From positions 15,667 to 79,666 of the forward strand of contig JAGRFY010000092.1 in the NCBI GenBank assembly GCA_020445765.1: DNA of 64,000 nt, in the 5' to 3' direction. Shown here one piece after another: positions 1-64,000 of the stretch. The notes beneath the pieces were generated by a model. That model was given only the letters and a program-made list of their open reading frames with translations, did not search any database and was not told the DNA's origin. The position numbers and the translations under genes were made by a program. Source of the stretch: Rhodocyclaceae bacterium (GTDB lineage: Bacteria > Pseudomonadota > Gammaproteobacteria > Burkholderiales > Rhodocyclaceae). Every line of letters begins with the position of its first letter. Within the stretch, counting starts at the first letter, position 1.

Positions 1-35
1 TATCGGTTTTCGGGTGTTGTGTTGGTCCCCCATCG
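1..35 (+). repeat. DGR variable repeat (VR), 3' end only
   Basis: Bases 1-29 are identical to 285-313. Base 30 is C where the template has A (314), bases 31-35 again match 315-319, and similarity then stops. This is the 3' end of the VR, including the region expected to act as the initiation-of-mutagenic-homing site. The single visible difference is at a template adenine, as DGR mutagenesis predicts. It could equally be a fixed IMH/IMH* difference, because the adenine-rich part of the VR is outside the window. Confidence 0.85.
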
Positions 36-40
36 AATAG
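1..40 (+). CDS. C-terminal end of a DGR variable protein (5' truncated by window edge)
   Basis: Only the last 13 codons and the TAG stop at 38-40 are visible, starting at base 2 and reading I-G-F-R-V-L-C-W-S-P-I-E. The I-G-F-R ending is typical of DGR target proteins with a formylglycine-generating-enzyme/C-type-lectin-like fold. It matches in frame the peptide encoded by the template repeat at 285-319. The gene body, including the diversified codons, lies upstream of the window, so its domain architecture, localisation and ligand cannot be judged. Call rests on the repeat match plus the adjacent DGR genes. Confidence 0.8.
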   Translation, partial: IGFRVLCWSPIE

Positions 41-90
41 CGGGCCCCGGCGCCGCTGGCCGCTGGACCGCGGGTTTGCTGTTCACTGTT

Positions 91-109
91 TGCGTCGCGC
101 AGCGACGCA
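91..109. other. Hairpin downstream of the VR (candidate DGR cruciform)
   Basis: TGCGTCGC (91-98) and GCGACGCA (102-109) form a perfect 8-bp inverted repeat with a 3-nt loop, 50 nt after the variable-protein stop. Known DGRs such as that of Bordetella phage BPP-1 need a hairpin/cruciform with a stem of about this size just downstream of the VR for efficient target recognition. No T-tract follows, so a rho-independent terminator is less likely. Distance from the VR is longer than in BPP-1, so the assignment is inference. Confidence 0.45.
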
Positions 110-210
110 CGTAAATTTCTGGCGCAGTGCGTCGCGGCGGACCATACTTGGCGGGCAGATTGCAGTTCTGCGGGGTTCCCTGGGACGTGGCCCGGGCGGT
201 GCGCGGCGGG

Positions 211-319
211 TCCTGGAACAACAATGCCGTCAACGCGCGCTCGTCCGCCCGCAACGACAACCACCCGGACAACCGGAACGACAATATCGGTTTTCGGGTG
301 TTGTGTTGGTCCCACATCG
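211..319 (+). repeat. DGR template repeat (TR), visible core
   Basis: Non-coding template of the retroelement. Read in the VP frame, 217-285 holds thirteen adenine-bearing codons with 22 adenines, nine of them AAC or AAT. AAC is the classic DGR choice because mutating its adenines reaches many residues and no stop codon. The conceptual peptide has the R-G-G-S-W-N-N-N and D-N-R-N-D-N-I-G-F-R signatures of FGE/C-lectin-type variable proteins. Positions 285-319 match the VR at 1-35. The 5' boundary is probably near 195-211 but cannot be fixed without the full VR. Confidence 0.85.
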
Positions 320-498
320 TGATCCTCCCCGAAAGGCGCCTGGGCGCCGACGGAATTTCCGGTCGACCACGGTTTGCCGGACGAGGCCGGGGAGCGATCG
401 ATGGCGCAGGTGAGTCCCGTCCGCACGTGGCAGCATCGCGTCGGGCACATATCGAAGCCGGGCGCCACCTGGATCCGCTCCCGTGGCGCCCACCCGCC

Positions 499-843
499 TC
501 AGCTCCGGCTCTGGCGGATCCAGCCGCCGAGCAGCTTGCCGACTTCCGCGACCTGTTCGCCGACGTGGGCGTACTGGCCATCGTTGAGCCAGCGCCAGCG
601 ATGGGCCAGGCGCAGGTACAGGCGGAGCCGGTTGAGCGCTGCGTCGGCGTCCTGCAGCGCGTCCTGACGGCGCTGGCCCCGCGTGCTCTGGGCCGCGAAC
701 ACCGCCTCCTGGCAATCCAGCGCGGCGTTCATCAGGCGCAGCGTCACGGTGTGGCGATGCACGCGCGGAAATCGCTCGGCCTTGGGCAGCAGCCACTGCA
801 GCAGATCGAACAATCGGGTGAGCAGAACCAGATCCTGTGCCAT
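499..843 (-). CDS. avd: DGR accessory variability determinant (Avd-like four-helix bundle)
   Basis: A 114-residue, all-helical basic protein. Avd proteins form a pentameric barrel that binds the reverse transcriptase and the TR RNA and is required for mutagenic cDNA synthesis. Family hallmarks are visible: an RFP-R-x-H segment near residue 25, an R-L-x-L-Y-L-R-L-A-H stretch in helix 3, and a C-terminal G-K-L-L-G-G-W. The ATG at 843 is preceded by GGAGG (complement of 848-852), which fixes the start. It lies on the strand opposite the TR and RT, and its start codon shares CATG (841-844) with that of the RT. Most DGRs carry avd co-directionally, so this layout is odd. Confidence 0.88.
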
Positions 844-1921
844 GTCATCCTCCGTTCCCAGTCCAGCCTTCGAACTGCTTTGCAGCACGCCCCATCTGCT
901 GGCGGCGTTCGAGCGGGCCGCCCGCGGCAAGCGCCGCCGGGCATCAGTAGCGGCCGTCGAGCACCAGCTTGCTGACCGCCTGCTGGCCCTGGGCGAGCGC
1001 CTGCGGCGCGGCGAATATCGCCCCGGCGGCTACGCCCATTTCCTGATCCACGAGCCAAAGCGCCGTCGCATCAGCGCCGCAGGCTTCATCGACCGGGTCG
1101 TGCACCATGCGCTGTGCGCGGTGATCGAACCGCGCTTCGAGCGCGTCTTCATCGGCGACAGCTACGCCAATCGTGCCGGCAAGGGCACCCACCGGGCGAT
1201 CGACCGCTTCCAGCACTTCGCCCGCCAGTATCGCTACGTGCTGCGCGTGGACGTCCGCCAGCACTTCGCCTCGATCGATCACGAGATCCTGCTGGCGGGC
1301 CTGGGCCGGCTGATTCCGGAGCCCGACATCATGGCGCTGGTCGCGGTTATCGTCGCCGGCGGAAGCGAGGCCTTGCGCGACGAGTACCAAATGCGATGGT
1401 TCGAGGGCGACGACCTGCTGGCGGCCTGCCGCCCGCGCGGGCTGCCGATCGGCAATCTCACCTCGCAGTTCTGGTCGAACTGCTACCTGCATCCGTTCGA
1501 TCTTTTCGTGAAGCGCGAACTGGGCTGCCGTCCCTACCTGAGATACGTGGATGACTTCGCCCTGTTCAGCGATTCCAGAAGGCAGCTATGGCAATGGAAG
1601 ACAGCGCTGCAGGAACGGCTGGCGCAACTGCGCCTGACCGTCCACGAGCGCAGTGCCCAGGTCATGCCGACCCATTGCGGCACGCCGTGGCTCGGTTTCG
1701 TCGTCCATCCTGATCACCGGCTGCCGAAGGCCCGCGGCGTTCGCCATGCCTCGCGCCGACTGGCGTGCCGCTACCGGGCCTATCGGGCGGGGGAGATCTC
1801 CTTCGGCGAGTTCGATGCGAGCGTCCAGTCGTGGATCAACCACGTGCGCCATGGCGACTCGTGGGGCCTGCGTCGGCAGGTGCTTGGGCAATGGCGCTTA
1901 ATGCCGGTGCGATCTGGCTGA
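842..1921 (+). CDS. DGR reverse transcriptase
   Basis: A 359-residue retron/DGR-class reverse transcriptase that copies the TR RNA into adenine-mutagenised cDNA for homing into the VR. Visible motifs are the N-terminal R-R-G-K-R-R-like basic patch and the H-E-P-K-R-R-x-I-S-A-A block (residues 70-80). Motif A carries Asp137, the DGR-typical I-G-N-L-T-S-Q lies at residues 203-209, and the catalytic Y-V-D-D is at 235-238. A thumb-like C-terminus follows. The ATG at 842 is chosen because family similarity begins soon after it. I see no convincing Shine-Dalgarno upstream, so a nearby alternative start is possible. All catalytic residues are intact, suggesting an active element. Confidence 0.93.
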
Positions 1922-2108
1922 TGCGTTGTTGCAGCGAGTAAGCTGGGCCGAAATGATGCAGTTGGCGTTTTTGGCTGCAGGGGTGCTCGATTCAGGCTCG
2001 CTAGTCGGCTGGTCTACTCGATTGCCGCCCGCGGCGCCTGTCGCTTTGCCGGCGGCCGCCGTGCCGATCCGGGGTCGCCCTCGGGGACGGCAGCGCATCC
2101 CGGCAAGC

Positions 2109-3662
2109 TCAGTCGATTCCCGGCAGGCGGGCATAGCCCGCATAGGCCACGCCCGAGAGCAGCGCCATGTCGCGATGCCAGGTGGCCAGGTCGCTCTTTG
2201 CGAAGCCGCTCAGCCGGTCGTGCCCGCAGGCACGGGCGAGCACGCACATCAGCTCGACCGCGGCGTCGAGGAAGCGGTGCAGCCGTGCCGCCGAGCTTTC
2301 GACGTCGAGGCGACGGCGCAGCTCGGGATTCTGGGTCGCGATGCCGGAGGGGCAGTTGTTGGTGTTGCAGATCCGTGCGGCGACGCAGCCGATGGCCTGG
2401 ATCGCGCTGTTGGCGATGGCGATGCCGTCGGCGCCGAGCGCCAGCGCCTTGGCAAAATCGGTCGGCACGCGCAGCCCACCGGTGATGATCAGCGTCACCC
2501 GCCCGCTGGCCCCTTGCTCGTCCAGGTAGCGGCGCGCGCGCGCAAGCGCCGGAATCGTCGGCACGCTGATATGGTCGCGAAACATAACCGGCGCCGCGCC
2601 GGTACCGCCGCCGCGCCCGTCGAGAATGATGTAGTCGGCACCGGCATCGAGCGCGAATCCGATATCGCGTTCGACGTGGTTGGCGCTCAGCTTGAATCCG
2701 ACCGGGATGCCGCCGCTCAATTCGCGCACGCGGTCGGCGAAGCGGCGGAAGTCGGCAACCGTCACCAGCTCGCGGAAGGTCGGCGGCGAGACCGCCGCTT
2801 GCCCTTCCGGGATGCCCCGCACGCGGGCGATCTTGCCGACGTTCTTGTTGGCCGGCAGATGCCCGCCGGTGCCGGTCTTGGCACCTTGGCCGCCCTTGAA
2901 ATGGAAGGCCTGCACCTTGGCAAGAAGGGATTCCTCGAAGCCGAAGCGCGCGCTGGCGAGTTCGTAGAGATAGCGCGAGTTCTCGGCCTGCTCTTCGGGC
3001 AGCATGCCGCCCTCGCCGGAACAGATCCCGGTGCCGGCCCGCTCGGCGCCGCGGGCCAGCGCCACCTTGGCCTCCTCGGACAGCGAACCGAAGCTCATGT
3101 CCGAGACGAAGAGCGGAATCTTCAGCACCAGCGGCCGCTTCGCCTCCGGCCCGACCACCAGTTCGGTCGCCACCGGCACGTCCTCCATCAGCGGCTTGGC
3201 GGCCATCTGCGCCACCATGATCTGCAACTCGTCCCAGTGGGGCAGCAGATGGCGCGGTACGCCCATCGCCGTCATCGGACCGTGCCGGCCCATCTTCGAC
3301 AGGCCGTCGCGTGCCAGTTCGTGGATGAAGGCGACGGTGGGTTCCTCGGGCGTCGCTTCGGCCCGCGGCGCGGCAGCCACCGCCTGCCCGCGGCCGGGAC
3401 CTTCCTTGCCGACGTCCTCGTCCGAAAAGCGGCGATGGGTGCCGTCGCAGAACGGTGGATTGCCGGTGTGCTTGCAGGCGCACAGGAAGGCCTCGCCGTC
3501 ATCGTCGGCGACGAAGGCCTTGGGATCGAAGCCGCTGCCGGCGTGCGAGCCGTCGCAGAACGGTTGACTGGCCGAGCGCCCGCAAACGCAGAAGTAATAC
3601 TCCTGCCCCTTGTGCAGTGAAACCTTCCTTGGCTTGTTGTCGGCAACGACTGGGCCTTTCAT
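2109..3662 (-). CDS. FMN-binding glutamate synthase-like protein with two N-terminal CDGSH iron-sulfur motifs
   Basis: 517 residues. The N-terminal ~65 residues hold two CDGSH-type [2Fe-2S] motifs (C-V-C ... F-C-D-G-S-H and C-A-C ... F-C-D-G-T-H). The remainder is the GltB central/FMN-binding TIM barrel, with the H-F-K-G-G-Q-G-A-K and G-G-G-T-G-A-A-P motifs, plus a C-N-T-N-N-C-P-S-G cysteine motif near residue 430. No glutaminase domain is present, so this is a glutamate-synthase-related oxidoreductase rather than a complete GOGAT; the substrate is unknown. ATG at 3662 has an upstream GGAGGAA. It sits alone, divergent from a creatininase-family gene. Confidence 0.85.
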   Translation of the reverse strand: MKGPVVADNKPRKVSLHKGQEYYFCVCGRSASQPFCDGSHAGSGFDPKAFVADDDGEAFLCACKHTGNPPFCDGTHRRFSDEDVGKEGPGRGQAVAAAPRAEATPEEPTVAFIHELARDGLSKMGRHGPMTAMGVPRHLLPHWDELQIMVAQMAAKPLMEDVPVATELVVGPEAKRPLVLKIPLFVSDMSFGSLSEEAKVALARGAERAGTGICSGEGGMLPEEQAENSRYLYELASARFGFEESLLAKVQAFHFKGGQGAKTGTGGHLPANKNVGKIARVRGIPEGQAAVSPPTFRELVTVADFRRFADRVRELSGGIPVGFKLSANHVERDIGFALDAGADYIILDGRGGGTGAAPVMFRDHISVPTIPALARARRYLDEQGASGRVTLIITGGLRVPTDFAKALALGADGIAIANSAIQAIGCVAARICNTNNCPSGIATQNPELRRRLDVESSAARLHRFLDAAVELMCVLARACGHDRLSGFAKSDLATWHRDMALLSGVAYAGYARLPGID

Positions 3663-3802
3663 GCTTCCTCCGGACGTGGGAACGACGCGGCGGCCGACCC
3701 GTGTCGACGCCCCGGATGTCATTGTACGAACAGACCGGCCGGGGCGGCGGCCAAGCGGCCGGACGAGGCCGTGCGAAGCCCGGTCGCTCGACCATAATTC
3801 GG

Positions 3803-4645
3803 ATGTTCGAGGCCTTGCGAGTGCCTGTCGTGGCTGCACATCGTTCCGTTGATGGTGGCTGGGCTTCCCGTTCTTCGCGGGACCATGCCGCCGGGCGCAA
3901 GACGCGTGGCGTGGTTCTGGCCGACCTCACCTGGCCGCAGGCCGAAGCGATCCTCACCGTCGATGCCGTGGTGGTGACACCGCTCGGTGCCGCAGCCAAG
4001 GAGCACGGCCCCCATTTGCGGCTGGACAACGACCTGCGCCTGGCGCAATACCTGGCGGCGCGCGTCGTCGAGGCCAGCCAGGTGGTGCTGGCGCCGACCA
4101 TTCCGTACCACTTCTATCCGGCTTTCGTCGAGTATCCGGGCTCCACCCATCTGAGCTTCGACACCGCCCGCGACCTGCTGCTCGACATCGTCCGCAGCCT
4201 GGCACGCCACGGGCCACGACGCTTCTATGTGCTGAACACCGGCATCTCGACCATCGCTCCGCTGCAGGCCGCGGCCGAGCGATTGGCGGAAGACGGCATT
4301 CTGCTTCGCTTCACCGACCTGCGCGCAGCCGGCGCGGATGCGCGGATGGGCGTCGAACGACAGCAGCGCGGCAGCCATGCCGACGAGATCGAGACTTCGG
4401 TGATGCTGCATATCGCGCCCGACCGCGTGGACATGACGCGCGCGGTGCGTGACGACAATCCGGCGGCGCCGGGCGGGCTGACCCGCGACGCCGTCGGCGA
4501 AGGCATCTTCTCGCCCTCTGGCGTTTGGGGCGACGCCACGCTGGCGACGCCGGAGAAGGGACGCATCGTGATCGAGGCGGTCGTCGCGCACATTCTTGGC
4601 GAGCTTGCCGCACTGCGCGATTCCGTGTGTCCGAAGCCGAAATGA
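3803..4645 (+). CDS. Creatininase-family amidohydrolase
   Basis: About 280 residues. The core shows the family's metal-binding signature: E-H-G-P-H-L-x-L-D-N-D, then a proline-rich I-P-Y-H-F-Y-P strand, and later H-A-D-E-I-E-T-S. Family members (creatinine amidohydrolase, FAPy deformylase, MftE peptidase) use a two-metal centre to hydrolyse cyclic or linear amides. The D-N-D in place of the usual G-T-D and the lack of a pathway neighbour leave the substrate open. The start is uncertain: the ATG at 3803 gives a roughly 40-residue extension before the conserved L-T-W-P-Q-A-E helix and has no clear ribosome site. Confidence 0.75.
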   Translation: MFEALRVPVVAAHRSVDGGWASRSSRDHAAGRKTRGVVLADLTWPQAEAILTVDAVVVTPLGAAAKEHGPHLRLDNDLRLAQYLAARVVEASQVVLAPTIPYHFYPAFVEYPGSTHLSFDTARDLLLDIVRSLARHGPRRFYVLNTGISTIAPLQAAAERLAEDGILLRFTDLRAAGADARMGVERQQRGSHADEIETSVMLHIAPDRVDMTRAVRDDNPAAPGGLTRDAVGEGIFSPSGVWGDATLATPEKGRIVIEAVVAHILGELAALRDSVCPKPK

Positions 4646-4902
4646 GTCGATCGCGCTGATCGATGCCGCGGCCGGGCGCGCATCCGGGCCTCGCCCGTCG
4701 AGCCGCGCCGGACCACGGCGAACGATCTTGTACGACCGGCCGCGCATCCCTGCCCGGGGTGGCCGGCATGCACGGCCGCATACCTCGACGAAACGTGTAC
4801 CGCGCCGTGACCGCGCCGTGATCGCCGCCGCGCAGAGTGACCACCATGGTCGGGCGGCGGACGCTCCGCCGCCGGCCCCACCAGTCAAGCCAGGAGGCGA
4901 TC

Positions 4903-5226
4903 ATGCAAAGCGGATTGTGCACTGCCCGGTTGCAGGCCGAGAACAGGCGCTTCGCCGGTAGCGGCGGGCGCAGCGAGGAAAACCGCGGCGCTGGCTTTCG
5001 TCCCGCGTTTCGCGACCATGCCAGCGGCGTTGTGTGGCTGTCGCGCTTCCACGACGGGCGGCCGGCACCGTGCCACCTGCTCGACGGTCTGCCCGACGAG
5101 GCGGTGTCGCAAAGAGCTGCCGACGGCCGGCCACGCGCGCTGAAATCCTCGGTCGAATCGGGCTTCGTGCGCAACGGCGTGTTCTTTACCCGCGATCAGG
5201 CCGCAGCCTGGTTCTCTGCCCACTGA
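4903..5226 (+). CDS. Conserved hypothetical protein (107 aa)
   Basis: Small soluble protein with no recognised catalytic motif. The ATG at 4903 follows an AGGAGG ribosome site and replaces a longer in-frame reading that has none. A central G-F-R-P-A-F-R-D-H-A-S-G-V-V segment with a following S-R-F-x-D-G-R-P-A-P stretch looks like a conserved family of unknown function in proteobacteria; I recognise the pattern but no role. The 257 bases before it (4646-4902) hold no other gene that I can support. Confidence 0.6.
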   Translation: MQSGLCTARLQAENRRFAGSGGRSEENRGAGFRPAFRDHASGVVWLSRFHDGRPAPCHLLDGLPDEAVSQRAADGRPRALKSSVESGFVRNGVFFTRDQAAAWFSAH

Positions 5227-5359
5227 GATGGCGTCGCGACGGGATCGAAGCTCCAGCCGGCCGTGAAGATTTCGTGATCGTCGGCCGCCAGCATGGTGAT
5301 GCCGGACCCGCCACCAGCGCGTGACGGCGCCCCCGAACCAAGACGACTGGAGGTCGATC

Positions 5360-6388
5360 ATGTTTACCAAGCGATTCTCTTTGCTGAGCCGGAATTCCCT
5401 GAGTGCCGTTTGTGTCGTGCTGGCGGTTTCGGCAGTGCCCGCCGGTTTCGCACGGGCCGACGACGAACCGACGCTGTTCGTCGAAAGCGCCGTCGAGCAT
5501 CCGGACAACACCGTGACCCTGCCGCTCTACCTGGGCGTCAGCGACGGCCGCCCGGTGTGGTTCGTGATCCTCGACGCCTCAGACGGCAAGGACGCCGCGC
5601 GGCTCGGCGTGAACCAGGCATCGAAGCTCGCCAATGCCCGCGATACCGGCGCAGTGCAGCATGTGACGATGGCGGACGGCGTGGTCGAGTTCACGGCCAC
5701 CGTGGACTTCACACCGGAGCGGATCGTCACGCCGGGGCCGGGCGGCTTTCCGCCGCAGCAACCGACCGCGCCGGGCGCCGTCGGCGAAGCGGGCTACAGT
5801 CCGCTGGTGCAGATGCCGGACGGGCGGGTACTGAATGCGCCCCATGTCGCCAACGACAGTGGCATCGCCGACAAGGTGGTGGCGATCGACTTCGATGGGC
5901 GCACCGTGCGTATTCTCGAGACCGACGGCTTCTCCGGCGGCAAGGCGGTGCGCTACGTGTCCACCGACGCGTCGGATCCGGTCGTCGCGGCGCTGGAGGG
6001 CGTGACCTACGCGCCGGCGCTTGCCGCCGCACCGAGTGCCGGCGCCGACGGCACCGACTCGGCGCGGGCCAGTCTGGCCGCCTTCGTCAATGGCCAGACC
6101 GGTGACGCGAACGACCAGCGCCAGGGGCTGAACTCGGCCCTGATCGATGGCCTGGACCCGCTCAACGTGCTGTCCTGGAATCCTTCGCAGGGGCGCTACA
6201 GCCCGCTCTGGGACGTCTTTCCGGCGGCCTGGAGCCCGGCTGCGGTGGCCGCCGGCGAGAACCTGCGCCAGAGCGATTTCGGCGATGTGCGCAACCTTGC
6301 GCAGAAGCGTATCGTGACGGCGCCGGACGGCACGCCGTTCGCGGCTGCGAACATCGTCGTCAATTGCCCGATCATCAGCATGGATTAG
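5360..6388 (+). CDS. Secreted conserved hypothetical protein
   Basis: 342 residues with a clear Sec signal peptide (basic start, hydrophobic V-C-V-V-L-A-V-S-A-V run, cleavage near A-R-A-D at about residue 34). The mature part is acidic, rich in beta-type repeats and cysteine-poor, with no metal or haem motif. A GGAGG precedes the ATG at 5360. It probably acts in the periplasm or outside the cell. I do not recognise the family, and the neighbours are unrelated. Confidence 0.6.
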   Translation: MFTKRFSLLSRNSLSAVCVVLAVSAVPAGFARADDEPTLFVESAVEHPDNTVTLPLYLGVSDGRPVWFVILDASDGKDAARLGVNQASKLANARDTGAVQHVTMADGVVEFTATVDFTPERIVTPGPGGFPPQQPTAPGAVGEAGYSPLVQMPDGRVLNAPHVANDSGIADKVVAIDFDGRTVRILETDGFSGGKAVRYVSTDASDPVVAALEGVTYAPALAAAPSAGADGTDSARASLAAFVNGQTGDANDQRQGLNSALIDGLDPLNVLSWNPSQGRYSPLWDVFPAAWSPAAVAAGENLRQSDFGDVRNLAQKRIVTAPDGTPFAAANIVVNCPIISMD

Positions 6389-6546
6389 CCCACCAGAATC
6401 GCCTCCGGCCTCGTGGTGCGGTATCGCGCTGGCGGTCGTCGCGGGATGGCGCGGTCGCTGAGCTGCCGGCGTCCTGTCGAATCGGCTGCGGCCCATGCGA
6501 CATGGCTTTGCAGGCGGCGATCGCCGCGCCAGACCAGGAGACCGAG

Positions 6547-6984
6547 ATGCGATTCATGGTGATGATCCGTGCGACGGCACAGAGCGAGGCCGGCGAGATG
6601 CCGGGTGAAGACCTGCTGACCGAGATGGGACGCTTCAACGAAGCGCTGGTCGAGGCCGGCGTGATACTCGCCGGCGAGGGCCTCCAGCCGAGCGCGAAGG
6701 GGGCCCGGGTACGCTTCTCGGGGTCGCAACGTACGGTGGTCGATGGCCCGTTCGCCGAGACCAAGGAACTGATCGCCGGTTTCTGGCTGTGGCGTTGTGC
6801 GTCGCTCGATGAAGCGGTGGCGTGGGCCAAGCGCTGCCCGAATCCGATGGAAGGCGAGTCGGAGATCGAGATCCGTCCCGTGTTCGAGGTCGAGGACTTC
6901 GGCGATGCGATGTCACCGGAACTGCGCGAGCAGGAAGCGCGTCTGCGCGATCGGGTGGCGTCGTCGGATCGACGGGACCGATGA
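6547..6984 (+). CDS. YciI-family protein
   Basis: 145 residues of the YCII/DGPF superfamily, a ferredoxin-like alpha-beta fold. The signature V-D-G-P-F-A-E-T-K-E appears near residue 64, after an M-V-M-I-R-A strand. These proteins are often encoded near ECF sigma factors; here the next gene is a DUF2127 membrane protein instead. Biochemical role in this subgroup is unknown. Start chosen at 6547 because of the upstream AGGAGA and the canonical M-x-F-M-V-M beginning. Confidence 0.85.
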   Translation: MRFMVMIRATAQSEAGEMPGEDLLTEMGRFNEALVEAGVILAGEGLQPSAKGARVRFSGSQRTVVDGPFAETKELIAGFWLWRCASLDEAVAWAKRCPNPMEGESEIEIRPVFEVEDFGDAMSPELREQEARLRDRVASSDRRDR

Positions 6985-7003
6985 TCTTCGGTACCGCCGG
7001 TCG

Positions 7004-7489
7004 ATGAGGCTGGCCTCGGTCGACCCACGGATGGAACGCCGCGCAATCCGCGTGATCGCCGGCATCGAGGCGTTCAAGGGGGTGCTGGTGCTGCTGGCGG
7101 CCGCCGGCGTGCTGTCGCTGATCCATCGCGACCTGCACGCGATAGCGGCGGCGCTGATCAGCCATGCGCATCTGAATCCCGCGTCGCACTACCCGCGGAT
7201 CTTTCTCGACGCGGCAGCCGACCTGCACAACGGTCGCTTGTTGTGGCTGGCGGCCGGTGCGGCCGGGTATTCGATGCTGCGTCTGGCCGAGGCCTGGGGA
7301 CTGTACCGCGAGCGCGCCTGGGCGGAGGTGTTGGCGGCGGCCAGCGGTGCCCTCTACCTGCCGTTCGAAGTGGTCGAACTGATGCGACACCCGGGTTGGC
7401 CCGGTGTCGCGGTGCTGTCCGTGAACCTGGTCGTCGTCGGCGTCATGGTCGTCGCGCTGATCGCGCGACGTCGCACCGGCAAGGCCTGA
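7004..7489 (+). CDS. DUF2127 family membrane protein
   Basis: About 161 residues with four predicted membrane segments (first one A-I-R-V-I-A-G-I-E-A-F-K-G-V-L-V-L-L). The R-x-I-A-x-x-E-x-x-K-G beginning and the central E-A-W-G-L-Y-R-E-R-A-W-A-E motif are typical of DUF2127, small inner-membrane proteins of unknown function. The start could also be the ATG at 7031. The gene follows the YciI-family gene closely and may be cotranscribed. Confidence 0.75.
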   Translation: MRLASVDPRMERRAIRVIAGIEAFKGVLVLLAAAGVLSLIHRDLHAIAAALISHAHLNPASHYPRIFLDAAADLHNGRLLWLAAGAAGYSMLRLAEAWGLYRERAWAEVLAAASGALYLPFEVVELMRHPGWPGVAVLSVNLVVVGVMVVALIARRRTGKA

Positions 7490-7590
7490 AGCAGCCGCCG
7501 CCCGGTGGCGTCGGGTGGAGGCCGCGGGGGCTATCGAAGCCCGATTGCGGTAGTCTTGAACGCCCACGAACTCGAACGGGGACCGGGTGC

Positions 7591-8214
7591 ATGACGGAAC
7601 AGACAGGCGGCGACGCCCGGCGGCGGGTACTCAATGTCGGCGGCAACAACCACGAAATCGCTCTGCCGGCACATTTCAATGGCTGGCAGCACCTGTTGCT
7701 GGACATCGATCCGGCCGGCCAGCCCGACATCGTCTGCGATGCACGGGAACTCCAACGCCTCGACGGCGCGACGATGGACGCGGTGCATTGTGCGCACAAT
7801 CTCGAGCACTATCATCGCCACGAGGTGCGTCGCGTGCTCGCCGGTTTCCGGCACGTGTTGAAGCCGGACGGCTTCTGCGAGATCCGCGTGCCCGACATCG
7901 GCGAAGTGATGCGTCAGTCGGTTGCCCGCGGGCTGGACATCGACGACACCCTGTACGAATCCGGTGCCGGACCGATCACGGTCAGGGACGTGATCTATGG
8001 CTGGGGTGCCGAGGTCGAGCGCAGCGGCAACGATTTCTACTGCCACAAGACCGGTTTCACGCCGAAGGCGATGATCAGCGTGCTCACGGAGGCCGGCTTC
8101 GGCACCGTCTACTGCGGGTCGGGCAACCTCGAGGTGCGGGCGATCGCGTTCGTCGCCAAGCCGACGCCGTTCCACCTGCAACTGCTCGGCATCGCGCCGC
8201 CACCCGGAAGCTGA
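7591..8214 (+). CDS. SAM-dependent methyltransferase-like protein
   Basis: 207 residues. The region around residues 70-100 carries H-N-L-E-H-Y and a V-L-K-P-D-G-F strand-loop, matching post-motif I and motif III of class I methyltransferases of the type found beside glycan biosynthesis genes. The N-terminal V-L-N-V-G-G-N-N replaces the usual G-x-G-x-G SAM loop, so cofactor binding is inferred. The target is unknown. It ends 70 bases before the glutaminase gene and may share a transcript with it. Confidence 0.7.
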
Positions 8215-8284
8215 TACGTCCGTGACGCCCAGCCCGGGGCCCGCGGTGCCCGGCGACGCCTCGCCTGCCCAGGAGATTGCGCCC

Positions 8285-9196
8285 ATGGAGTTCCAGCCGA
8301 TCATCGATGACATTGCCGCTGTGCTGGCGGCGGAGCGGGGTGCCGGCCGGGTCGCGAGCTACATCCCTGCACTGGCGCGGGTCGACCCGGCGCAGTTCGG
8401 CATCGCGCTATGCACCGGGGACGGGCGGGTCTGCGCGGCCGGCGACGCCGACGTACCGTTTTCGATCCAGAGCATCTCCAAGCTGTTTTCGCTGGCGCTG
8501 GCGATGCGCCACGTCGGCGACGCCCTGTGGCAGCGCATCGGCCGCGAACCGTCGGGCAACCCCTTCAATTCGCTGGTGCAGCTCGAATGGGAGCAGGGCG
8601 TGCCGCGCAATCCCTTCATCAACGCCGGCGCGATCGCCGTCGCCGATCGACTGGTCAGCGCATGCCCCGACGCGCGGGCCACGCTGCTCGCGATGGTCGG
8701 CAGCCTGTGCGGCGAGGCGGTTGCCTTCGACGAGGAGGTGGCCGCGTCGGAGGCCGCCACCGGCTTTCGCAACATCGCACTCGCCAATTTCATGCGCAGC
8801 TTCGGCAAGATCGACAACGATGTCGACACGGTGCTCGACTTGTACTTCCACCAGTGTTCGGTGGCGATGAGCTGCGTCCAGCTTGCCCGCGCGACCGCAT
8901 TTCTGTGCCGTGACGGCGCCCACCCGCTGGACGGCAGCACGGTCGTGACGGAACGCCAGGCCCGACGGCTGAACGCGTTGATGCTGACCTGCGGCACCTA
9001 CGACGCAGCCGGCGAGTTTGCCTTCCGCATCGGCCTGCCGTGCAAGAGCGGCGTCGGCGGTGGCATCGTCGCGGTGGTGCCGGACCGGCTCAGCCTGTGC
9101 GTATGGTCGCCCGGTCTCGACCAGACCGGGAATTCGCTGCTCGGCATGAGGGCGCTGGAGATGTTTGCTGCCAGGACCGGACTGTCGGTGTTCTGA
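8285..9196 (+). CDS. glsA: Glutaminase (GlsA/GlsB family)
   Basis: 303 residues, matching the usual ~300 of the serine-dependent glutaminase family, which hydrolyses L-glutamine to glutamate and ammonia in the cytoplasm. The catalytic S-x-x-K is in F-S-I-Q-S-I-S-K (around residue 62). The P-R-N-P-x-I-N-A-G-A-I motif and the C-terminal P-x-K-S-G-V-G-G-G-I are intact. A GGAGA-like ribosome site precedes the ATG at 8285. The symbol is by family; GlsA and GlsB paralogues cannot be separated here. Confidence 0.92.
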
Positions 9197-9213
9197 GCAA
9201 CGCCCCGACCGAG

Positions 9214-10035
9214 CTATTTCAGTGCGAAGCCGAGATTGTTGAGCGCTTCCACCAAACGATCGCGGCCGGTCAGCGAAGCGGGGCCGGCGACCCGCTTCGA
9301 CGAATGCACCGACCAGGTGCCCCGCACGTTCATGTGCTGGCTCTCGTAGAAGCGTGCCATTGCCTCGTCGTAGGCTGCGAGCGGCGCGTCCTGCTGCGCC
9401 AGCGAGTACTGCTCTTGGTGAAGCACCACCGATTGCGCCGGGCGGGGCTTGATCGATGCCGGCTTCGATTCGTCGGCATGGCCGACGCACATGCCGAATA
9501 CGGCGAAGACCCGCGGCGGCAATCCGAGAATCCGCGCGACCTCCTCAGGGCGATTGCGCATGCCGCCGATGTAGACCAGTGACAGCCCGAGTGATTCGGC
9601 CGCGATGGCGGCATTCTGGGCCGCCAGTGCCGCATCGATGACCCCGACCAGCAGCATCTCGGTGTAGTCGAGCGCCTCGTCCGGCCGCTGGCAATGCTCG
9701 GCGACCCGATGAAGGCGGGCGAGATCGGCGAGCCATACCAGTTGCAGCGGTGCGTCGCGCACGTGAGCCTGCCCGCCCGCGCATTCGGCAAGCGCAGCCT
9801 TGCGTTCGGCGTCACGCACTGCAACCACGCTCCAGGCGTGCAGGTTCGACGAACTGGCCGCCGACTGGGCGGCCGCGATAATGGCCGCGAGCTGGTCGTC
9901 AGTGACTGGATCCGGTCGGTAGGCGCGGACCGAGCGGTGGCTCAGCAGCTGTTCGATGACAGGCGTCACCGCTGCGGGGACGGCCACGGCGTCGGTGCCG
10001 TAGCGGGCCTGGAGAAGCGAGCGGTAGTCGTTCAT
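9214..10035 (-). CDS. NADPH-dependent nitroreductase / flavin reductase (NfsA-like)
   Basis: 273-residue nitroreductase-fold FMN enzyme. Motifs include R-S-V-R-A-Y near residue 33, the A-A-Q-S-A-A-S-S-S-N-L-H-A-W-S segment that contacts FMN, and Y-I-G-G-M-R-N preceding a G-L-P-P-R-V-F-A-V-F-G-M strand. Such enzymes reduce nitro compounds, quinones or flavins at the expense of NAD(P)H. ATG at 10035 has an AAGGAA site. It converges on the glutaminase gene with a 17-base gap. Confidence 0.85.
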   Translation of the reverse strand: MNDYRSLLQARYGTDAVAVPAAVTPVIEQLLSHRSVRAYRPDPVTDDQLAAIIAAAQSAASSSNLHAWSVVAVRDAERKAALAECAGGQAHVRDAPLQLVWLADLARLHRVAEHCQRPDEALDYTEMLLVGVIDAALAAQNAAIAAESLGLSLVYIGGMRNRPEEVARILGLPPRVFAVFGMCVGHADESKPASIKPRPAQSVVLHQEQYSLAQQDAPLAAYDEAMARFYESQHMNVRGTWSVHSSKRVAGPASLTGRDRLVEALNNLGFALK

Positions 10036-10219
10036 GGGATTCCTTTGTGAAGCGTCACCTTGGGGGATTCTATGCGAGCCGGGCGGATCGGGCCGAACCG
10101 CGGCGAAGGGGCAACTTAGCAAGTTTTGAGCATTCCCATCCGAAACTCTGAGCGGCGAGGTGTCCAGCGATTGCCGAACATGGTGGCCGGCAATGAGCCG
10201 GAAACCGGGAGCATCCGAG

Positions 10220-10699
10220 ATGAGAGCCAGACACCTTTCCCTATGCATGTCCGCCGTGCTGTCGCTGGTGGCCGTGTCGCAACACGCAATGGCGGGCGAT
10301 CCGCTGCTGGAACGCGGACGCTACGTCGCCCGCGTCGCCGGATGCAACGATTGCCATACCGCCGGCTATGCGCAGAGTGCCGGTCAGGTGCCCGAAGCGC
10401 AGTGGCTGACCGGCGACCGGCTGGGTTGGCAGGGTCCCTGGGGTACGACCTATGCGACCAACCTCCGGCGCTACATGGCCGGCATCAGCGAGGCCGAGTG
10501 GCTCGCCCGTGCCCCGAAGCTCGGCGCTCGCCCGCCGATGCCATGGTTCGCGCTGCGAGACATGACGGAGGACGACCTGCGGGCACTCTACCGCTTGATC
10601 CGCTCGCTCGGTCCGGCCGGTGACGACGCGCCGACCTTCGCGCCGCCCGGACAGTCGGTGAGCGGGCCGGTGGTGCGCTTTCCGACCTCTCCCGGCTGA
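10220..10699 (+). CDS. Secreted monohaem cytochrome c
   Basis: 159 residues with an N-terminal Sec signal (hydrophobic stretch ending H-A-M-A-G at about residue 26) and a single C-N-D-C-H haem-attachment site near residue 41. The M-P-W-F segment about 100 residues later may supply the axial methionine. It resembles the small cytochrome c subunits of periplasmic dehydrogenases, but no dehydrogenase gene is adjacent, so the redox partner is unknown. The ATG at 10220 places the signal peptide correctly; upstream in-frame ATGs do not. Confidence 0.85.
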   Translation: MRARHLSLCMSAVLSLVAVSQHAMAGDPLLERGRYVARVAGCNDCHTAGYAQSAGQVPEAQWLTGDRLGWQGPWGTTYATNLRRYMAGISEAEWLARAPKLGARPPMPWFALRDMTEDDLRALYRLIRSLGPAGDDAPTFAPPGQSVSGPVVRFPTSPG

Positions 10700-10771
10700 A
10701 ACCGGGCGGCGGCGCCCCCTGCCGCCGCCCCCTCTTTCGCAGCCCTGCGGCGCTGGCTATGATGCGACATC

Positions 10772-11263
10772 ATGGCCTCGTGTGCGCCGATCGAACCCAG
10801 GATCGCCCGGTTGATTTCCGGTGGGGTCTCGATCAGCCTGGCTTCGTGCAGCCCCGGCGGACTGCCGAGCATGGCGCGGGGCAGCGGCTGCCGAGTCGGG
10901 GACGATGGGCGGACGATGACCATCCTGCTGGCGGCCACGCCGGCTGCTGCGCTGCTCGACGACGTGCGCCGAAGTTCCCGGATCGCGGCGGTGTTCAGCC
11001 AGCCTTCCACCCATTTCACGCTCCAGTTCAAGGGGACGGATGCCCGCATCGTGCCGGCCGAGGGCGGCGATCCCGATCGCGCATGGGCCTACGTCGATGC
11101 CTTCGCGGCGGAGCTGTCCGGCCTCGGCTATCCGGTCGAGGTGATCCGCTGCCTGCTGCAGTCGAGCGCGGACGATCTGGTCGCGGTCCGCTTCACCGTC
11201 GACGCGGGCTTCTCCCAGACGCCCGGCCCCGGCGCCGGACAACCGCTGGCGCCGGCGCCATGA
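10772..11263 (+). CDS. Pyridoxamine-5'-phosphate-oxidase-like (FMN split-barrel) protein
   Basis: 163 residues. The pattern of a strand S-I-S-L-A-S-C, a conserved S-M-A-R-G-S-G, a later V-F-S-Q-P-S-T-H and L-Q-F-K-G-T-D fits the PNPOx-like flavin split-barrel superfamily. Such proteins often bind FMN or F420; activity here is unknown. Its TGA overlaps the ATG of the next gene (ATGA at 11260-11263), so the two are probably translationally coupled and work together. No clear ribosome site at 10772. Confidence 0.7.
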   Translation: MASCAPIEPRIARLISGGVSISLASCSPGGLPSMARGSGCRVGDDGRTMTILLAATPAAALLDDVRRSSRIAAVFSQPSTHFTLQFKGTDARIVPAEGGDPDRAWAYVDAFAAELSGLGYPVEVIRCLLQSSADDLVAVRFTVDAGFSQTPGPGAGQPLAPAP

Positions 11264-12630
11264 GAGTTCGCCTCGAGGACATCCGCGCCTGTCTCGACGG
11301 GGCGATTCCCGGCAGCATCGCGACGGTCGCGGCCGACGGCACGCCCAACATCGCCTACCTGTCGCAGGTGCAGTACGTGGACAGCGGGCACGTGGCCCTG
11401 TCCTATCAGTTCTTCAGCAGCACCCGGCGCAACGTGCTGGCGAGTGCCTTTGCGCGGGTCGCCCTGATCCACCCATTCACCGCCGCCCACTACCGACTGA
11501 CCCTCGAGTACCTGCGTACCGAAACCGAGGGCCCGCTGTTCGAAGGAATGAAGGCCAAGCTGGCCGGCATCGCCTCGCACACCGGCATGGCCGACGTCTT
11601 CCGCTTGCTGGGCTCCGATGTCTACCGTGTGCTCGACATCGAGCAGGTGCCGGGCCACTGCCTGCCGGCGCCCCCTGTGCGACGCAACGTGGTACTCGCG
11701 CTGCGGCGCAGCAGTGAGCGGCTGCGCGACGCCACCGACCTCGAAGGCCTGCTCGCCGGGGCGCTGGCCTCGCTGGCGGATCATTTCGCGATCGATCATG
11801 CGATGGTGCTGATGGCGGACGAGCGACGCCAGGCGCTCTACACGATCGCGAGTCATGGCTACGAGAGTTCCGGCGTCGGCTCTGAGATCCCGTTCGGGCA
11901 TGGCGTCATCGGTGTCGCCGCGCGCGAACTGGCGCCGATCCGGATCGGTCATTTCAGTGCCGAATACGCCTACGGACGTGCGATCCGGGAGAATCTCAGC
12001 GCCTGTGGGCTGACCTCCGGGCTGGATGCGGAAATTCCGCTGCCGGGGCTGTCCGACGTCCGCAGCCAGCTGGCGGTACCGATTGCCGTCAACGGGCGCC
12101 TGCTCGGGGTGCTGTGTGCCGAAAGCGCCCGGGATCTTGCCTTCGACTACGACGACGAGGACGCCCTGGTGGCGCTGGCGGCACTGCTCGGCGCGATGAT
12201 GCAATCGCTGCAGCACGGCGCAGACGTACCCGACGAGCGCAACCGCAGGACTGCCGATCGCGATGCGACCGACGGTACGCCGCTCAGCGTCCGCCATTTC
12301 GACGAGAACGACAGCATCTTCGTTGGTGACGACTATCTGATCAAGGGCGTGGCCGGCTCGATCTTCTGGGCACTGGTGCGTGACTACGCATCGCTCGGGC
12401 GGGTCGCGTTCAGCAATCGCGAGCTGCGGCTGGATCCACGGATCCGCCTGCCCGAGCTGGGCGACAATCTTGAAGCCCGTCTGATCCTGCTCAAGCGCCG
12501 ACTCGAAGAGCGTGACTGCGGCATCCGCATCGAGAAGCGTGGTCGCGGCCGCATCGCGCTGCAGGTCGAACGACCCTTGCAGCTGGTCGACATCCCGCGA
12601 CAGCTACCGAACTCGGTCAAGCGTCCCTAA
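11260..12630 (+). CDS. FMN split-barrel / GAF domain sensor protein
   Basis: 456 residues with three parts. Residues 1-130 are a pyridoxamine-oxidase-like split barrel. Residues ~155-325 form a GAF domain with the L-A-V-P-I-A-V-N-G-R-L-L-G-V-L motif. The C-terminal ~90 residues (after an I-F-V-G-D-D-Y-L-I-K-G segment) look like a winged-helix or transcription-factor-like domain with a basic tail. Fusion of a flavin-type barrel to GAF suggests a redox or small-molecule sensor. Coupled to the preceding gene by ATGA. Output is not identifiable from sequence alone. Confidence 0.75.
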   Translation: MRVRLEDIRACLDGAIPGSIATVAADGTPNIAYLSQVQYVDSGHVALSYQFFSSTRRNVLASAFARVALIHPFTAAHYRLTLEYLRTETEGPLFEGMKAKLAGIASHTGMADVFRLLGSDVYRVLDIEQVPGHCLPAPPVRRNVVLALRRSSERLRDATDLEGLLAGALASLADHFAIDHAMVLMADERRQALYTIASHGYESSGVGSEIPFGHGVIGVAARELAPIRIGHFSAEYAYGRAIRENLSACGLTSGLDAEIPLPGLSDVRSQLAVPIAVNGRLLGVLCAESARDLAFDYDDEDALVALAALLGAMMQSLQHGADVPDERNRRTADRDATDGTPLSVRHFDENDSIFVGDDYLIKGVAGSIFWALVRDYASLGRVAFSNRELRLDPRIRLPELGDNLEARLILLKRRLEERDCGIRIEKRGRGRIALQVERPLQLVDIPRQLPNSVKRP

Positions 12631-12735
12631 GAGTTTCGTAAGGCCGATCGAACGGCCGCAAAGCCGTCCTGGAGTCCTTCCTGCGGCGACCGGTGTCATC
12701 GCGTTCGAGATCACGACCGGCGAGGGTGGCACGGC

Positions 12736-12918
12736 ATGAAGATCGATTCGGACTACGCGGACGGGCTGGCGCTGTACGAGGCCATGCAGACGATCTGCAG
12801 CTTCGAGCGGCGCATGGCGGTGCTGCAGGCCCAGGGCATGGCGCCGGGCACCTGCACCGCGGTCGGCCAGGCAGCGGCGGCAGTGGGCGTGATGGTCGCC
12901 ACCCGCATCGTGGCCTGA
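12736..12918 (+). CDS. Small hypothetical protein (60 aa)
   Basis: A 60-residue acidic-then-apolar frame with GAGGG eight bases before its ATG and a C-terminal A-A-A-A-V-G-V-M-V-A-T run. I do not recognise it. It ends 8 bases before the tail of the RND gene on the opposite strand. Coding status rests on the ribosome site and codon usage resembling its neighbours. Confidence 0.4.
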   Translation: MKIDSDYADGLALYEAMQTICSFERRMAVLQAQGMAPGTCTAVGQAAAAVGVMVATRIVA

Positions 12919-12926
12919 CGCGTGGT

Positions 12927-15900
12927 TCAGCGAGCCGTCCGGCCTCGGCGCCACGCCAGCACGCTCACCAGCAGCGCCGGCAGGAAGGTCAGCGTGACCA
13001 CCATCGTGAACACCAGCCCGAACAGCACGATCGCACCGAGGCCGCGGTAGAGTTCGCTGCCGGCGCCCGGCACCAGCACCAATGGCGACAGGCCGCAGAC
13101 CGTGGTGATGGTGGACATGGCGATCGGACGCAGGCGCGAAGCCACCGCCTCACGCACCGCCTCGCGCTCGGTCATGCCGTCTTCGCGCAGATTTCGAATG
13201 GCGCGTTCGACGATCAGGATCGGGTTGTTGACCACCGTGCCGACGAGGATCAGGAAGCCCAGCATCGTGATCATGTCGAAGGCCTGGCTGATCGGCGGCA
13301 GTCCGACCATCGGCAGCGCATGGCCGGCGGCGTTGAGCAGCCACAGGCCGACGATGCCGCCGCCGATGCCGAGCGGGACCGTGGTCATGATCAGGAAGGG
13401 ATAGCCCCAGTGGGAGAAGATCGCGACCAGCAACAGGTAGCACAGCAGCACTGCGACGACGAAGTTGCCGGCCAGGGCGCTTCGCGTGGCGTCGAGCGCG
13501 TCGCTGGCGCCGGAGAGCTTGACGTGGATCGCATCCGGGATTTCGCCGTTGCTGCGGGCAACTTCGATCAACTCGTTGCGCACCTTGTCGACTGCGGTCT
13601 CGAGCGCCACCTCGCGCGGAGGGATGATCGACAGCGTGACCGTGCGCTGGCCGTTGACCCGGCGCACGTTCTCGGTATCGACGGTCTCTACCACATCCGC
13701 GAGACTGGCCAGCGGCAACACGGCGCCGTCGCGCCCGACCACCGGCATCGCGCCGATCTGGTCGAGGCGGGTGATGCGGCCTTCGCTGCTGTACAGATAG
13801 ATATCGATCTTTTCGTCGCCGAGGAAGATCTCGTCCAGATAGGTACCGTCGGCCGTCGCGGCGACGGCGTAGCCGAGCGCGCGACTGTCGATGCCGAGCT
13901 CCGCCAGGCGCTGCCAGCGCGGACGGATCTCGATCAGGGGCTGGCCGAGGGAGAGGCTGGTGGGGTTTGATCGGATTCGCGGGTTGTCGAACAAGGCCTC
14001 GGCTCTGCTGCGCAGTACCTCCGCAACCTGGAATATCTCGGTCAGCCGGTCGCCCGAAATGTCCACATTGACGCTGCGGGTACCGCCGTAGTTGCTGGCA
14101 AAGATCGACCCGCGTGACGAAAACGCGCGCATGCCGGGAATCGCGCGCATCTCGCGCACGATGACATCCATCAGGCCTTCGATGTTGCGCGTGTCCCAGT
14201 CTACCGGTTCCGCGATGACGCGCACCTGTTCGCTCTGCACGATCACCAGCATGTAGCTGATCGCCGGAATCTCGGTCTTGCCGGCGAGGAAGCGAGCGGG
14301 ATCGTCACCGACCGCCGGCAGCAGCTTTTGCTGGAAGCGTTCGGCGGCCTCGCTCATCTCTTCGATGCTGTAGCCGGAAGGCGCTGCCATCAGAGAGAAG
14401 CTCTTCGGTTCCTCGCCGTCCGGCAGGTATTCGGCCGGCGGCGTCAGGCGCACGAAAGCAAGCAAGGCCAGTCCGCCGACGATGAGCAGACACGATGTGC
14501 GCCGCCAGGCGGTGGCCGTGAGCCACGCCGAGGATTCGACAATGGCCCTGCCGAGGGCGGCGCCCGCACGGGAATGGCTGCGTTCCTCGCGAAACTCGAA
14601 GCTGACGAAAGCGGTGGGAATGACCAGCAGCGCGACCGCCATCGACACCAGGATTGCGGCCGACAGCGCGACCGCGATGTCCGAATAGAGCTGGCCGGCC
14701 TCTTCGCGCACGAACAGCACCGGAAGAAACACCAGCACCGTGGTCAAGGTCGAGGCCAGCACGGCGCTCCAGACCTGGCGCACGCCGATCAGGGCCGCCT
14801 CGAGTCGCCTGCGGCCGCGGGCGAGTTCGCGCTCGATGCTCTCGAGGACGACGATGGAGTTGTCCAGCGTCATGCCGATGGCGAAGGCGACACCGGCCAG
14901 CGAGACTACGTTGATCGTGCGCCCGGCCAGCAGCAGGCCGAGGAAACTGGCGATCGTGCATACCGGAATGCCGGCGACACCGATCAGCGTCGCCGGCAGT
15001 GATCTCAGGAACACGTACATGACGGCGGTGGCCAACAAGGCGCCGATCAGCAGGTTCTGCCAGACATTGGCCACCGCCGCCTCGACGTAGCGGACATCGT
15101 CGGTGGTGGCGTTCATGACCATGCCGGCAGGTGCCAGCACCGATGCATTGATCACCGCCACGTCGGCCAGCACGGCATCCTTGATGGCGATGACATTGGA
15201 GCCGGGCTCGCGCCGGATCGACAGATTCACCGCCCGCTCGCCATTGACGTAGGTCTTGGAGCGGATCTCGGCGAAGCCCATCTCGACGTGGCCGATGTCG
15301 CGCAGTCGCAGGATGGCGTCGCCCTCGCGGCGGATGATCAGATCCTCGATCTGGGCGACATCGTCGAAGCGACCTACCGTGCGCAGCAGATAGCGACGCT
15401 TGCCGCTGTCGACGTCGCCGCCGGATACGTCTCGGTTGCGGGCACGCAGCGCGTCGCGCACCTCGGCCAGCGTCACCCCGCGCTCCGCCAGCAGTCGCGG
15501 CTCGACGAAAACCTGGGCCTGGCGCTCGACACCGCCCCAGATGCTGACCTCCGAGACGCCGTCGATGCGCTCCAGGCGGGTGCGCACGCGCTCGTCGAGA
15601 AAGTCGTTCATCTCCTCCATGCGCAGGCCGCGGGGATTGCCCGGCAGCGGCTGGACGCGGAAGAACATGAAGGAGTTGGACGAGAACGAACTGGTGAAGA
15701 TGCGCGGCTCGTCCACGTTCTCGGGATAGGACGAAACCTGCGACAGGGCGTTGCTGACCCGGATCAGCGCGTCGTTGATGTCAGTGCCGAACGGGAATTC
15801 GAGTTCGACGCGGGCATTGCCGGTACTGGCCCCCGAGAGCATGCGCTGCACGCCGGGGACGTTGCGCAGGTAGCGCTCCTGCTCGATCAGGATCTCCTTC

Positions 15901-16073
15901 TCAACGTCCTGCGGGGTCGCCCCTGGCCAACTCGTGCGGATCGAGATCGTGCGCACTTCCAGGTCGGGAATCATCTGCACCGGCACTCGCAGCAGCGCCA
16001 TGATGCCGAAGATGCAGACCACCAGGATGCCGACGGCGAGAAGCGTGCCACGCTTGATGACGGCCTCGAACAC
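12927..16073 (-). CDS. RND-family efflux transporter, inner-membrane subunit
   Basis: 1048 residues, full length for an AcrB/HAE1-type proton-driven exporter. It has the N-terminal helix, two large periplasmic loops, and the central helices with G-M-T-L-D-N-S-I-V-V-L-E in TM4. The duplicated second half ends with an arginine-rich cytoplasmic tail. The start is a GTG (16073) with AGAGG upstream, 20 bases after the adaptor gene. No outer-membrane channel gene is nearby, so a TolC-like partner elsewhere must be used. Substrate unknown; it is not of the CzcA metal type by obvious motif. Confidence 0.9.
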   Translation of the reverse strand: MFEAVIKRGTLLAVGILVVCIFGIMALLRVPVQMIPDLEVRTISIRTSWPGATPQDVEKEILIEQERYLRNVPGVQRMLSGASTGNARVELEFPFGTDINDALIRVSNALSQVSSYPENVDEPRIFTSSFSSNSFMFFRVQPLPGNPRGLRMEEMNDFLDERVRTRLERIDGVSEVSIWGGVERQAQVFVEPRLLAERGVTLAEVRDALRARNRDVSGGDVDSGKRRYLLRTVGRFDDVAQIEDLIIRREGDAILRLRDIGHVEMGFAEIRSKTYVNGERAVNLSIRREPGSNVIAIKDAVLADVAVINASVLAPAGMVMNATTDDVRYVEAAVANVWQNLLIGALLATAVMYVFLRSLPATLIGVAGIPVCTIASFLGLLLAGRTINVVSLAGVAFAIGMTLDNSIVVLESIERELARGRRRLEAALIGVRQVWSAVLASTLTTVLVFLPVLFVREEAGQLYSDIAVALSAAILVSMAVALLVIPTAFVSFEFREERSHSRAGAALGRAIVESSAWLTATAWRRTSCLLIVGGLALLAFVRLTPPAEYLPDGEEPKSFSLMAAPSGYSIEEMSEAAERFQQKLLPAVGDDPARFLAGKTEIPAISYMLVIVQSEQVRVIAEPVDWDTRNIEGLMDVIVREMRAIPGMRAFSSRGSIFASNYGGTRSVNVDISGDRLTEIFQVAEVLRSRAEALFDNPRIRSNPTSLSLGQPLIEIRPRWQRLAELGIDSRALGYAVAATADGTYLDEIFLGDEKIDIYLYSSEGRITRLDQIGAMPVVGRDGAVLPLASLADVVETVDTENVRRVNGQRTVTLSIIPPREVALETAVDKVRNELIEVARSNGEIPDAIHVKLSGASDALDATRSALAGNFVVAVLLCYLLLVAIFSHWGYPFLIMTTVPLGIGGGIVGLWLLNAAGHALPMVGLPPISQAFDMITMLGFLILVGTVVNNPILIVERAIRNLREDGMTEREAVREAVASRLRPIAMSTITTVCGLSPLVLVPGAGSELYRGLGAIVLFGLVFTMVVTLTFLPALLVSVLAWRRGRTAR

Positions 16074-16093
16074 GGCTCAAGCCTCTGTCGGTT

Positions 16094-17173
16094 TCATCGC
16101 GTCGCGACGACCCGGAGCGGCTGGCCGTCGCGCAGGCGCTCGTTGCCGCGAACCACCACCATCTGGCCGGCGGCGAGTCCGTCCGCGACCTCGATTCGGT
16201 CGCCCAGGGTGCGGCCGACGCGCACTTCGCGGCGGCGGGCGACGACGTTGCCGTCGCCGTCGCTGGCCGCCAGCCAGACTTCGGCACGACCGTCCGCGTG
16301 GCGCAGCACGGCATCGCGCGGTACGGCGACACCGCTGCCATCCTCGCCGAGTCGGAACTGGACGTGGGCGGACATGCCGGGTGCAATGCGGTCGCCGGCA
16401 TCGTCCACCAGCACGCGCACGAGGAAGGTGCGGGCAGTGGCATCACCGACCGGTACGCGCGCGGCGATGCGTCCCGGCAGGCGGAGGTCTGGCAGGGCGT
16501 CGGGCATTACCAGCACCGGCGTTTCCGGAGTGAGTTCGGCAAAGCGTTCCTGGGGCACCTGGACGTCGATGCGCAGAGGCCGCGTGGCTACCAGTTCGAA
16601 CACTGAATCGCCGGTGTCGACCCATTCGCCCAGTTCGGTACTTCGGCGCACGATGACGCCCTCGAACGGCGCGCTGACGCGATGGCGAGCGACCCGCTCG
16701 GCAGACTCGCGGGACTGCGCCACGATGCGTCGCTCCGCGGCGAGCGCGATGTCGACCTCGGCCTGGCTGGCCGGCAGGCGTGTCTCGGGCAGGAAGGCCT
16801 TGTCCACGAGCGATCGCGCCTCGCCATGCAGGCGGCGAGCTTCGCGTACCCGGGTGCGTGCCTCTTCGAGCTGGGCCTGGTCGCGGCGCAGGGCGAGGCG
16901 GGCCAATTCGTCGTCGAGCTCGAGCAGCAACTGGCCGGCTCGCACCCGATCGCCGACGTCGGCGGCAATTGCAGCCACCAGCCCGCCGACCCGCGGAGAG
17001 AGTTCGGCCCGGCGCTGGGCGGTGACGGTGCCGCTCAGATCGAGGATGCGGTCACGACCGCTGGGTTTCAGCGTCGCGACTTCCACCGGCGCGGCCTGCT
17101 CTTGCGCATGGGCGCCGGCAAGCAGGGCAACGAGGCAGGCGAGTGCGCCGAGGCTTCTTCGAATTCTGTCCAT
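16094..17173 (-). CDS. RND efflux periplasmic adaptor (membrane fusion protein)
   Basis: 359 residues with a signal peptide (cleavage after A-H-A-Q near residue 24), then the lipoyl/barrel-sandwich halves flanking a helical hairpin (residues ~90-155), a beta-barrel and a membrane-proximal domain. It bridges the RND pump to an outer-membrane channel. It is transcribed together with the pump gene 20 bases downstream. No lipobox, so it is likely a soluble or uncleaved-anchor adaptor. Confidence 0.88.
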   Translation of the reverse strand: MDRIRRSLGALACLVALLAGAHAQEQAAPVEVATLKPSGRDRILDLSGTVTAQRRAELSPRVGGLVAAIAADVGDRVRAGQLLLELDDELARLALRRDQAQLEEARTRVREARRLHGEARSLVDKAFLPETRLPASQAEVDIALAAERRIVAQSRESAERVARHRVSAPFEGVIVRRSTELGEWVDTGDSVFELVATRPLRIDVQVPQERFAELTPETPVLVMPDALPDLRLPGRIAARVPVGDATARTFLVRVLVDDAGDRIAPGMSAHVQFRLGEDGSGVAVPRDAVLRHADGRAEVWLAASDGDGNVVARRREVRVGRTLGDRIEVADGLAAGQMVVVRGNERLRDGQPLRVVATR

Positions 17174-17316
17174 TCAGCGCGGGCTGCGGCCGCTGGCGCG
17201 AGTTTCCATACTTGCCAATCTTAACCTCCCGTGTGTGATCGGTGGCAGCGTGCACTCCCGCGCCGCCAAAGCCGAAACGGTTGTACCCTCTGCCGCATTA
17301 CCGGTCGGGAGACGAC

Positions 17317-18159
17317 ATGAGACTCGTGCTTGGCATTCTCGCTGTCGCCGGCGTGCTGGCGCTGGCCTGGTTCGTGTCGCGCCCGCCGAAGCTCGATCCG
17401 CCGCGGGCGGCACCGCCGGTGGTGCAGGCCCAGCCGCCCAGCGTGTCGCAAGGGGAAGTCCTGCCGCCGACTCAGCCCGAATTCCCGATCGATCGCCTCG
17501 TGCTCAGCGGCGACGGTGTCGACGCCGGCGAGGCGCAGCCGTCGGGTGACGCCGCGCAGCAGCCGGTCACGCCGCTGCCGTCGCTCGCCGACAGCGCGGA
17601 GCACGTCGAGCGCTGGCTGGTTGCCAGTGTCGGCGAGCGTGCTCGCGGCCTGCTGGCCGGCAGCGATGTGGTACGCCGGGTGGTGGCCACGGTGGACAAC
17701 CTGTCGCGCGAGAAGGCTTCGGTCAGGCTGTGGCCGGTATCCACCGCAGCGGGGCTGCCGATCGTCGAATCCGGTCGCGGCGGGCCGGTGCTGATGCCGG
17801 CCAATGCGGCACGCTACGCCGCCTTCGTCGAAATGGCGGAGTCGGTCAATGTCGACGCCCTTGTTTCCGGCTACAAGGCGCTCTATCCGGCGTTCCAGGA
17901 AGCCTACCGGGAACTCGGATATCCCACCGGCAATTTCAACGACCGGCTGGTCGGAGCGATCGACCATCTGCTGGCTTCGCCGGAAATCGAAGGTCCGATC
18001 GCGCTGGTGCAGCCGAAGGTCATCTACCAGTTTGCCGATCCCGAACTCGAGTCGTTGTCGGCCGGGCAGAAGATCATGGTGCGCATCGGCCCCGACAACG
18101 CCCGGCGGGTCAAGCAGCGCCTGCGGCTGATCCGCCGACGGCTGGCCGGTCAGCGCTGA
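17317..18159 (+). CDS. DUF3014 domain protein
   Basis: 280 residues: one N-terminal membrane anchor (L-G-I-L-A-V-A-G-V-L-A-L-A-W-F-V), a proline/alanine-rich linker to about residue 95, and a conserved C-terminal domain with the Y-K-A-L-Y-P-A-F-Q-E-A-Y-R-E-L-G-Y core typical of DUF3014. Probably a periplasm-facing inner-membrane protein; function unknown. The ATG at 17317 follows GGAG. The stop lies directly against the stop of the convergent MFS gene. Confidence 0.8.
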   Translation: MRLVLGILAVAGVLALAWFVSRPPKLDPPRAAPPVVQAQPPSVSQGEVLPPTQPEFPIDRLVLSGDGVDAGEAQPSGDAAQQPVTPLPSLADSAEHVERWLVASVGERARGLLAGSDVVRRVVATVDNLSREKASVRLWPVSTAAGLPIVESGRGGPVLMPANAARYAAFVEMAESVNVDALVSGYKALYPAFQEAYRELGYPTGNFNDRLVGAIDHLLASPEIEGPIALVQPKVIYQFADPELESLSAGQKIMVRIGPDNARRVKQRLRLIRRRLAGQR

Positions 18160-19392
18160 TCATGCCGGCGCCAGTGCCGGATCGGTCGGCTGCTTGGGCG
18201 TGATCGTCCGCAGCCGCAGCGACACCAGCAGCACCGCGACGATGCTCGCGGCGAGAAGGCTGACCACGCCCGGCCAGGCATGGCCGGCCCAGGCCAGCCC
18301 GGCCGAACTGCCGAGGACGCTGCCGCCGAGGTAATAGCTCGACAGGTAGATGGCGGCGCCGAGCGCGCGGCGCTCGCCGGCCCGCCTTCCGACCCAGCCG
18401 CTGGCAATGCTGTGGGCACCGAAGAAGCCGAAGGTGAAAAGCGCCAGTCCGAAGGCGATCGGCAGCAAGTGGTCGACCAGCGTGGTCAGCAGGCCCACCA
18501 GGGCGACTGTTGTCATCGCCCAGAGGACGTTGCGACGCCCGAAACGATCGGCGAGGCGGCCCGCCCAGGCCGAAGACCAGCTGCCGATCATGTAGGTCAG
18601 GAAGATCGCGCCGATCCAGGCTGGTGCCAGCTCGAAGGGTGCGGCGACCAGGCGGAAGCCGAGGAAGTTGTAGAAGCCGACGAAGGCGCCCATCAGCAGG
18701 AAGGCAGTGAGGAACAGCCAGGGCAGGCCGCGATCGGTATAGATCGCGGTGACATCGCGCCATAGCTCGGACAGCGCGAGGCTGCGAACGCGGAAGTGGT
18801 GCGAACTCGGCAGCGCGCGCCAGAAGAGCAAGGCCGCCACCACGCCGACGACACCGAGGCCGGCCAGCGCAATCCGCCAGTCGCCGATATCCGCGAGCAG
18901 CGCCGAGATGACGCGGCCGCTCATGCCGCCGAATGCGTTGCCGGCGATGTAGAGTCCCATCGCGCGGCCTTGGGCGTTCGGCGCGATCTCCTCGCCGAGA
19001 TAGGCCATCGCTGCCGCCGGCACGCCGGCGATGGCCATTCCCAGCAGACCACGCAGTACCAGCAACTGGGTGAAATCGGTCACCACGGCGGACAGCGTGG
19101 CGAACACGGCGGCGGCAATCAGCGACCAGCGCATCACCCGCTGGCGGCCGAATCGGTCTGACAACAGGCTTGCGGGGATCAGCATGGCTGCCAGCGTGAT
19201 CGTTCCTGCCGACACGCTGAGACTCGCGGTGGCCGGCGACACGCCGAAGTGGTCGACCAGCAGCGGCAGCAGCGGCTGCGTGCCGTAGAGCATCGCGAAA
19301 CATGCGAAGCCGGCGACGAACATCGCCAGATTGGCTCGGCGGTAACCGTCGGTGCCGGCTTCGAGGCGCTGCGGGGCGTGGGCGTCTTGCAT
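18160..19392 (-). CDS. MFS transporter (YnfM-like)
   Basis: 410 residues with twelve predicted membrane helices and the MFS motif A-like S-D-R-F-G-R-Q-R after TM2, repeated as A-D-R-F-G-R-R-N in the second half. Similar to the YnfM/arabinose-efflux-type proton antiporters. ATG at 19392 is preferred because upstream residues are not transporter-like. It is divergent from a LysR gene, a common arrangement in which the regulator controls the exporter. Substrate unknown. Confidence 0.85.
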   Translation of the reverse strand: MQDAHAPQRLEAGTDGYRRANLAMFVAGFACFAMLYGTQPLLPLLVDHFGVSPATASLSVSAGTITLAAMLIPASLLSDRFGRQRVMRWSLIAAAVFATLSAVVTDFTQLLVLRGLLGMAIAGVPAAAMAYLGEEIAPNAQGRAMGLYIAGNAFGGMSGRVISALLADIGDWRIALAGLGVVGVVAALLFWRALPSSHHFRVRSLALSELWRDVTAIYTDRGLPWLFLTAFLLMGAFVGFYNFLGFRLVAAPFELAPAWIGAIFLTYMIGSWSSAWAGRLADRFGRRNVLWAMTTVALVGLLTTLVDHLLPIAFGLALFTFGFFGAHSIASGWVGRRAGERRALGAAIYLSSYYLGGSVLGSSAGLAWAGHAWPGVVSLLAASIVAVLLVSLRLRTITPKQPTDPALAPA

Positions 19393-19514
19393 GTCGTCGG
19401 GCTCGGTCGGGTCGGCTTCAGGGGCTGCGGTGTGGTGATGACAGCGACGATATGCTGGACTAAAAGTAGTGTCCAATATATTTTTAGATTGATATTGATA
19501 TATGGAAAGTATCA
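19393..19514. promoter_or_regulatory. Divergent MFS/LysR promoter region
   Basis: Between the two divergent starts, 19455-19512 is sharply AT-rich in an otherwise high-GC region, with a repeated TTGATAT/ATTGATAT pattern containing T-N11-A spacings typical of LysR operators. It probably holds both promoters and the regulator binding site. Exact -10/-35 boxes cannot be fixed by eye. Confidence 0.45.
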
Positions 19515-20432
19515 ATGGAGTTGCGCCACCTCCGCTACTTCGTCGCCGTCGCCGAAGAGCTCAATTTCAGAAGGGCAGCCGAACGGCTGCACATCGGCCA
19601 GCCGCCGCTGTCGATCCAGATCCGTGCGCTCGAAGAAGAGGTCGGCGCCCGCCTGCTCGAGCGCAGCAAGCGTCGGGTAAGCCTCACCGAAGCCGGAACG
19701 CGATTCCTGCGCCGGGCGCGAGACATTCTTGCCGCGGCCGGTGAGGCGGTCGATGAAGCGCGACAGGTTGCCCGCGGCGAACTCGGCAGCCTGCGGGTGG
19801 GCTTCACTTCTTCGCTCCCCTATACGTCGACCCTGCCCGATCTGCTGGTTGCCTATCGCCGGCGCCATCCGGGGGTGGAACTGCAGTTGAAGGAGATGTT
19901 CACGACCGACCAGCTGTCGGCAATCGCGGCCGGCGGCCTCGATGTCGGACTGGTGCGCTATGTCGGCGGCGTACGGCCACCCGGTGTCGCGGTCCGCGAG
20001 ATCGGCCGTGATCCGCTGTGCCTCGTGCTCAACGCCGCCCATCCGCTGGCCGGCCGCGACAGCGTCCGCCTCGCGGAGGTCGCGGGCGAGGGATTCATCG
20101 GGTTCCCGGATGGCGTCGGCACGGGCCTGCCAGACATCTTGCGGCGCCTGTGCCGGCAGGCCGGTTTCGAACCGCGAATCGTGCAGACCGCGCGCGAAGC
20201 GACGACCCAGGTCGGGCTGGTCGGCGCCGGCATCGGCATGGCGCTGCTGCCGGCGCCGCTTGCGTGCATTCGTCTGCCGCGGGTGCGCTATGTGCCGATT
20301 GCCGACGACGGCGCCTCGTTCGTGCTTTCCGTCGCCTGGTCTCCGACCACGATCTCGCCCCAGCTCTCGGGATTCCTGGACGTGCTGGGGGAGATCTCCG
20401 GGATTGCGGTTCAGACCGCGGAGAACAGGTAA
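19515..20432 (+). CDS. LysR-family transcriptional regulator
   Basis: 305 residues. The N-terminal winged helix-turn-helix has the A-E-R-L-H-I-G-Q-P-P-L-S-I-Q-I recognition region (residues 22-36) and a 200-residue effector domain follows. The P-P-L-S variant resembles the CatR/BenM aromatic-catabolism branch of LysR proteins. It is divergent from the MFS gene, its likely target. Its 3' end overlaps the tail of the convergent dioxygenase gene by 22 bases. Confidence 0.9.
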   Translation: MELRHLRYFVAVAEELNFRRAAERLHIGQPPLSIQIRALEEEVGARLLERSKRRVSLTEAGTRFLRRARDILAAAGEAVDEARQVARGELGSLRVGFTSSLPYTSTLPDLLVAYRRRHPGVELQLKEMFTTDQLSAIAAGGLDVGLVRYVGGVRPPGVAVREIGRDPLCLVLNAAHPLAGRDSVRLAEVAGEGFIGFPDGVGTGLPDILRRLCRQAGFEPRIVQTAREATTQVGLVGAGIGMALLPAPLACIRLPRVRYVPIADDGASFVLSVAWSPTTISPQLSGFLDVLGEISGIAVQTAENR

Positions 20433-21193
20433 TTGTCCGCCGCCAACGCACCGCCGAGGGTGCCGCCGCCGAGGTGCTCGACGACGGCGCCCTCTGCAGC
20501 TGCCCCGAGGGCCACGAACAGCGGCAGGAAATGCTCGGGTGTCGGGTGCGCGAGGCTCGCATGGGGGCCGTCATGCTGCCAGTCGAGCAAGCGTTCGATT
20601 CGCCCCTCCAGCAGTTGCTCGTGAGCCCAGTCCCGGAACGCCTGCGTGCGGGGCGCAGCCCGGCCGCCATCGACGAAGTAGTCGCGCAGGTTGTGCGTCA
20701 TGTGGCCGGAACCGATCACCAGAACGTTGTCGTCGGCCAGCGGGCGCAGCGCCTTGCCGACGGCCCAGTGATGCCGGGCGCCGCGGTCGGGCTGTACCGA
20801 AAGCTGCACCACCGGCACCTGCGCGTCCGGAAACAGCGTCAGCAGCGGAACCCAGGCGCCGTGATCGAGGCCCTGGCGTGGATCGACACCGGCGGCGATG
20901 CCGGCGTCCGCGAGCAGCGACTTGACGGTCTGTGCCAGGGCCGGATTGCCCGGCGCTGGGTAGCGCAGGCGATAGAGTTCGGCCGGGAAACCGAAGAAGT
21001 CATGCACGGTGTCCGGGTTGGCATGGCCGCCGAGCATCGGAATGCCGGTCATCCAGTGGGCGGAGATCATGACGATCGCGTCGGGCGTCTCGAGGCGTCG
21101 AGCCAGCGCTTGCCAGCTCAGTCCGAGCTCACCCGAGTCGATCGCGGTCATCGGCGAACCGTGGGAGACGAACAGGGCGGGTTGTCGTGTCAT
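20411..21193 (-). CDS. ygiD: DODA-type extradiol ring-cleavage dioxygenase (YgiD-like)
   Basis: 260 residues of the LigB/4,5-DOPA dioxygenase family, Zn- or Fe-dependent. Metal ligands expected from the family are visible: the N-terminal F-V-S-H-G-S-P-M, I-S-A-H-W, a D-H-G-A-W-V-P-L motif, and a C-terminal H-P-T-P-E-H. E. coli YgiD opens L-DOPA in the 4,5 position. The substrate here is not certain. A DoxX gene lies 63 bases upstream on the same strand and is probably cotranscribed. Confidence 0.87.
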   Translation of the reverse strand: MTRQPALFVSHGSPMTAIDSGELGLSWQALARRLETPDAIVMISAHWMTGIPMLGGHANPDTVHDFFGFPAELYRLRYPAPGNPALAQTVKSLLADAGIAAGVDPRQGLDHGAWVPLLTLFPDAQVPVVQLSVQPDRGARHHWAVGKALRPLADDNVLVIGSGHMTHNLRDYFVDGGRAAPRTQAFRDWAHEQLLEGRIERLLDWQHDGPHASLAHPTPEHFLPLFVALGAAAEGAVVEHLGGGTLGGALAADNYLFSAV

Positions 21194-21256
21194 GGTCTGG
21201 ACTCCATTGAGGCCACCGCGCTGGACGGTGGCCGGGTTTTGCCAGGGTCGGTGATA

Positions 21257-21691
21257 TCAGGCACCGTGCGGGCGGGCGACCGGGCTGCCGGCACCGAGGC
21301 GTTCGACCGCCAGGGCACCCGAACCGAGCAGGGCCTGGGCGATCGCGGCGACCACCAGGTAGGCGGGATACTCCCAGCCACCGTTGGCGCTGCTGAAAAC
21401 CCAGCCGTTGCCGGCATGGACGCTGAGGGCGCCGATCAGCAGCGGAATCGTCGCGGCAGCCACCAGCCGGGTGCGAAAACCGACGATCAGCGCGACGCCG
21501 GCGAGGATTTCGGCGGGGGCGACGATGTAGGCGGCGAAGCCGGGGAAACCGACCGATTCGAAGAATCCTGCCGTACCGGGCAGGGTGAATACCAGCACCT
21601 TCAGCAAGCCGTGGGCGAGGAACATCACGCCGAGCGCGATGCGCAGAATGGCGATGCCGTAGTCTTGCAGCGTCTGTTGGTTGGCTTTCAT
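21257..21691 (-). CDS. DoxX family membrane protein
   Basis: 144 residues with four predicted membrane helices, a G-V-M-F-L-A-H-G-L-L-K motif after the first helix and a P-A-E-I-L-A-G-V-A-L-I-V-G-F second-helix pattern typical of DoxX/YphA-like proteins. Cotranscription with the downstream DODA dioxygenase and divergence from a LysR regulator is a recurring arrangement (YqjF/DODA/LysR). Role likely in oxidative or quinone/phenol stress; this is inference from context. Confidence 0.85.
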   Translation of the reverse strand: MKANQQTLQDYGIAILRIALGVMFLAHGLLKVLVFTLPGTAGFFESVGFPGFAAYIVAPAEILAGVALIVGFRTRLVAAATIPLLIGALSVHAGNGWVFSSANGGWEYPAYLVVAAIAQALLGSGALAVERLGAGSPVARPHGA

Positions 21692-21773
21692 GGGGTCTCT
21701 CCTTGTTCCGTAGGTTGGTTACGCAGCCCTTGCTGCGATGGGAGAAGCTTAGCTATCCCTTTTTGTTGGATAA

Positions 21774-21793
21774 ATAGTCTATTATTCGACTAT
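21774..21793. promoter_or_regulatory. Inverted repeat in the DoxX/LysR divergent region (candidate LysR operator)
   Basis: ATAGTC (21774-21779) and GACTAT (21788-21793) form a perfect 6-bp inverted repeat with an 8-base spacer, within an AT-rich patch about 25 bases upstream of the LysR start. Size and symmetry fit a LysR-type operator for autoregulation and for control of the divergent DoxX-dioxygenase pair. Confidence 0.5.
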
Positions 21794-21817
21794 GTTTTGC
21801 ACAAATCGGGATAATCA

Positions 21818-22729
21818 ATGGACCGCTTCGAAGGCATGCGCGTGTTCTGCACCGTGGTCGAGGCCGGCGGATTCGCGGCCGCTGCCGATCGCCTCGGCAT
21901 CTCGACGTCGGCGGCGTCGCGGCACGTGGCGCAACTGGAATCCCATCTCAATGTACGGCTGCTGAATCGGACCACGCGCCGGGTCAGCCCGACGGAAGAG
22001 GGCTATGCCTACTTCGAGCGCTGCACCCAGTTGCTGGCCGATGTCGAGGAGGCCGAGGCGCTGGCGGCCGGCGGCGCCGCGGTACCTCGCGGGCGCCTGC
22101 GGATCACGGCGCCAGGGGCGCTGGCGACCCTGCGGCTGGCGCCGGCACTGGCAGCATTCAGCGAGGCTTATCCCGAACTTTCGCTGGATCTGGTGCTGTC
22201 CGAGAGCGTGGTCGATTTCATCGAAGAAGGCATCGACGTCGCGATTCGCGTCGGCCGCGTCGGCAGCACCAACCTGGTGGCACGACGGATCGGAGTGGCG
22301 CACCTGATCGCCGCCGCCGCGCCCGACTATCTGGCCCGCAACGGCACGCCGCGATCGCCGGACGAACTGTCCCGACACCGCTGCCTGACCTACGCCTATG
22401 CGGCGAGCGGCAACAGCTGGCATTTCAGCGATGCCGACGGCGAGCGCATCGAGGTACGGGTCGGCGGGCGGCTGCATGCCAACAACGGTGTTCTCCTCGC
22501 CGAAATGGCTGCCGCCGGCTGCGGCGTGACGATGGCCCCGGACTTCATCCTGGCGCCGCTGATCGCCGACCGCCGTCTGGTGCCGGTGCTCGAGGAGTGG
22601 ATGCCGCCGGCCTTGCCGATCAACGTGGTCTATCCGACCCGGCGACATCTGTCGGCCAAGGTTCGTGCGATGAGCACCTACCTGGCGAGCTGGTTCGAAC
22701 GCGAACGCGCCGCCGCCCCGCAGTCCTGA
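21818..22729 (+). CDS. LysR-family transcriptional regulator
   Basis: 303 residues. The helix-turn-helix with S-T-S-A-A-S-R-H-V-A-Q-L-E (residues 30-42) and the R-L-L-N-R-T-T-R-R motif place it in the large AaeR/DmlR-like subgroup of LysR regulators. It is divergent from the DoxX-DODA pair, its probable target, with an inverted repeat between them. Confidence 0.9.
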   Translation: MDRFEGMRVFCTVVEAGGFAAAADRLGISTSAASRHVAQLESHLNVRLLNRTTRRVSPTEEGYAYFERCTQLLADVEEAEALAAGGAAVPRGRLRITAPGALATLRLAPALAAFSEAYPELSLDLVLSESVVDFIEEGIDVAIRVGRVGSTNLVARRIGVAHLIAAAAPDYLARNGTPRSPDELSRHRCLTYAYAASGNSWHFSDADGERIEVRVGGRLHANNGVLLAEMAAAGCGVTMAPDFILAPLIADRRLVPVLEEWMPPALPINVVYPTRRHLSAKVRAMSTYLASWFERERAAAPQS

Positions 22730-22865
22730 GCGGGCACCGACGGGTGTGGTTTGTGCGGATGCCGTGCACGGCAGTCGTGGATCTCCTCAATTGCCGGTGG
22801 CCGGCGTCTGCCGAAGAATCGGTCTCCATCGAGGCAAACGCCGCACCCCACCCGGAGACAGAAGG

Positions 22866-23645
22866 ATGGCCCTGATCGAGACCCAGCTGGATAATGCGAT
22901 CGGCACGATCGTGCTGACGCATGCCCGCAAACATAACGCCCTGAGCCGCGAACTGGTGTCGCAGCTGGTGGCTGCCCTGGACGAGTTCTGCTCAGCCGGC
23001 GCGCGCGCCGTGGTCCTGCGCGCGATGCCGGGCGCCAAGGTCTGGTCGGCCGGCCACGACGTCGCCGAGTTGCCGGAGGGGCGGCGGGATCCATTGGGCT
23101 GGGACGATCCCCTGCGCAATCTGGTGCGCAGCATCGAAAGCCATCCCGCGCCGATCATCGCGATGATCGAGGGGACGGTCTGGGGCGGTGCGGTCGAAAC
23201 CATCCTGGCCTGCGACATCGTCGTCGCCACGCCCGAGTCGACCTTTGCCGTGACGCCGGCACGGCTGGGCGTACCCTACAATGTCAGCGGCATGGTCACC
23301 TTCATGAGTGCCGGCAGCCTGCGGATCGTCAAGGAACTGGCATTCACCGCGACGCCGATCAGCGCGGAGCGCGCGGAGCGCGTCGGCATGATCAATCACG
23401 TCGTCGCCCTCGAGGCACTCGAGGCCTTCTGCTACGACATGGCGGGTACGATCGTGGCCAACGCTCCGCTGAGCGTGGCCAGCATGAAGGAGCAGTTGCG
23501 GGTGCTGGCCGGTGCCAGGCCGGTCAGCCCGCGCGGTTTCGAAAAGGTCCAGGGCTTGCGCAGGCTGGTCTATGACAGCCAGGACTATGCCGAAGGTATA
23601 CGCGCCTTCAAGGAAAAGCGCGGTCCGCGGTTCGTCGGGCGCTGA
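22866..23645 (+). CDS. scpB: Methylmalonyl-CoA decarboxylase (crotonase fold)
   Basis: 259 residues, very similar in layout to E. coli ScpB/YgfG. Shared motifs include K-V-x-S-A-G-H-D near residue 60, then R-D-P-L-x-x-D-D-P-L-R, E-G-x-V-W-G-G-A and G-V-P-Y-N. The C-terminal F-L/K-E-K-R-x-P-x-F-V-G ending is also shared. The enzyme decarboxylates (R)-methylmalonyl-CoA to propionyl-CoA. No mutase or propionyl-CoA transferase gene is in the window, so the full cycle is not shown. AAGGATG places the start at 22866. Confidence 0.88.
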   Translation: MALIETQLDNAIGTIVLTHARKHNALSRELVSQLVAALDEFCSAGARAVVLRAMPGAKVWSAGHDVAELPEGRRDPLGWDDPLRNLVRSIESHPAPIIAMIEGTVWGGAVETILACDIVVATPESTFAVTPARLGVPYNVSGMVTFMSAGSLRIVKELAFTATPISAERAERVGMINHVVALEALEAFCYDMAGTIVANAPLSVASMKEQLRVLAGARPVSPRGFEKVQGLRRLVYDSQDYAEGIRAFKEKRGPRFVGR

Positions 23646-23793
23646 CACGCCGGCCGCGATGCCGGCAGCAGTCGCAAAACTTGTTGCAGTCCATTCACGA
23701 TTCGCGCATGCGGGCCAGTTTGCCCTAAGCTTACGCCTTTGCGTCACTTGCCGGACCCACGCACCGGCCCCGCGCGAGTCCAATGGATTGCCC

Positions 23794-24969
23794 ATGACGG
23801 AAGCACAAACCGCTCGTTTGCCCGGCCGCCTGCTGTTGATTGCCTGCCTTGGCCTGGGTGCCTGCCTGACCTTGCCGCAGAAGGAGGCCGAGGCGCCACC
23901 GTCCGAGACCGAGCAGTCGGCGAACCAGCAAGGACCAGCGGAACCGCCGCCGCCACCGAAGGTCGCGACGCCGGCCGAGCAGCAGCAGGCACAGCGCGTT
24001 GCGCTCAAGGTCGCCGATCTGCTCGAGGCGGGACGTGTCGACGAGGCCCGGGTCGAGATCGAACGGGCGCTGGAGATCGACCCGGCCAACGCGCTCGCGC
24101 AGAGCTTCCTGGAGCAGATCTCCGTCGATCCGATTGCAGCGCTGGGCGAAGACTCCTTTGGCTATACCGTCAAGCCGGGTGAGTCGTTGTCCAAGATCGC
24201 AGGGCGCTTCATGGGAGACATCTTCCAGTTCTATATCCTTGCGCGCTACAACGGCATCGAAGTGCCGCGGCGGGTGCCGGCGGGGCAGGTCATCCGCATT
24301 CCCGGCGCTCGACCTTCTACGCCGATGCGGCCGGAGCCGAAACCGGTGCGGGCTGAGTCGAGGCCGAGCGAGCGGGAACCGGCGCAGGTCGACGCGCCCG
24401 AGCCCAGCCGGGTCCCGGTCGAAGTGGCCACGCCGGAACATGGGTCGGACGCGGTGCCGACCGCGGAAGAGGTCCCGGTGCCGCCCGCGCCGCCAGCCGC
24501 CGACGTCCCCGTCGAATCGGCCGAGCCGGTGATCGAGGCGCAGCCGTCGGCCCCGGTCGAACCCGAGGTCGTCGCGGTACCGGCAGTCGACCGGCCGCCG
24601 TCCGCTGGCGAGTTGCCCGCGTCCCCGGCCCTGCGGCCGCTGCCCGAGCCGACGCCGTCCGATCTCGCGTTCCAGCGCGGTTTGCGGGAGCAAGCCCAGG
24701 GCAACAACCTGGCTGCCTTCGATGCGTTCCAGTCGGCCTACGCGCTCGATCCGTCGAATCAGGAAGCGCTCAGCAATGCGGAGCTGATGCGCAAGGAAAT
24801 CGTGGCCGAGTACACCCGCAGGGCGCGCGCGGCCTTTGCCAGGCAGGATCTGCAGGGATCGATCGACGCCTGGGACGAATTGCTGGCCTTCGACCCGGGC
24901 AACGACATCGCGCAACTCGAGCGGCAGAAAGCGCTGGTGCTGCAGGAGCGGATCAAATCGATTCGCTGA
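23794..24969 (+). CDS. LysM and TPR-repeat lipoprotein
   Basis: 391 residues: signal peptide with a lipobox ending L-G-A-C (Cys around residue 24), a short helical TPR-like segment (65-110), a LysM domain starting Y-T-V-K-P-G-E-S-L (about 125-172), a long Pro/Glu/Val-rich linker (~173-285), and a C-terminal pair of TPR repeats. The LysM domain should bind peptidoglycan, leaving the TPR part to bind proteins. Function unknown. It converges on another TPR lipoprotein gene of similar design 9 bases away. Confidence 0.8.
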   Translation: MTEAQTARLPGRLLLIACLGLGACLTLPQKEAEAPPSETEQSANQQGPAEPPPPPKVATPAEQQQAQRVALKVADLLEAGRVDEARVEIERALEIDPANALAQSFLEQISVDPIAALGEDSFGYTVKPGESLSKIAGRFMGDIFQFYILARYNGIEVPRRVPAGQVIRIPGARPSTPMRPEPKPVRAESRPSEREPAQVDAPEPSRVPVEVATPEHGSDAVPTAEEVPVPPAPPAADVPVESAEPVIEAQPSAPVEPEVVAVPAVDRPPSAGELPASPALRPLPEPTPSDLAFQRGLREQAQGNNLAAFDAFQSAYALDPSNQEALSNAELMRKEIVAEYTRRARAAFARQDLQGSIDAWDELLAFDPGNDIAQLERQKALVLQERIKSIR

Positions 24970-24978
24970 CCTTGCGTC

Positions 24979-25836
24979 TCACGACGCGTCGCCGAGCGAC
25001 TTGCGAAGCGCGTCGATCTTGGCGCCGAGCTTGTCCGAGCCTTCCTTGGCGTACGATCTGGCCCGTTCGTAGGCCCTGAGTGCGGCACGCAGCCTGCCGC
25101 TGCGCAAGGACTTGTCGCCGAATGCTTCCCAGGTTTCCGTGAGTTGCCGGCCGGCCTGCTCGTCGTCGGGGTGGGCCGTGAAATAGCGCGTGAGCAATGC
25201 CAGCGCCTCGGTGAATGCGCCGTCACGGGTCAACAGCGCTGCGTGTTCGAGTGCGCCGCTATCGGCAATGGTCTCGATCTGATCCTCCGCGACCTGTCCG
25301 GCCGTGACCGGCGCCGGATCGACGACTTTCGCCTTCGGCGGTGGCTCGGTCAGGTAGTCGTCCGGGCGGCCGATGGTCACGCGGGTCGAGCGTCCCAGAA
25401 AATAGCGCCGGTTGCGGGTGCGTTCGAGTTCGCGAAGCCCTTCGGCCGCGTCGCTGCGGCTGGGGTCGTTGGCGAGTGCCAGCAGGTAGCGTCTGACCGC
25501 CTGCTGTTCGTTGCCGTCGGCGCGGGCGCGACGTGCCTTGTCGAGCTGTGACGAAGCCTCACGCGCGGCCATGCGCCCGGCATCCTGCCAAGCATCGCGA
25601 TAGCGCTCATTGCCGGGATCGTAAAGCGTCAGCACCTCCCAGGCCTGCGCCGCCTCGAAGTGACTGCCGGCCTTGGCGAAGCCCTGGGCGCGGGCAATCT
25701 GTCGCTTTTCGAAGGCTGTGGCCGGGGCACGCGTGGCAGATGCCCCGTTCGATGGCGGCAAAGCCGGGTTGCCGGCACAGGCTGTGAGCAGCGCCACCGA
25801 CGGCAGCAGCAGACACGCGAGCGCTTTTCGATTCAT
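24979..25836 (-). CDS. TPR-repeat lipoprotein
   Basis: 285 residues. Signal peptide with lipobox L-L-T-A-C (Cys20), followed by helical TPR-like repeats (F-E-A-A-Q-A-W-E-V-L-T-L-Y-D-P-G-N, R-Y-L-L-A-L-A-N-D-P-S). Its ATG overlaps the stop of the deacetylase gene by 4 bases, making it the third gene of the kinase-deacetylase operon. Likely an outer-membrane or periplasmic scaffold; no enzyme motif is seen. Confidence 0.8.
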   Translation of the reverse strand: MNRKALACLLLPSVALLTACAGNPALPPSNGASATRAPATAFEKRQIARAQGFAKAGSHFEAAQAWEVLTLYDPGNERYRDAWQDAGRMAAREASSQLDKARRARADGNEQQAVRRYLLALANDPSRSDAAEGLRELERTRNRRYFLGRSTRVTIGRPDDYLTEPPPKAKVVDPAPVTAGQVAEDQIETIADSGALEHAALLTRDGAFTEALALLTRYFTAHPDDEQAGRQLTETWEAFGDKSLRSGRLRAALRAYERARSYAKEGSDKLGAKIDALRKSLGDAS

Positions 25837-26860
25837 GGTCGCGACACCGGGCGACTGGTCTCCAGCCGTGCCTTGAACGCCGCCAGGCCGTGGTCGCCGT
25901 AGATCATCGTGCGACGGAGCATGTAGCGCTCGGAGAAAAACGCGTTGCCGCCCGGATTGACGGTCAGGCCGAGGTCGTAGTGATGACGCTGCAGGCGATC
26001 GAGGACGTCCTGGTTGACGTCGCCGTACGGAAAGGCAAAGCGCTTGACCTTGATCGGCAGCCGCGACTCGATCGCCTTGATCGGGGCGCCGATCTCGACG
26101 TCGATGCGCTCGGCATAGGCCTTGCCATCTTCACCGGGCGCGCGATTGATCAGGTTTGTGTGACTCTTCGAGTGGGCTTGAATGTCGATCAGGCCGCTGT
26201 CGACCATGTCGCGCATCTGCTTCCAGGTCAGCGCGTCTCCGGCGCCGACGAAATCGGTGTAGAGAAACACGGTCGCCGGGAAAGCGAACTTCTTCAGTAT
26301 CGGATACGCGTGCTCGAACACGGTCCGGTAGCCGTCGTCGATGGTGATCGCGACGGCACGGCGGGGCAGGTCGTTGCGGCCGGCGAGAAATCCCTCGAGG
26401 TCCGACAGCGGGATCACGCGGTAGTCGTTGTCGACGAGCCACTGCATCTGTCGCGCAAAATTTTCGGCCGATACGATCATCTTGCTGTTGCCGGGTCCGA
26501 ACCGGTGGTAGCAGAGGATCGGGACCGTCTGGAATCGCTTTCCGTCGACGCCGCCCGGGCTCGGGGCCTGCAGTGGCACCACGACGATCTCGCCTGCCCG
26601 CAGTTCGACGCCGTCGTTGTAGTCGGCGACTCGCCACCACTTGCGCGCGTCGCCGAGGAAGCGGGCGGCGATCCCGCGCCATTCATCCGAAGCCTGGGCG
26701 CGATAGAGCACGAATCGCGGATTGCGGGCGAGCACGGAGCCGTCGGCCGCCAGCCCGTCGCTTTCCGCGCCGGTCACGGGCGTCGGCGTCTGGCCGGCGC
26801 AGGCCGCGAGCAAAGTCGCCAGTAGCGCCGCCAGCATTCCGGCGGCTCGCCTGGCCACGC

Positions 26861-26864
<4 letters not shown>
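25833..26864 (-). CDS. Polysaccharide deacetylase lipoprotein
   Basis: 343 residues from a GTG at 26864 that overlaps the kinase stop (GTGA). The lipobox L-L-A-A-C lies about 20 residues in. A LysM-like or linker region (to ~110) precedes a NodB-type carbohydrate esterase 4 domain with P-I-L-C-Y-H, the metal/catalytic T-I-D-D-G-Y, H-S-K-S-H and F-A-F-P-Y-G-D motifs. It likely deacetylates a cell-surface glycan or peptidoglycan. Position between a transmembrane Ser/Thr kinase and a TPR lipoprotein suggests envelope modification under phospho-control. Confidence 0.82.
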
Positions 26865-28771
<1,907 letters not shown>

Positions 28772-28925
28772 TTGCTTCCTCTCGATTCGGCCATCACGCG
28801 CCCGTCATCGTGACTTATTCGGCCGTTTCTCGCCTCGCGGCAGCCGTGGTCGATGACAAAGTCACTTGGGCCGGGGGCCGGTTCTTTCGTATTCTCTCAA
28901 ACATCCGCCATTCGGAGGGCAGCGG

Positions 28926-30863
28926 ATGCTGCGCAGTCGCGTCATTGCCATATCCGCGGTCGTGTTGGTTCTGGTGGTCCTGCTGGAGGTGCTCGGCGCG
29001 GCCGCCGGGCGCCGCGTCGACGCGACGCTCGAGCAGGCCCTGGACTGGTCGAGGGAAGTGAGCCTCAACGGCGAACTCGAAGCCTACATGGTGCGCGCCG
29101 CCGGCGAGGCGGCCTCGGCGTTTCTGGCGAATGACGAGGGCTATGCCGCCGAAGCGCGGGAAGCGATGGCGAGGGCCCGGATACGCCTCGAGCGACTGCG
29201 CAGCCGGGATCGTGTCGGCGACGATCTGCGTCGAGAGGCGGCGGGCCTGCGCGCCCGGCAGACGGCGATGTTCGATCAGTTGACGACTGCCCTGGCACCG
29301 CTGGCGCAGCTTGGCGAGACTGCCCGAAACGGGACAGTGGCGGTCGATGCGGTGTATGCCTACGAGGCCGGACTTGCCGGCCTGCGCCAGAGCACGCAGA
29401 CCTTCGCCGACCGCGCGCTGCGCCTGGCCGAAGCCCGAACGGCGCGCTGGCGTGGCATCGCCGATGGACTGTCGGTATTGAGACTGGTGGCGCTGAGCCT
29501 GCTCGTGTTCGTACTGGCGCAGTTGCTGCAGCGTCGCATCGTGTCCCCACTGACGCAGCTGTCGTCCGCGGCCGAGGCAGTCAGTGCCGGCGACTTTTCG
29601 ACGCGTGTCGCCGAGCATGGCGGCGACGAGGTGGGCGAGCTTCAGCACGCCTTCAATCGGATGGCCGAGCGATTGCGCGAGTACGACGACGACAGCCGTC
29701 GGCGACGGCAGCAGTTGACCGAGGCCCTCGAGCAATCCGAGGCTGCCCTTCGAAGCAAGGCCGATTTTGTTGCCAGTATCAGTCACGAATTGCGTACACC
29801 CATGCATGGCGTCATCGGCATGGCGGAGCTGTTGTTGAGGGACGAGTTGGACGACGACGTGCGCGAGCGAGTTGCGGCGATCCATGGTTCGGCCAGTGCC
29901 TTGCTGTCGGTGATCAACGATATCCTCGATTTCTCGAAGCTCGAAGGCGAGCACGCGAAACTGGACGCGAAGCCGGTGAATCTGCGTGCACTGGCCGACG
30001 AGTGCGTCGGGCTGCTGTCGTCGCGGGCATGTGAACGCGGCGTGCAATTGCGCGCCGAGGTCGACGCGGCGGTGCCGATGTGGCTGGTCGGCGATGGCGA
30101 CCGCCTGCGTCAGGTCCTCAACAATCTGATCGGCAACGCCGTCAAATTCACCGAGCGTGGTGCAGTGACGATACGGGCCCGGCGGGTGGCGGAGGGCACC
30201 GGGCGCTTGCGCATCGAGATCGAGGATACCGGCATCGGCATCGCAGCGGACGCGCTGCAGCGGATCTTCGAGCCGTTCGAACAGGCAGATGGCTCGATCC
30301 AGCGCCGCCATGGCGGCACCGGCCTCGGCTTGGCGATTTCTCGCAGGCTGGTCGTCGCAATGGGCGGAGAAATCGAGGTGGACAGCATGCCCGGCGAGGG
30401 TAGTGTGTTCCGTTTCGAGATCCCGCTCGCGGCGTGCGAGCCGCCCGACGCTGAAGCCGCGACGGTCGGAACGATCGCGCCGGTCGGCGCCCATGTGCTG
30501 ATCGTCGAGGATCATCCGGTCAACCAGGCGCTCGCCCGCAGGATGATGAACAAGCTGGGCTGTACGTTCGAACTGGCCGCGGACGGCGGCGAAGCGATCG
30601 AGGCCTTGTCGCGGTCGCCCTTCGACCTGGTCCTGATGGACTGCCACATGCCGGGCATGGACGGCTGTTCGGCGACGCGCGTGATCCGCGCCGGCGAGGC
30701 CGGCACGCCGACCCGGATTCCGATCATCGCGATGACTGCCGGTGCGATGGATGCCGACCGGGTGGCCGCCCGTGACGCAGGCATGGACGACTTCCTGGCC
30801 AAGCCATATTCACTCACCGAACTGCAGCGGGTCGTCGAACGCTGGGTTCGAAGCGCCGCGTAG
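28926..30863 (+). CDS. Hybrid sensor histidine kinase/response regulator
   Basis: 645 residues. Membrane helix 1 (6-27), a ~150-residue helical periplasmic domain, helix 2 (186-203), HAMP (204-256), HisKA with His287 in I-S-H-E-L-R-T-P, HATPase with N-x-x-x-N (399-404) and G-T-G-L-G-L (464-469), and a C-terminal receiver domain with Asp572 in L-M-D-C-H-M-P. Typical BarA/ArcB-like architecture without an Hpt domain; the phosphorelay partner is not adjacent. The ATG at 28926 follows GGAGGG. It is divergent from the Ser/Thr kinase operon. Confidence 0.9.
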   Translation: MLRSRVIAISAVVLVLVVLLEVLGAAAGRRVDATLEQALDWSREVSLNGELEAYMVRAAGEAASAFLANDEGYAAEAREAMARARIRLERLRSRDRVGDDLRREAAGLRARQTAMFDQLTTALAPLAQLGETARNGTVAVDAVYAYEAGLAGLRQSTQTFADRALRLAEARTARWRGIADGLSVLRLVALSLLVFVLAQLLQRRIVSPLTQLSSAAEAVSAGDFSTRVAEHGGDEVGELQHAFNRMAERLREYDDDSRRRRQQLTEALEQSEAALRSKADFVASISHELRTPMHGVIGMAELLLRDELDDDVRERVAAIHGSASALLSVINDILDFSKLEGEHAKLDAKPVNLRALADECVGLLSSRACERGVQLRAEVDAAVPMWLVGDGDRLRQVLNNLIGNAVKFTERGAVTIRARRVAEGTGRLRIEIEDTGIGIAADALQRIFEPFEQADGSIQRRHGGTGLGLAISRRLVVAMGGEIEVDSMPGEGSVFRFEIPLAACEPPDAEAATVGTIAPVGAHVLIVEDHPVNQALARRMMNKLGCTFELAADGGEAIEALSRSPFDLVLMDCHMPGMDGCSATRVIRAGEAGTPTRIPIIAMTAGAMDADRVAARDAGMDDFLAKPYSLTELQRVVERWVRSAA

Positions 30864-30875
30864 GGAGAGCCCGGC

Positions 30876-32321
30876 ATGCTGGCAGCGCTCGATCGGCTCC
30901 TGGGTTCCGGCGACGGCTGGCTGCTGATCGCTACCGCTGCAGTGTACGTGCTGGCGTTGATGAGCGCGGTGCGCGCGATCATGGTGACCCGCACGGCACA
31001 GGGCGCAATGGGATGGGTCATCGCGCTGATGGCCTTGCCGATCGTGACCCTGCCTTTGTACTGGGTGTTCGGGCGGACGCGCTTCGAGGGCTATACCAGC
31101 CGCAGGGCGATCGTTACCGCGCGTGCGCGGGAGGAATTCAAGCCGCTCGATCGGCTACGGGATTTCGAGGAAACTCCCCAGCCCGGTCTCCATGGCTTGC
31201 ATCAATTGGCCTGTCAGCTGTCGGACACCGGATTCCTGGGCGGTAATCGCATGGGCCTGCTGATCGGCGGCCAGTCGACCTTCGACGCGATTCTCGAAGC
31301 GATCGCAGGGGCGCGGCGCTACATCCTTGTCGAGTATTACATCTTCAATGCGGACCGGACCGGTGCCCGGGTCGCCGAAGCATTGATCGAGCGCGCCCGG
31401 GCCGGCGTCGATGTCAGCTTCATGTACGACCCGATCGGCTCCAGCCTGCCGCGCAGGTTTCTCGCCCGAATGATGGCGGCGGGAATCAGTTGCAGCCAGT
31501 TCGATACCACCCGAGGCCGCGGCAACCGCTTTCGCATCAATTTCCGCAATCACCGAAAGATCGTCGTCATCGACGGCCGCACGGCCTTTCTCGGTGGCAT
31601 CAACGTCTCGGACGACTATTACGAAAGCGGCCGTCGCGCGCCGTGGCGGGACGCGCACGTACGCATCGAGGGTCCGGCGGCGATGAGCGCGGCAATCACC
31701 TTCGTCAAGGATTGGTACTGGGCACGGCGCACCCTGCCCGATATGGACTTCGAACTGCCCCAGCCCGCTGGCAAGGCTCGCGCCGTGGTCTGGGCGACCG
31801 GACCGGCCGATGAACAGCCGCAATGCACGGTGTCGCTGCTGTCGTCGTTCAATGCGGCGCGCCATCGTATCTGGATTGCCAATCCGTACTTCGTGCCGAC
31901 CGACCCGATCCTGCAGGCATTGCGCCTCGCCGTGCTGCGGGGTGTCGACGTACGTATCGTGGTTCCGCTGAAGGCAGACCACCGAATCGTACGAATGGCC
32001 TCGCAACTCTACCAGGCGGAGATGGTGCGCGCCGGCGCGCGGGTATTCCGATATCGACGAAGCATGCTCCACACCAAGGCCTTTCTGGTCGACGATCTGC
32101 TCGCCAGTGTCGGGTCGGTGAATCTGGACCATCGCTCGATCCTGATCAACTTCGAGATCACGGCCTTTTCCGACGACCGGGAATTCGTCACTGCGGTCGA
32201 GGCGATGCTGGCGGAGGACATGCGGGACGGCGTCGAGGTATCGCTCGACATGGTCAACCGCCGAAGCTTTCTCAACAGGTTGTCGACCCGCGCGGCGAAC
32301 CTGTTGGCGCCGGTGCTATAG
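30876..32321 (+). CDS. cls: Cardiolipin synthase
   Basis: 481 residues with two N-terminal membrane helices and two HKD phospholipase-D motifs: H-R-K-I-V-V-I-D-G (about 223) and H-T-K-A-F-L-V-D-D (about 392). It joins two phosphatidylglycerol molecules to make cardiolipin at the inner membrane. Length matches ClsA-type enzymes. It starts 12 bases after the hybrid kinase, so cotranscription is likely. Confidence 0.9.
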   Translation: MLAALDRLLGSGDGWLLIATAAVYVLALMSAVRAIMVTRTAQGAMGWVIALMALPIVTLPLYWVFGRTRFEGYTSRRAIVTARAREEFKPLDRLRDFEETPQPGLHGLHQLACQLSDTGFLGGNRMGLLIGGQSTFDAILEAIAGARRYILVEYYIFNADRTGARVAEALIERARAGVDVSFMYDPIGSSLPRRFLARMMAAGISCSQFDTTRGRGNRFRINFRNHRKIVVIDGRTAFLGGINVSDDYYESGRRAPWRDAHVRIEGPAAMSAAITFVKDWYWARRTLPDMDFELPQPAGKARAVVWATGPADEQPQCTVSLLSSFNAARHRIWIANPYFVPTDPILQALRLAVLRGVDVRIVVPLKADHRIVRMASQLYQAEMVRAGARVFRYRRSMLHTKAFLVDDLLASVGSVNLDHRSILINFEITAFSDDREFVTAVEAMLAEDMRDGVEVSLDMVNRRSFLNRLSTRAANLLAPVL

Positions 32322-32431
32322 CAGGACGGGGGCAGACGCGGTGCCAGCGCGATTACCGCAGCGGACGTGGCGCGCCGGCAAGCTGCCCGGTCGCCAGGCA
32401 CGCGGATGACCGGGACAGGGGAACGCCCTGA

Positions 32432-32476
32432 CCCCGTGCCGCGCTGCACCAGGGGCCCTGCAGCGCGGACACGGGG
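32432..32476. other. Long intergenic inverted repeat
   Basis: CCCCGTG (32432-32438), one unpaired base, then CGCGCTGCA (32440-32448) pair with TGCAGCGCG (32459-32467), two unpaired bases and CACGGGG (32470-32476), giving a 16-bp stem with a small internal loop and a 10-nt apical loop. It lies between the convergent cls and ppk2 tails. No T-tract follows on either strand, so it may be a factor-dependent transcript end or a REP-like element. The other ~170 bases between these genes show nothing. Confidence 0.55.
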
Positions 32477-32541
32477 GAGGACTCGGGCCAGTTGGATGCC
32501 GGCGCATGACTCCGGGGGGGCGGGGTCACCGGCAGTCGGCC

Positions 32542-33567
32542 CTAATCGAACCGGTCAATCGCCACCTCGTCGCGCTCCATCAGCGTGGCGGCGTTGCCGA
32601 CCAGCAACGGATCCGGTTCGCGCGCGACGACGGGGTCCTTGTCCGGATAGTCAAGCTTCGACAGGAAGTAACGCATGCAGTTCAATCGGGCGCGCTTCTT
32701 GTCGTCGGACTTGATCACCGTCCAGGGTGCATCGGCGGTGTCGGTATGGAAGAACATCGCCTTCTTGGCTTCCGTGTAGTCGTCCCAGCGGTCGAGGGAC
32801 TGGATGTCGATCGGCGACAGCTTCCAGTGCTTCAGCGGATCGTCGCGTCGCGAAATGAACCGTCGCAACTGCTCCTCGCGACTGACCGAGAACCAGAACT
32901 TGAACAGCCGGACCCCGCTATTGACCAGCATCCGTTCGAGTTGGGGCGTCTGCCGCATGAACTCGAGGTATTCGTGCGGAGAACAGAATCCCATGACGCG
33001 CTCGACGCCGGCGCGGTTGTACCAGGAGCGGTCGAAGAAGACGATTTCGCCCGAGGTCGGCAGATTTGCGACGTAGCGCTGGAAGTACCATTGTCCGCGC
33101 TCGACGTCGGACGGCTTCTCGAGCGCGACGACGCGGGCACCGCGCGGATTCAGGTGCTCCATGTAGCGCTTGATCGTGCCGCCCTTGCCGGCCGCGTCGC
33201 GGCCTTCGAACAGCAGTACCAGGCGTTGCCCCGTCTGTTTGACCCAGCTCTGCACCTTCAGCAGCTCGATCTGCAGCTCGGCCTTGCGTTCCTCGTATTC
33301 CTTGCGGCGCATGCGCTCGCGATAGGGGTAGCTCTCGGGCAGTGGTGCCCGACCGCTGTCTTCCCAGCTGCCATGCGGCGCCTCGGCCACTGCCGTCGCC
33401 ATCGGCGAGTGGCTGATCTGCAGGATCTCTGCAGCAGCCTTGGCCTTTTGCGCGGGCGTCGCCTGCTTGTCGTAGACTTCCGGCGCCTCGTCGCTGCGGC
33501 TCTCGTCGGCTGCCTTGGGCGCTACCTGCTTGCGCATGGGCTGTCGTCCCGAACGGTTGGTCGTCAT
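32542..33567 (-). CDS. ppk2: Polyphosphate kinase 2
   Basis: 341 residues, PPK2 class I size. The Walker A E-G-R-D-A-A-G-K-G-G (about 120-129), the S-W-Y-N-R-A-G-V-E-R lid region and the K-F-W-F-S-V-S-x-E-E-Q-x-x-R-F motif are intact. The enzyme transfers phosphate between polyphosphate and nucleoside (di)phosphates. The first ~85 residues are a charged, alanine-rich extension. It stands alone between convergent cls and a divergent crotonase gene. Confidence 0.93.
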   Translation of the reverse strand: MTTNRSGRQPMRKQVAPKAADESRSDEAPEVYDKQATPAQKAKAAAEILQISHSPMATAVAEAPHGSWEDSGRAPLPESYPYRERMRRKEYEERKAELQIELLKVQSWVKQTGQRLVLLFEGRDAAGKGGTIKRYMEHLNPRGARVVALEKPSDVERGQWYFQRYVANLPTSGEIVFFDRSWYNRAGVERVMGFCSPHEYLEFMRQTPQLERMLVNSGVRLFKFWFSVSREEQLRRFISRRDDPLKHWKLSPIDIQSLDRWDDYTEAKKAMFFHTDTADAPWTVIKSDDKKRARLNCMRYFLSKLDYPDKDPVVAREPDPLLVGNAATLMERDEVAIDRFD

Positions 33568-33715
33568 CGTCTTCTCCCTGGTTGCCGTTGATCAATCAAT
33601 GCCAAATCCGGTGACTGCTGCGAGCAACAGTTCAGGCCGCGCAAAGACGGCCGAAACAAACACAGATAACGCTAAATGTGATAGCAATCAAGCTCGATCG
33701 TCAAAGGAGACTGTC

Positions 33716-34501
33716 GTGTCGGAATTCGTGCAGTATGACCAGCAGGATGCCATCGTCACCTTGACCCTGAACCGGCCGGATCAGCGCAACGCGCTGACGG
33801 ATCCTGAACAATGGGACGAGCTGGCGGAGGCCTGCCGCCGTGCTCAGCGCGATGATTCGGTGAAGGTGGTCATCCTGACCGGGGCTGGCAGCGCATTCTG
33901 CGCGGGCGGCAACGTCAAGGATTTTCACGAAAAGAAGGGGCTGGCCGCCGGCACGCCGGCCCAGATCCGGGAGAACTACCGCCGAGGCATTCAACGCATC
34001 CCGATGGCTTTCTGGCGCCTCGACGTGCCGACCATCGCAGCGGTCAATGGCCCGGCCATCGGTGCCGGCTGCGACCTCGCCTGCATGGCCGATATCCGCA
34101 TCGCCTCGGAGAACGCACGCTTCGCCGAAAGCTTTGTCAAGCTGGGCCTGATTCCCGGCGATGGTGGCGCCTGGTTCCTGCAGAGGATTCTCGGCTTTTC
34201 GCGTGCGGCGGAACTGTCCTTCACCGGCGACATGATCGACGCGCGCATGGCGCGCGAAATCGGCCTCGTCAACCATGTCACCAAGCCAGAACGCCTGCTC
34301 GAGGAGGCTCGCCATCTGGCCGGCCGCATTGCCGCCAATCCGGGCGGGGCGCTGCGCATGACCAAGCGTCTGATGCGCGAGGCCCAGCACGCGAGCCTCG
34401 ACACCGTGCTCGAATTGTCGGCCGCCTACCAGGCCTTGACCCACACTTCCAGCGAACACGAGGCGGCGGTCGCCGACTTTCTTGCGAGCCGCCGGCGCTG
34501 A
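33716..34501 (+). CDS. Enoyl-CoA hydratase/isomerase family protein
   Basis: 261 residues from a GTG start with AAAGGAGA upstream, giving a typical crotonase length. The oxyanion-hole motif S-A-F-C-A-G-G-N-V-K-D-F (about 60) and G-P-A-I-G-A-G-C-D-L (about 110) are present, and the first catalytic-glutamate position reads G-D-G-G-A. Lack of a clear Glu pair at the hydratase positions leaves the reaction (hydratase, isomerase or other) open. Confidence 0.85.
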   Translation: MSEFVQYDQQDAIVTLTLNRPDQRNALTDPEQWDELAEACRRAQRDDSVKVVILTGAGSAFCAGGNVKDFHEKKGLAAGTPAQIRENYRRGIQRIPMAFWRLDVPTIAAVNGPAIGAGCDLACMADIRIASENARFAESFVKLGLIPGDGGAWFLQRILGFSRAAELSFTGDMIDARMAREIGLVNHVTKPERLLEEARHLAGRIAANPGGALRMTKRLMREAQHASLDTVLELSAAYQALTHTSSEHEAAVADFLASRRR

Positions 34502-34520
34502 CGCCGGCCACGTCGACGAG

Positions 34521-35036
34521 TCAGTTGTCGACCAGCGTGATATCGACCATCAGGTCGGCCGAAATGCGCTCGAGATCGGACTGCAGCACGGCGCTGTCGA
34601 AGCCGGCACCGGCCTGCAGCTCCGCGTCGGCGTGGAACAGCGTTTCCGACGACATCGGTGCACTTGCGGTGCGGGTGGTCAGCTTTTCGACGTTGATCGA
34701 ATGCCGGGCGAGCACCGCGCTCAGTTCGGAGACGATGCCGATGCGGTCGTGGCCGACCAGCGATAGCGCGAAGCGTCGGGCGCCGGCCGCTTGCGGCGGC
34801 ACGTCCGACGCCTCTGCGATGACTCGTAGTTCCGGCATCGAGGCCAGGGCAGCGAGCAGCCCGTCGGCCCCTTCCTCCGGAACCTCGATGCGCACGACGC
34901 CTGCGAACTTTCCGGCGAGATGTGCCAACGAGGATTCGAGCCAGTTGCCGTCGCGTTCGCTGATGGCCGCTGCGAGCGAACCGACGAGTCCGGGGCGATC
35001 GTCGCCGATGATGGTAAGCACGAGGGTACGGGACAC
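34521..35036 (-). CDS. gcvR: ACT-domain protein, GcvR-like
   Basis: 171 residues made of two ACT domains, each starting with the G-D-D-R-P-G-L-V or G-H-D-R-I-G-I-V ligand loop. E. coli GcvR has this layout and represses the glycine cleavage operon with GcvA. The glycine decarboxylase genes gcvP and gcvH are in the same window about 26 kb away, which is compatible with, but does not prove, such a role. Symbol is by family only. Confidence 0.7.
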   Translation of the reverse strand: MSRTLVLTIIGDDRPGLVGSLAAAISERDGNWLESSLAHLAGKFAGVVRIEVPEEGADGLLAALASMPELRVIAEASDVPPQAAGARRFALSLVGHDRIGIVSELSAVLARHSINVEKLTTRTASAPMSSETLFHADAELQAGAGFDSAVLQSDLERISADLMVDITLVDN

Positions 35037-35221
35037 GGTCGTCGAGAGAAGTGACTTGGGGATGCAGCGATTCTAGCCCGTAATGCCGTCTCGTCGGCGC
35101 TGCCTGCTTGCCACCGGGCCGTACCCGGCGCGGCTGCGGGCTTCGCAGACCCACTGGCGAGCTGCGTTCGGCGGGCGCCGGCGCTATAGTCGCGAGCCTG
35201 GACAGCAATTTTCGGATCCCG

Positions 35222-35611
35222 ATGGCCAGTGATCGACTCTCTGAACTCAGCGAAGCCGTTCTGACGTTTCGTGACGAGCGTGATTGGGCGCAGTTCCACA
35301 CATTGCGCAAGCTGATCGTCTCCCTCAACCTCGAAGCGGCCGAACTGCTCGAGCACACGCAGTGGCTCGACGACGACGAAATCGAGCGCAGCGTTGCTGC
35401 GGCCGAGCACCGGCAGGCGCTCGGCGAGGAATGTGCCGACGTGCTGCTCTACCTGCTGCTAGTCGCCGAGCGCGCCGGCATCGATCTCGCCGCCGCGACC
35501 TGGGACAAGCTGGCAAAGAACGCGCGGCGCTACCCGGTGGCGCTCGCCCATGGTTCGCGGGAGAAGTACACGCGCTTGCGGGCCGGCAACGGCGAGAGCG
35601 GGACGGACTGA
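35222..35611 (+). CDS. MazG-like nucleotide pyrophosphohydrolase
   Basis: 129 residues, all helical, with the E-A-A-E-L-L-E ... E-E-C-A-D-V-L-L-Y metal-binding E-x-x-E ... E-x-x-D pattern of the MazG/RS21-C6 dCTP-pyrophosphatase family. It probably sanitises non-canonical or excess deoxynucleoside triphosphates. It ends 3 bases before yaeQ, so the two are likely one transcription unit. Confidence 0.85.
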   Translation: MASDRLSELSEAVLTFRDERDWAQFHTLRKLIVSLNLEAAELLEHTQWLDDDEIERSVAAAEHRQALGEECADVLLYLLLVAERAGIDLAAATWDKLAKNARRYPVALAHGSREKYTRLRAGNGESGTD

Positions 35612-35614
35612 CCG

Positions 35615-36151
35615 ATGGCCCTCAAATCGACCGTCTTCAAGGCCACGCTGCAGCTCTCCGACATGGACCGCCAGTACTATGCCGAGCACGCGCTGACGAT
35701 CGCCCGTCACCCGTCGGAGACCGACGAACGGATGATGATCCGGTTGCTCGCCTTTGCGCTCCATGCCGATCCCAGGCTCGGCTTCGGGCGCGGACTGTCT
35801 TCCGACGACGAGGCAGCCCTGTGGCTGCACGACTACGACGGCACCATCAATTTGTGGATCGAAGTCGGCCTGCCCGACGAGCGCATCCTGCGCAAGGCCT
35901 GCGCGCGATCCGAGCGCGTGGTCCTGCTGGCGTATGGCGGGCGGGCGGTCGAGCCCTGGTGGCAGGCCAGCGCATCCGCGCTGAGGCGACACGACAAGCT
36001 CGAAATCCTGACGGTCTCGAGCGCCGAGTCGGCGGCGCTCGGCGAACTGGCGTCGCGCAACATGCAATTGCAGGTCAGTATCCAGGACGGCACGGTGTGG
36101 ATCTCGAACGACGATCGGATGGTGGAGATCCATCCGGCGCGACTGCAGTGA
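35615..36151 (+). CDS. yaeQ: YaeQ family protein
   Basis: 178 residues, matching the YaeQ family in length and in the F-K-A-T-L-Q-L-S-D-M-D-R-x-Y-Y start, the H-P-S-E-T-D-E-R-M-M-x-R segment and the E-V-G-x-P region. The fold is PD-(D/E)XK-like. YaeQ was once reported to compensate for RfaH, but its molecular function is unknown. Starts 3 bases after the MazG-like gene. Confidence 0.92.
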   Translation: MALKSTVFKATLQLSDMDRQYYAEHALTIARHPSETDERMMIRLLAFALHADPRLGFGRGLSSDDEAALWLHDYDGTINLWIEVGLPDERILRKACARSERVVLLAYGGRAVEPWWQASASALRRHDKLEILTVSSAESAALGELASRNMQLQVSIQDGTVWISNDDRMVEIHPARLQ

Positions 36152-36161
36152 GGCCGTCCCG

Positions 36162-36431
36162 TCAGTCGGTGTCTACGCGGCAGATCAGGTCGCCCTCATC
36201 GACCGGGTCGTTTTCCTCGACACAGACCTCGACGATCTCGCCGTCGGCAGGGCAGGGGATGTCGAGCGCTACCTTGCCGGTTTCGAGCACGATCAGGGTG
36301 TCGTCGCGTCCGACCCGCTCGCCGACCGAGACGAGAACGCTTTGCACGGTCACCTCTCCGCTCGCGCAGGAGCCGCAGCTTTCCCAGCATTCCGGATAGC
36401 GTGGAATTCGGACGTCGGTAACCGGGCACAT
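36162..36431 (-). CDS. Cysteine-rich lipoyl/biotinyl-like carrier domain protein
   Basis: 89 residues. The C-terminal ~70 form a barrel-sandwich hybrid domain with the predicted modified lysine in L-E-T-G-K-V-A-L-D-I-P (about residue 52), close to the lipoyl motif E-T-D-K. Before it, residues 9-25 hold a cysteine cluster, C-W-E-S-C-G-S-C, absent from ordinary E2/GcvH lipoyl domains. The protein stands alone, without a dehydrogenase partner. A GGAGAGA site precedes the ATG at 36431. It could be a free-standing lipoyl carrier with redox or metal-binding thiols. Confidence 0.7.
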   Translation of the reverse strand: MCPVTDVRIPRYPECWESCGSCASGEVTVQSVLVSVGERVGRDDTLIVLETGKVALDIPCPADGEIVEVCVEENDPVDEGDLICRVDTD

Positions 36432-36541
36432 GGCGATCTCTCCGGCGTGAGTCTGCTTGCATTCTAGCCCGGATGGCGTCGCGCTCCGTGCTGCCGCGAA
36501 AGGCTTTCGGGGCCCTGGTTTCCTGGCGGTCCCGGTCCACG

Positions 36542-36565
36542 AAAAAACGCGGCCGAAGCCGCGTT
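36542..36565 (-). terminator. Rho-independent terminator of the cold-shock gene
   Basis: On the minus strand AACGCGGC (36565-36558) pairs with GCCGCGTT (36553-36546) around a TTCG tetraloop, followed by a run of Ts (complement of 36542-36545, six Ts counting the stem end). Located 21 bases after the csp stop, a textbook intrinsic terminator. Confidence 0.9.
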
Positions 36566-36585
36566 CTCGATGCAGTCGTCGAGAC

Positions 36586-36795
36586 TTACAGCGGGCGGAT
36601 ATTTGCCGCCTGCAGGCCCTTCGGGCCCTGCCGAATCTCGAATTCGACGCGCTGGTTCTCTGCCAGCGTCTTGAAACCCGTGATCTGGATCTCGCGGAAA
36701 TGCGCGAAGACATCCTCACCGCCCTGGTCCGGGGTGATGAAGCCGAAGCCCTTGGAATCGTTGAACCACTTAACGATGCCGGTTTGAGTACTCAT
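36586..36795 (-). CDS. cspA: Cold-shock-family protein
   Basis: 69-residue OB-fold RNA chaperone with the RNP1 K-G-F-G-F-I-T and RNP2 D-V-F-A-H-F motifs. These proteins bind single-stranded RNA and DNA to melt secondary structure. The ~220 bases upstream (36796-37014) are non-coding and could hold the long structured leader usual for csp genes; I see no single decisive element in them. A strong terminator follows. Confidence 0.93.
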
Positions 36796-37014
36796 GTGTC
36801 ATGCTTTCCTATAAAAACGGACAATTCGGGCCGAGCCCGCTCGGCAGCATCGATCAAGAACTTAAGCCGGAGACATCAGACCGGGGGCGACAAGGGCGCC
36901 GCACCCCGCGGAAACCACCTGGAACACGCTGCTCGATACAACCGCGGCGTCACGATACACGCTTTTGTGACGGTGTGTGCAGGAATCGTCGAAAAAACGC
37001 GTCGAAGGGCAATG

Positions 37015-37314
37015 TCACTTGGCCCAGCGCTCGTGGCCGACGAATTCCGGCCAGTCGAGCACGCCGTCTCCGTTCTTGTCGAACTGGGCAAACGCACGCG
37101 CCTTGAACGGCGAGACCGCGGCCACTTCCTGCTCGGTGAGGCGACCGTCCTTGTCGAGGTCGGCCTGATCGAATTGCCGGGCAGCCTTTTCCTGGACCTT
37201 GCGGGCGATGTCACCGCGCCGGCCCTGCTGATCGAGATCGGGCACAGCGGTCTGCGCCAACGCCGCCGCGGGCACCAGGGGAGTCAGACAGATGGCAAGA
37301 AGGGTCGATCTCAT
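37015..37314 (-). CDS. Secreted EF-hand protein
   Basis: 99 residues with a Sec signal peptide (cleavage near A-L-A-Q, residue 21) and two EF-hand calcium loops, D-L-D-K-D-G-R-L-T-E-Q-E and D-K-N-G-D-G-V-L-D-W-P-E. A periplasmic calcium-binding protein; partner unknown. Start at 37314 because it places the signal peptide at the N-terminus. Confidence 0.8.
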   Translation of the reverse strand: MRSTLLAICLTPLVPAAALAQTAVPDLDQQGRRGDIARKVQEKAARQFDQADLDKDGRLTEQEVAAVSPFKARAFAQFDKNGDGVLDWPEFVGHERWAK

Positions 37315-37393
37315 GGCGGTTCCCGGCGACTTGGAGCGGCGACCCGGGCGGCAATGAGATAATCGGCCCGGACCTACCCGCATTGAGACTGCA

Positions 37394-38293
37394 ATGACCA
37401 TCCAGTGGTTTCCCGGACACATGAATGCCGCCCGGCGCCAGGCAGCGGAAGCACTCGCACGGGTCGATGCGGTGATCGAAGTCGTCGACGCGCGCCTGCC
37501 GGAAGCCAGCAGCAACCCGTTGATCGCGCAATTGTGCCAGGCGCGCAACCGGCCACGTCTGAAGCTGCTGAACAAGGCCGATCTTGCCGACCCGGTCGTC
37601 ACTGCAGCGTGGCTCGCATTCTACAACCACCAGCCCGGCGTCGTCGCTCACGCGGTCTCCTGCCGCGTTGCCGGCGATGCCACGCGGGTGCCGGATCTGT
37701 GCCAGCAACTCGCGCCGCACCGCAACGACGGAACCAAGCCGTTGCGCATGATGGCAATGGGCATTCCGAACGTCGGCAAGTCGACCCTGATCAATGCACT
37801 GGCGCGCCGGCGTGTCTGCAAGGTCGGTGACGAACCGGCGGTGACCCGACAGCAGCAGACACTCGAACTCGGCGCGGGGCGCCGGCTGACCGACACGCCC
37901 GGCCTGATGTGGCCCAAGATCGAACACGATCTTGACGGCTTCATGCTCGCTGCGAGCCACGCAATCGGCCACAACGCGGTGATCGACGAAGAGGTCGCGA
38001 CAGTGCTTGGCGACGTGCTGCTCGAACGCTACCGAAGCGCATTGCTGGCACGCTACGGAGCGGACGATGTCGAGGACGGTGTCGCCCTGGTGGAGGCCAT
38101 CGGGGAGCGTCGCGGCTGTCGCCTGCGTGGTGGTCGCGTGGATCTCGAGAAGGCCTCGCGCATCCTGCTGCAGGACTATCGCAGTGGCGCGCTCGGCCGG
38201 ATCAGCCTCGAATCGCCCGCCAGCAGGCAACGCATGCTCGAACGTGCTCAGTGCGCCCGTACGACGGCGCCGGACTCCGCGGCCGAGAGCTGA
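37394..38293 (+). CDS. ylqF: Ribosome biogenesis GTPase YlqF/RbgA
   Basis: 299 residues, circularly permuted GTPase: G4 N-K-A-D (about 54) precedes G1 G-I-P-N-V-G-K-S-T (about 123) and G3 D-T-P-G (about 163). The N-terminal W-F-P-G-H-M is the family hallmark. It helps a late step of 50S subunit assembly. The last 46 bases overlap the tail of a gene on the opposite strand. Confidence 0.92.
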   Translation: MTIQWFPGHMNAARRQAAEALARVDAVIEVVDARLPEASSNPLIAQLCQARNRPRLKLLNKADLADPVVTAAWLAFYNHQPGVVAHAVSCRVAGDATRVPDLCQQLAPHRNDGTKPLRMMAMGIPNVGKSTLINALARRRVCKVGDEPAVTRQQQTLELGAGRRLTDTPGLMWPKIEHDLDGFMLAASHAIGHNAVIDEEVATVLGDVLLERYRSALLARYGADDVEDGVALVEAIGERRGCRLRGGRVDLEKASRILLQDYRSGALGRISLESPASRQRMLERAQCARTTAPDSAAES

Positions 38294-38913
38294 GCGCGGA
38301 AATCGAGCGCGATCGAGAGCGCGACTTCGATCTCCGCGGACTGGCCCGGCCGTGGTTCGACCGGCGCCAGCAGCGCGTGATGCATCGCGTCGAAGAAGGC
38401 TGCGATCTGCAGGAGCGGCGTCTCGATGATCTCGAGCACGGCATGGCGATCCGGCCCCCCGGCTGCAAGCGCCGCGCCGACGTCACGGTGCAGGCTCAGG
38501 GCGTGGTCGACACAGCCGGCCATCGCAGCGACCCGCGCCCGGATCTCACTGACCGGCGCCACCGCACGCTCGTCGAAAGCGAGTTCATGCAAGGCCGACA
38601 GGGCATTCAGGCAGTGCACGAACGCGGTTTCGAGCTCGACCGCGAGTGTCGCGCGGATCCATGGCCATGTGCGTCCGACCGGACCCGGATCGTCGCGCTG
38701 CTCCCCGATCCGCCGCCGAATCGTACGTGCCTGCTCGCCCAGCCGAAGCATCGCCAGCCGCGCGTCCGGCGGCAACGCTGCCTCCCGGGCGGCTTTGCCC
38801 GATGGGTCCTGGTCCACGCCGCGGTCGGCGCCGGCAGGCTGCGCGTCGCGACGCACCTGCCGGGCAGCTCGCTGCCGTCCGTCGCGCTCAGATGCCACCG
38901 GCTTCAACCGCAC
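38248..38913 (-). CDS. Hypothetical helical protein
   Basis: 221 residues from a GTG start; the first ~60 residues are polar and basic, the rest regular amphipathic helices without membrane segments or catalytic motifs. I do not recognise a family. Its start overlaps the stop of the NrfJ-like gene by 26 bases, and its end overlaps ylqF by 46. A reading frame on the other strand covers almost the same span, so coding strand is inferred from helical regularity. Confidence 0.5.
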   Translation of the reverse strand: MRLKPVASERDGRQRAARQVRRDAQPAGADRGVDQDPSGKAAREAALPPDARLAMLRLGEQARTIRRRIGEQRDDPGPVGRTWPWIRATLAVELETAFVHCLNALSALHELAFDERAVAPVSEIRARVAAMAGCVDHALSLHRDVGAALAAGGPDRHAVLEIIETPLLQIAAFFDAMHHALLAPVEPRPGQSAEIEVALSIALDFRAQLSAAESGAVVRAH

Positions 38914-39262
38914 GCACGAAGATGACGGCCTCGAACGTGCGCTTCAACAGCTTGCTGTAGAAGTCGCGCATGACCACGCCGTCCGGAAAGCGGATACGGC
39001 TGCCATCGACGATGGGCGTGCGGGGCGCCGCCAACCAGGTGTGATGCCCGTCTTCATCGACTTCGATGTAGGTGTATTGATTGGCATCCATGTGCTGCAA
39101 TACGCGCCCGCTTCGGGTGAGCGAGGCATGCTGGGCATTGCCCGGCGGTCGCATCATGCGCATTGCGTCGTCCGGGGACGGGTGGCCGGGCGGCGGCGCA
39201 GCCACCACGCCGCCAGCTGCGGCGAGCCATACGAGGCAGGCAATCGATTCAGCACGTTTCAT
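38888..39262 (-). CDS. NrfJ-related periplasmic protein
   Basis: 124 residues with a signal peptide (cleavage near V-V-A-A-P, residue 22). The mature domain contains the M-D-A-N-Q-Y-T-Y-I-E-V pattern, W-L-A-A-P, M-R-D-F-Y-S-K-L-L-K-R-T-F and a final I-F-V, as in NrfJ, a small protein sometimes encoded with cytochrome nitrite reductase or multihaem genes. Function poorly defined. A nine-haem cytochrome gene lies about 2 kb away. Confidence 0.75.
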   Translation of the reverse strand: MKRAESIACLVWLAAAGGVVAAPPPGHPSPDDAMRMMRPPGNAQHASLTRSGRVLQHMDANQYTYIEVDEDGHHTWLAAPRTPIVDGSRIRFPDGVVMRDFYSKLLKRTFEAVIFVRAVEAGGI

Positions 39263-39370
39263 GGGACTGCTAATTTCCTTCGACCAATGAGTCATCATGG
39301 ATGGGTGGGGCAGTGGTCGCAAGTGTCGCGGCCGGCGTCGGCCACGCATGTCGTGTCGGGCCCTTGCCGG

Positions 39371-40072
39371 TCACTGCGGCGGCAGGAACGCCCCGTCTCC
39401 CGGGTCGGCCGGAAAATCGAGCTGTTCGATGATCGAATGACCGATGTGCCGACCCATCGCGTAGTGCTCTTCGCGGGTTGCGACCAGATGGCCGCCGATG
39501 TGGCGAAAATCGCGGTATTCGGTGATGAACTGCATGTCGCCGATGCCGGTGCCGATCGAACGCCGCACGCGGGCGGTGGCGTCGTCGACCTCCACCAGCA
39601 GGCGGAGCGGCGACTCGAGCACGAGCACCAGCGTGTGCACCGTGCTGCCGTCTTCCGCGATGCGACTGCCGAGCAAGGCGGTGTGCTCGATTGCCATCAG
39701 ATTCCACGGAAGCTGTGATCGGGCAGCCTGCAGTTGCATGGCCTGCAGGAAGGGGCCGGACTTGTCCACCGAGCCCTGCCACGCGCGTCCCGCGGCCATG
39801 CTGCGGACCTCCGTTTCGGACGCGTAGCCCAGCCGGATGCGAAAGCGATCGGGGGCTGCCCACAGGCGTTCCATCGTGCCTTCGCCGCGCAATCTGCTGA
39901 CCGTACGACCGCTCTGACGGATCGTGGTGAGCTTGCCGACGGCACCGTAGGCGGCCTCGATGCGTTGCAGCAGGCTGGCGAGTTCCTCGGCGCCCGATGG
40001 CATTGCTACCGCGAGCAGCAAGGCGACAACGACAAGACGGGCAAGGGAATGGACGCGACGGCGGGATGGCAT
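39371..40072 (-). CDS. LolA-like outer-membrane lipoprotein-sorting protein
   Basis: 233 residues: signal peptide (to about residue 28, S-G-A-E) and a LolA/LolB-type half-barrel recognisable by the F-R-I-R-L-G-Y strand and a W-N-L-M-A segment. It may carry hydrophobic ligands in the periplasm. True LolA is usually ~205 residues and next to ftsK; the context here differs, so this is probably a paralogue. Confidence 0.7.
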   Translation of the reverse strand: MPSRRRVHSLARLVVVALLLAVAMPSGAEELASLLQRIEAAYGAVGKLTTIRQSGRTVSRLRGEGTMERLWAAPDRFRIRLGYASETEVRSMAAGRAWQGSVDKSGPFLQAMQLQAARSQLPWNLMAIEHTALLGSRIAEDGSTVHTLVLVLESPLRLLVEVDDATARVRRSIGTGIGDMQFITEYRDFRHIGGHLVATREEHYAMGRHIGHSIIEQLDFPADPGDGAFLPPQ

Positions 40073-40249
40073 GGCGGTCGATGGGGCGGGAGTGAGATCC
40101 GGCGCAGCCTAACACCGCGGGCTGCGACTTGCGCATGACGGTCGCGGCTGCCCTGTTACGGCCATGCCGGCGACCCCGATTCCGGGACGGCCGCCCGGGC
40201 AAAGGGCGCCTACGGGATAATGCGCCGACATTCGCGCGGAGCCCATGCA

Positions 40250-40459
40250 ATGGATCAACAGGAACGCATCCACCATCTGGAAGCCCGATTGATGGATGTC
40301 GAGGACTTGCTCGACACCTTGAACGTGACCGTCTACCGGCAACAGGAGCAACTGAGCCGATTGCAGCGCCAATTGACCGAACTCGGCGGCCGCTTGTCGG
40401 CCGTCGCGACCGACGGTAACCCACGTGATGGCGCCAACGAGGTGCCACCACACTATTGA
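40250..40459 (+). CDS. slyX: SlyX family protein
   Basis: 69 residues, coiled coil through residue ~50 with R-I-x-x-L-E-x-R-L-M-D-V-E at the start and the C-terminal P-P-H-Y that marks SlyX proteins. Function unknown. ATG at 40250 fits the family start; its last 7 bases overlap the convergent gene. Confidence 0.92.
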   Translation: MDQQERIHHLEARLMDVEDLLDTLNVTVYRQQEQLSRLQRQLTELGGRLSAVATDGNPRDGANEVPPHY

Positions 40460-41130
40460 GCCACTGGTTCCACCCTTTCGCCGGCGGCCAGCGGTGCCGT
40501 CAGCCGGGCGAAATCCGCCGGTGCGACGTATTGGAGCAGTTCGCGACCGCCCTCGTCGATCAGAAGATCGAGTCCGCGCGCCGGATACAGGTAATGAACG
40601 AGCCCGCCCGTCTGCTCGATGCGTTGGTCGGGCTCGCCAAAGCGATCGACGATCACCTGCCGGTCGAGGTCCACCGATGGAATGAAGCTGATGCCGACGA
40701 TGCGCAGGTGTTCGGCCGAGCGCACATCGGCCGACGCCAGACTCAGTCTCCTGGCGCCGCTGCGGGTGGCTTCGGAATCGGCGGCCCGACGCGACATGGC
40801 AGTCAATTCGTCGGCGGACGCAGCCAACGTCAGGATCAGCTTTCCCGTCACGAAGCCGAGTCGAACGCTCGGTTGATAGGCCTCGAGCGACAGTTCGCCG
40901 CCGGCTTCGCGAATCAGGCCCAGTGACAGGTCGCCGCCATGCAGGCGCCTGGCTTCGGCCAGCGTGCTGGTCGGCAGGGTCAGACCGAATACCCGGCTGC
41001 GCCCGTTTCCTAGCACTTCGACCCGCCAGGGCAGGTAGCCCTGGTCTGCCGGTGCATCGCCGCGGGGCAGCACGAAGGGCAGGACCAGCGCAGCCATGAC
41101 CAGGGCAGCGAGGGTCACGGCGAGCTTCAT
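40453..41130 (-). CDS. Membrane-anchored hypothetical protein
   Basis: 225 residues with one N-terminal helix (L-A-A-L-V-M-A-A-L-V-L-P-F-V-L), likely a signal anchor, and a periplasmic alpha-beta domain with no recognisable motif. Conserved-looking D-R-F-G-E-P-D-Q-R-I and L-L-I-D-E-G-G segments. I cannot assign a family. Confidence 0.6.
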   Translation of the reverse strand: MKLAVTLAALVMAALVLPFVLPRGDAPADQGYLPWRVEVLGNGRSRVFGLTLPTSTLAEARRLHGGDLSLGLIREAGGELSLEAYQPSVRLGFVTGKLILTLAASADELTAMSRRAADSEATRSGARRLSLASADVRSAEHLRIVGISFIPSVDLDRQVIVDRFGEPDQRIEQTGGLVHYLYPARGLDLLIDEGGRELLQYVAPADFARLTAPLAAGERVEPVAQ

Positions 41131-41511
41131 CGGCTACCCTCGTCGCACTCGGTGGCGGTGGCGGAATGACGGCGGGGACGGTAGATCATCGTCGATGAGA
41201 TCGGGAATGGACTTGGCTCCGGTCGTGCTGCGGTGACGGCGGCGCCGGGCGATCCGGGTTCGAGCGCCGGCGCTCACGGCCGGGCAGCGGCGATGGTGGC
41301 ATGGCCGGGTTGGGCTGGCAAGCACGACACCGCCGAATGATGGCTTTCCTTAAGCCTGGATTATTAGTGTTTCACGATGTTTGAGAATACTACCGTTCGT
41401 CCATCACCCGATTGACGTGGGAAATTGTTCCGCAAGAATGGCAATAACCATCACTAAAGAATGGTCTCAGCACCTTCGCATATGTCCCACGTCCTGTTAG
41501 GGGAGGATCGA
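41131..41511. promoter_or_regulatory. Intergenic region with candidate multihaem-cytochrome promoter
   Basis: 381 bases without a gene. 41340-41470 is markedly AT-rich compared with its surroundings. A TTGACG (41412-41417) and AAGAAT (41434-41439), 16 bases apart, form a plausible sigma-70 promoter pointing right. A GGGGAGG ribosome site (41500-41506) follows. I see no clear FNR, NarL or sigma-54 site. 41131-41340 shows nothing notable. Confidence 0.4.
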
Positions 41512-43416
41512 ATGATCATGAAACCACTATTGCGGCGGCATCTGCCGCTGCTCGTTTCGCTGGCGATGCTGCCGGGCGCCGCGTTCGCAGAGTTGTCGGC
41601 GGTACCGGATTCACTGGACATCACCCGCGACCAGAAAGCCACCATCCAGCTGTTCGGCGTCGAAGGTCGTATTCGCATTCGGACCTCCGACGAGAGTGTG
41701 ATCCAGGCCAAGCTGCGCGGAAGCGAGATCCGGGTCGAGGCCGGCGAGATCGGCACCGCGGTGATTCGCGTTCGCGACGGCGAATCGTCGATCTCGATTC
41801 CGGTCGCGGTGCGCAGCGACGAGGGTGGCGGCGGCGGTGGTGATGGCGGAGACGGTGGTGGTGGCGGCGGTGACAGCTACACGCTGCTCGGCTGGAACGA
41901 TCTGGGCATGCACTGCATGGATGCAGACTACTCGGTGTTCTCGATACTGCCACCGTTCAACAACCTGCGCGCCCAGTTGATCGACCGCAATGGCAACGGC
42001 GTGGTCAGCGACGGTGTGACCGTGACCTTCGAGGCCATGACCGACCCCGACGGCTCGATCAACAGCTTCTCGGTCGGCAAGACCAATTTCTGGGACTACG
42101 TCGCCGATTTCTTCGGCGTGACTCCGCCGGCTGGCGAGGGCCTGGCTGGCTTCCGCAGTGCCGAGACGACGCCGCAGGTGATGAACCTCGATGCAGCGGC
42201 CGGCATGTTCGTTGCCGACGGCATACCGATCACGCCCTACGACGACACCCTGGCCAAGAACTTCTACCCGCTGGTGAGAGTGGCGGCTCACGACGGCAAC
42301 GGCAATCTTCTCGCCGAAGCGCGCGTGGTGCTTCCGGTATCGGACGAGATGACCTGTATCGGCTGCCACGGCTCGGGCAGCGGCGACGACGCACGCCCGG
42401 ACAGCGGGTGGCTGAACGATCCGGATCCGGAGCGCGATTACCGTCGCAACATCCTCAACCTGCACGACCAGGAGCAGGGTTCCAACCCCGCCTACCAGTC
42501 GGCGCTGGCAAGTCTCGGCTACTCGCCCGCGGGGCTGCTGGCGACCGCCGACGGCGGCCGCGCGATCCTGTGCGCCAGTTGCCACGGATCCAACGCACTG
42601 CCGGGAACCGGCGTTGCCGGCATCAGTCCGCTGACCGAGGCCATGCACTCGCAGCACGATACGGCCCTCGATCCGCTGACCGGACAGGCACTGGGTGACA
42701 GCGACAACCGAAGTGCCTGCTACCAATGCCATCCGGGTTCCGAGACGCGATGCCTGCGCGGCGTCATGGGCAATGCGCTGAACGAGGACGGCTCGCTGGC
42801 GATGCAGTGCCAGAACTGCCACGGCCACATGGCCGACGTGGGGCGCGAAGGCCGGGTCGGCTGGCTGGAACAGCCCAACTGCCAGAGTTGCCACCACGAT
42901 GGCCAGCGTGAGACCGATGCCTTGACCGCGGACGGACAGCTCAAGGCGTGGGCCGATCGGCGTTATGCGACCAATTCGGACGTGCCGGCCGTCGGCTTCG
43001 ATCTGTATCGTTTCAGCAAGGGGCATGGCGATCTGCAGTGCGAGGCCTGCCATGGTGCGACTCACGCCGAGTATCCAAGCTCACATGTCAATGACAACCT
43101 GCTGGCGCTCGACGTGCAGGGTCGCGAAGGCAGCATCGGTGAATGCACGGCCTGTCATCAGAACGTGCCGGACACCACCGATGGCGGTCCCCATGGCATG
43201 CATACGGTCGGCAGCCGCTGGGTCGACCGGCATGAAAATGTCGCCGAAGACAATCACCAGCAGTGTGCCTACTGTCATGGTGCGGATTACCGCGGTGGAC
43301 CGCTGTCGGAAGTCAAGGTTGCCCGCAGCTTCAGCGCCGAAGGCCGGCAGGTGAGCTACCAGCCCGGTCAACAGGTCGGCTGCTACGACTGCCACGACGG
43401 GCCCACGGGCGACTGA
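41512..43416 (+). CDS. Secreted nonahaem cytochrome c
   Basis: 634 residues. Signal peptide (G-A-A-F-A-E, about residue 27), an N-terminal ~75-residue beta domain similar to bacterial Ig-like or pilus-secretin domains, a Gly/Asp linker (about 105-120), then a G-W-N-D-L-G-M-H-C-M-D domain. The C-terminal half has nine C-x-x-C-H motifs (C-I-G-C-H, C-A-S-C-H, C-Y-Q-C-H, C-Q-N-C-H, C-Q-S-C-H, C-E-A-C-H, C-T-A-C-H, C-A-Y-C-H, C-Y-D-C-H). Probable outer-surface or periplasmic electron carrier for extracellular electron transfer. No lipobox. No porin or reductase gene is adjacent. Confidence 0.9.
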   Translation: MIMKPLLRRHLPLLVSLAMLPGAAFAELSAVPDSLDITRDQKATIQLFGVEGRIRIRTSDESVIQAKLRGSEIRVEAGEIGTAVIRVRDGESSISIPVAVRSDEGGGGGGDGGDGGGGGGDSYTLLGWNDLGMHCMDADYSVFSILPPFNNLRAQLIDRNGNGVVSDGVTVTFEAMTDPDGSINSFSVGKTNFWDYVADFFGVTPPAGEGLAGFRSAETTPQVMNLDAAAGMFVADGIPITPYDDTLAKNFYPLVRVAAHDGNGNLLAEARVVLPVSDEMTCIGCHGSGSGDDARPDSGWLNDPDPERDYRRNILNLHDQEQGSNPAYQSALASLGYSPAGLLATADGGRAILCASCHGSNALPGTGVAGISPLTEAMHSQHDTALDPLTGQALGDSDNRSACYQCHPGSETRCLRGVMGNALNEDGSLAMQCQNCHGHMADVGREGRVGWLEQPNCQSCHHDGQRETDALTADGQLKAWADRRYATNSDVPAVGFDLYRFSKGHGDLQCEACHGATHAEYPSSHVNDNLLALDVQGREGSIGECTACHQNVPDTTDGGPHGMHTVGSRWVDRHENVAEDNHQQCAYCHGADYRGGPLSEVKVARSFSAEGRQVSYQPGQQVGCYDCHDGPTGD

Positions 43417-43479
43417 TCGGGTCCGACACGGCTGGCCGCCCGCCGTCGGAAACCGCCGGCGCGGATCGGGCGCCGATGC

Positions 43480-43507
43480 CCCGCCCGTGCGAATTTCGAC
43501 GGGCGGG
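43480..43507. other. Stem-loop after the multihaem gene
   Basis: CCCGCCCGT (43480-43488) pairs perfectly with ACGGGCGGG (43499-43507) around a 10-nt loop that can itself pair. It lies 64 bases after the cytochrome stop and has no T-tract, so it may stabilise the mRNA 3' end or act as a factor-assisted terminator before the HDOD gene. Confidence 0.5.
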
Positions 43508-43548
43508 TGCATGCTCAACTTGCTTGCGGCATCGCCGTAAATCGGAGA

Positions 43549-44460
43549 ATGAATCCGATTTCCGACGATGCCTTTTTCGTTCCATCGAGCGTGCGTGCTG
43601 CGGTATCCATTCGCAACGCAACCGAGGATTCGCGCATCGCCGAAACGGTCATCGAGCGCATGGTTGCTTCTGAGCCGATGGTCGCGGCAGCGCTCCTGCG
43701 CCTTGCCAACAGCGCAGCCTACCGGCGCGCCGAGCCGGCCGACTCAGTGTCGCAGGCGATCATGATGCTCGGCATGGGCGAGGTCCGGGCGGTCGCATCG
43801 CAAATCGCGATGCTGCAACTGGTGCGCGGCATCCGTGGGCGGGCGGCACGGATGGTCGCAGAAAGCCTGCTGCTGCATTCGATCTCGATTTCCCTGTTTG
43901 CCGAAGAGCTGGCGCGCGCGTCGCCCGACCTGGATCGGGGAAGGGTTGGTACGCTCGGCCTGTTTCACGAGATGCCGACCTTTCATCTGCTGGCGGGCTC
44001 GAACCAGAACCCGGACCAGTTCGCGACGCTCGAAGCGATCGATGCGGTGGCCAAGAGCCGCCGTCTGCGAAGCCACGAGATGCTGATGCAGGACCTCGGC
44101 CTGCCCAGCCTGGCAGTGCCCAGAATCGACGAAATGGCGCTGGTTGACCGTGCTCACGCCTATGTCACCCACCCGAATCCATTGTCGATGCACCCGGACG
44201 AGGCCGGCGACCGCAGCGGAATCTCACCCGAACGCATCGTCATGCTGCAGGCCGGCGCGGAAGCCGCCTACGTCACGCTGGTGGAAGGTCCGATCCCGCA
44301 TGAGGTGAGTGAGGCCGCGGCCGAATCCGGGCCGGTGCCGATTGCCTACGCGCCCGGCGATCAGATCGAGGCCGAATCCGACGATCCCCGGCCGCCGCCA
44401 CGCAAGGGCCTGCTGCACCGACTGCAGTCGCTGCTGGTGGACATTTTCACCGGAGACTGA
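43549..44460 (+). CDS. HDOD domain protein
   Basis: 303 residues. The HDOD core (about 1-205) has A-L-L-R-L-A-N-S-A-A-Y-R and A-I-M-M-L-G-M-G-E-V-R, with HD-type metal residues largely missing, as in signalling HDOD proteins. The C-terminal ~60 residues are acidic with a basic amphipathic tail. HDOD proteins often act in c-di-GMP or chemotaxis-type pathways. A haemerythrin gene follows after 6 bases. Confidence 0.83.
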   Translation: MNPISDDAFFVPSSVRAAVSIRNATEDSRIAETVIERMVASEPMVAAALLRLANSAAYRRAEPADSVSQAIMMLGMGEVRAVASQIAMLQLVRGIRGRAARMVAESLLLHSISISLFAEELARASPDLDRGRVGTLGLFHEMPTFHLLAGSNQNPDQFATLEAIDAVAKSRRLRSHEMLMQDLGLPSLAVPRIDEMALVDRAHAYVTHPNPLSMHPDEAGDRSGISPERIVMLQAGAEAAYVTLVEGPIPHEVSEAAAESGPVPIAYAPGDQIEAESDDPRPPPRKGLLHRLQSLLVDIFTGD

Positions 44461-44466
44461 ATCATC

Positions 44467-44908
44467 GTGAATGCCGCCGATCGTCCAAGCACCGACTGCG
44501 CCACGGATCGGCCGTCGGTGGCCCCGGTGCCCACGGAGATCGCGGTCGCGATCGATGAGGAGCACCTGATTCAGGAGCGGCTGATTCGAGCATTGGCGGC
44601 ACTGGTGGGCGAGCAGCGCGATACCGAGGAACTGCTGGTGGCGCTGGTGCGCTACTCGCGGCGGCACTTCGACGGCGAGGAGCGCGCGATGGCGCGCCAT
44701 GCCTATCCGGCGGCCGAGCAGCACCTCGCCGAGCATCGCCGACTGAGCCTCGAACTCGACCGCCTGCGCACGTTGGAGCGGTCGTCGGGCGCGTTTGCGG
44801 CGTCGGTCACGCAACTCGCCTCGGCCCTGCGCAGCCACGTGGACCATGACGACGCGCAGCTGCTCGGATTCCTGAGGAGAATGGCCGGCGGCTCGTCCCC
44901 GAAGCCGG

Positions 44909-44919
<11 letters not shown>
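44467..44919 (+). CDS. Bacteriohaemerythrin-like protein
   Basis: 150 residues from a GTG. Haemerythrin four-helix pattern with R-H-F-D-G-E-E, H-x-x-E-H-R (P-A-A-E-Q-H-L-A-E-H) and H-V-D-H-D-D carrying di-iron ligands. It likely binds O2 or senses redox state. Cotranscribed with the HDOD gene, 6 bases away, suggesting an O2-responsive signalling pair. The tail overlaps ettA by 11 bases. Confidence 0.83.
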
Positions 44920-46573
<1,654 letters not shown>

Positions 46574-46649
46574 GAACTTGCAGTCTGCGTGGTTACGGGC
46601 AGGGCGCAAGCATACCCGAGCCGGGCTCGGCGTGCGGCTCCAGCGTGAT

Positions 46650-47294
46650 TCAGGCGGCCAGTTGTTCCCGCAATTCTGCGGACGAGATCGACCGGTGCAG
46701 CAGCACCGCCGGGGCGCCGACGCGACTGCAGATGCGCTCTTCGCCGATCTGGGTGAAGCCGAAACGCTGGATGTAGAAGCGGGCGTGGCGCGGATTGACC
46801 TCGATCACCAGATCGGTGATCGGCGCCTGGTGGCGAAGCTGACGCAGCGCTTGCCGGAACAGGGCCATCAGCATCGTTCCCGGTGGGCACGGCGCGTCGA
46901 TCGCCAGGCGTGTCACCTCGGCGATGCGGCGGGAATTCCCACGCAGGCGATCGATTTCGCGACGATAGTGGGCATCGGCCTGCAGCCCGGCGATCGAATC
47001 CAGACCGAGCCGCAAGGTTGCCCAAAGATGGGCACCCTGGCGGGCCAGGACCGTGATGCTGGGCAGGCGATCGCCAGTGCCGCCGACACCGGCAGTGCCG
47101 AGGCCGCGCTGCTGGTAGCGACGCTTCGCCAGCGCGGAAGCCGCAGGCAGCGTGCCGCTGCTGACCTCGAAGCGGAGGCCGTCCATCGGGTCGGCACGGA
47201 GCGTTTCCTGTGTTTCGGAGTCGCCGCCACCCAGCCAAGTCCATACGCCACCCTCGAAACCAGCCAGGGGGCTCGCGATCGTCGTTGCATTCAT
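46650..47294 (-). CDS. N-acyl amino acid synthase FeeM-like (GNAT fold)
   Basis: 214 residues. The segment from about residue 105 (R-R-I-A-E-V-T-R-L-A-I-D) through E-V-N-P-R-H-A-R-F-Y-x-x-x-G-F matches the FeeM/NasY type of GNAT-fold acyltransferases, which join a long-chain acyl-ACP to an amino acid. Product and donor are unknown. It lies 27 bases after the bactofilin gene and should share its sigma-54 promoter, which ties it to envelope or surface modification. Confidence 0.7.
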   Translation of the reverse strand: MNATTIASPLAGFEGGVWTWLGGGDSETQETLRADPMDGLRFEVSSGTLPAASALAKRRYQQRGLGTAGVGGTGDRLPSITVLARQGAHLWATLRLGLDSIAGLQADAHYRREIDRLRGNSRRIAEVTRLAIDAPCPPGTMLMALFRQALRQLRHQAPITDLVIEVNPRHARFYIQRFGFTQIGEERICSRVGAPAVLLHRSISSAELREQLAA

Positions 47295-47321
47295 ATCGTG
47301 GCCCCCGGGCGGTTGGTGGCG

Positions 47322-47924
47322 TCAGGCCTTGTTGGCGACGAGAGGCTGGACGCGGGCGCTCTTGGCCGCTTCCTCGGCGTTCATCGACTGCACGTCACCG
47401 CTGACGATGCCGCCTTCCTCGATCAGGATCTTGCCGTAGCGGATCACGCCGCTGACCTTGCCGGTGGCGTGAATCACCAGTTGCTTGCGCGCGGTGAGTT
47501 CACCGTCGAAGTCGCCATGAACTTCGGCCACATCGATGCAGACCTTGCCCGAGAACGAGCCCTTCTCGGCGATCTTGATGACGCGGCTGTCCATCGTCGC
47601 CTCGACCCGGCCTTCGACCACCAGCGTGTCGCAGTCGAGAATTTCGGCGCCCTTGAGCTTGACGTCGGGACCGACGATCAGTTGGCTGCCGCTGGACTCG
47701 GTTTCAGGCGTGGTGTTGGCGTTGTCGGTGCCGGTCATGGTTTCCTTCTCGCTGCTTTCGTTGGCGTCCTGGTTTTCGCTGGAAAGGCTGTTGGTCGTGC
47801 TGGTTGCGGTCGTTGCGGACAGCACCGAGCTGCCACGGCTACCCAGGTTGTTGGGGTAGTTGGGACGACGCTCAGGGGTGGTCGGACCACTGGGTTTCGC
47901 GAAAAGATTCTGCTTGTTGAACAT
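47322..47924 (-). CDS. Bactofilin
   Basis: 200 residues. After a ~90-residue polar, Ser/Thr/Asn-rich N-terminus comes a beta-helix bactofilin (DUF583) core with repeating G-x-[VI] strands: S-Q-L-I-V-G-P-D-V-K-L-K-G, V-E-G-R-V-E-A, G-K-V-S-G-V-I. Bactofilins polymerise into cytoskeletal filaments at the membrane, often recruiting cell-wall enzymes. AGGAAGG precedes the ATG at 47924. A sigma-54 promoter and two GlrR boxes lie upstream. Confidence 0.88.
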   Translation of the reverse strand: MFNKQNLFAKPSGPTTPERRPNYPNNLGSRGSSVLSATTATSTTNSLSSENQDANESSEKETMTGTDNANTTPETESSGSQLIVGPDVKLKGAEILDCDTLVVEGRVEATMDSRVIKIAEKGSFSGKVCIDVAEVHGDFDGELTARKQLVIHATGKVSGVIRYGKILIEEGGIVSGDVQSMNAEEAAKSARVQPLVANKA

Positions 47925-47978
47925 GAGCCTTCCTCTTGCTGTGAGATGTTTGCGGTCGCGGACGCCGCCGGGGATATT

Positions 47979-47994
47979 GGCAAGCACCGTGCCA
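47979..47994 (-). promoter_or_regulatory. Sigma-54 promoter of the bactofilin/FeeM-like genes
   Basis: On the minus strand 47994-47979 reads TGGCACG-GTGC-TTGCC, which matches the sigma-54 consensus TGGCACG-N4-TTGCW at eleven of the twelve specified bases, with the essential GG and GC spaced correctly. Predicted transcription start near 47968, leaving a 44-base leader before the ATG at 47924. Confidence 0.87.
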
Positions 47995-48069
47995 GCAAGG
48001 GAATATTTCACAGAATCAGGCGTTTGTCGCGTCGGCTGGAGTTTTCGTGACGGACATCACGGCGCAGAA

Positions 48070-48087
48070 TGTCGCCGTCAGGCGACA
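48070..48087. promoter_or_regulatory. GlrR-type box, promoter-proximal (bactofilin side)
   Basis: Exact TGTC-N10-GACA (TGTC 48070-48073, GACA 48084-48087). Centre about 110 bases upstream of the predicted bactofilin start. This is the motif bound by GlrR/QseF upstream of glmY in enterobacteria. Confidence 0.78.
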
Positions 48088-48138
48088 CCGATACTCGTGA
48101 TTTGGACGGAAAGCATTGTGCGGCGCGGGTTTGCCTGG

Positions 48139-48156
48139 TGTCGCTAGCGCCCGACA
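48139..48156. promoter_or_regulatory. GlrR-type box, promoter-distal (bactofilin side)
   Basis: Exact TGTC-N10-GACA (TGTC 48139-48142, GACA 48153-48156), 69 bases from the proximal box and about 179 upstream of the predicted start. It is also about 100 bases before glrK. Confidence 0.75.
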
Positions 48157-48255
48157 CCCCGGCTATGCCATTTCGTTGCATTTCGTAACTTTGCGGCGGT
48201 CGAAGCCATTGCCTACACTCGTGCCGGTCCACCCCACCGCCAAAGCTTGGTGTCG

Positions 48256-49668
48256 ATGCCAAGTCCATCCTTTCGTCAGTATCTCCTTCTTGCCTTCCTG
48301 CTGATCGCTGCCGTGCTGACCGCAGCAGCGATGCAGGGCTTGGCGGTCCTCGAAGACTTCGCCAGTCGCAGCCGCGGTGCCGCCGGCGATGCACTGCGCC
48401 TGTCTCGGGTCGTTCAGCTGCTCGGCGAGCGCGCGGTCGACATGACCCGTAGCGCCCGGCAATATCGCCTGTTGGGCGAGCCTGCGCTATTCGAGCGCTT
48501 TGTCGCGAGCCGGGCCGAAGCCGTCGAGGCGATCGACGGGCTCGGGTCGCTGGTGACGATCGACCTGGCGCCGATCCTGCCTTCCTTGCGGGACTGGCGC
48601 CAGAGTGCGGGGCGTGTCGAAGCGCTGTTGTCGGCGGCGGGCGACGAAGACGCCTTGTTCGCGGAGCTGAGCCGGCTCGCGGCGGTCGGTGGCGTGGTGT
48701 CCGGTGCGGTACGCGAGGCCATCGAGGCCCACAACCAGAGTCTGTTCGACGCGCTCGACGCAAACCGTGCGCGCGTGGCCAGTCAGGTATCCGCGGCGGT
48801 CCTGGTCAGCATCCTGCTCGCGATAGCGTTCGGTGCGTGGCTGGTGCGCTCGCTGTCGCGGCTGGAGAAGGCCATCGTCGCGCTTGGTGATGGCTATTCC
48901 GACCGCCCGGTGAAAGTCGGTGGTCCCCGTGACCTGCGACAGGTCGGAGAGCGGCTCGAATGGTTGCGCGAGCGATTGAACGAACTCGAATCGGACCGCG
49001 TGCGGGTCCTGCGCCACGTCTCGCACGAACTCAAGACGCCACTTGCCGCGATGCGCGAGGGGGTATCCTTGCTCGATGACCGCGTGCTCGGACCACTGGT
49101 CGAGCCCCAGCGCGAAGTGGTTGCGATCCTGAAGCACAATTGTGCGACCTTGCAGACCCGGATCGAGGCCTTGCTCGGTGTCAATGCGGCGGCCTTCGAT
49201 GCCCGTCGCCTGAGCTTCGGCCGAATCGAACCGGTGGCGCTACTGCGTTCGGTGGTCGAGGAGCAAGCCCTGCAGATTCAGCAGAGGCGGCTGGAGGTGT
49301 CGGTCGAGGGTCAAGCCGATGCGATCGAGGTGGACATACAGAAGGTCTCGCTGATGCTGTCGAATCTGCTCGCCAACGCGATCGCGTTCAGCCCCGAAGG
49401 GTCGTTGATCCGGCTGATCGCCAACCGCAAGGGCAAGCGCCTGCGGCTCGATTGCATCGACGAAGGCCCGGGTGTCGAGCCGGAGGAGGCCGAACGCATC
49501 TTCGATCCCTTTTTTCGCGGCAGCCTGCAGCCAGAGGGGAGAGAGAACGGAACCGGCATCGGTCTGTCCATCGTTCGTGAGTACGCCCACGCCCATGGCG
49601 GCAGCGTCGTGTTGGTGCCGGCCAGCCTGGGTTGCCATTTCAGGATCGAGTTGCCCTATGACCGTTGA
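48256..49668 (+). CDS. glrK: Sensor histidine kinase GlrK (QseE)
   Basis: 470 residues. Two membrane helices (about 8-28 and 176-196) flank a helical periplasmic domain. They are followed by HAMP, HisKA (H-V-S-H-E-L-K-T-P, about 253-262) and HATPase (N-x-x-x-N, G-x-G, G-T-G-I-G-L) domains. Homologue of GlrK/QseE, which phosphorylates GlrR and responds to envelope signals. ATG at 48256 is preferred over upstream TTG/GTG. The next gene overlaps by 11 bases. No strong promoter of its own is evident. Confidence 0.88.
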   Translation: MPSPSFRQYLLLAFLLIAAVLTAAAMQGLAVLEDFASRSRGAAGDALRLSRVVQLLGERAVDMTRSARQYRLLGEPALFERFVASRAEAVEAIDGLGSLVTIDLAPILPSLRDWRQSAGRVEALLSAAGDEDALFAELSRLAAVGGVVSGAVREAIEAHNQSLFDALDANRARVASQVSAAVLVSILLAIAFGAWLVRSLSRLEKAIVALGDGYSDRPVKVGGPRDLRQVGERLEWLRERLNELESDRVRVLRHVSHELKTPLAAMREGVSLLDDRVLGPLVEPQREVVAILKHNCATLQTRIEALLGVNAAAFDARRLSFGRIEPVALLRSVVEEQALQIQQRRLEVSVEGQADAIEVDIQKVSLMLSNLLANAIAFSPEGSLIRLIANRKGKRLRLDCIDEGPGVEPEEAERIFDPFFRGSLQPEGRENGTGIGLSIVREYAHAHGGSVVLVPASLGCHFRIELPYDR

Positions 49669-50281
49669 TCGGCGTCGAATGGTCGCGGTGGCGGCCACGC
49701 TCGTGGTCCTTGGTGGCTGCGCCTTCGAACGGAGTACGGTGCGGGGTGCAGACGGGCTGCCGGCGGCCGAACCGGCGGTGATCGTCGAGCAGGCGTCGCC
49801 GCTGGCGGCGGGCGACGTCAATCTGCGCGCGATCCTGGCCTTCTATCGCAACTCTCGCGGCATGTCAGCTGTGGAACTCGCCCGAGAGCGGGAGGCCTTG
49901 AAGGGACGGGTCAGCGATCCGCTCGACGCATTGCGTCTGGCGATCTTGCTTGGCCACCGCCGCAGCGATCTGGTACGGGCGCTCGGTCTGCTCGACGGCA
50001 TCGCCGAATCGGACAGTCCGCAGGCGGTCGCGCTGCAACCGCTCGCGCGCCTGCTGTCCGATCAGTACGCGGAGCGCCTCAAGCTGGATACACAGGCCGA
50101 CAGGCTGGGCGTCAGTGCGCGCGAGGCCGAGCTTCGGGCCAGCGAGGCGAGCGCCGAGGTCGAGGCGCTGCGGGCGAAGGCGAGTGCGCTACAGGAGAAG
50201 ATCGACGCGCTGGCCGAGATCGAGCGCAGCCTGCCCGGCCGGCCGGCGCCACCGGTGCCGATGGGGGGAGCGACGCAATGA
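49658..50281 (+). CDS. qseG: QseG-like lipoprotein
   Basis: 207 residues with lipobox V-L-G-G-C (Cys20-21) and a helical mature part ending in a ~60-residue coiled coil. Position between glrK and glrR and the general layout match QseG, the outer-membrane lipoprotein that interacts with QseE. It overlaps glrK (11 bases) and glrR (ATGA, 4 bases), so the three genes are coupled. Confidence 0.8.
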   Translation: MTVDRRRMVAVAATLVVLGGCAFERSTVRGADGLPAAEPAVIVEQASPLAAGDVNLRAILAFYRNSRGMSAVELAREREALKGRVSDPLDALRLAILLGHRRSDLVRALGLLDGIAESDSPQAVALQPLARLLSDQYAERLKLDTQADRLGVSAREAELRASEASAEVEALRAKASALQEKIDALAEIERSLPGRPAPPVPMGGATQ

Positions 50282-51672
50282 ACGCAGGTGGCAGCATTCA
50301 CACCGGTGCCCGTGTCCTCGTCGTCGATGACGATCCGGACCTGCTGCGCCTGCTGACGATGCGCCTCGCAGCGACTGGCTACCTGGTCAGCACCGCCGCA
50401 AGCGCCGCGGCGGCAGAGGCGCAACTCGCCAGCGAGAGGCCGGACGTGGTGGTCAGCGACGTGCGCCTGCCGGATCGCGACGGTCTCAGCCTGTTCGCCG
50501 AGATTCGTCGGCATCATCCGTCGCTGCCGGTCATCCTGTTGACCGCGCACGGCACCATTCCTGACGCGGTCGAGGCCATTGGCAAGGGCGTGTTCGCATA
50601 CCTGACCAAGCCTTTCGACAGCCAGTTGCTGCGCGAGAAGATCGAGCACGCCTTGTCGCTGTCGCCGCAACTACAGACCACTGAAAGCGGCGACGAGCGT
50701 TGGCGTGCCGAGATCGTCAGCCGCAGCAGTGCAATGCGGGAACTGCTGGGGGAAGCCCACATGGTGGCGGCATCGGACGCCAGCGTGCTGATTCGTGGCG
50801 ACAGCGGCACCGGCAAGGAGCTGCTCGCGCGCGCGATCCATCGTGCCAGCCCGCGCGCCGATCATCCCTTCGTTGCGATCAACTGCGGGGCGATACCGGA
50901 GCAACTGCTCGAGTCCGAATTGTTCGGCCACGTCAAGGGCGCGTTCACCGGTGCCGCCAGCAACCGCGACGGCCTGTTTCTGGCGGCCCACGGCGGCACC
51001 CTGTTCCTAGACGAGATCGGCGACATGCCGCTGGCCCTGCAGGTCAAGCTGCTACGGGTGTTGCAGGAGCGGGCGGTACGCCCGGTCGGTGCGACCCAGG
51101 CGCGGGCGATCGACGTGCGTATCCTGTCGGCGACCCACCGCGATCTCGATCTGGCGATGGGCGAGGGTCAGTTCCGGGAGGATCTCTACTACCGCCTCAA
51201 TGTCGTCAGCCTGTATCTGCCCCCGCTGTCCGCCCGGAGAGAGGACATCCCACTGTTGGCCGGCCACTTCCTGGCGCAACTCGCACGGAAGTACGGCAAG
51301 GACGTCAATGGCTTTGCTCCCGAGGCGCTCGATGCGCTGGTGGCTGCGCCGTGGCCCGGCAACGTGCGCCAACTCTACAACGTCGTCGAGCAGGTCTGCG
51401 CACTTGCGACATCGCCGCTGGTGCCACGGACCTTGGTCGATCGCGCGCTGCGCGTGCGCCGAATGGACGAACTCTCGTATGCCGAGGCGAAGGCGCGGTT
51501 CGAGCGCAACTATTTGATTCAGCTGCTTAAATTGACTGATGGGAACGTTTCCGACGCAGCCCGGCTGGCGCAGCGGAACCGGACCGAATTCTATCGGCTG
51601 CTGCAGCGCTACGATCTGGTTCCCGCCATGTTCCGCACCGCCGGCGATTCTGTCGGATCTGGGCGACAGTAA
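50278..51672 (+). CDS. glrR: Sigma-54-dependent response regulator GlrR (QseF)
   Basis: 464 residues. Receiver domain with the phospho-Asp in V-V-V-S-D-V-R-L-P (about 61), AAA+ sigma-54 interaction domain with Walker A G-D-S-G-T-G-K-E (about 179), the G-A-F-T-G-A sigma-54 loop (about 221) and G-D-M-P Walker B region. The Fis-type helix-turn-helix ([14 protein letters not shown]) is C-terminal. An intact NtrC-class activator. Its last codons contain one of the GlrR boxes that serve the next gene. Confidence 0.93.
51651..51668. promoter_or_regulatory. GlrR-type box, promoter-distal (BON side)
   Basis: Exact TGTC-N10-GACA inside the glrR 3' end, centred about 175 bases upstream of the predicted BON-gene start. 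Confidence 0.77.
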
Positions 51673-51716
51673 CAGTCGACACGAAATCATAGACTTGCAG
51701 TGCCTGCCCGACGCCC

Positions 51717-51734
51717 TGTCGTGGCAGCCCGACA
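51717..51734. promoter_or_regulatory. GlrR-type box, promoter-proximal (BON side)
   Basis: Exact TGTC-N10-GACA, 66 bases from the distal box and about 109 upstream of the predicted start. Confidence 0.8.
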
Positions 51735-51807
51735 CTTTCTCGCCCTAGGTCAGCAGCTGTTCCCGACTCGTGCGTCCATCCCATTGAAAAATAGTTGATT
51801 TTCCGGC

Positions 51808-51823
51808 TGGCACGAAGCTGGCT
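51808..51823 (+). promoter_or_regulatory. Sigma-54 promoter of the BON-domain gene
   Basis: 51808-51823 reads TGGCACG-AAGC-TGGCT: GG (51809-51810) and GC (51821-51822) in the required spacing, with one mismatch (TG for TT) in the -12 box. Predicted start near 51834. Confidence 0.82.
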
Positions 51824-51877
51824 AAGGAATAGCCAGGTCAAAAAGAGCGGGGCAGTCGCTCCCGCAAGGAGTGCATC

Positions 51878-52210
51878 GTGTCCAGGCACAGTGTGATTGC
51901 AAACATCCTGAAGACTACGGCTATCGCCTTTTCGATCAGCCTTGGTGCCCAAGCGGCAGACGGTGCCGCTGCACAACGGTTCGGCGATACCGCCATGGAC
52001 GCGGCGATCAATGGCAAGGTCGCTGCAGCATTGATGTCTGATCCGGGCCTGCTGGGCGCGCGCATCGATATCGATACTCAGAACGGCATCGTCAGTCTGG
52101 CCGGTACGGTGATCGGTGAGCGTGAAGTCCGACGCGCGCTGGACATCGCGTCGGACATCGAAGGCGTGCGACGGGTCGACAACCTGCTGCAGGTCGAGGA
52201 CAACCGCTGA
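51878..52210 (+). CDS. Periplasmic BON-domain protein
   Basis: 110 residues from a GTG with AAGGAG upstream. Signal peptide (cleavage near A-Q-A-A-D, residue 26) and one BON domain (I-D-T-Q-N-G-I-V-S-L-A-G-T-V), as in OsmY and DolP-type proteins that bind phospholipids at the envelope. Its sigma-54 promoter and paired GlrR boxes place it under the preceding operon. The arrangement is reminiscent of enterobacterial glmY control, but no glmY-like RNA is evident. Confidence 0.82.
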   Translation: MSRHSVIANILKTTAIAFSISLGAQAADGAAAQRFGDTAMDAAINGKVAAALMSDPGLLGARIDIDTQNGIVSLAGTVIGEREVRRALDIASDIEGVRRVDNLLQVEDNR

Positions 52211-52277
52211 GTCCCGACGGCTTGCTGCCGGGAGACGTGATGCTTCGACCGAGCATGGATCGGGATTGCCTCTTGGC

Positions 52278-52312
52278 GCCGCATCGGCGATGCCGGTGCG
52301 GCACCCTTTTTT
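52278..52312 (+). terminator. Rho-independent terminator after the BON gene
   Basis: GCCGCATCGGC (52278-52288) pairs with GCCGGTGCGGC (52292-52302), 11 bp with one G-U pair and a 3-base loop, then ACCC and six Ts (52307-52312). 68 bases after the BON stop. Confidence 0.85.
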
Positions 52313-52357
52313 GACACAGGTGTGAGGTGCCGGGTCCGTCGAGCATCGGATCCGTTG

Positions 52358-52398
52358 ACGGGAATGGTCGGTAGATCCGCCCATTCCCGTTTTTTTTT
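52358..52398 (+). terminator. Second rho-independent terminator
   Basis: ACGGGAATGG (52358-52367) pairs perfectly with CCATTCCCGT (52381-52390) around a 13-base loop, followed by eight more Ts to 52398. Tandem with the previous one, insulating the sigma-54 transcript from the downstream gene. Confidence 0.88.
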
Positions 52399-52475
52399 GT
52401 CCATGACGATTTCCGCCACGACCGCAGGTGCAGGACGCCTGTGCGCAGGGGCTATACTCCGCGTTTTGCCTGCCG

Positions 52476-53600
52476 ATGAGGCGACGCGTGCCGAACACTG
52501 CCACCGCAACTGCCGCCAGCTCGCGCCGCGGTTCCGTGCGCGGGAGGCTGACCATTGCTGCGGTCCGACTCTGCGTGGCTGTCTGCTGCGCCCTGGCCAT
52601 GGGCTTCGCCGCGGCGGCTGGACCGTTGCCGGCACTCGGGACGTCGGTCAGGGACGTCACCGTCTCCGGGGTTTCCTCGGGGGGGTACATGGCGGTGCAG
52701 TTTCACATTGCGCATTCCGAGAGCGTCGCCGGCGCCGGCGTGCTGGCGGCCGGCCCCTACGATTGCGCCGCCGGCTCGATCTGGTTTGCCCTGACCCGGT
52801 GCATGAGGCCTCGTTTCTGGAGTCCAATGCCGGAGAGCCGCGTCTTCAGGCAGCGCATCGTGCGAAAGTCGGAGGCCGGGCTCATCGACGGTATCGAAGG
52901 GCTTGCCGGTGACCGTGCCTGGCTGTTCTCGGGCGGACGCGATGAAACCGTCGAGCGGCCCGTGGTGGAAGCCCTGGCATCCCTCTACCGTAGCGTGCTC
53001 GAGCCGAACGCGGTACGACTGGTGACACTCGCGTCCGCGGGTCACGCGATGATCACGGTCGAAGATCCCGACGCCAACCCCTGCGGAACGTCCGAGCCGC
53101 CTTATCTGAACCATTGCGGTGCGCTGGATGCGGCTGGCGAATTGCTGAATTACCTGATCGGGCCGCTGGCGCCGCCCAGGGAACCGCCCCCGGGCTCGGT
53201 TCGAGCCTTCGACCAACAGCCGTATCTCGGCCCGAAACCGGCGACCAGCGGCATGGCCGAGGTCGGTTACCTGCTGGTGCCGCCCGGTTGCGAGCAAGGC
53301 GGATGTCGGGTGCACGTGGTCTTTCATGGTTGCCGCCAGACCACCGAACAGATCGGCACCCGGTTTGTCGACAATGCCGGTTATCAGGAATGGGCGTGGA
53401 GCAATCGGCTGGTGCTTCTGTTCCCGCAGATCCGGCCGACCAACGGTTTCGTCGGCACTTTCGACTGGCTCTACAATCCCCGCGGTTGCTGGGATTGGTG
53501 GGGCTACACCGATGACCGCTACGGCGAACGCGAAGGTCGCCAGATTGCCGCGATCCAAGCCATGCTCGATCAACTGGCCCGGCCGCCAGGGAGCCGATAG
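52476..53600 (+). CDS. PHB depolymerase-like secreted esterase
   Basis: About 374 residues. N-terminal basic region and hydrophobic signal (A-V-C-C-A-L-A-M-G-F-A-A-A), then an alpha/beta-hydrolase with the serine motif G-V-S-S-G-G-Y (about 65), a Y-L-L-V-P-P-G-C domain with V-V-F-H-G-C, and N-P-R-G-C-W-D-W-W-G-Y near the end, all seen in extracellular poly(3-hydroxybutyrate) depolymerase-type esterases. Likely exported. ATG at 52476 is chosen because a TATACT (52453-52458) precedes it. Confidence 0.78.
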   Translation: MRRRVPNTATATAASSRRGSVRGRLTIAAVRLCVAVCCALAMGFAAAAGPLPALGTSVRDVTVSGVSSGGYMAVQFHIAHSESVAGAGVLAAGPYDCAAGSIWFALTRCMRPRFWSPMPESRVFRQRIVRKSEAGLIDGIEGLAGDRAWLFSGGRDETVERPVVEALASLYRSVLEPNAVRLVTLASAGHAMITVEDPDANPCGTSEPPYLNHCGALDAAGELLNYLIGPLAPPREPPPGSVRAFDQQPYLGPKPATSGMAEVGYLLVPPGCEQGGCRVHVVFHGCRQTTEQIGTRFVDNAGYQEWAWSNRLVLLFPQIRPTNGFVGTFDWLYNPRGCWDWWGYTDDRYGEREGRQIAAIQAMLDQLARPPGSR

Positions 53601-53665
53601 GGCGGACGTATGCGGGCAGCCGTGGCATCATTCGGCGCTCGCTCACAACCCGTCTCGACGCCACC

Positions 53666-54667
53666 GTGTCTGAACGACTGTTCGATCCCCACGGCATTCT
53701 GGAGATCGCCGAGGATGCCGACCTCGCGACGATTCGCCGTGCCTTCCGCCGCCTGGCGATGCGCTGGCATCCCGATCGCAACCCGGATCCCGACGCCACC
53801 GCCCGCTTTCGCGAGATCCGTGCGGCCTTCGACTGGCTGACCGGCGACCCCGATGTCGAGGGCGGTGACGACGACGTTGACGCACCATCGGATGTTGGCG
53901 CAACAGACCGCCACGCTGACATCGAACTGAGTCTGGTCGAGGCAATGCTCGGTTGCGACAAACCGTTTGTGATCCGGCGGCAGCGGCCCTGCGAAGTCTG
54001 TGACGGTGAAGGCAGCGTTGCGCTGTCCCACACCCGCCTGTGCGAGGTCTGCCACGGTAGTGGCAAGGTGCGGACCACCCACAGCCTCGAGAAATGCCAT
54101 ATCTGTGGTGGTCGCGGTTACGTCCAGCGCGCAGCGTGCGAACACTGCGCCGGCAGCGGCGAGGTCATCGCCGACAGGACGGTCACGGTTCATGTCGGCG
54201 CGGGCATGCTACCCGGCGAAGTGCTGCGCCTGAAGGGTCTCGGCCACGAGTCGCCCGGCGGGGGTGCCGGTACCCTGTTCCTGACCATTCGCCTCGCGGC
54301 TGACGACTTGTTCGAACTGGCCGGGCGGGACATCCGCGTCCGACAGCCGGTGAGCATGCTGCGGTTGATCGCCGGCGGCCGCCTGTCGATCGCCGCGCCG
54401 CTCGGACCGGTATTGATCGAACTGGAGCCGGGCCAGGTCGACGGCTGTGAGTTGCGCCTGAGCGGCAAGGGCTACCCGGGGCGGGGCGGATCGCTCGACG
54501 ACGCCGGTGATCTCGTCGTCACGCTCGAACCGTGTCCGCCCGAGCAACTCGACGAGGCCCAGCGGCGCAGTCTGGCGAAGCTCGAAGAGCAGTTGCAGCG
54601 CCACCGCGCGACCCATTTCCCGCGCCTCGAAGAGTGGTGGCAGGATTATCTCGCGAGCCGGCCCTGA
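53666..54667 (+). CDS. DnaJ-family co-chaperone-like protein
   Basis: 333 residues from GTG. J-domain with R-W-H-P-D-R-N (about 37), a zinc-finger region of four C-x-x-C-type pairs (C-E-V-C-D-G-E-G, C-E-V-C-H-G-S-G, C-H-I-C-G-G-R-G, C-E-H-C-A-G-S-G), and a DnaJ C-terminal substrate domain. Complete type I J-protein, slightly shorter than DnaJ because the G/F region is nearly absent. It stimulates Hsp70. Not the dnaK-adjacent dnaJ. Confidence 0.87.
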   Translation: MSERLFDPHGILEIAEDADLATIRRAFRRLAMRWHPDRNPDPDATARFREIRAAFDWLTGDPDVEGGDDDVDAPSDVGATDRHADIELSLVEAMLGCDKPFVIRRQRPCEVCDGEGSVALSHTRLCEVCHGSGKVRTTHSLEKCHICGGRGYVQRAACEHCAGSGEVIADRTVTVHVGAGMLPGEVLRLKGLGHESPGGGAGTLFLTIRLAADDLFELAGRDIRVRQPVSMLRLIAGGRLSIAAPLGPVLIELEPGQVDGCELRLSGKGYPGRGGSLDDAGDLVVTLEPCPPEQLDEAQRRSLAKLEEQLQRHRATHFPRLEEWWQDYLASRP

Positions 54668-54753
54668 GCCGTCCGGCCGTGCGATGCTGCCGCGTCTAGG
54701 ACGGCCCGGCCGAGTGCGTCGACGAGACGCCAGTCATGTGCACTCGCCCGCCG

Positions 54754-55167
54754 TCAGTCTGGATCGCCACCGCCGAATCGATGAATCTGGCGACGCGCCT
54801 TCTTCGTCGGGCGACCGCGCAGGTCGCTGCCCGGTGCTGGCGCGAGCCGTCGGGTTTCGCGTTCGGCGACGCGGCGGGCCTCGCTCTCAGCGGTTTCGTG
54901 ATACAGCTGGCGAGCCTCGACAGCCGGTCGTCGATGGGCATTGACGCCGAGCACGTCGACGCGCCAGCGGGTTTCGCCCGCGGCGATGTCGAGCCGATCG
55001 CCCGGACGGACCTCGCGCGCGGGCTTGACGGGATCACCGTTCACGCGCACGTGGCCGGCGGTGACAGCCTGGCTCGCCAGCGAGCGGGTCTTGAAGAAGC
55101 GGGCCGCCCAGAGCCACTTGTCGATGCGCAACCTGGCCTCGGGGCCGGTGTCGATGCCGTTATTCAC
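54754..55167 (-). CDS. hslR: S4 RNA-binding heat-shock protein HslR
   Basis: 137 residues from a GTG with AGGGAG upstream. S4 domain with R-I-D-K-W-L-W-A-A-R-F-F-K-T-R and V-N-G-x-x-V-K-P, and the basic C-terminal extension of Hsp15. It recycles stalled 50S subunits carrying nascent chains. Confidence 0.9.
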   Translation of the reverse strand: MNNGIDTGPEARLRIDKWLWAARFFKTRSLASQAVTAGHVRVNGDPVKPAREVRPGDRLDIAAGETRWRVDVLGVNAHRRPAVEARQLYHETAESEARRVAERETRRLAPAPGSDLRGRPTKKARRQIHRFGGGDPD

Positions 55168-55234
55168 GAAGCTCCCTGTCCGGGGTCGGAACGGCGATTG
55201 TCGGGTGCCCGATCGGTTCCCGGCAAGCAGCGGT

Positions 55235-56020
55235 TCAGCGCTCGACAAAAGCGCGTTCGATGACGTAGTCACCGGGGATGCCGATCCGCGGCGACATTTC
55301 GAAGCCACGCCCGTCGAGCAGTTCGCAGCATTCCGCGAGCATCGCCGGGCTGCCGCAGATCATCGCCCGGTCCACGGCAGCATCGATCGACGGCAGACCG
55401 ATGTCGTCAAACAGGTTGCCGCTGCGGATCAGATCGGTCAGCCGGCCGCGATTTCGGAAGGGCTCGCGGGTCACGGTCGGGTAGTAGATCAGCTTGGCGC
55501 CGACATCTTCGCCGAAGTATTCGTTGGCGGGCAGGTCGCGGGTCAGCGTCTCGGCATAGGCGAGTTCCGAAATCTGTCTCACGCCATGCACGAGAACGAC
55601 CTTTTCGAAGCGTTCGTAGAGCGCAGGATCCTGGACGATGCTGATGAAGGGTGCCAGGCCGGTGCCGGTCGACAGCAGGTAGAGGTTTCTTCCAGGGCGT
55701 ACGTCGTGCAAGACCAGGGTACCTGTCGGCTTCTTGCTCACCACGATCTGGTCGCCCGCCTTCAGGTGTTGCAGGCGGGAGGTCAGTGGCCCGTCGGGCA
55801 CCTTGATGCTGAAGAACTCGAGATGATCCTCGTAGTTCGGACTGGCGATCGAATAGGCTCGGGTCAGCGGACGACCATCCACCTCCAGGCCGATCATCAC
55901 GAACTGGCCGTTCTCGAAGCGCAGACCGGGGTCGCGGGTGGTGCGGAAGCTGAACAGCGACTCGTTCCAGTGGCGCACGTTCAGGACACGTTCGGTACTC
56001 AGGTTGCTCATGGTCTTCAT
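55235..56020 (-). CDS. fpr: Ferredoxin-NADP reductase
   Basis: 261 residues, FAD-binding R-A-Y-S-I-A-S (about 55) and C-terminal nucleotide domain with G-T-G-L-A-P-F. Bacterial Fpr exchanges electrons between NADPH and ferredoxin/flavodoxin and helps oxidative-stress defence. Divergent from a FinR-like LysR gene, as in Pseudomonas. Start at M-K-T-M (56020) or 9 bases inside. Confidence 0.92.
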   Translation of the reverse strand: MKTMSNLSTERVLNVRHWNESLFSFRTTRDPGLRFENGQFVMIGLEVDGRPLTRAYSIASPNYEDHLEFFSIKVPDGPLTSRLQHLKAGDQIVVSKKPTGTLVLHDVRPGRNLYLLSTGTGLAPFISIVQDPALYERFEKVVLVHGVRQISELAYAETLTRDLPANEYFGEDVGAKLIYYPTVTREPFRNRGRLTDLIRSGNLFDDIGLPSIDAAVDRAMICGSPAMLAECCELLDGRGFEMSPRIGIPGDYVIERAFVER

Positions 56021-56093
56021 TCACTTCGATTCATGGAGTCTGGACGCATTCTAGGGTTCGCGGCTTTAACTGAAAAATGGATAATATGAGTAT

Positions 56094-56106
56094 CTATTAG
56101 CGATAG
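56094..56106. promoter_or_regulatory. Candidate LysR operator in the fpr/finR intergenic region
   Basis: CTAT (56094-56097) and ATAG (56103-56106) flank TAGCG in an AT-rich stretch 8 bases before finR; the spacing fits a T-N11-A LysR site. Short, so tentative. Confidence 0.35.
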
Positions 56107-56113
56107 TATCGAT

Positions 56114-57091
56114 ATGCGATTCAGCCTCAGGCAGATCGAAGTCTTCGTCGCGATCGCTCGCGCCGAGAATGTTTCGCGTGCAGCGGAGTCGCTGGCGATG
56201 TCGCAATCGGCAGCGAGTTCTGCCCTCTCGGAGCTCGAGCGCCAGTTCGATCGACCCTTGTTCGACCGCGTCGGCAAGTCGGTGCTGCTGAACGAAACCG
56301 GCCGCCTGTTGCTGCCGCGGGCGGTCGAGTTGCTCGATCGAGCCGGCGAACTCGAGGCACTGCTGCGTGGCCGCACTGTATTCGGTGCCATCCGGCTCGG
56401 CGCCACGCTGACCATCGGCAACTATCTGGCGACACTGATCGTGGCCGCCTATCTGCGCAGCCACCCGGAATGCAGGGCCCGCCTGGCGGTGCACAACACC
56501 GCCCGCATCGTCGAGCAGCTGCAGCGCTTCGAGCTGGACCTCGGTCTGATCGAGGGCCAGTGCCACGCGCCCGAACTTTCGGTCGAGCGCTGGATCGCCG
56601 ACGAACTGGTGGTCTTCTGTGCACCGTCACACCCGCTGGCAGGGCACAGCGGGATCCCGGTCGATGCGCTGTCGCGCGAAGTCTGGATCCTTCGCGAACG
56701 GGGCTCGGGCACCCGCGAGACCTTCGACCACGCGATGCGGCATGTCGATGGCCCGCTGTCGGTTCGTCTCGAACTGGAGCACACCGAGGCGATCAAGCGC
56801 GCGGTGGAGTCCGGTCTCGGCATCGGCTGCATTTCCCGCCTTGCGCTGAGGGATGCTTTTCGGCGCGGTACGCTGGCGCCGATCGAAGTGTCCGATATCG
56901 ACCTGTCGCGCCATTTTCAGTTCGTGTGGCATCGCGACAAGTATCAAAGCGAAGCGACCCGAGCCTTTCTCGGCCTGTGCCGGCGCTTTACCGCCGGCGT
57001 CACGCGCAGCGACCTGATCCCGGGCTCGGGCGAATCGCTGGCCGCGGGCGATCAGCCTCGGGCACGCGATTCCGATGACAGATTGCGGTAG
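56114..57091 (+). CDS. finR: LysR-family regulator, FinR-like
   Basis: 325 residues. Helix-turn-helix with S-Q-S-A-A-S-S-A-L-S-E-L-E (residues 29-41) of the CysB-like/YeiE branch. Divergent from fpr, the arrangement in which FinR activates fpr in Pseudomonas putida. C-terminal ~30 residues extend past the effector domain. Its tail overlaps the convergent GGDEF-EAL gene by 40 bases. Confidence 0.85.
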   Translation: MRFSLRQIEVFVAIARAENVSRAAESLAMSQSAASSALSELERQFDRPLFDRVGKSVLLNETGRLLLPRAVELLDRAGELEALLRGRTVFGAIRLGATLTIGNYLATLIVAAYLRSHPECRARLAVHNTARIVEQLQRFELDLGLIEGQCHAPELSVERWIADELVVFCAPSHPLAGHSGIPVDALSREVWILRERGSGTRETFDHAMRHVDGPLSVRLELEHTEAIKRAVESGLGIGCISRLALRDAFRRGTLAPIEVSDIDLSRHFQFVWHRDKYQSEATRAFLGLCRRFTAGVTRSDLIPGSGESLAAGDQPRARDSDDRLR

Positions 57092-60000
57092 CGCCAGCAG
57101 GCGCGGGTCCATTCCGGCGGATTTCGCCATTCGGCGATCCATGCGGACAGATCGTCGGCGCGCAGTGCGCCGGAGATCGCATAGCCCTGACCGTGGGTCG
57201 CGCCAAGCAGGATCAAGGCCTCGCCATGTTCGATCGATTCGACGCCCTCGGCGATCGCAGTCCTGCCGAACACCCGGGTCAGGCCGAGCACGCCTTCGAC
57301 GATCGCACGATGCTCGGGGTCGTCGAGGATGTCGCGGACGAAGGATTGGTCGATCTTGAGCGTCGCCGCAGGCAGGTGCTTGAGGTAGGTCAGCGACGCA
57401 TAGCCGGTACCGAAATCGTCGAGGGCGAAGCTGACGCCGCGCCGTGCACAGCGCTCCATCAGCTTGACCACGCGGGGCAGGTCGGCCAGCGCCGCGGATT
57501 CGAGGATCTCCACCTCGAGCAGATGAGGTGGGAAACCCGGGTGGCGCTCGAGCAGAGCCTCGAGCTTGGAGGCGAACTCGGCACCGAGGATCTGGCCGGC
57601 CGTCACGTTCACCGACACCGGGATCGAATTCCCGGCTGCATGCCATTGCGCCGCCTGGGCCATCGCTGTCTCGAGACACCATTCGCCGATCGAGACCAGC
57701 AGGTCCTCATCGTTGATCTGCGAAATGAAATCGGCCGGCAGCAGCAGACCGCGCTCGTTGTGCTGCCAGCGCAGCAGTGCCTCGACGCCGATCACCTTGC
57801 CGTCCGAGAAGCGTACCTTGGGCTGGTAGTGGAGGCGAAGCTGTTCCTTCTCCAGGGCCGCCTTGACTTCGCTGACTGCCCGCCGGTGGATGCTGAGCCG
57901 TCGGTCCTGCTCGGTGTCGAACAGGTGGCAGGCGTCGCGACCGCCCTGCTTGGCGGAGTACAGCGCCTGGTCAGCGTGGCGCAGCAAGGTGTCGGGATCG
58001 CCGCCATCGAACGGGTACAGCGTCGCACCCACCGATGCCGTCAGGCGCACGACCCCCGCGGGACGCTCGAACGGCAGCCGCAGCCGCGCCAGGAACTCGC
58101 CGACGCGGTGGTCGCAGTGTTCCGGCGATTCGATGCCTGCGAGCAGCAGCACGAATTCGTCGCCGCCCATGCGCGCCAGCGTGTCGCCCGGCTGCAGACC
58201 GGCTTCCAGCCGTTCGGCCACTTCGATCAAGAGCTTGTCCCCCTCGGCCGATCCGAAGCGTTCGTTGATCGGCTTGAAGTGGTCGATGTCGAGCATGCAC
58301 ACGGCCAGCAGTTGGTTGTTGCGTTGCGCCATGGCAATCGCGAGACTCATCAGTTCGGTGAGTTGGAGGCGGTTGGGCAGGCGCGTCAGGGCATCATGGC
58401 GGCTCAGATGGGCCAGCCGTTCCTGGTTGTCCCTCAGTTCCGAGATGTCGTGGGTGAAACCCACGTAGTAGGCAGTTTCGCCGTCTCGGTCGAGGATCGC
58501 CACGATCCGGGTCTGCTGCACGAAAAGCCCGCCGTCCGCTCGCTGGTTACTGAGCTCGCCCTGCCAAAGGCCGTCCTCGAGCACGTGCGACCACATCTCG
58601 CGATAGAACGCGGTGTCCTGCAGCCCGGACGACAGCATGCGCGGATTGGCGCCGATCAATTCCTTGCGCGAATAGCCGGTGGCGGCACAGTAGGCATCGT
58701 TGACGTCGATGATGTTGGCTTCGGCATCGGTGACCAGGACGCCTTCCGGCGCGTCGTTGAAAACCCGCCCCCACAGCGCCAGTTTGTCCTCGAGACCTCG
58801 CAATGCCGTGATGTCGGTCTGACTGAGCACCATGCGCAGCGGTCGGCCTTCGTCGCTGCGGGCGACCAGGCGTCCGCGCTCCCGCACCCAGATGTAATCG
58901 CCGTTGCGTCTGCGCATGCGATGCTCGCTGCGGTAGTTCGAACTGAGGCCCGACACGTGACGCTCGAGCTCCTGGCGGCAGCGGCCGAGGTCGGACGGAT
59001 GCACCAGCGCCTCCCAGGAATCGAGACCATCATCGAGTTCGCCCACCGCGTAGCCGAGCTGCTGCAGCCACTGGCGCGAGTAGTGCATGCGCCCGCCCGC
59101 CACATCCCACTCCCGGACGCCAAAGTCGGCGTCTTCGAGCGCCGCGCGCATGCGCGCGATCTCACGCTCGTGGGCATCCTGGCGACGATGGCGTTCACTG
59201 GCATCGGTGATCAGCAGCCCCGCCTCGCCCGGGCCGACCTGGAACAGCTGCAGGTCGAGCCGTTTCGGGCCACTCGCCCCGTCCACCGGCAAATCGGCCT
59301 GGCGCCACGGCCGATTCGTCTGGTCGAGTTGTCCGAGCGCCTGTTCGACGCCGGGAAGCGCCAACGCGGCGAGCCCTTGATCGTCGCCGCTGATTGCCGG
59401 CAGCAGGTCGCGCGCATGCCGGTTGACGGCAAACGGTCGAATCAGGCCATTGCGATCGCGATCGAAGCAGACGACACCGATCGGCGCGCCGTCCAGCAGG
59501 CGCCCGAATCGCTGCTCCGCGCGCTGCCGCTGGCGAAGAAACAAGTGCAGCACGATGCAGGCGGCACACAGCATCCCGATCACCATTGCCGTGCGCCATG
59601 CTGCGGCACGCCAAGAGGCAAGGTAGGTGCTTCGGTTCTCGGTGACGCTGACGATCAAGGGATGACGGTCTACCCAGCGCACCGCCGCGTTTCGACTTTC
59701 GCCGTCGATCGGCGACTGTTCGATCAAGGCGGCCTCGCGCAACTGCCCTTCGAGCAGGGGTGTCAGCTGCGGCACCTCGACCTGAACGCCGATCATGCTC
59801 TCGACGAAGGGGTGGCGCAGCAGCAGCGTGCCCTGTCGATTCCAGACCGCGATCGACGCGCCTGGAGGCAGCCCGAGCGATCGATAGAAGCTCAGAAAAG
59901 TGTTCTCGAGGCCGACGTGGGCGGCCAGGACACCGAGCAGGCGGCCCTTGCCGTCCCGCAATGCGCGTGCCAACAGGAGCCCCCACCGTCCACTCTGGCG

Positions 60001-60447
60001 TCCGCGGACGGTGGTTGCGATGGTGCCGGCGGTGGCATCCCGCTGCAGCAGCTCGAAGTACTCCTCTCCCTTCATCGAGCCGCGTACGGCGGTTTCGCTG
60101 GAGCTGGTGATCAGACTGCCGTCCGGCCGCGCGAGCATCAGGTCGTCAACCGCCGAGGTGCGCGCGACGGCAGTCTTCAGTACCGCGTGGGCTTCCGCGA
60201 CGGCCGGCCGGTCACTGACCTCGGGTACCCGGCCGTCGAGTTCGTCGGAACTGGTGGCGAGAATCAGCTCGGTGGCATCCATCATGCTGCCGACATGGCG
60301 ACCGACCAGCCGCGCGAGGGCCATCACACGATCGGTGGCTTCCCGGTCCAGCCGGGCGCGCTCCTGCAACAGACCGGTGACCAGCCACGCCGATGCAAGG
60401 CCGGCACAGATCCAGCAGATCGTCAAGAACAAGGCAGGGCGCTTCAT
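57052..60447 (-). CDS. Membrane GGDEF-EAL protein with extracytoplasmic dCACHE-like and PAS domains
   Basis: 1131 residues. N-terminal helix, a ~240-residue extracytoplasmic dCache-like domain, a second helix (~287-305), three PAS-like regions (about 310-700), then GGDEF (A-R-M-G-G-D-E-F, about 763) and EAL (G-V-E-A-L-L-R-W-Q). The EAL part keeps E-I-L-E-S, D-D-F-G-T-G-Y and K-I-D-Q-S-F. Both catalytic signatures look intact; the RxxD inhibitory site before GGDEF reads Q-P-G-D, so product inhibition may be lost. Controls c-di-GMP. Confidence 0.9.
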   Translation of the reverse strand: MKRPALFLTICWICAGLASAWLVTGLLQERARLDREATDRVMALARLVGRHVGSMMDATELILATSSDELDGRVPEVSDRPAVAEAHAVLKTAVARTSAVDDLMLARPDGSLITSSSETAVRGSMKGEEYFELLQRDATAGTIATTVRGRQSGRWGLLLARALRDGKGRLLGVLAAHVGLENTFLSFYRSLGLPPGASIAVWNRQGTLLLRHPFVESMIGVQVEVPQLTPLLEGQLREAALIEQSPIDGESRNAAVRWVDRHPLIVSVTENRSTYLASWRAAAWRTAMVIGMLCAACIVLHLFLRQRQRAEQRFGRLLDGAPIGVVCFDRDRNGLIRPFAVNRHARDLLPAISGDDQGLAALALPGVEQALGQLDQTNRPWRQADLPVDGASGPKRLDLQLFQVGPGEAGLLITDASERHRRQDAHEREIARMRAALEDADFGVREWDVAGGRMHYSRQWLQQLGYAVGELDDGLDSWEALVHPSDLGRCRQELERHVSGLSSNYRSEHRMRRRNGDYIWVRERGRLVARSDEGRPLRMVLSQTDITALRGLEDKLALWGRVFNDAPEGVLVTDAEANIIDVNDAYCAATGYSRKELIGANPRMLSSGLQDTAFYREMWSHVLEDGLWQGELSNQRADGGLFVQQTRIVAILDRDGETAYYVGFTHDISELRDNQERLAHLSRHDALTRLPNRLQLTELMSLAIAMAQRNNQLLAVCMLDIDHFKPINERFGSAEGDKLLIEVAERLEAGLQPGDTLARMGGDEFVLLLAGIESPEHCDHRVGEFLARLRLPFERPAGVVRLTASVGATLYPFDGGDPDTLLRHADQALYSAKQGGRDACHLFDTEQDRRLSIHRRAVSEVKAALEKEQLRLHYQPKVRFSDGKVIGVEALLRWQHNERGLLLPADFISQINDEDLLVSIGEWCLETAMAQAAQWHAAGNSIPVSVNVTAGQILGAEFASKLEALLERHPGFPPHLLEVEILESAALADLPRVVKLMERCARRGVSFALDDFGTGYASLTYLKHLPAATLKIDQSFVRDILDDPEHRAIVEGVLGLTRVFGRTAIAEGVESIEHGEALILLGATHGQGYAISGALRADDLSAWIAEWRNPPEWTRACWRYRNLSSESRARG

Positions 60448-60605
60448 CGTTGCTTCTCGGCATCCGGACGTGTCCGGTTGCTCGGTCCTTCGCTGCGAGG
60501 AATTCGGCCTCTAGCGTATACGCTTGCCGGCCCGACGCAAGTCTAATGGCGCCTGGCTCGCGTCGCTATGCAATTCCAATAATTCGTGTTGCGACGCACG
60601 GTGCA

Positions 60606-63509
60606 TCAGGCGTAGTCATCGACCGGTACGCAGGCGCAGAACAGGTTGCGATCGCCGTGGACATCGTCGATGCGCGCGACGGAAGGCCAGAACTTGCCGG
60701 CGCGCACCCATGGCAATGGGAACGCCGCCTGCGCCCGCGAGTAGGGATGCGGCCATTCGCCGATCAGCGCATCCTGCGTGTGTGGTGCGTTGCGCAGGGG
60801 GTTGTCGTCGGCTGGCCAGACGCCTGACTCGACCTGGCGCACCTCGTCGCGAATCGCGACCATGGCTTCGACGAAACGGTCCAGTTCGTCCTTCGACTCG
60901 CTTTCGGTGGGTTCGATCATCATTGTGCCCGGCACCGGAAAGGACATCGTCGGCGCATGGAATCCGTAGTCCATCAGTCGCTTGGCGATGTCGACCTCGG
61001 TGATCCCGCAGGCCGCCTTGATCGGCCGGATGTCGATGATGCATTCGTGCGCGACCCGGCCATTGCGCCCGGTATAGAGCACCGGATAGTGCTCCGCCAG
61101 CCTGCTCGCCAGATAGTTGGCATTGAGGATCGCCACCTCGGTGGCACGCCGCAGGCCACTGCCACCCATCATCGTGATGTACATCCACGAAATCGGCAGG
61201 ATGCTGGCGGAACCGAAGGCCGCCGCCGAAACTGCGCCCTGGCCGGCGTTCGGTCGGTCCGCGTCGTCGCCCGCCGACACCACGTGATCCGGCATGAACG
61301 GTGCCAGATGCGCCTTCAGGCCGATCGGCCCCATGCCCGGACCGCCACCGCCGTGGGGGATGCAGAAGGTCTTGTGCAGATTCATGTGGGAGACGTCGGC
61401 GCCGATCGCGGCCGGTGAGGTCAGGCCCACCTGGGCATTGAGGTTGGCGCCGTCCATATAGACCTGCCCACCGTGGCGATGCACGACGTCGCAGATCTCC
61501 CGGATGTCCTCTTCGAACACGCCATGGGTCGATGGGTAGGTGATCATCAGGCAGGCCAGCCGTTCGGCGTGGGCCGCCGCCTGCGTCGTCAGGTCTGCGA
61601 GATCGACGTTGCCACGGTCGTCACAGGCGACCACCACGACGCGCATGCCGCACATCTGCGCCGTCGCCGGATTGGTGCCATGCGCCGATCGCGGGATCAG
61701 GCAGACGTCACGCCGTGCCTCGCCACGGCTGTCGTGGTAGCGGCGGATCGCGACCAGGCCGGCATACTCGCCCTGGGCGCCCGAATTGGGCTGCATCGAG
61801 ATCACATCGAAGCCGGTGATCGCCCGCAGGTAGCCGGCCAGTTCACCGATCATGTCGAGATAGCCGCGCGCCTGGTCGACCGGCGCGAACGGGTGCATGC
61901 GAGCGAACGCGGGCCAGCTCACCGGGATCATCTCGCTGGTGGCATTGAGCTTCATCGTGCATGAGCCGAGCGAGATCATCGAGTGGTCGAGGGCCAGATC
62001 CTTGTTTTGCAGACGCTTCAGGTAGCGCAGCATCTCGTGTTCGGTGTGATGCCGGTTGAACACCGGATGACCGAGGATCGGCGAGGTCCGGCGCAGGCCT
62101 TCGGCAATCGGCCCGGCCGTCGACCGGCCGTCGCCGATCAGTCGGCCGTCCAGGGTGGCGATGTCCGGGCTCGCACCGAAGACCGCGAGCAGGGCGGTCA
62201 CGTCGTCGCGACACGTGGTCTCGTCACAGGACAGGCCGAGCCGGTCGTCGGCGACCCGGCGCAGGTTGAAGCCGGCTGCCTCGGCAGCAGCCAGCAGTTC
62301 ACCGGTGCGGGCGCCGGTGAGCACGTGGATCGTGTCGAAGTAGCTGCCATGGACGAGCTCGAAGCCGGCTTCCCGCAGGCCCTCCGCGAGGATCGCCGCC
62401 ATGCGGTGGATCCTCGCGGCAATGGTGGCGAGGCCGCGGGGTCCGTGCCAGACGGCATACAGGCCGGCCATGTTGGCAAGCAGCACCTGCGATGTGCAAA
62501 TGTTCGAATTCGCCTTTTCACGGCGGATGTGCTGCTCGCGGGTCTGCAACGCCATGCGCAGCGCCACCTGGCCGGCCGCGTCCCTCGATACCCCGATGAT
62601 TCGGCCCGGCATCGACCGGGCATTGACCTGACGGGTGGCGAAGTAGGCGGCATGGGGACCACCGTAGCCCATCGGCACGCCAAAACGCTGGGCCGAACCG
62701 AGACAGATGTCCGCGCCGAATTCGCCCGGGGACTTGAGCAGCACCAGCGCCATCAGGTCGGCGGCGACCGCGCTGACCGCGCCCTGGTCCTTCAGGGCGG
62801 TCACGATCGTCGACAGATCACGGATTCTTCCCTGTTGATCCGGATACTGCAGCAGCGCACCGAAGACCGGCTGCGCGGCAGCGGCGTCGGCGCCTCCGAC
62901 GATGAGGTCGAAGCCGAAATAGTGGGCCCGCGTGCGCAGCACGTCGATGGTCTGTGGAAACGCGTCGGCGTCGACGAAGAAGGCATTCGACTTGCTCTTG
63001 GAGATGCGACGTGCCATCGCCATTGCCTCCGCGGCGGCGGTCGCCTCGTCGAGCAGCGAGGCGTTGGCGAGATCGAGCCCGGTGAGGTCGATGACCATCT
63101 GCTGGAAATTCAGCAGGGCCTCCAGGCGCCCCTGGGAGATTTCTGCCTGATAGGGCGTATAGGCGGTATACCAGCCCGGATTCTCGAATACGTTGCGCAG
63201 GACCACCGGCGGCGTGACGGTGTCGTAGTAGCCCATGCCGATCATGTTGCGCATCACGCGATTGCGCCCGGCGATGGCCTCCAGCCGGGCCAGCGCCAGC
63301 CGCTCGGGGCAGGGGCCGGGCAGGGCGGACGGACCGCTCGAGCGTATGCTCTTCGGTATGGTCTCGGCGATCAGCTGATCGAGATCCGCGACACCGAGTG
63401 CGGCAATCATGTCAGCCCGTTCGTCTGCGTCGGGGCCGATGTGGCGGTCGATGAAATCACCGGCCTGCTCGAGTTCCTCGAGCGCTGCGGTCAGCATGGG
63501 GTGGGGCAT
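60606..63509 (-). CDS. gcvP: Glycine dehydrogenase (aminomethyl-transferring), P protein
   Basis: 967 residues, full-length homodimeric-type GcvP. PLP lysine in [18 protein letters not shown], and the [12 protein letters not shown]-terminal-half motif. It decarboxylates glycine and passes the aminomethyl group to GcvH. Start at M-P-H-P-M (63509), 28 bases after gcvH; a short in-frame ATG at 63497 is possible. Confidence 0.95.
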
Positions 63510-63537
63510 GGGCTTCGAACTCGAAACGATGGGGACG

Positions 63538-63924
63538 TCAGGATTCGGCGATTTCAGCCTCGTAGCCGGCAGCATCGAGCAGCGCGTCGAGCGAGGCGCC
63601 GTCGGCCGGCCGGAGCTTGAACAGCCAGTTCCCGTAGGCGTCGGCGTTGACCCGCTCAGGGGCGTCGACGGCATCGGCGTTGCTGTCGACGATTTCGCCA
63701 TCGACCGGCGCGTAGATGTCGGAGGCCGCCTTGACCGATTCGATGACCGCCACGGCGTCGCCGGCCGCGACCTGCCGGCCGGTCTCCGGCAGTTCCAGGA
63801 AGACGATGTCGCCCAAGGCCTCCTGGGCGTGATCGGTGATGCCGACGGTCAGTACGCCGTCGGCGTCGCTGCGGATCCATTCGTGGGACTTGGTGTATTT
63901 GAGGTCGGCAGGAACCTTGCTCAT
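63538..63924 (-). CDS. gcvH: Glycine cleavage system H protein
   Basis: 128 residues with the lipoyl lysine in E-S-V-K-A-A-S-D (about 64) and the H-E-W-I start. Shuttles the aminomethyl-lipoyl group between GcvP, GcvT and Lpd. Gene order gcvH-gcvP, with gcvT expected upstream beyond the window. Confidence 0.96.
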
Positions 63925-63987
63925 GCTTGCTCTCCGAAACAGTCGGTGGTGCGGGCGAATCCGCCCGCGCGAGAAATGATGCTCAAA

Positions 63988-64000
63988 TCAGGCACTGGCC
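63988..64000 (-). CDS. Possible last codons of gcvT (truncated)
   Basis: On the minus strand 64000-63988 reads ... A-S-A-stop, with TGA at 63990-63988, 63 bases before gcvH. The usual gcvT-gcvH-gcvP order suggests the end of aminomethyltransferase, but 13 bases cannot prove it. Confidence 0.25.

Follow-up and report, generated by a model that had tools for sequence, protein, structure and literature searches.

The left edge of the window, a 64,000-nt stretch of a Rhodocyclaceae bacterium contig (C119:15667-79666 of genome G000; 4.84 Mb in 210 contigs, 94% complete), carries a genuine diversity-generating retroelement (DGR) that is a member of an already described group. In our reading it is very probably a chromosomal DGR of a cellular clade that diversifies STAND-NTPase proteins resembling antigen sensors, with its avd gene inverted and its template RNA probably transcribed from a promoter of its own. 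An earlier note on this DNA had placed all parts of such an element within about 2 kb, and we confirmed the end of the variable repeat (VR), a hairpin, the template repeat (TR), Avd and the reverse transcriptase (RT) at positions 1-1921 (Table 1). The note had also called the element intact, which is shown for the RT, Avd, TR and a structured RNA element; the VR is interrupted by N. It mentioned neither that avd occupies the strand opposite the RT nor that the target is a TIR-STAND protein.

Table 1. Parts of the cassette, in window coordinates unless a locus is named
Feature	Position	Strand	Details
Body of the variable protein (VP) gene	L005:3827-6605, then 62 N	+	contig upstream of the window
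VP 3' end	1-40	+	3' part of the VR at 1-35; stop TAG at 38-40
Post-VR hairpin	91-109		8-bp stem, 3-nt loop: TGCGTCGC-GCA-GCGACGCA
-10-like box CATACT, putative TR-RNA promoter	143-148	+	-35 weak, 3/6
5' hairpin of the putative TR-RNA	155-171	+	begins 7 nt past the -10-like box; covariation
TR	191-319	+	129 nt, 25 A, 9 AAC/AAT codons; 3' end CACATC
Structured RNA element 3' of the TR (model R1)	345-496	+	three covarying helices
avd	499-843	-	114 aa, four predicted helices, strand opposite the RT
RT	842-1921	+	359 aa, SQ and YVDD motifs

Core proteins, target protein and the interrupted VR

The catalytic motifs reported for the RT are present (IGNLTSQ and YVDD; protein P0001), and the reading frames of both RT and Avd proved uninterrupted, with profile matches above the curated cut-offs: 55.9 bits for the RT against RVT_1 (cut-off 29.6), and 84.1 and 68.1 bits for Avd against NCBIfam DivGenRetAVD (cut-off 80) and Pfam bAvd (cut-off 40). 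The RT clusters with annotated DGR RTs in a tree, and a single-sequence AlphaFold2 model of Avd has four helices at a mean pLDDT of 81. The start codons of the two genes overlap as CATG. Compared with the closest relative, locus L028 of Rhodocyclaceae HKST-UBA165, whose RT is 94% identical, dN/dS was 0.196 for the RT and 0.05 for Avd, ratios that show, at the level of sequence, purifying selection on both. No RT match of at least 60% identity was found in 148 phage records or 4,981 plasmid records. A comparison with empty sites in congeners was abandoned: the flanking genes P0008 (E up to 1e-60) and P0009 (E up to 1e-40) each occurred in one of six genomes of the genus, the own genome, and thus no empty site was available.

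Extending the contig upstream recovered the body of the VP, which the earlier note had expected just outside the window. Its domains run TIR, nSTAND1 NTPase, transmembrane (TM) helix and FGE/C-type lectin (TIR_2, 63.3 bits; nSTAND1, 253.5 bits; FGE, 149.1 bits), and the FGE match reaches the VR, which forms the 3' end of the gene; the FGE/C-lectin-type ending read from the window alone was therefore correct. The single hydrophobic helix spans residues 664-682, with RRAR just before it, and the frame ends in IGFRVLCWSPIE*, with endings of like kind in relatives. This succession of N-terminal effector, STAND NTPase and C-terminal sensor is the plan of antiviral STAND proteins (Avs/bNACHT-like), a likeness in domain order only, and PADLOC gave three weak matches to the VP, all over the TIR domain. 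Among nine relative VPs picked from 71 open reading frames, all combined STAND and FGE domains and six carried TIR; in some, an EAD8 or kinase domain stood alongside TIR or replaced it.

The middle of the VR is represented by 62 N (L005:6606-6667) that end exactly at window base 1. From the TR, this gap is predicted to hold 67 nt, including 21 of the 25 TR adenines, and the VP frame reaches IGFRVLCWSPIE* only if the gap length equals 67 modulo 3. Because a run of 62 N does not agree with the true VP frame, the figure appears to be an estimate of the gap's length. The near-exact ends shared by VR and TR are 27 and 35 nt long and lie 284 nt apart, the latter (VR 1-35) matching TR 285-319 with one mismatch. 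The unassembled middle fits cell-to-cell variation and, equally, a plain assembly break. Searching the own genome with the TR revealed no further VR/TR copy of this type and no VR downstream of the window RT.

Past the VR, a perfect stem of at least 7 bp occurred within 110 nt in 50 of the 71 VRs of the locus set, compared with 36 of 900 shuffles, and the 90-nt stretch after the VR as a whole showed no folding excess (z -0.01). Judged by its position, the window's own hairpin may be a homing-site hairpin like that of BPP-1.

Adenine-specific change across related loci

Adenine-specific mutagenesis is not visible in the window VR because its middle is N. Within the 62 VR bases that were assembled, a single difference sets TR A314 against VR C30. 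We rejected it as a trace of mutagenesis, since among 39 scored pairs with a TR ending in CACATC, 35 show the same A-to-C change, the VR reading CCCATC. From these alignments we regard it as a TR/VR marker that is fixed and likely corresponds to IMH*/IMH of BPP-1.

Change directed at adenines was evident in C159, the sister DGR that this genome also carries, where VR1 differed from its TR at 20 of 26 template adenines and at none of 96 other positions, and VR2 at 11 of 18 adenines and one of 61 other positions. The 62-nt core of L028 had changed at 14 of 18 adenines and one of 44 other positions; here the VR core exceeds the TR core by 2 nt, seen by eye as two +1 indels, and the VP frame is shifted as a result. 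We also scored 55 loci, made up of 52 of 53 relative RT loci and three loci of the own genome, after L080 (27% identity) had been removed before all counts. Overall, 44 of these carried A-biased TR/VR pairs, 71 in number, with the window's own cassette among the 11 lacking a scored pair. Across the 71 pairs, which were selected for A-bias, 1,106 of 1,847 template adenines differed versus 42 of 5,949 other positions. Control scoring in which C, G or T took the place of adenine gave 7, 15 and 4 of the 55 loci, counts in which the own cassette's matches for all three bases arise from ignoring N and several of the G matches are the same pairs seen from the VR side. In the VP frame, the 25 adenines of the window TR are spread over 16 codons, always at codon position 1 or 2, and could give approximately 10^14.8 protein variants. 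Mutagenesis presumably acts at the window's own VR as well.

A covarying RNA beside the TR and an inverted avd

The stretch between the TR and the avd stop codon is conserved, and RNAalifold on 32 sequences revealed three helices comprising 31 pairs, 25 of them with compensatory changes. Cells in these helices were paired in 95.9% of cases versus 80.8% in shuffled and 37.5-44.9% in slid alignments, and covariation reached 0.471 versus 0.188 shuffled. This alignment (A3) holds 32 of 38 segments, several of them cut at the 3' end, with L055, L059, L067, L075, L078 and the own C159 omitted. The resulting model, R1, matches the window element at 150.8 bits. When applied to 22 RT loci outside the model, it matched 13 at E < 1e-12, each time upstream of the RT and on its strand; among these, the RT of L075 is the same as that of a model row, and L055, L059, L067, L075 and L078 had been in the first alignment. 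L069, which has a different layout, gave a weak match right after its TR (22.1 bits, E = 0.0014), and eight of the 22 were unmatched: L035, L066, L076 and L080, together with L057, L068, L070 and L071, in which the RT lies at a contig edge.

Across 150 genomes of the family, strong R1 matches (E < 1e-10) occurred in four, the same four with an RT of at least 62% identity. None was found in the two genomes with a 46% RT or in the 144 without an RT at E 1e-60, save for a weak match in G147 (E = 5.8e-4), which we attribute to chance, there being no RT or Avd match and no A-biased repeat in 10 kb. The own C159 scores only 31.5 bits, with much of the spacer missing, and yet its VRs are diversified; L092, the second RT locus of G041, had no match. 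We also considered whether RNA copies lacking a full RT are satellites and rejected this: those in G018 are decayed DGRs or a VR-RNA fusion (two loci where the RT is truncated, plus a VR-like stretch that continues into the RNA element), and that in G104:C209 is a near-copy truncated by the contig end. A search of Rfam with window positions 1-3000 gave no match up to E = 1. On its own, the window RNA folds barely better than shuffles (positions 320-498, z -1.69; 12 of 200 shuffles fold equally well), so the argument for the element is built on covariation. By analogy, it may be the counterpart of the BPP-1 spacer.

Upstream of the TR, the best-scoring -10-like box fell 38-51 nt before the TR in 38 of 43 loci. 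An exact ATACT occurred between -95 and -25 of the TR in 19 of the 43, versus 329 of 8,600 shuffles (3.8%), and in 18 of these 19 it lay 43-56 nt before the TR. A hairpin begins approximately 7 nt after the box, at a near-fixed distance; its cells were paired in 81.9% of cases versus 62.4% shuffled and 29-49% slid, with a covariation in fixed columns of 0.526 versus 0.192 shuffled (alignment A4, 40 of the 43 loci; L066, L067 and L069 omitted, L036, L039 and L048 re-anchored by hand). Its count of doubly changed pairs did not go beyond shuffles (153 of 500 reached the same value), and RNAalifold on the gappy alignment did not recover the helix. Because a free stem search was too weak (stem of at least 5 bp in 37 of 40 versus 2,490 of 4,000 shuffles), we retained the hairpin only on the fixed-column covariation. 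A simple consensus scan of L005:6400-8800 found neither a sigma-70 promoter nor an intrinsic terminator, the terminal RNA hairpin included. Box and hairpin together are probably a dedicated TR-RNA promoter. The TR-RNA would accordingly be a transcription unit of its own, unlike that of BPP-1, a reading to which the consensus promoter scan lends no support.

Of the 55 loci, 49 had an Avd match, and in 47 of these avd lay on the strand opposite the RT, usually just upstream of the RT; both clade loci of the own genome are arranged in this way. Where the start was clear (38 loci), avd began between 13 nt beyond and 60 nt before the start of RT homology in 34, and 90, 113, 137 and 740 nt from it in the remaining four. 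Same-strand avd was seen in L066 and L069 (Chloroflexota), with the order RT-avd-TR. We also examined 12 more distant DGRs, and avd was on the RT strand in all 11 with an Avd match (BPP-1, YPCBV-1, Acaryochloris, Nostoc, Anabaena, Prosthecochloris, Moritella, BalMu-1, FP_Lagaffe and the same-family L089 and L090), while ANMV-1 had no Avd match. We built a maximum-likelihood tree from 56 RT rows, three of them unlabelled and some of the outgroups long-branched. The 40 inverted rows together make up one side of a single branch (support 99/89), and the inversion is one change on this tree. It is clade-wide. The hosts of the clade are Pseudomonadota, Acidobacteriota and Chloroflexota, plus one contig labelled Planctomycetota, and its avd and RT start codons overlap or lie nearby. 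Among 39 loci with a TR and 600 nt beyond the RT, 23 carried a VR on the opposite strand within 400 nt past the RT, and 22 of these also had an RT-strand VR, which places the core between two inward-facing targets; in the window cassette, only the first, upstream target was found.

Known systems, proposed mechanism and competing readings

The group to which the locus belongs is treated in the main text of Dore et al. 2024 (PMC10907252), which gives STAND proteins with CLec domains as the targets of clade 5D, mentions TIR-bearing ones, names Accumulibacter and Nitrosomonas as clade-5 hosts and proposes an immune role for the targets, described there as awaiting test. As related in that text, the clade-5D DGRs of Thiohalocapsa PB-PSB1 and relatives resemble the window cassette in their nSTAND1 or NACHT targets with a C-terminal FGE/CLec domain, some with TIR; they occur several per genome and often with two targets, whereas the window cassette has one. 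L045 (Chromatiaceae ppb02), whose RT belongs to the window's clade in our tree, encodes nSTAND1, EAD8 and FGE with two VRs, in agreement with the description of DGR 6 in the same text. This tree clade also includes genera that the text places in clade 5. The orientation of avd, the structure of the TR-RNA and its promoter are not mentioned in that main text.

BPP-1 (AY029185), as described in the texts of PMC3240598 and PMC12875486, shares with the window the order VR-TR-RT, an avd gene, a marker at the 3' end of TR and VR, a post-VR hairpin (with a loop of 4 nt rather than 3) and a structured RNA 3' of the TR. Its avd (bbp7, by position and profile match) shares the RT strand and a single operon with the TR and RT, precedes the TR and has in its 3' end a motif that stops reverse transcription (PMC12875486); the window avd lies downstream of the TR on the other strand, and the BPP-1 type of operon order is absent. 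The two RTs are 32.5% identical, and R1 has no match on BPP-1. Cyanobacterial and MoxR-associated DGRs, in the text of Kaur et al. 2020 (PMC7159879), likewise have FGE targets in predicted conflict systems, but these are MoxR-vWA ternary systems, unlike the window VP, and in three cyanobacterial plasmid DGR loci that we examined avd is on the RT strand, again unlike the window. The third DGR of the own genome (C42/C47) looks more like this cyanobacterial or MoxR-associated sort.

The main survey of DGRs is reportedly that of Wu et al. 2018 in NAR. DiGReF (PMC3521204) sorts DGRs into classes according to how VR, TR and RT are ordered, and had argued earlier that RT and TR are most likely transcribed separately; the classes of Yan et al. 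(PMC6642488) use the order and orientation of TR, VR and RT, not of avd. We found no published description of an inverted avd, a covarying 3' RNA or a likely free TR-RNA in text portions of PMC10907252, PMC3521204, PMC6642488, PMC10053308, PMC12875486, PMC3240598 and PMC7159879, or in PMC8144416, represented by a reference only. These three features differ from BPP-1, and a prior description is quite possible.

We propose that a TR-RNA of approximately positions 155-496, whose ends we infer, would comprise the 5' hairpin, the TR and the three-helix 3' element. RT and Avd would bind this RNA and copy it with random bases opposite template adenines. With the end marker and the post-VR hairpin as guides, the cDNA would then take the place of the VR that closes the upstream TIR-nSTAND1-TM-FGE gene. 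The altered FGE domain, predicted to lie beyond the membrane, would sense a ligand, with the TIR domain as a putative cytoplasmic effector. With avd inverted in the clade and head to head with the RT, the TR-RNA would probably have its own promoter. An immune role of the VP may be drawn by analogy.

Parts of this mechanism have rivals. It is improbable that the DGR is decaying, with an RT and Avd that look intact, VR rewriting that has ceased and an N gap that is a repeat-induced assembly break. The shared VR and TR ends would indeed suffice to break short-read assembly, and degenerate loci exist in the clade, both in G018 and in the text of Dore et al. 2024 (PMC10907252), but purifying selection on RT and Avd and an RNA element intact by its R1 score argue against decay. 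Greater weight goes to a different account of transcription, doubtful as we find it, in which the TR forms the 3' tail of the VP mRNA or is cotranscribed with the RT, as in BPP-1, the -10-like box being a chance match or serving otherwise and the conserved RNA being no more than a spacer that RT and Avd bind. The avd-TR-brt operon of BPP-1 with its structured spacer, as presented in the text of PMC12875486, is a precedent, and both the consensus scan without a sigma-70 promoter and the weak -35 match in the window are in keeping with it. Against it stand the excess of exact ATACT over shuffles, the covarying hairpin that begins a near-fixed distance after the box, and the antisense avd between TR and RT.

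The target, too, can be read differently, as a protein for signalling or adhesion whose ligand-binding domain is diversified and which has no function as an immune sensor. One hydrophobic helix would place the FGE domain outside the cytoplasm, and STAND CLec domains are experimentally uncharacterised according to the text of Dore et al. (PMC10907252). We nevertheless regard this as unlikely, given that effector, STAND NTPase and C-terminal sensor make up the tripartite plan of antiviral STAND proteins set out in the same text and that relatives carry EAD8 or kinase domains with or instead of TIR. Keeping to a self-promoted template RNA and an immune-sensor target, we tentatively suggest, as a possibility short of a firm expectation, that the clade split the retroelement once, into a self-promoted, structured small template RNA of approximately 340 nt and a head-to-head avd/RT pair, with one or two inward-facing immune-sensor targets.

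If this split is true, the mutation rate could depend on the TR-RNA promoter and on antisense transcription of avd and RT, not on expression of the target. In the 2026 reconstitution of BPP-1, as reported in the text of PMC12875486, moving the TR-RNA outside the operon under its own promoter raised activity 35-fold, a gain that its authors attribute to increased amounts of both TR-RNA and RT; the window's clade appears to have such a separate-promoter arrangement naturally. The conserved RNA element is a handle for finding such loci and for asking how cells tune their own rate of hypermutation. A single TR and a single TIR-STAND target make this locus a compact test case, and if bacteria do rewrite NLR-like sensors somatically, they would possess an anticipatory immune repertoire.

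Further DGRs and reverse transcriptases of the same genome

The genome that carries the window contains a second diversity-generating retroelement (DGR) of the same clade as the window DGR, at locus L007, where two inward-facing targets have a single template repeat (TR) in common (see table). Its 3' RNA element is largely absent, with the match to the RNA model reaching 31.5 bits. A third DGR is of another type than the window clade and is split over loci L009 and L081, with the reverse transcriptase (RT) and the TR on separate contigs. This TR matches the variable repeat (VR) on C42, with changes at 14 of 22 adenines and at 0 of 83 other positions. The second FGE target, on C47, differed from the TR at 16/22 adenines and 9/83 other positions. 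A fourth RT was identified by a Pfam RVT_1 match (L008); it may be retron- or defence-like.

Coordinates and contents of the loci discussed
Feature	Location	Strand	Content
L009	G000:C42:1-5548		MoxR, FGE target, HRDC protein, RT
L081	G000:C47:1706-2890		TR, second FGE target
L007	G000:C159:2679-10827		second DGR
L007 target 1		+	TIR-NACHT-FGE
L007 target 2		-	DUF4062-NACHT-FGE
L008	G000:C198:222-1673		fourth RT
P0008	window 2109-3662	-	517 aa; downstream neighbour of window cassette
L028 VR	L028:1149-1242		assembled VR

Flanking genes and closest relative of the window cassette

Neither flanking protein of the window cassette had a match in five other genomes of the genus, at E 1e-60 for P0008, presumably a CDGSH/FMN-binding glutamate synthase-like protein, and at E 1e-40 for the upstream neighbour P0009. 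In the closest relative of the cassette, L028, the VR core is longer than that of the TR (94 versus 92 nt), so the frame of the target protein is shifted; this excess is either genuine or an assembly error from a mixed population.

RNA-element copies and multiple VRs in other genomes

Four copies of the RNA element occur in a single genome, G018 (L117, L118, L119 and L120). One is accompanied by a near full-length RT match and two by truncated RTs, yet these two retain A-biased TR/VR pairs. The remaining copy is joined directly to VR-like sequence, a junction suggestive of recombination between VR and TR. At L062, which is the same contig region as L122 (G104:C152), four VRs on both strands, spread across ~10 kb, match one TR, with 19, 16, 16 and 17 of 27 adenines changed and 0, 0, 0 and 2 other changes, respectively.
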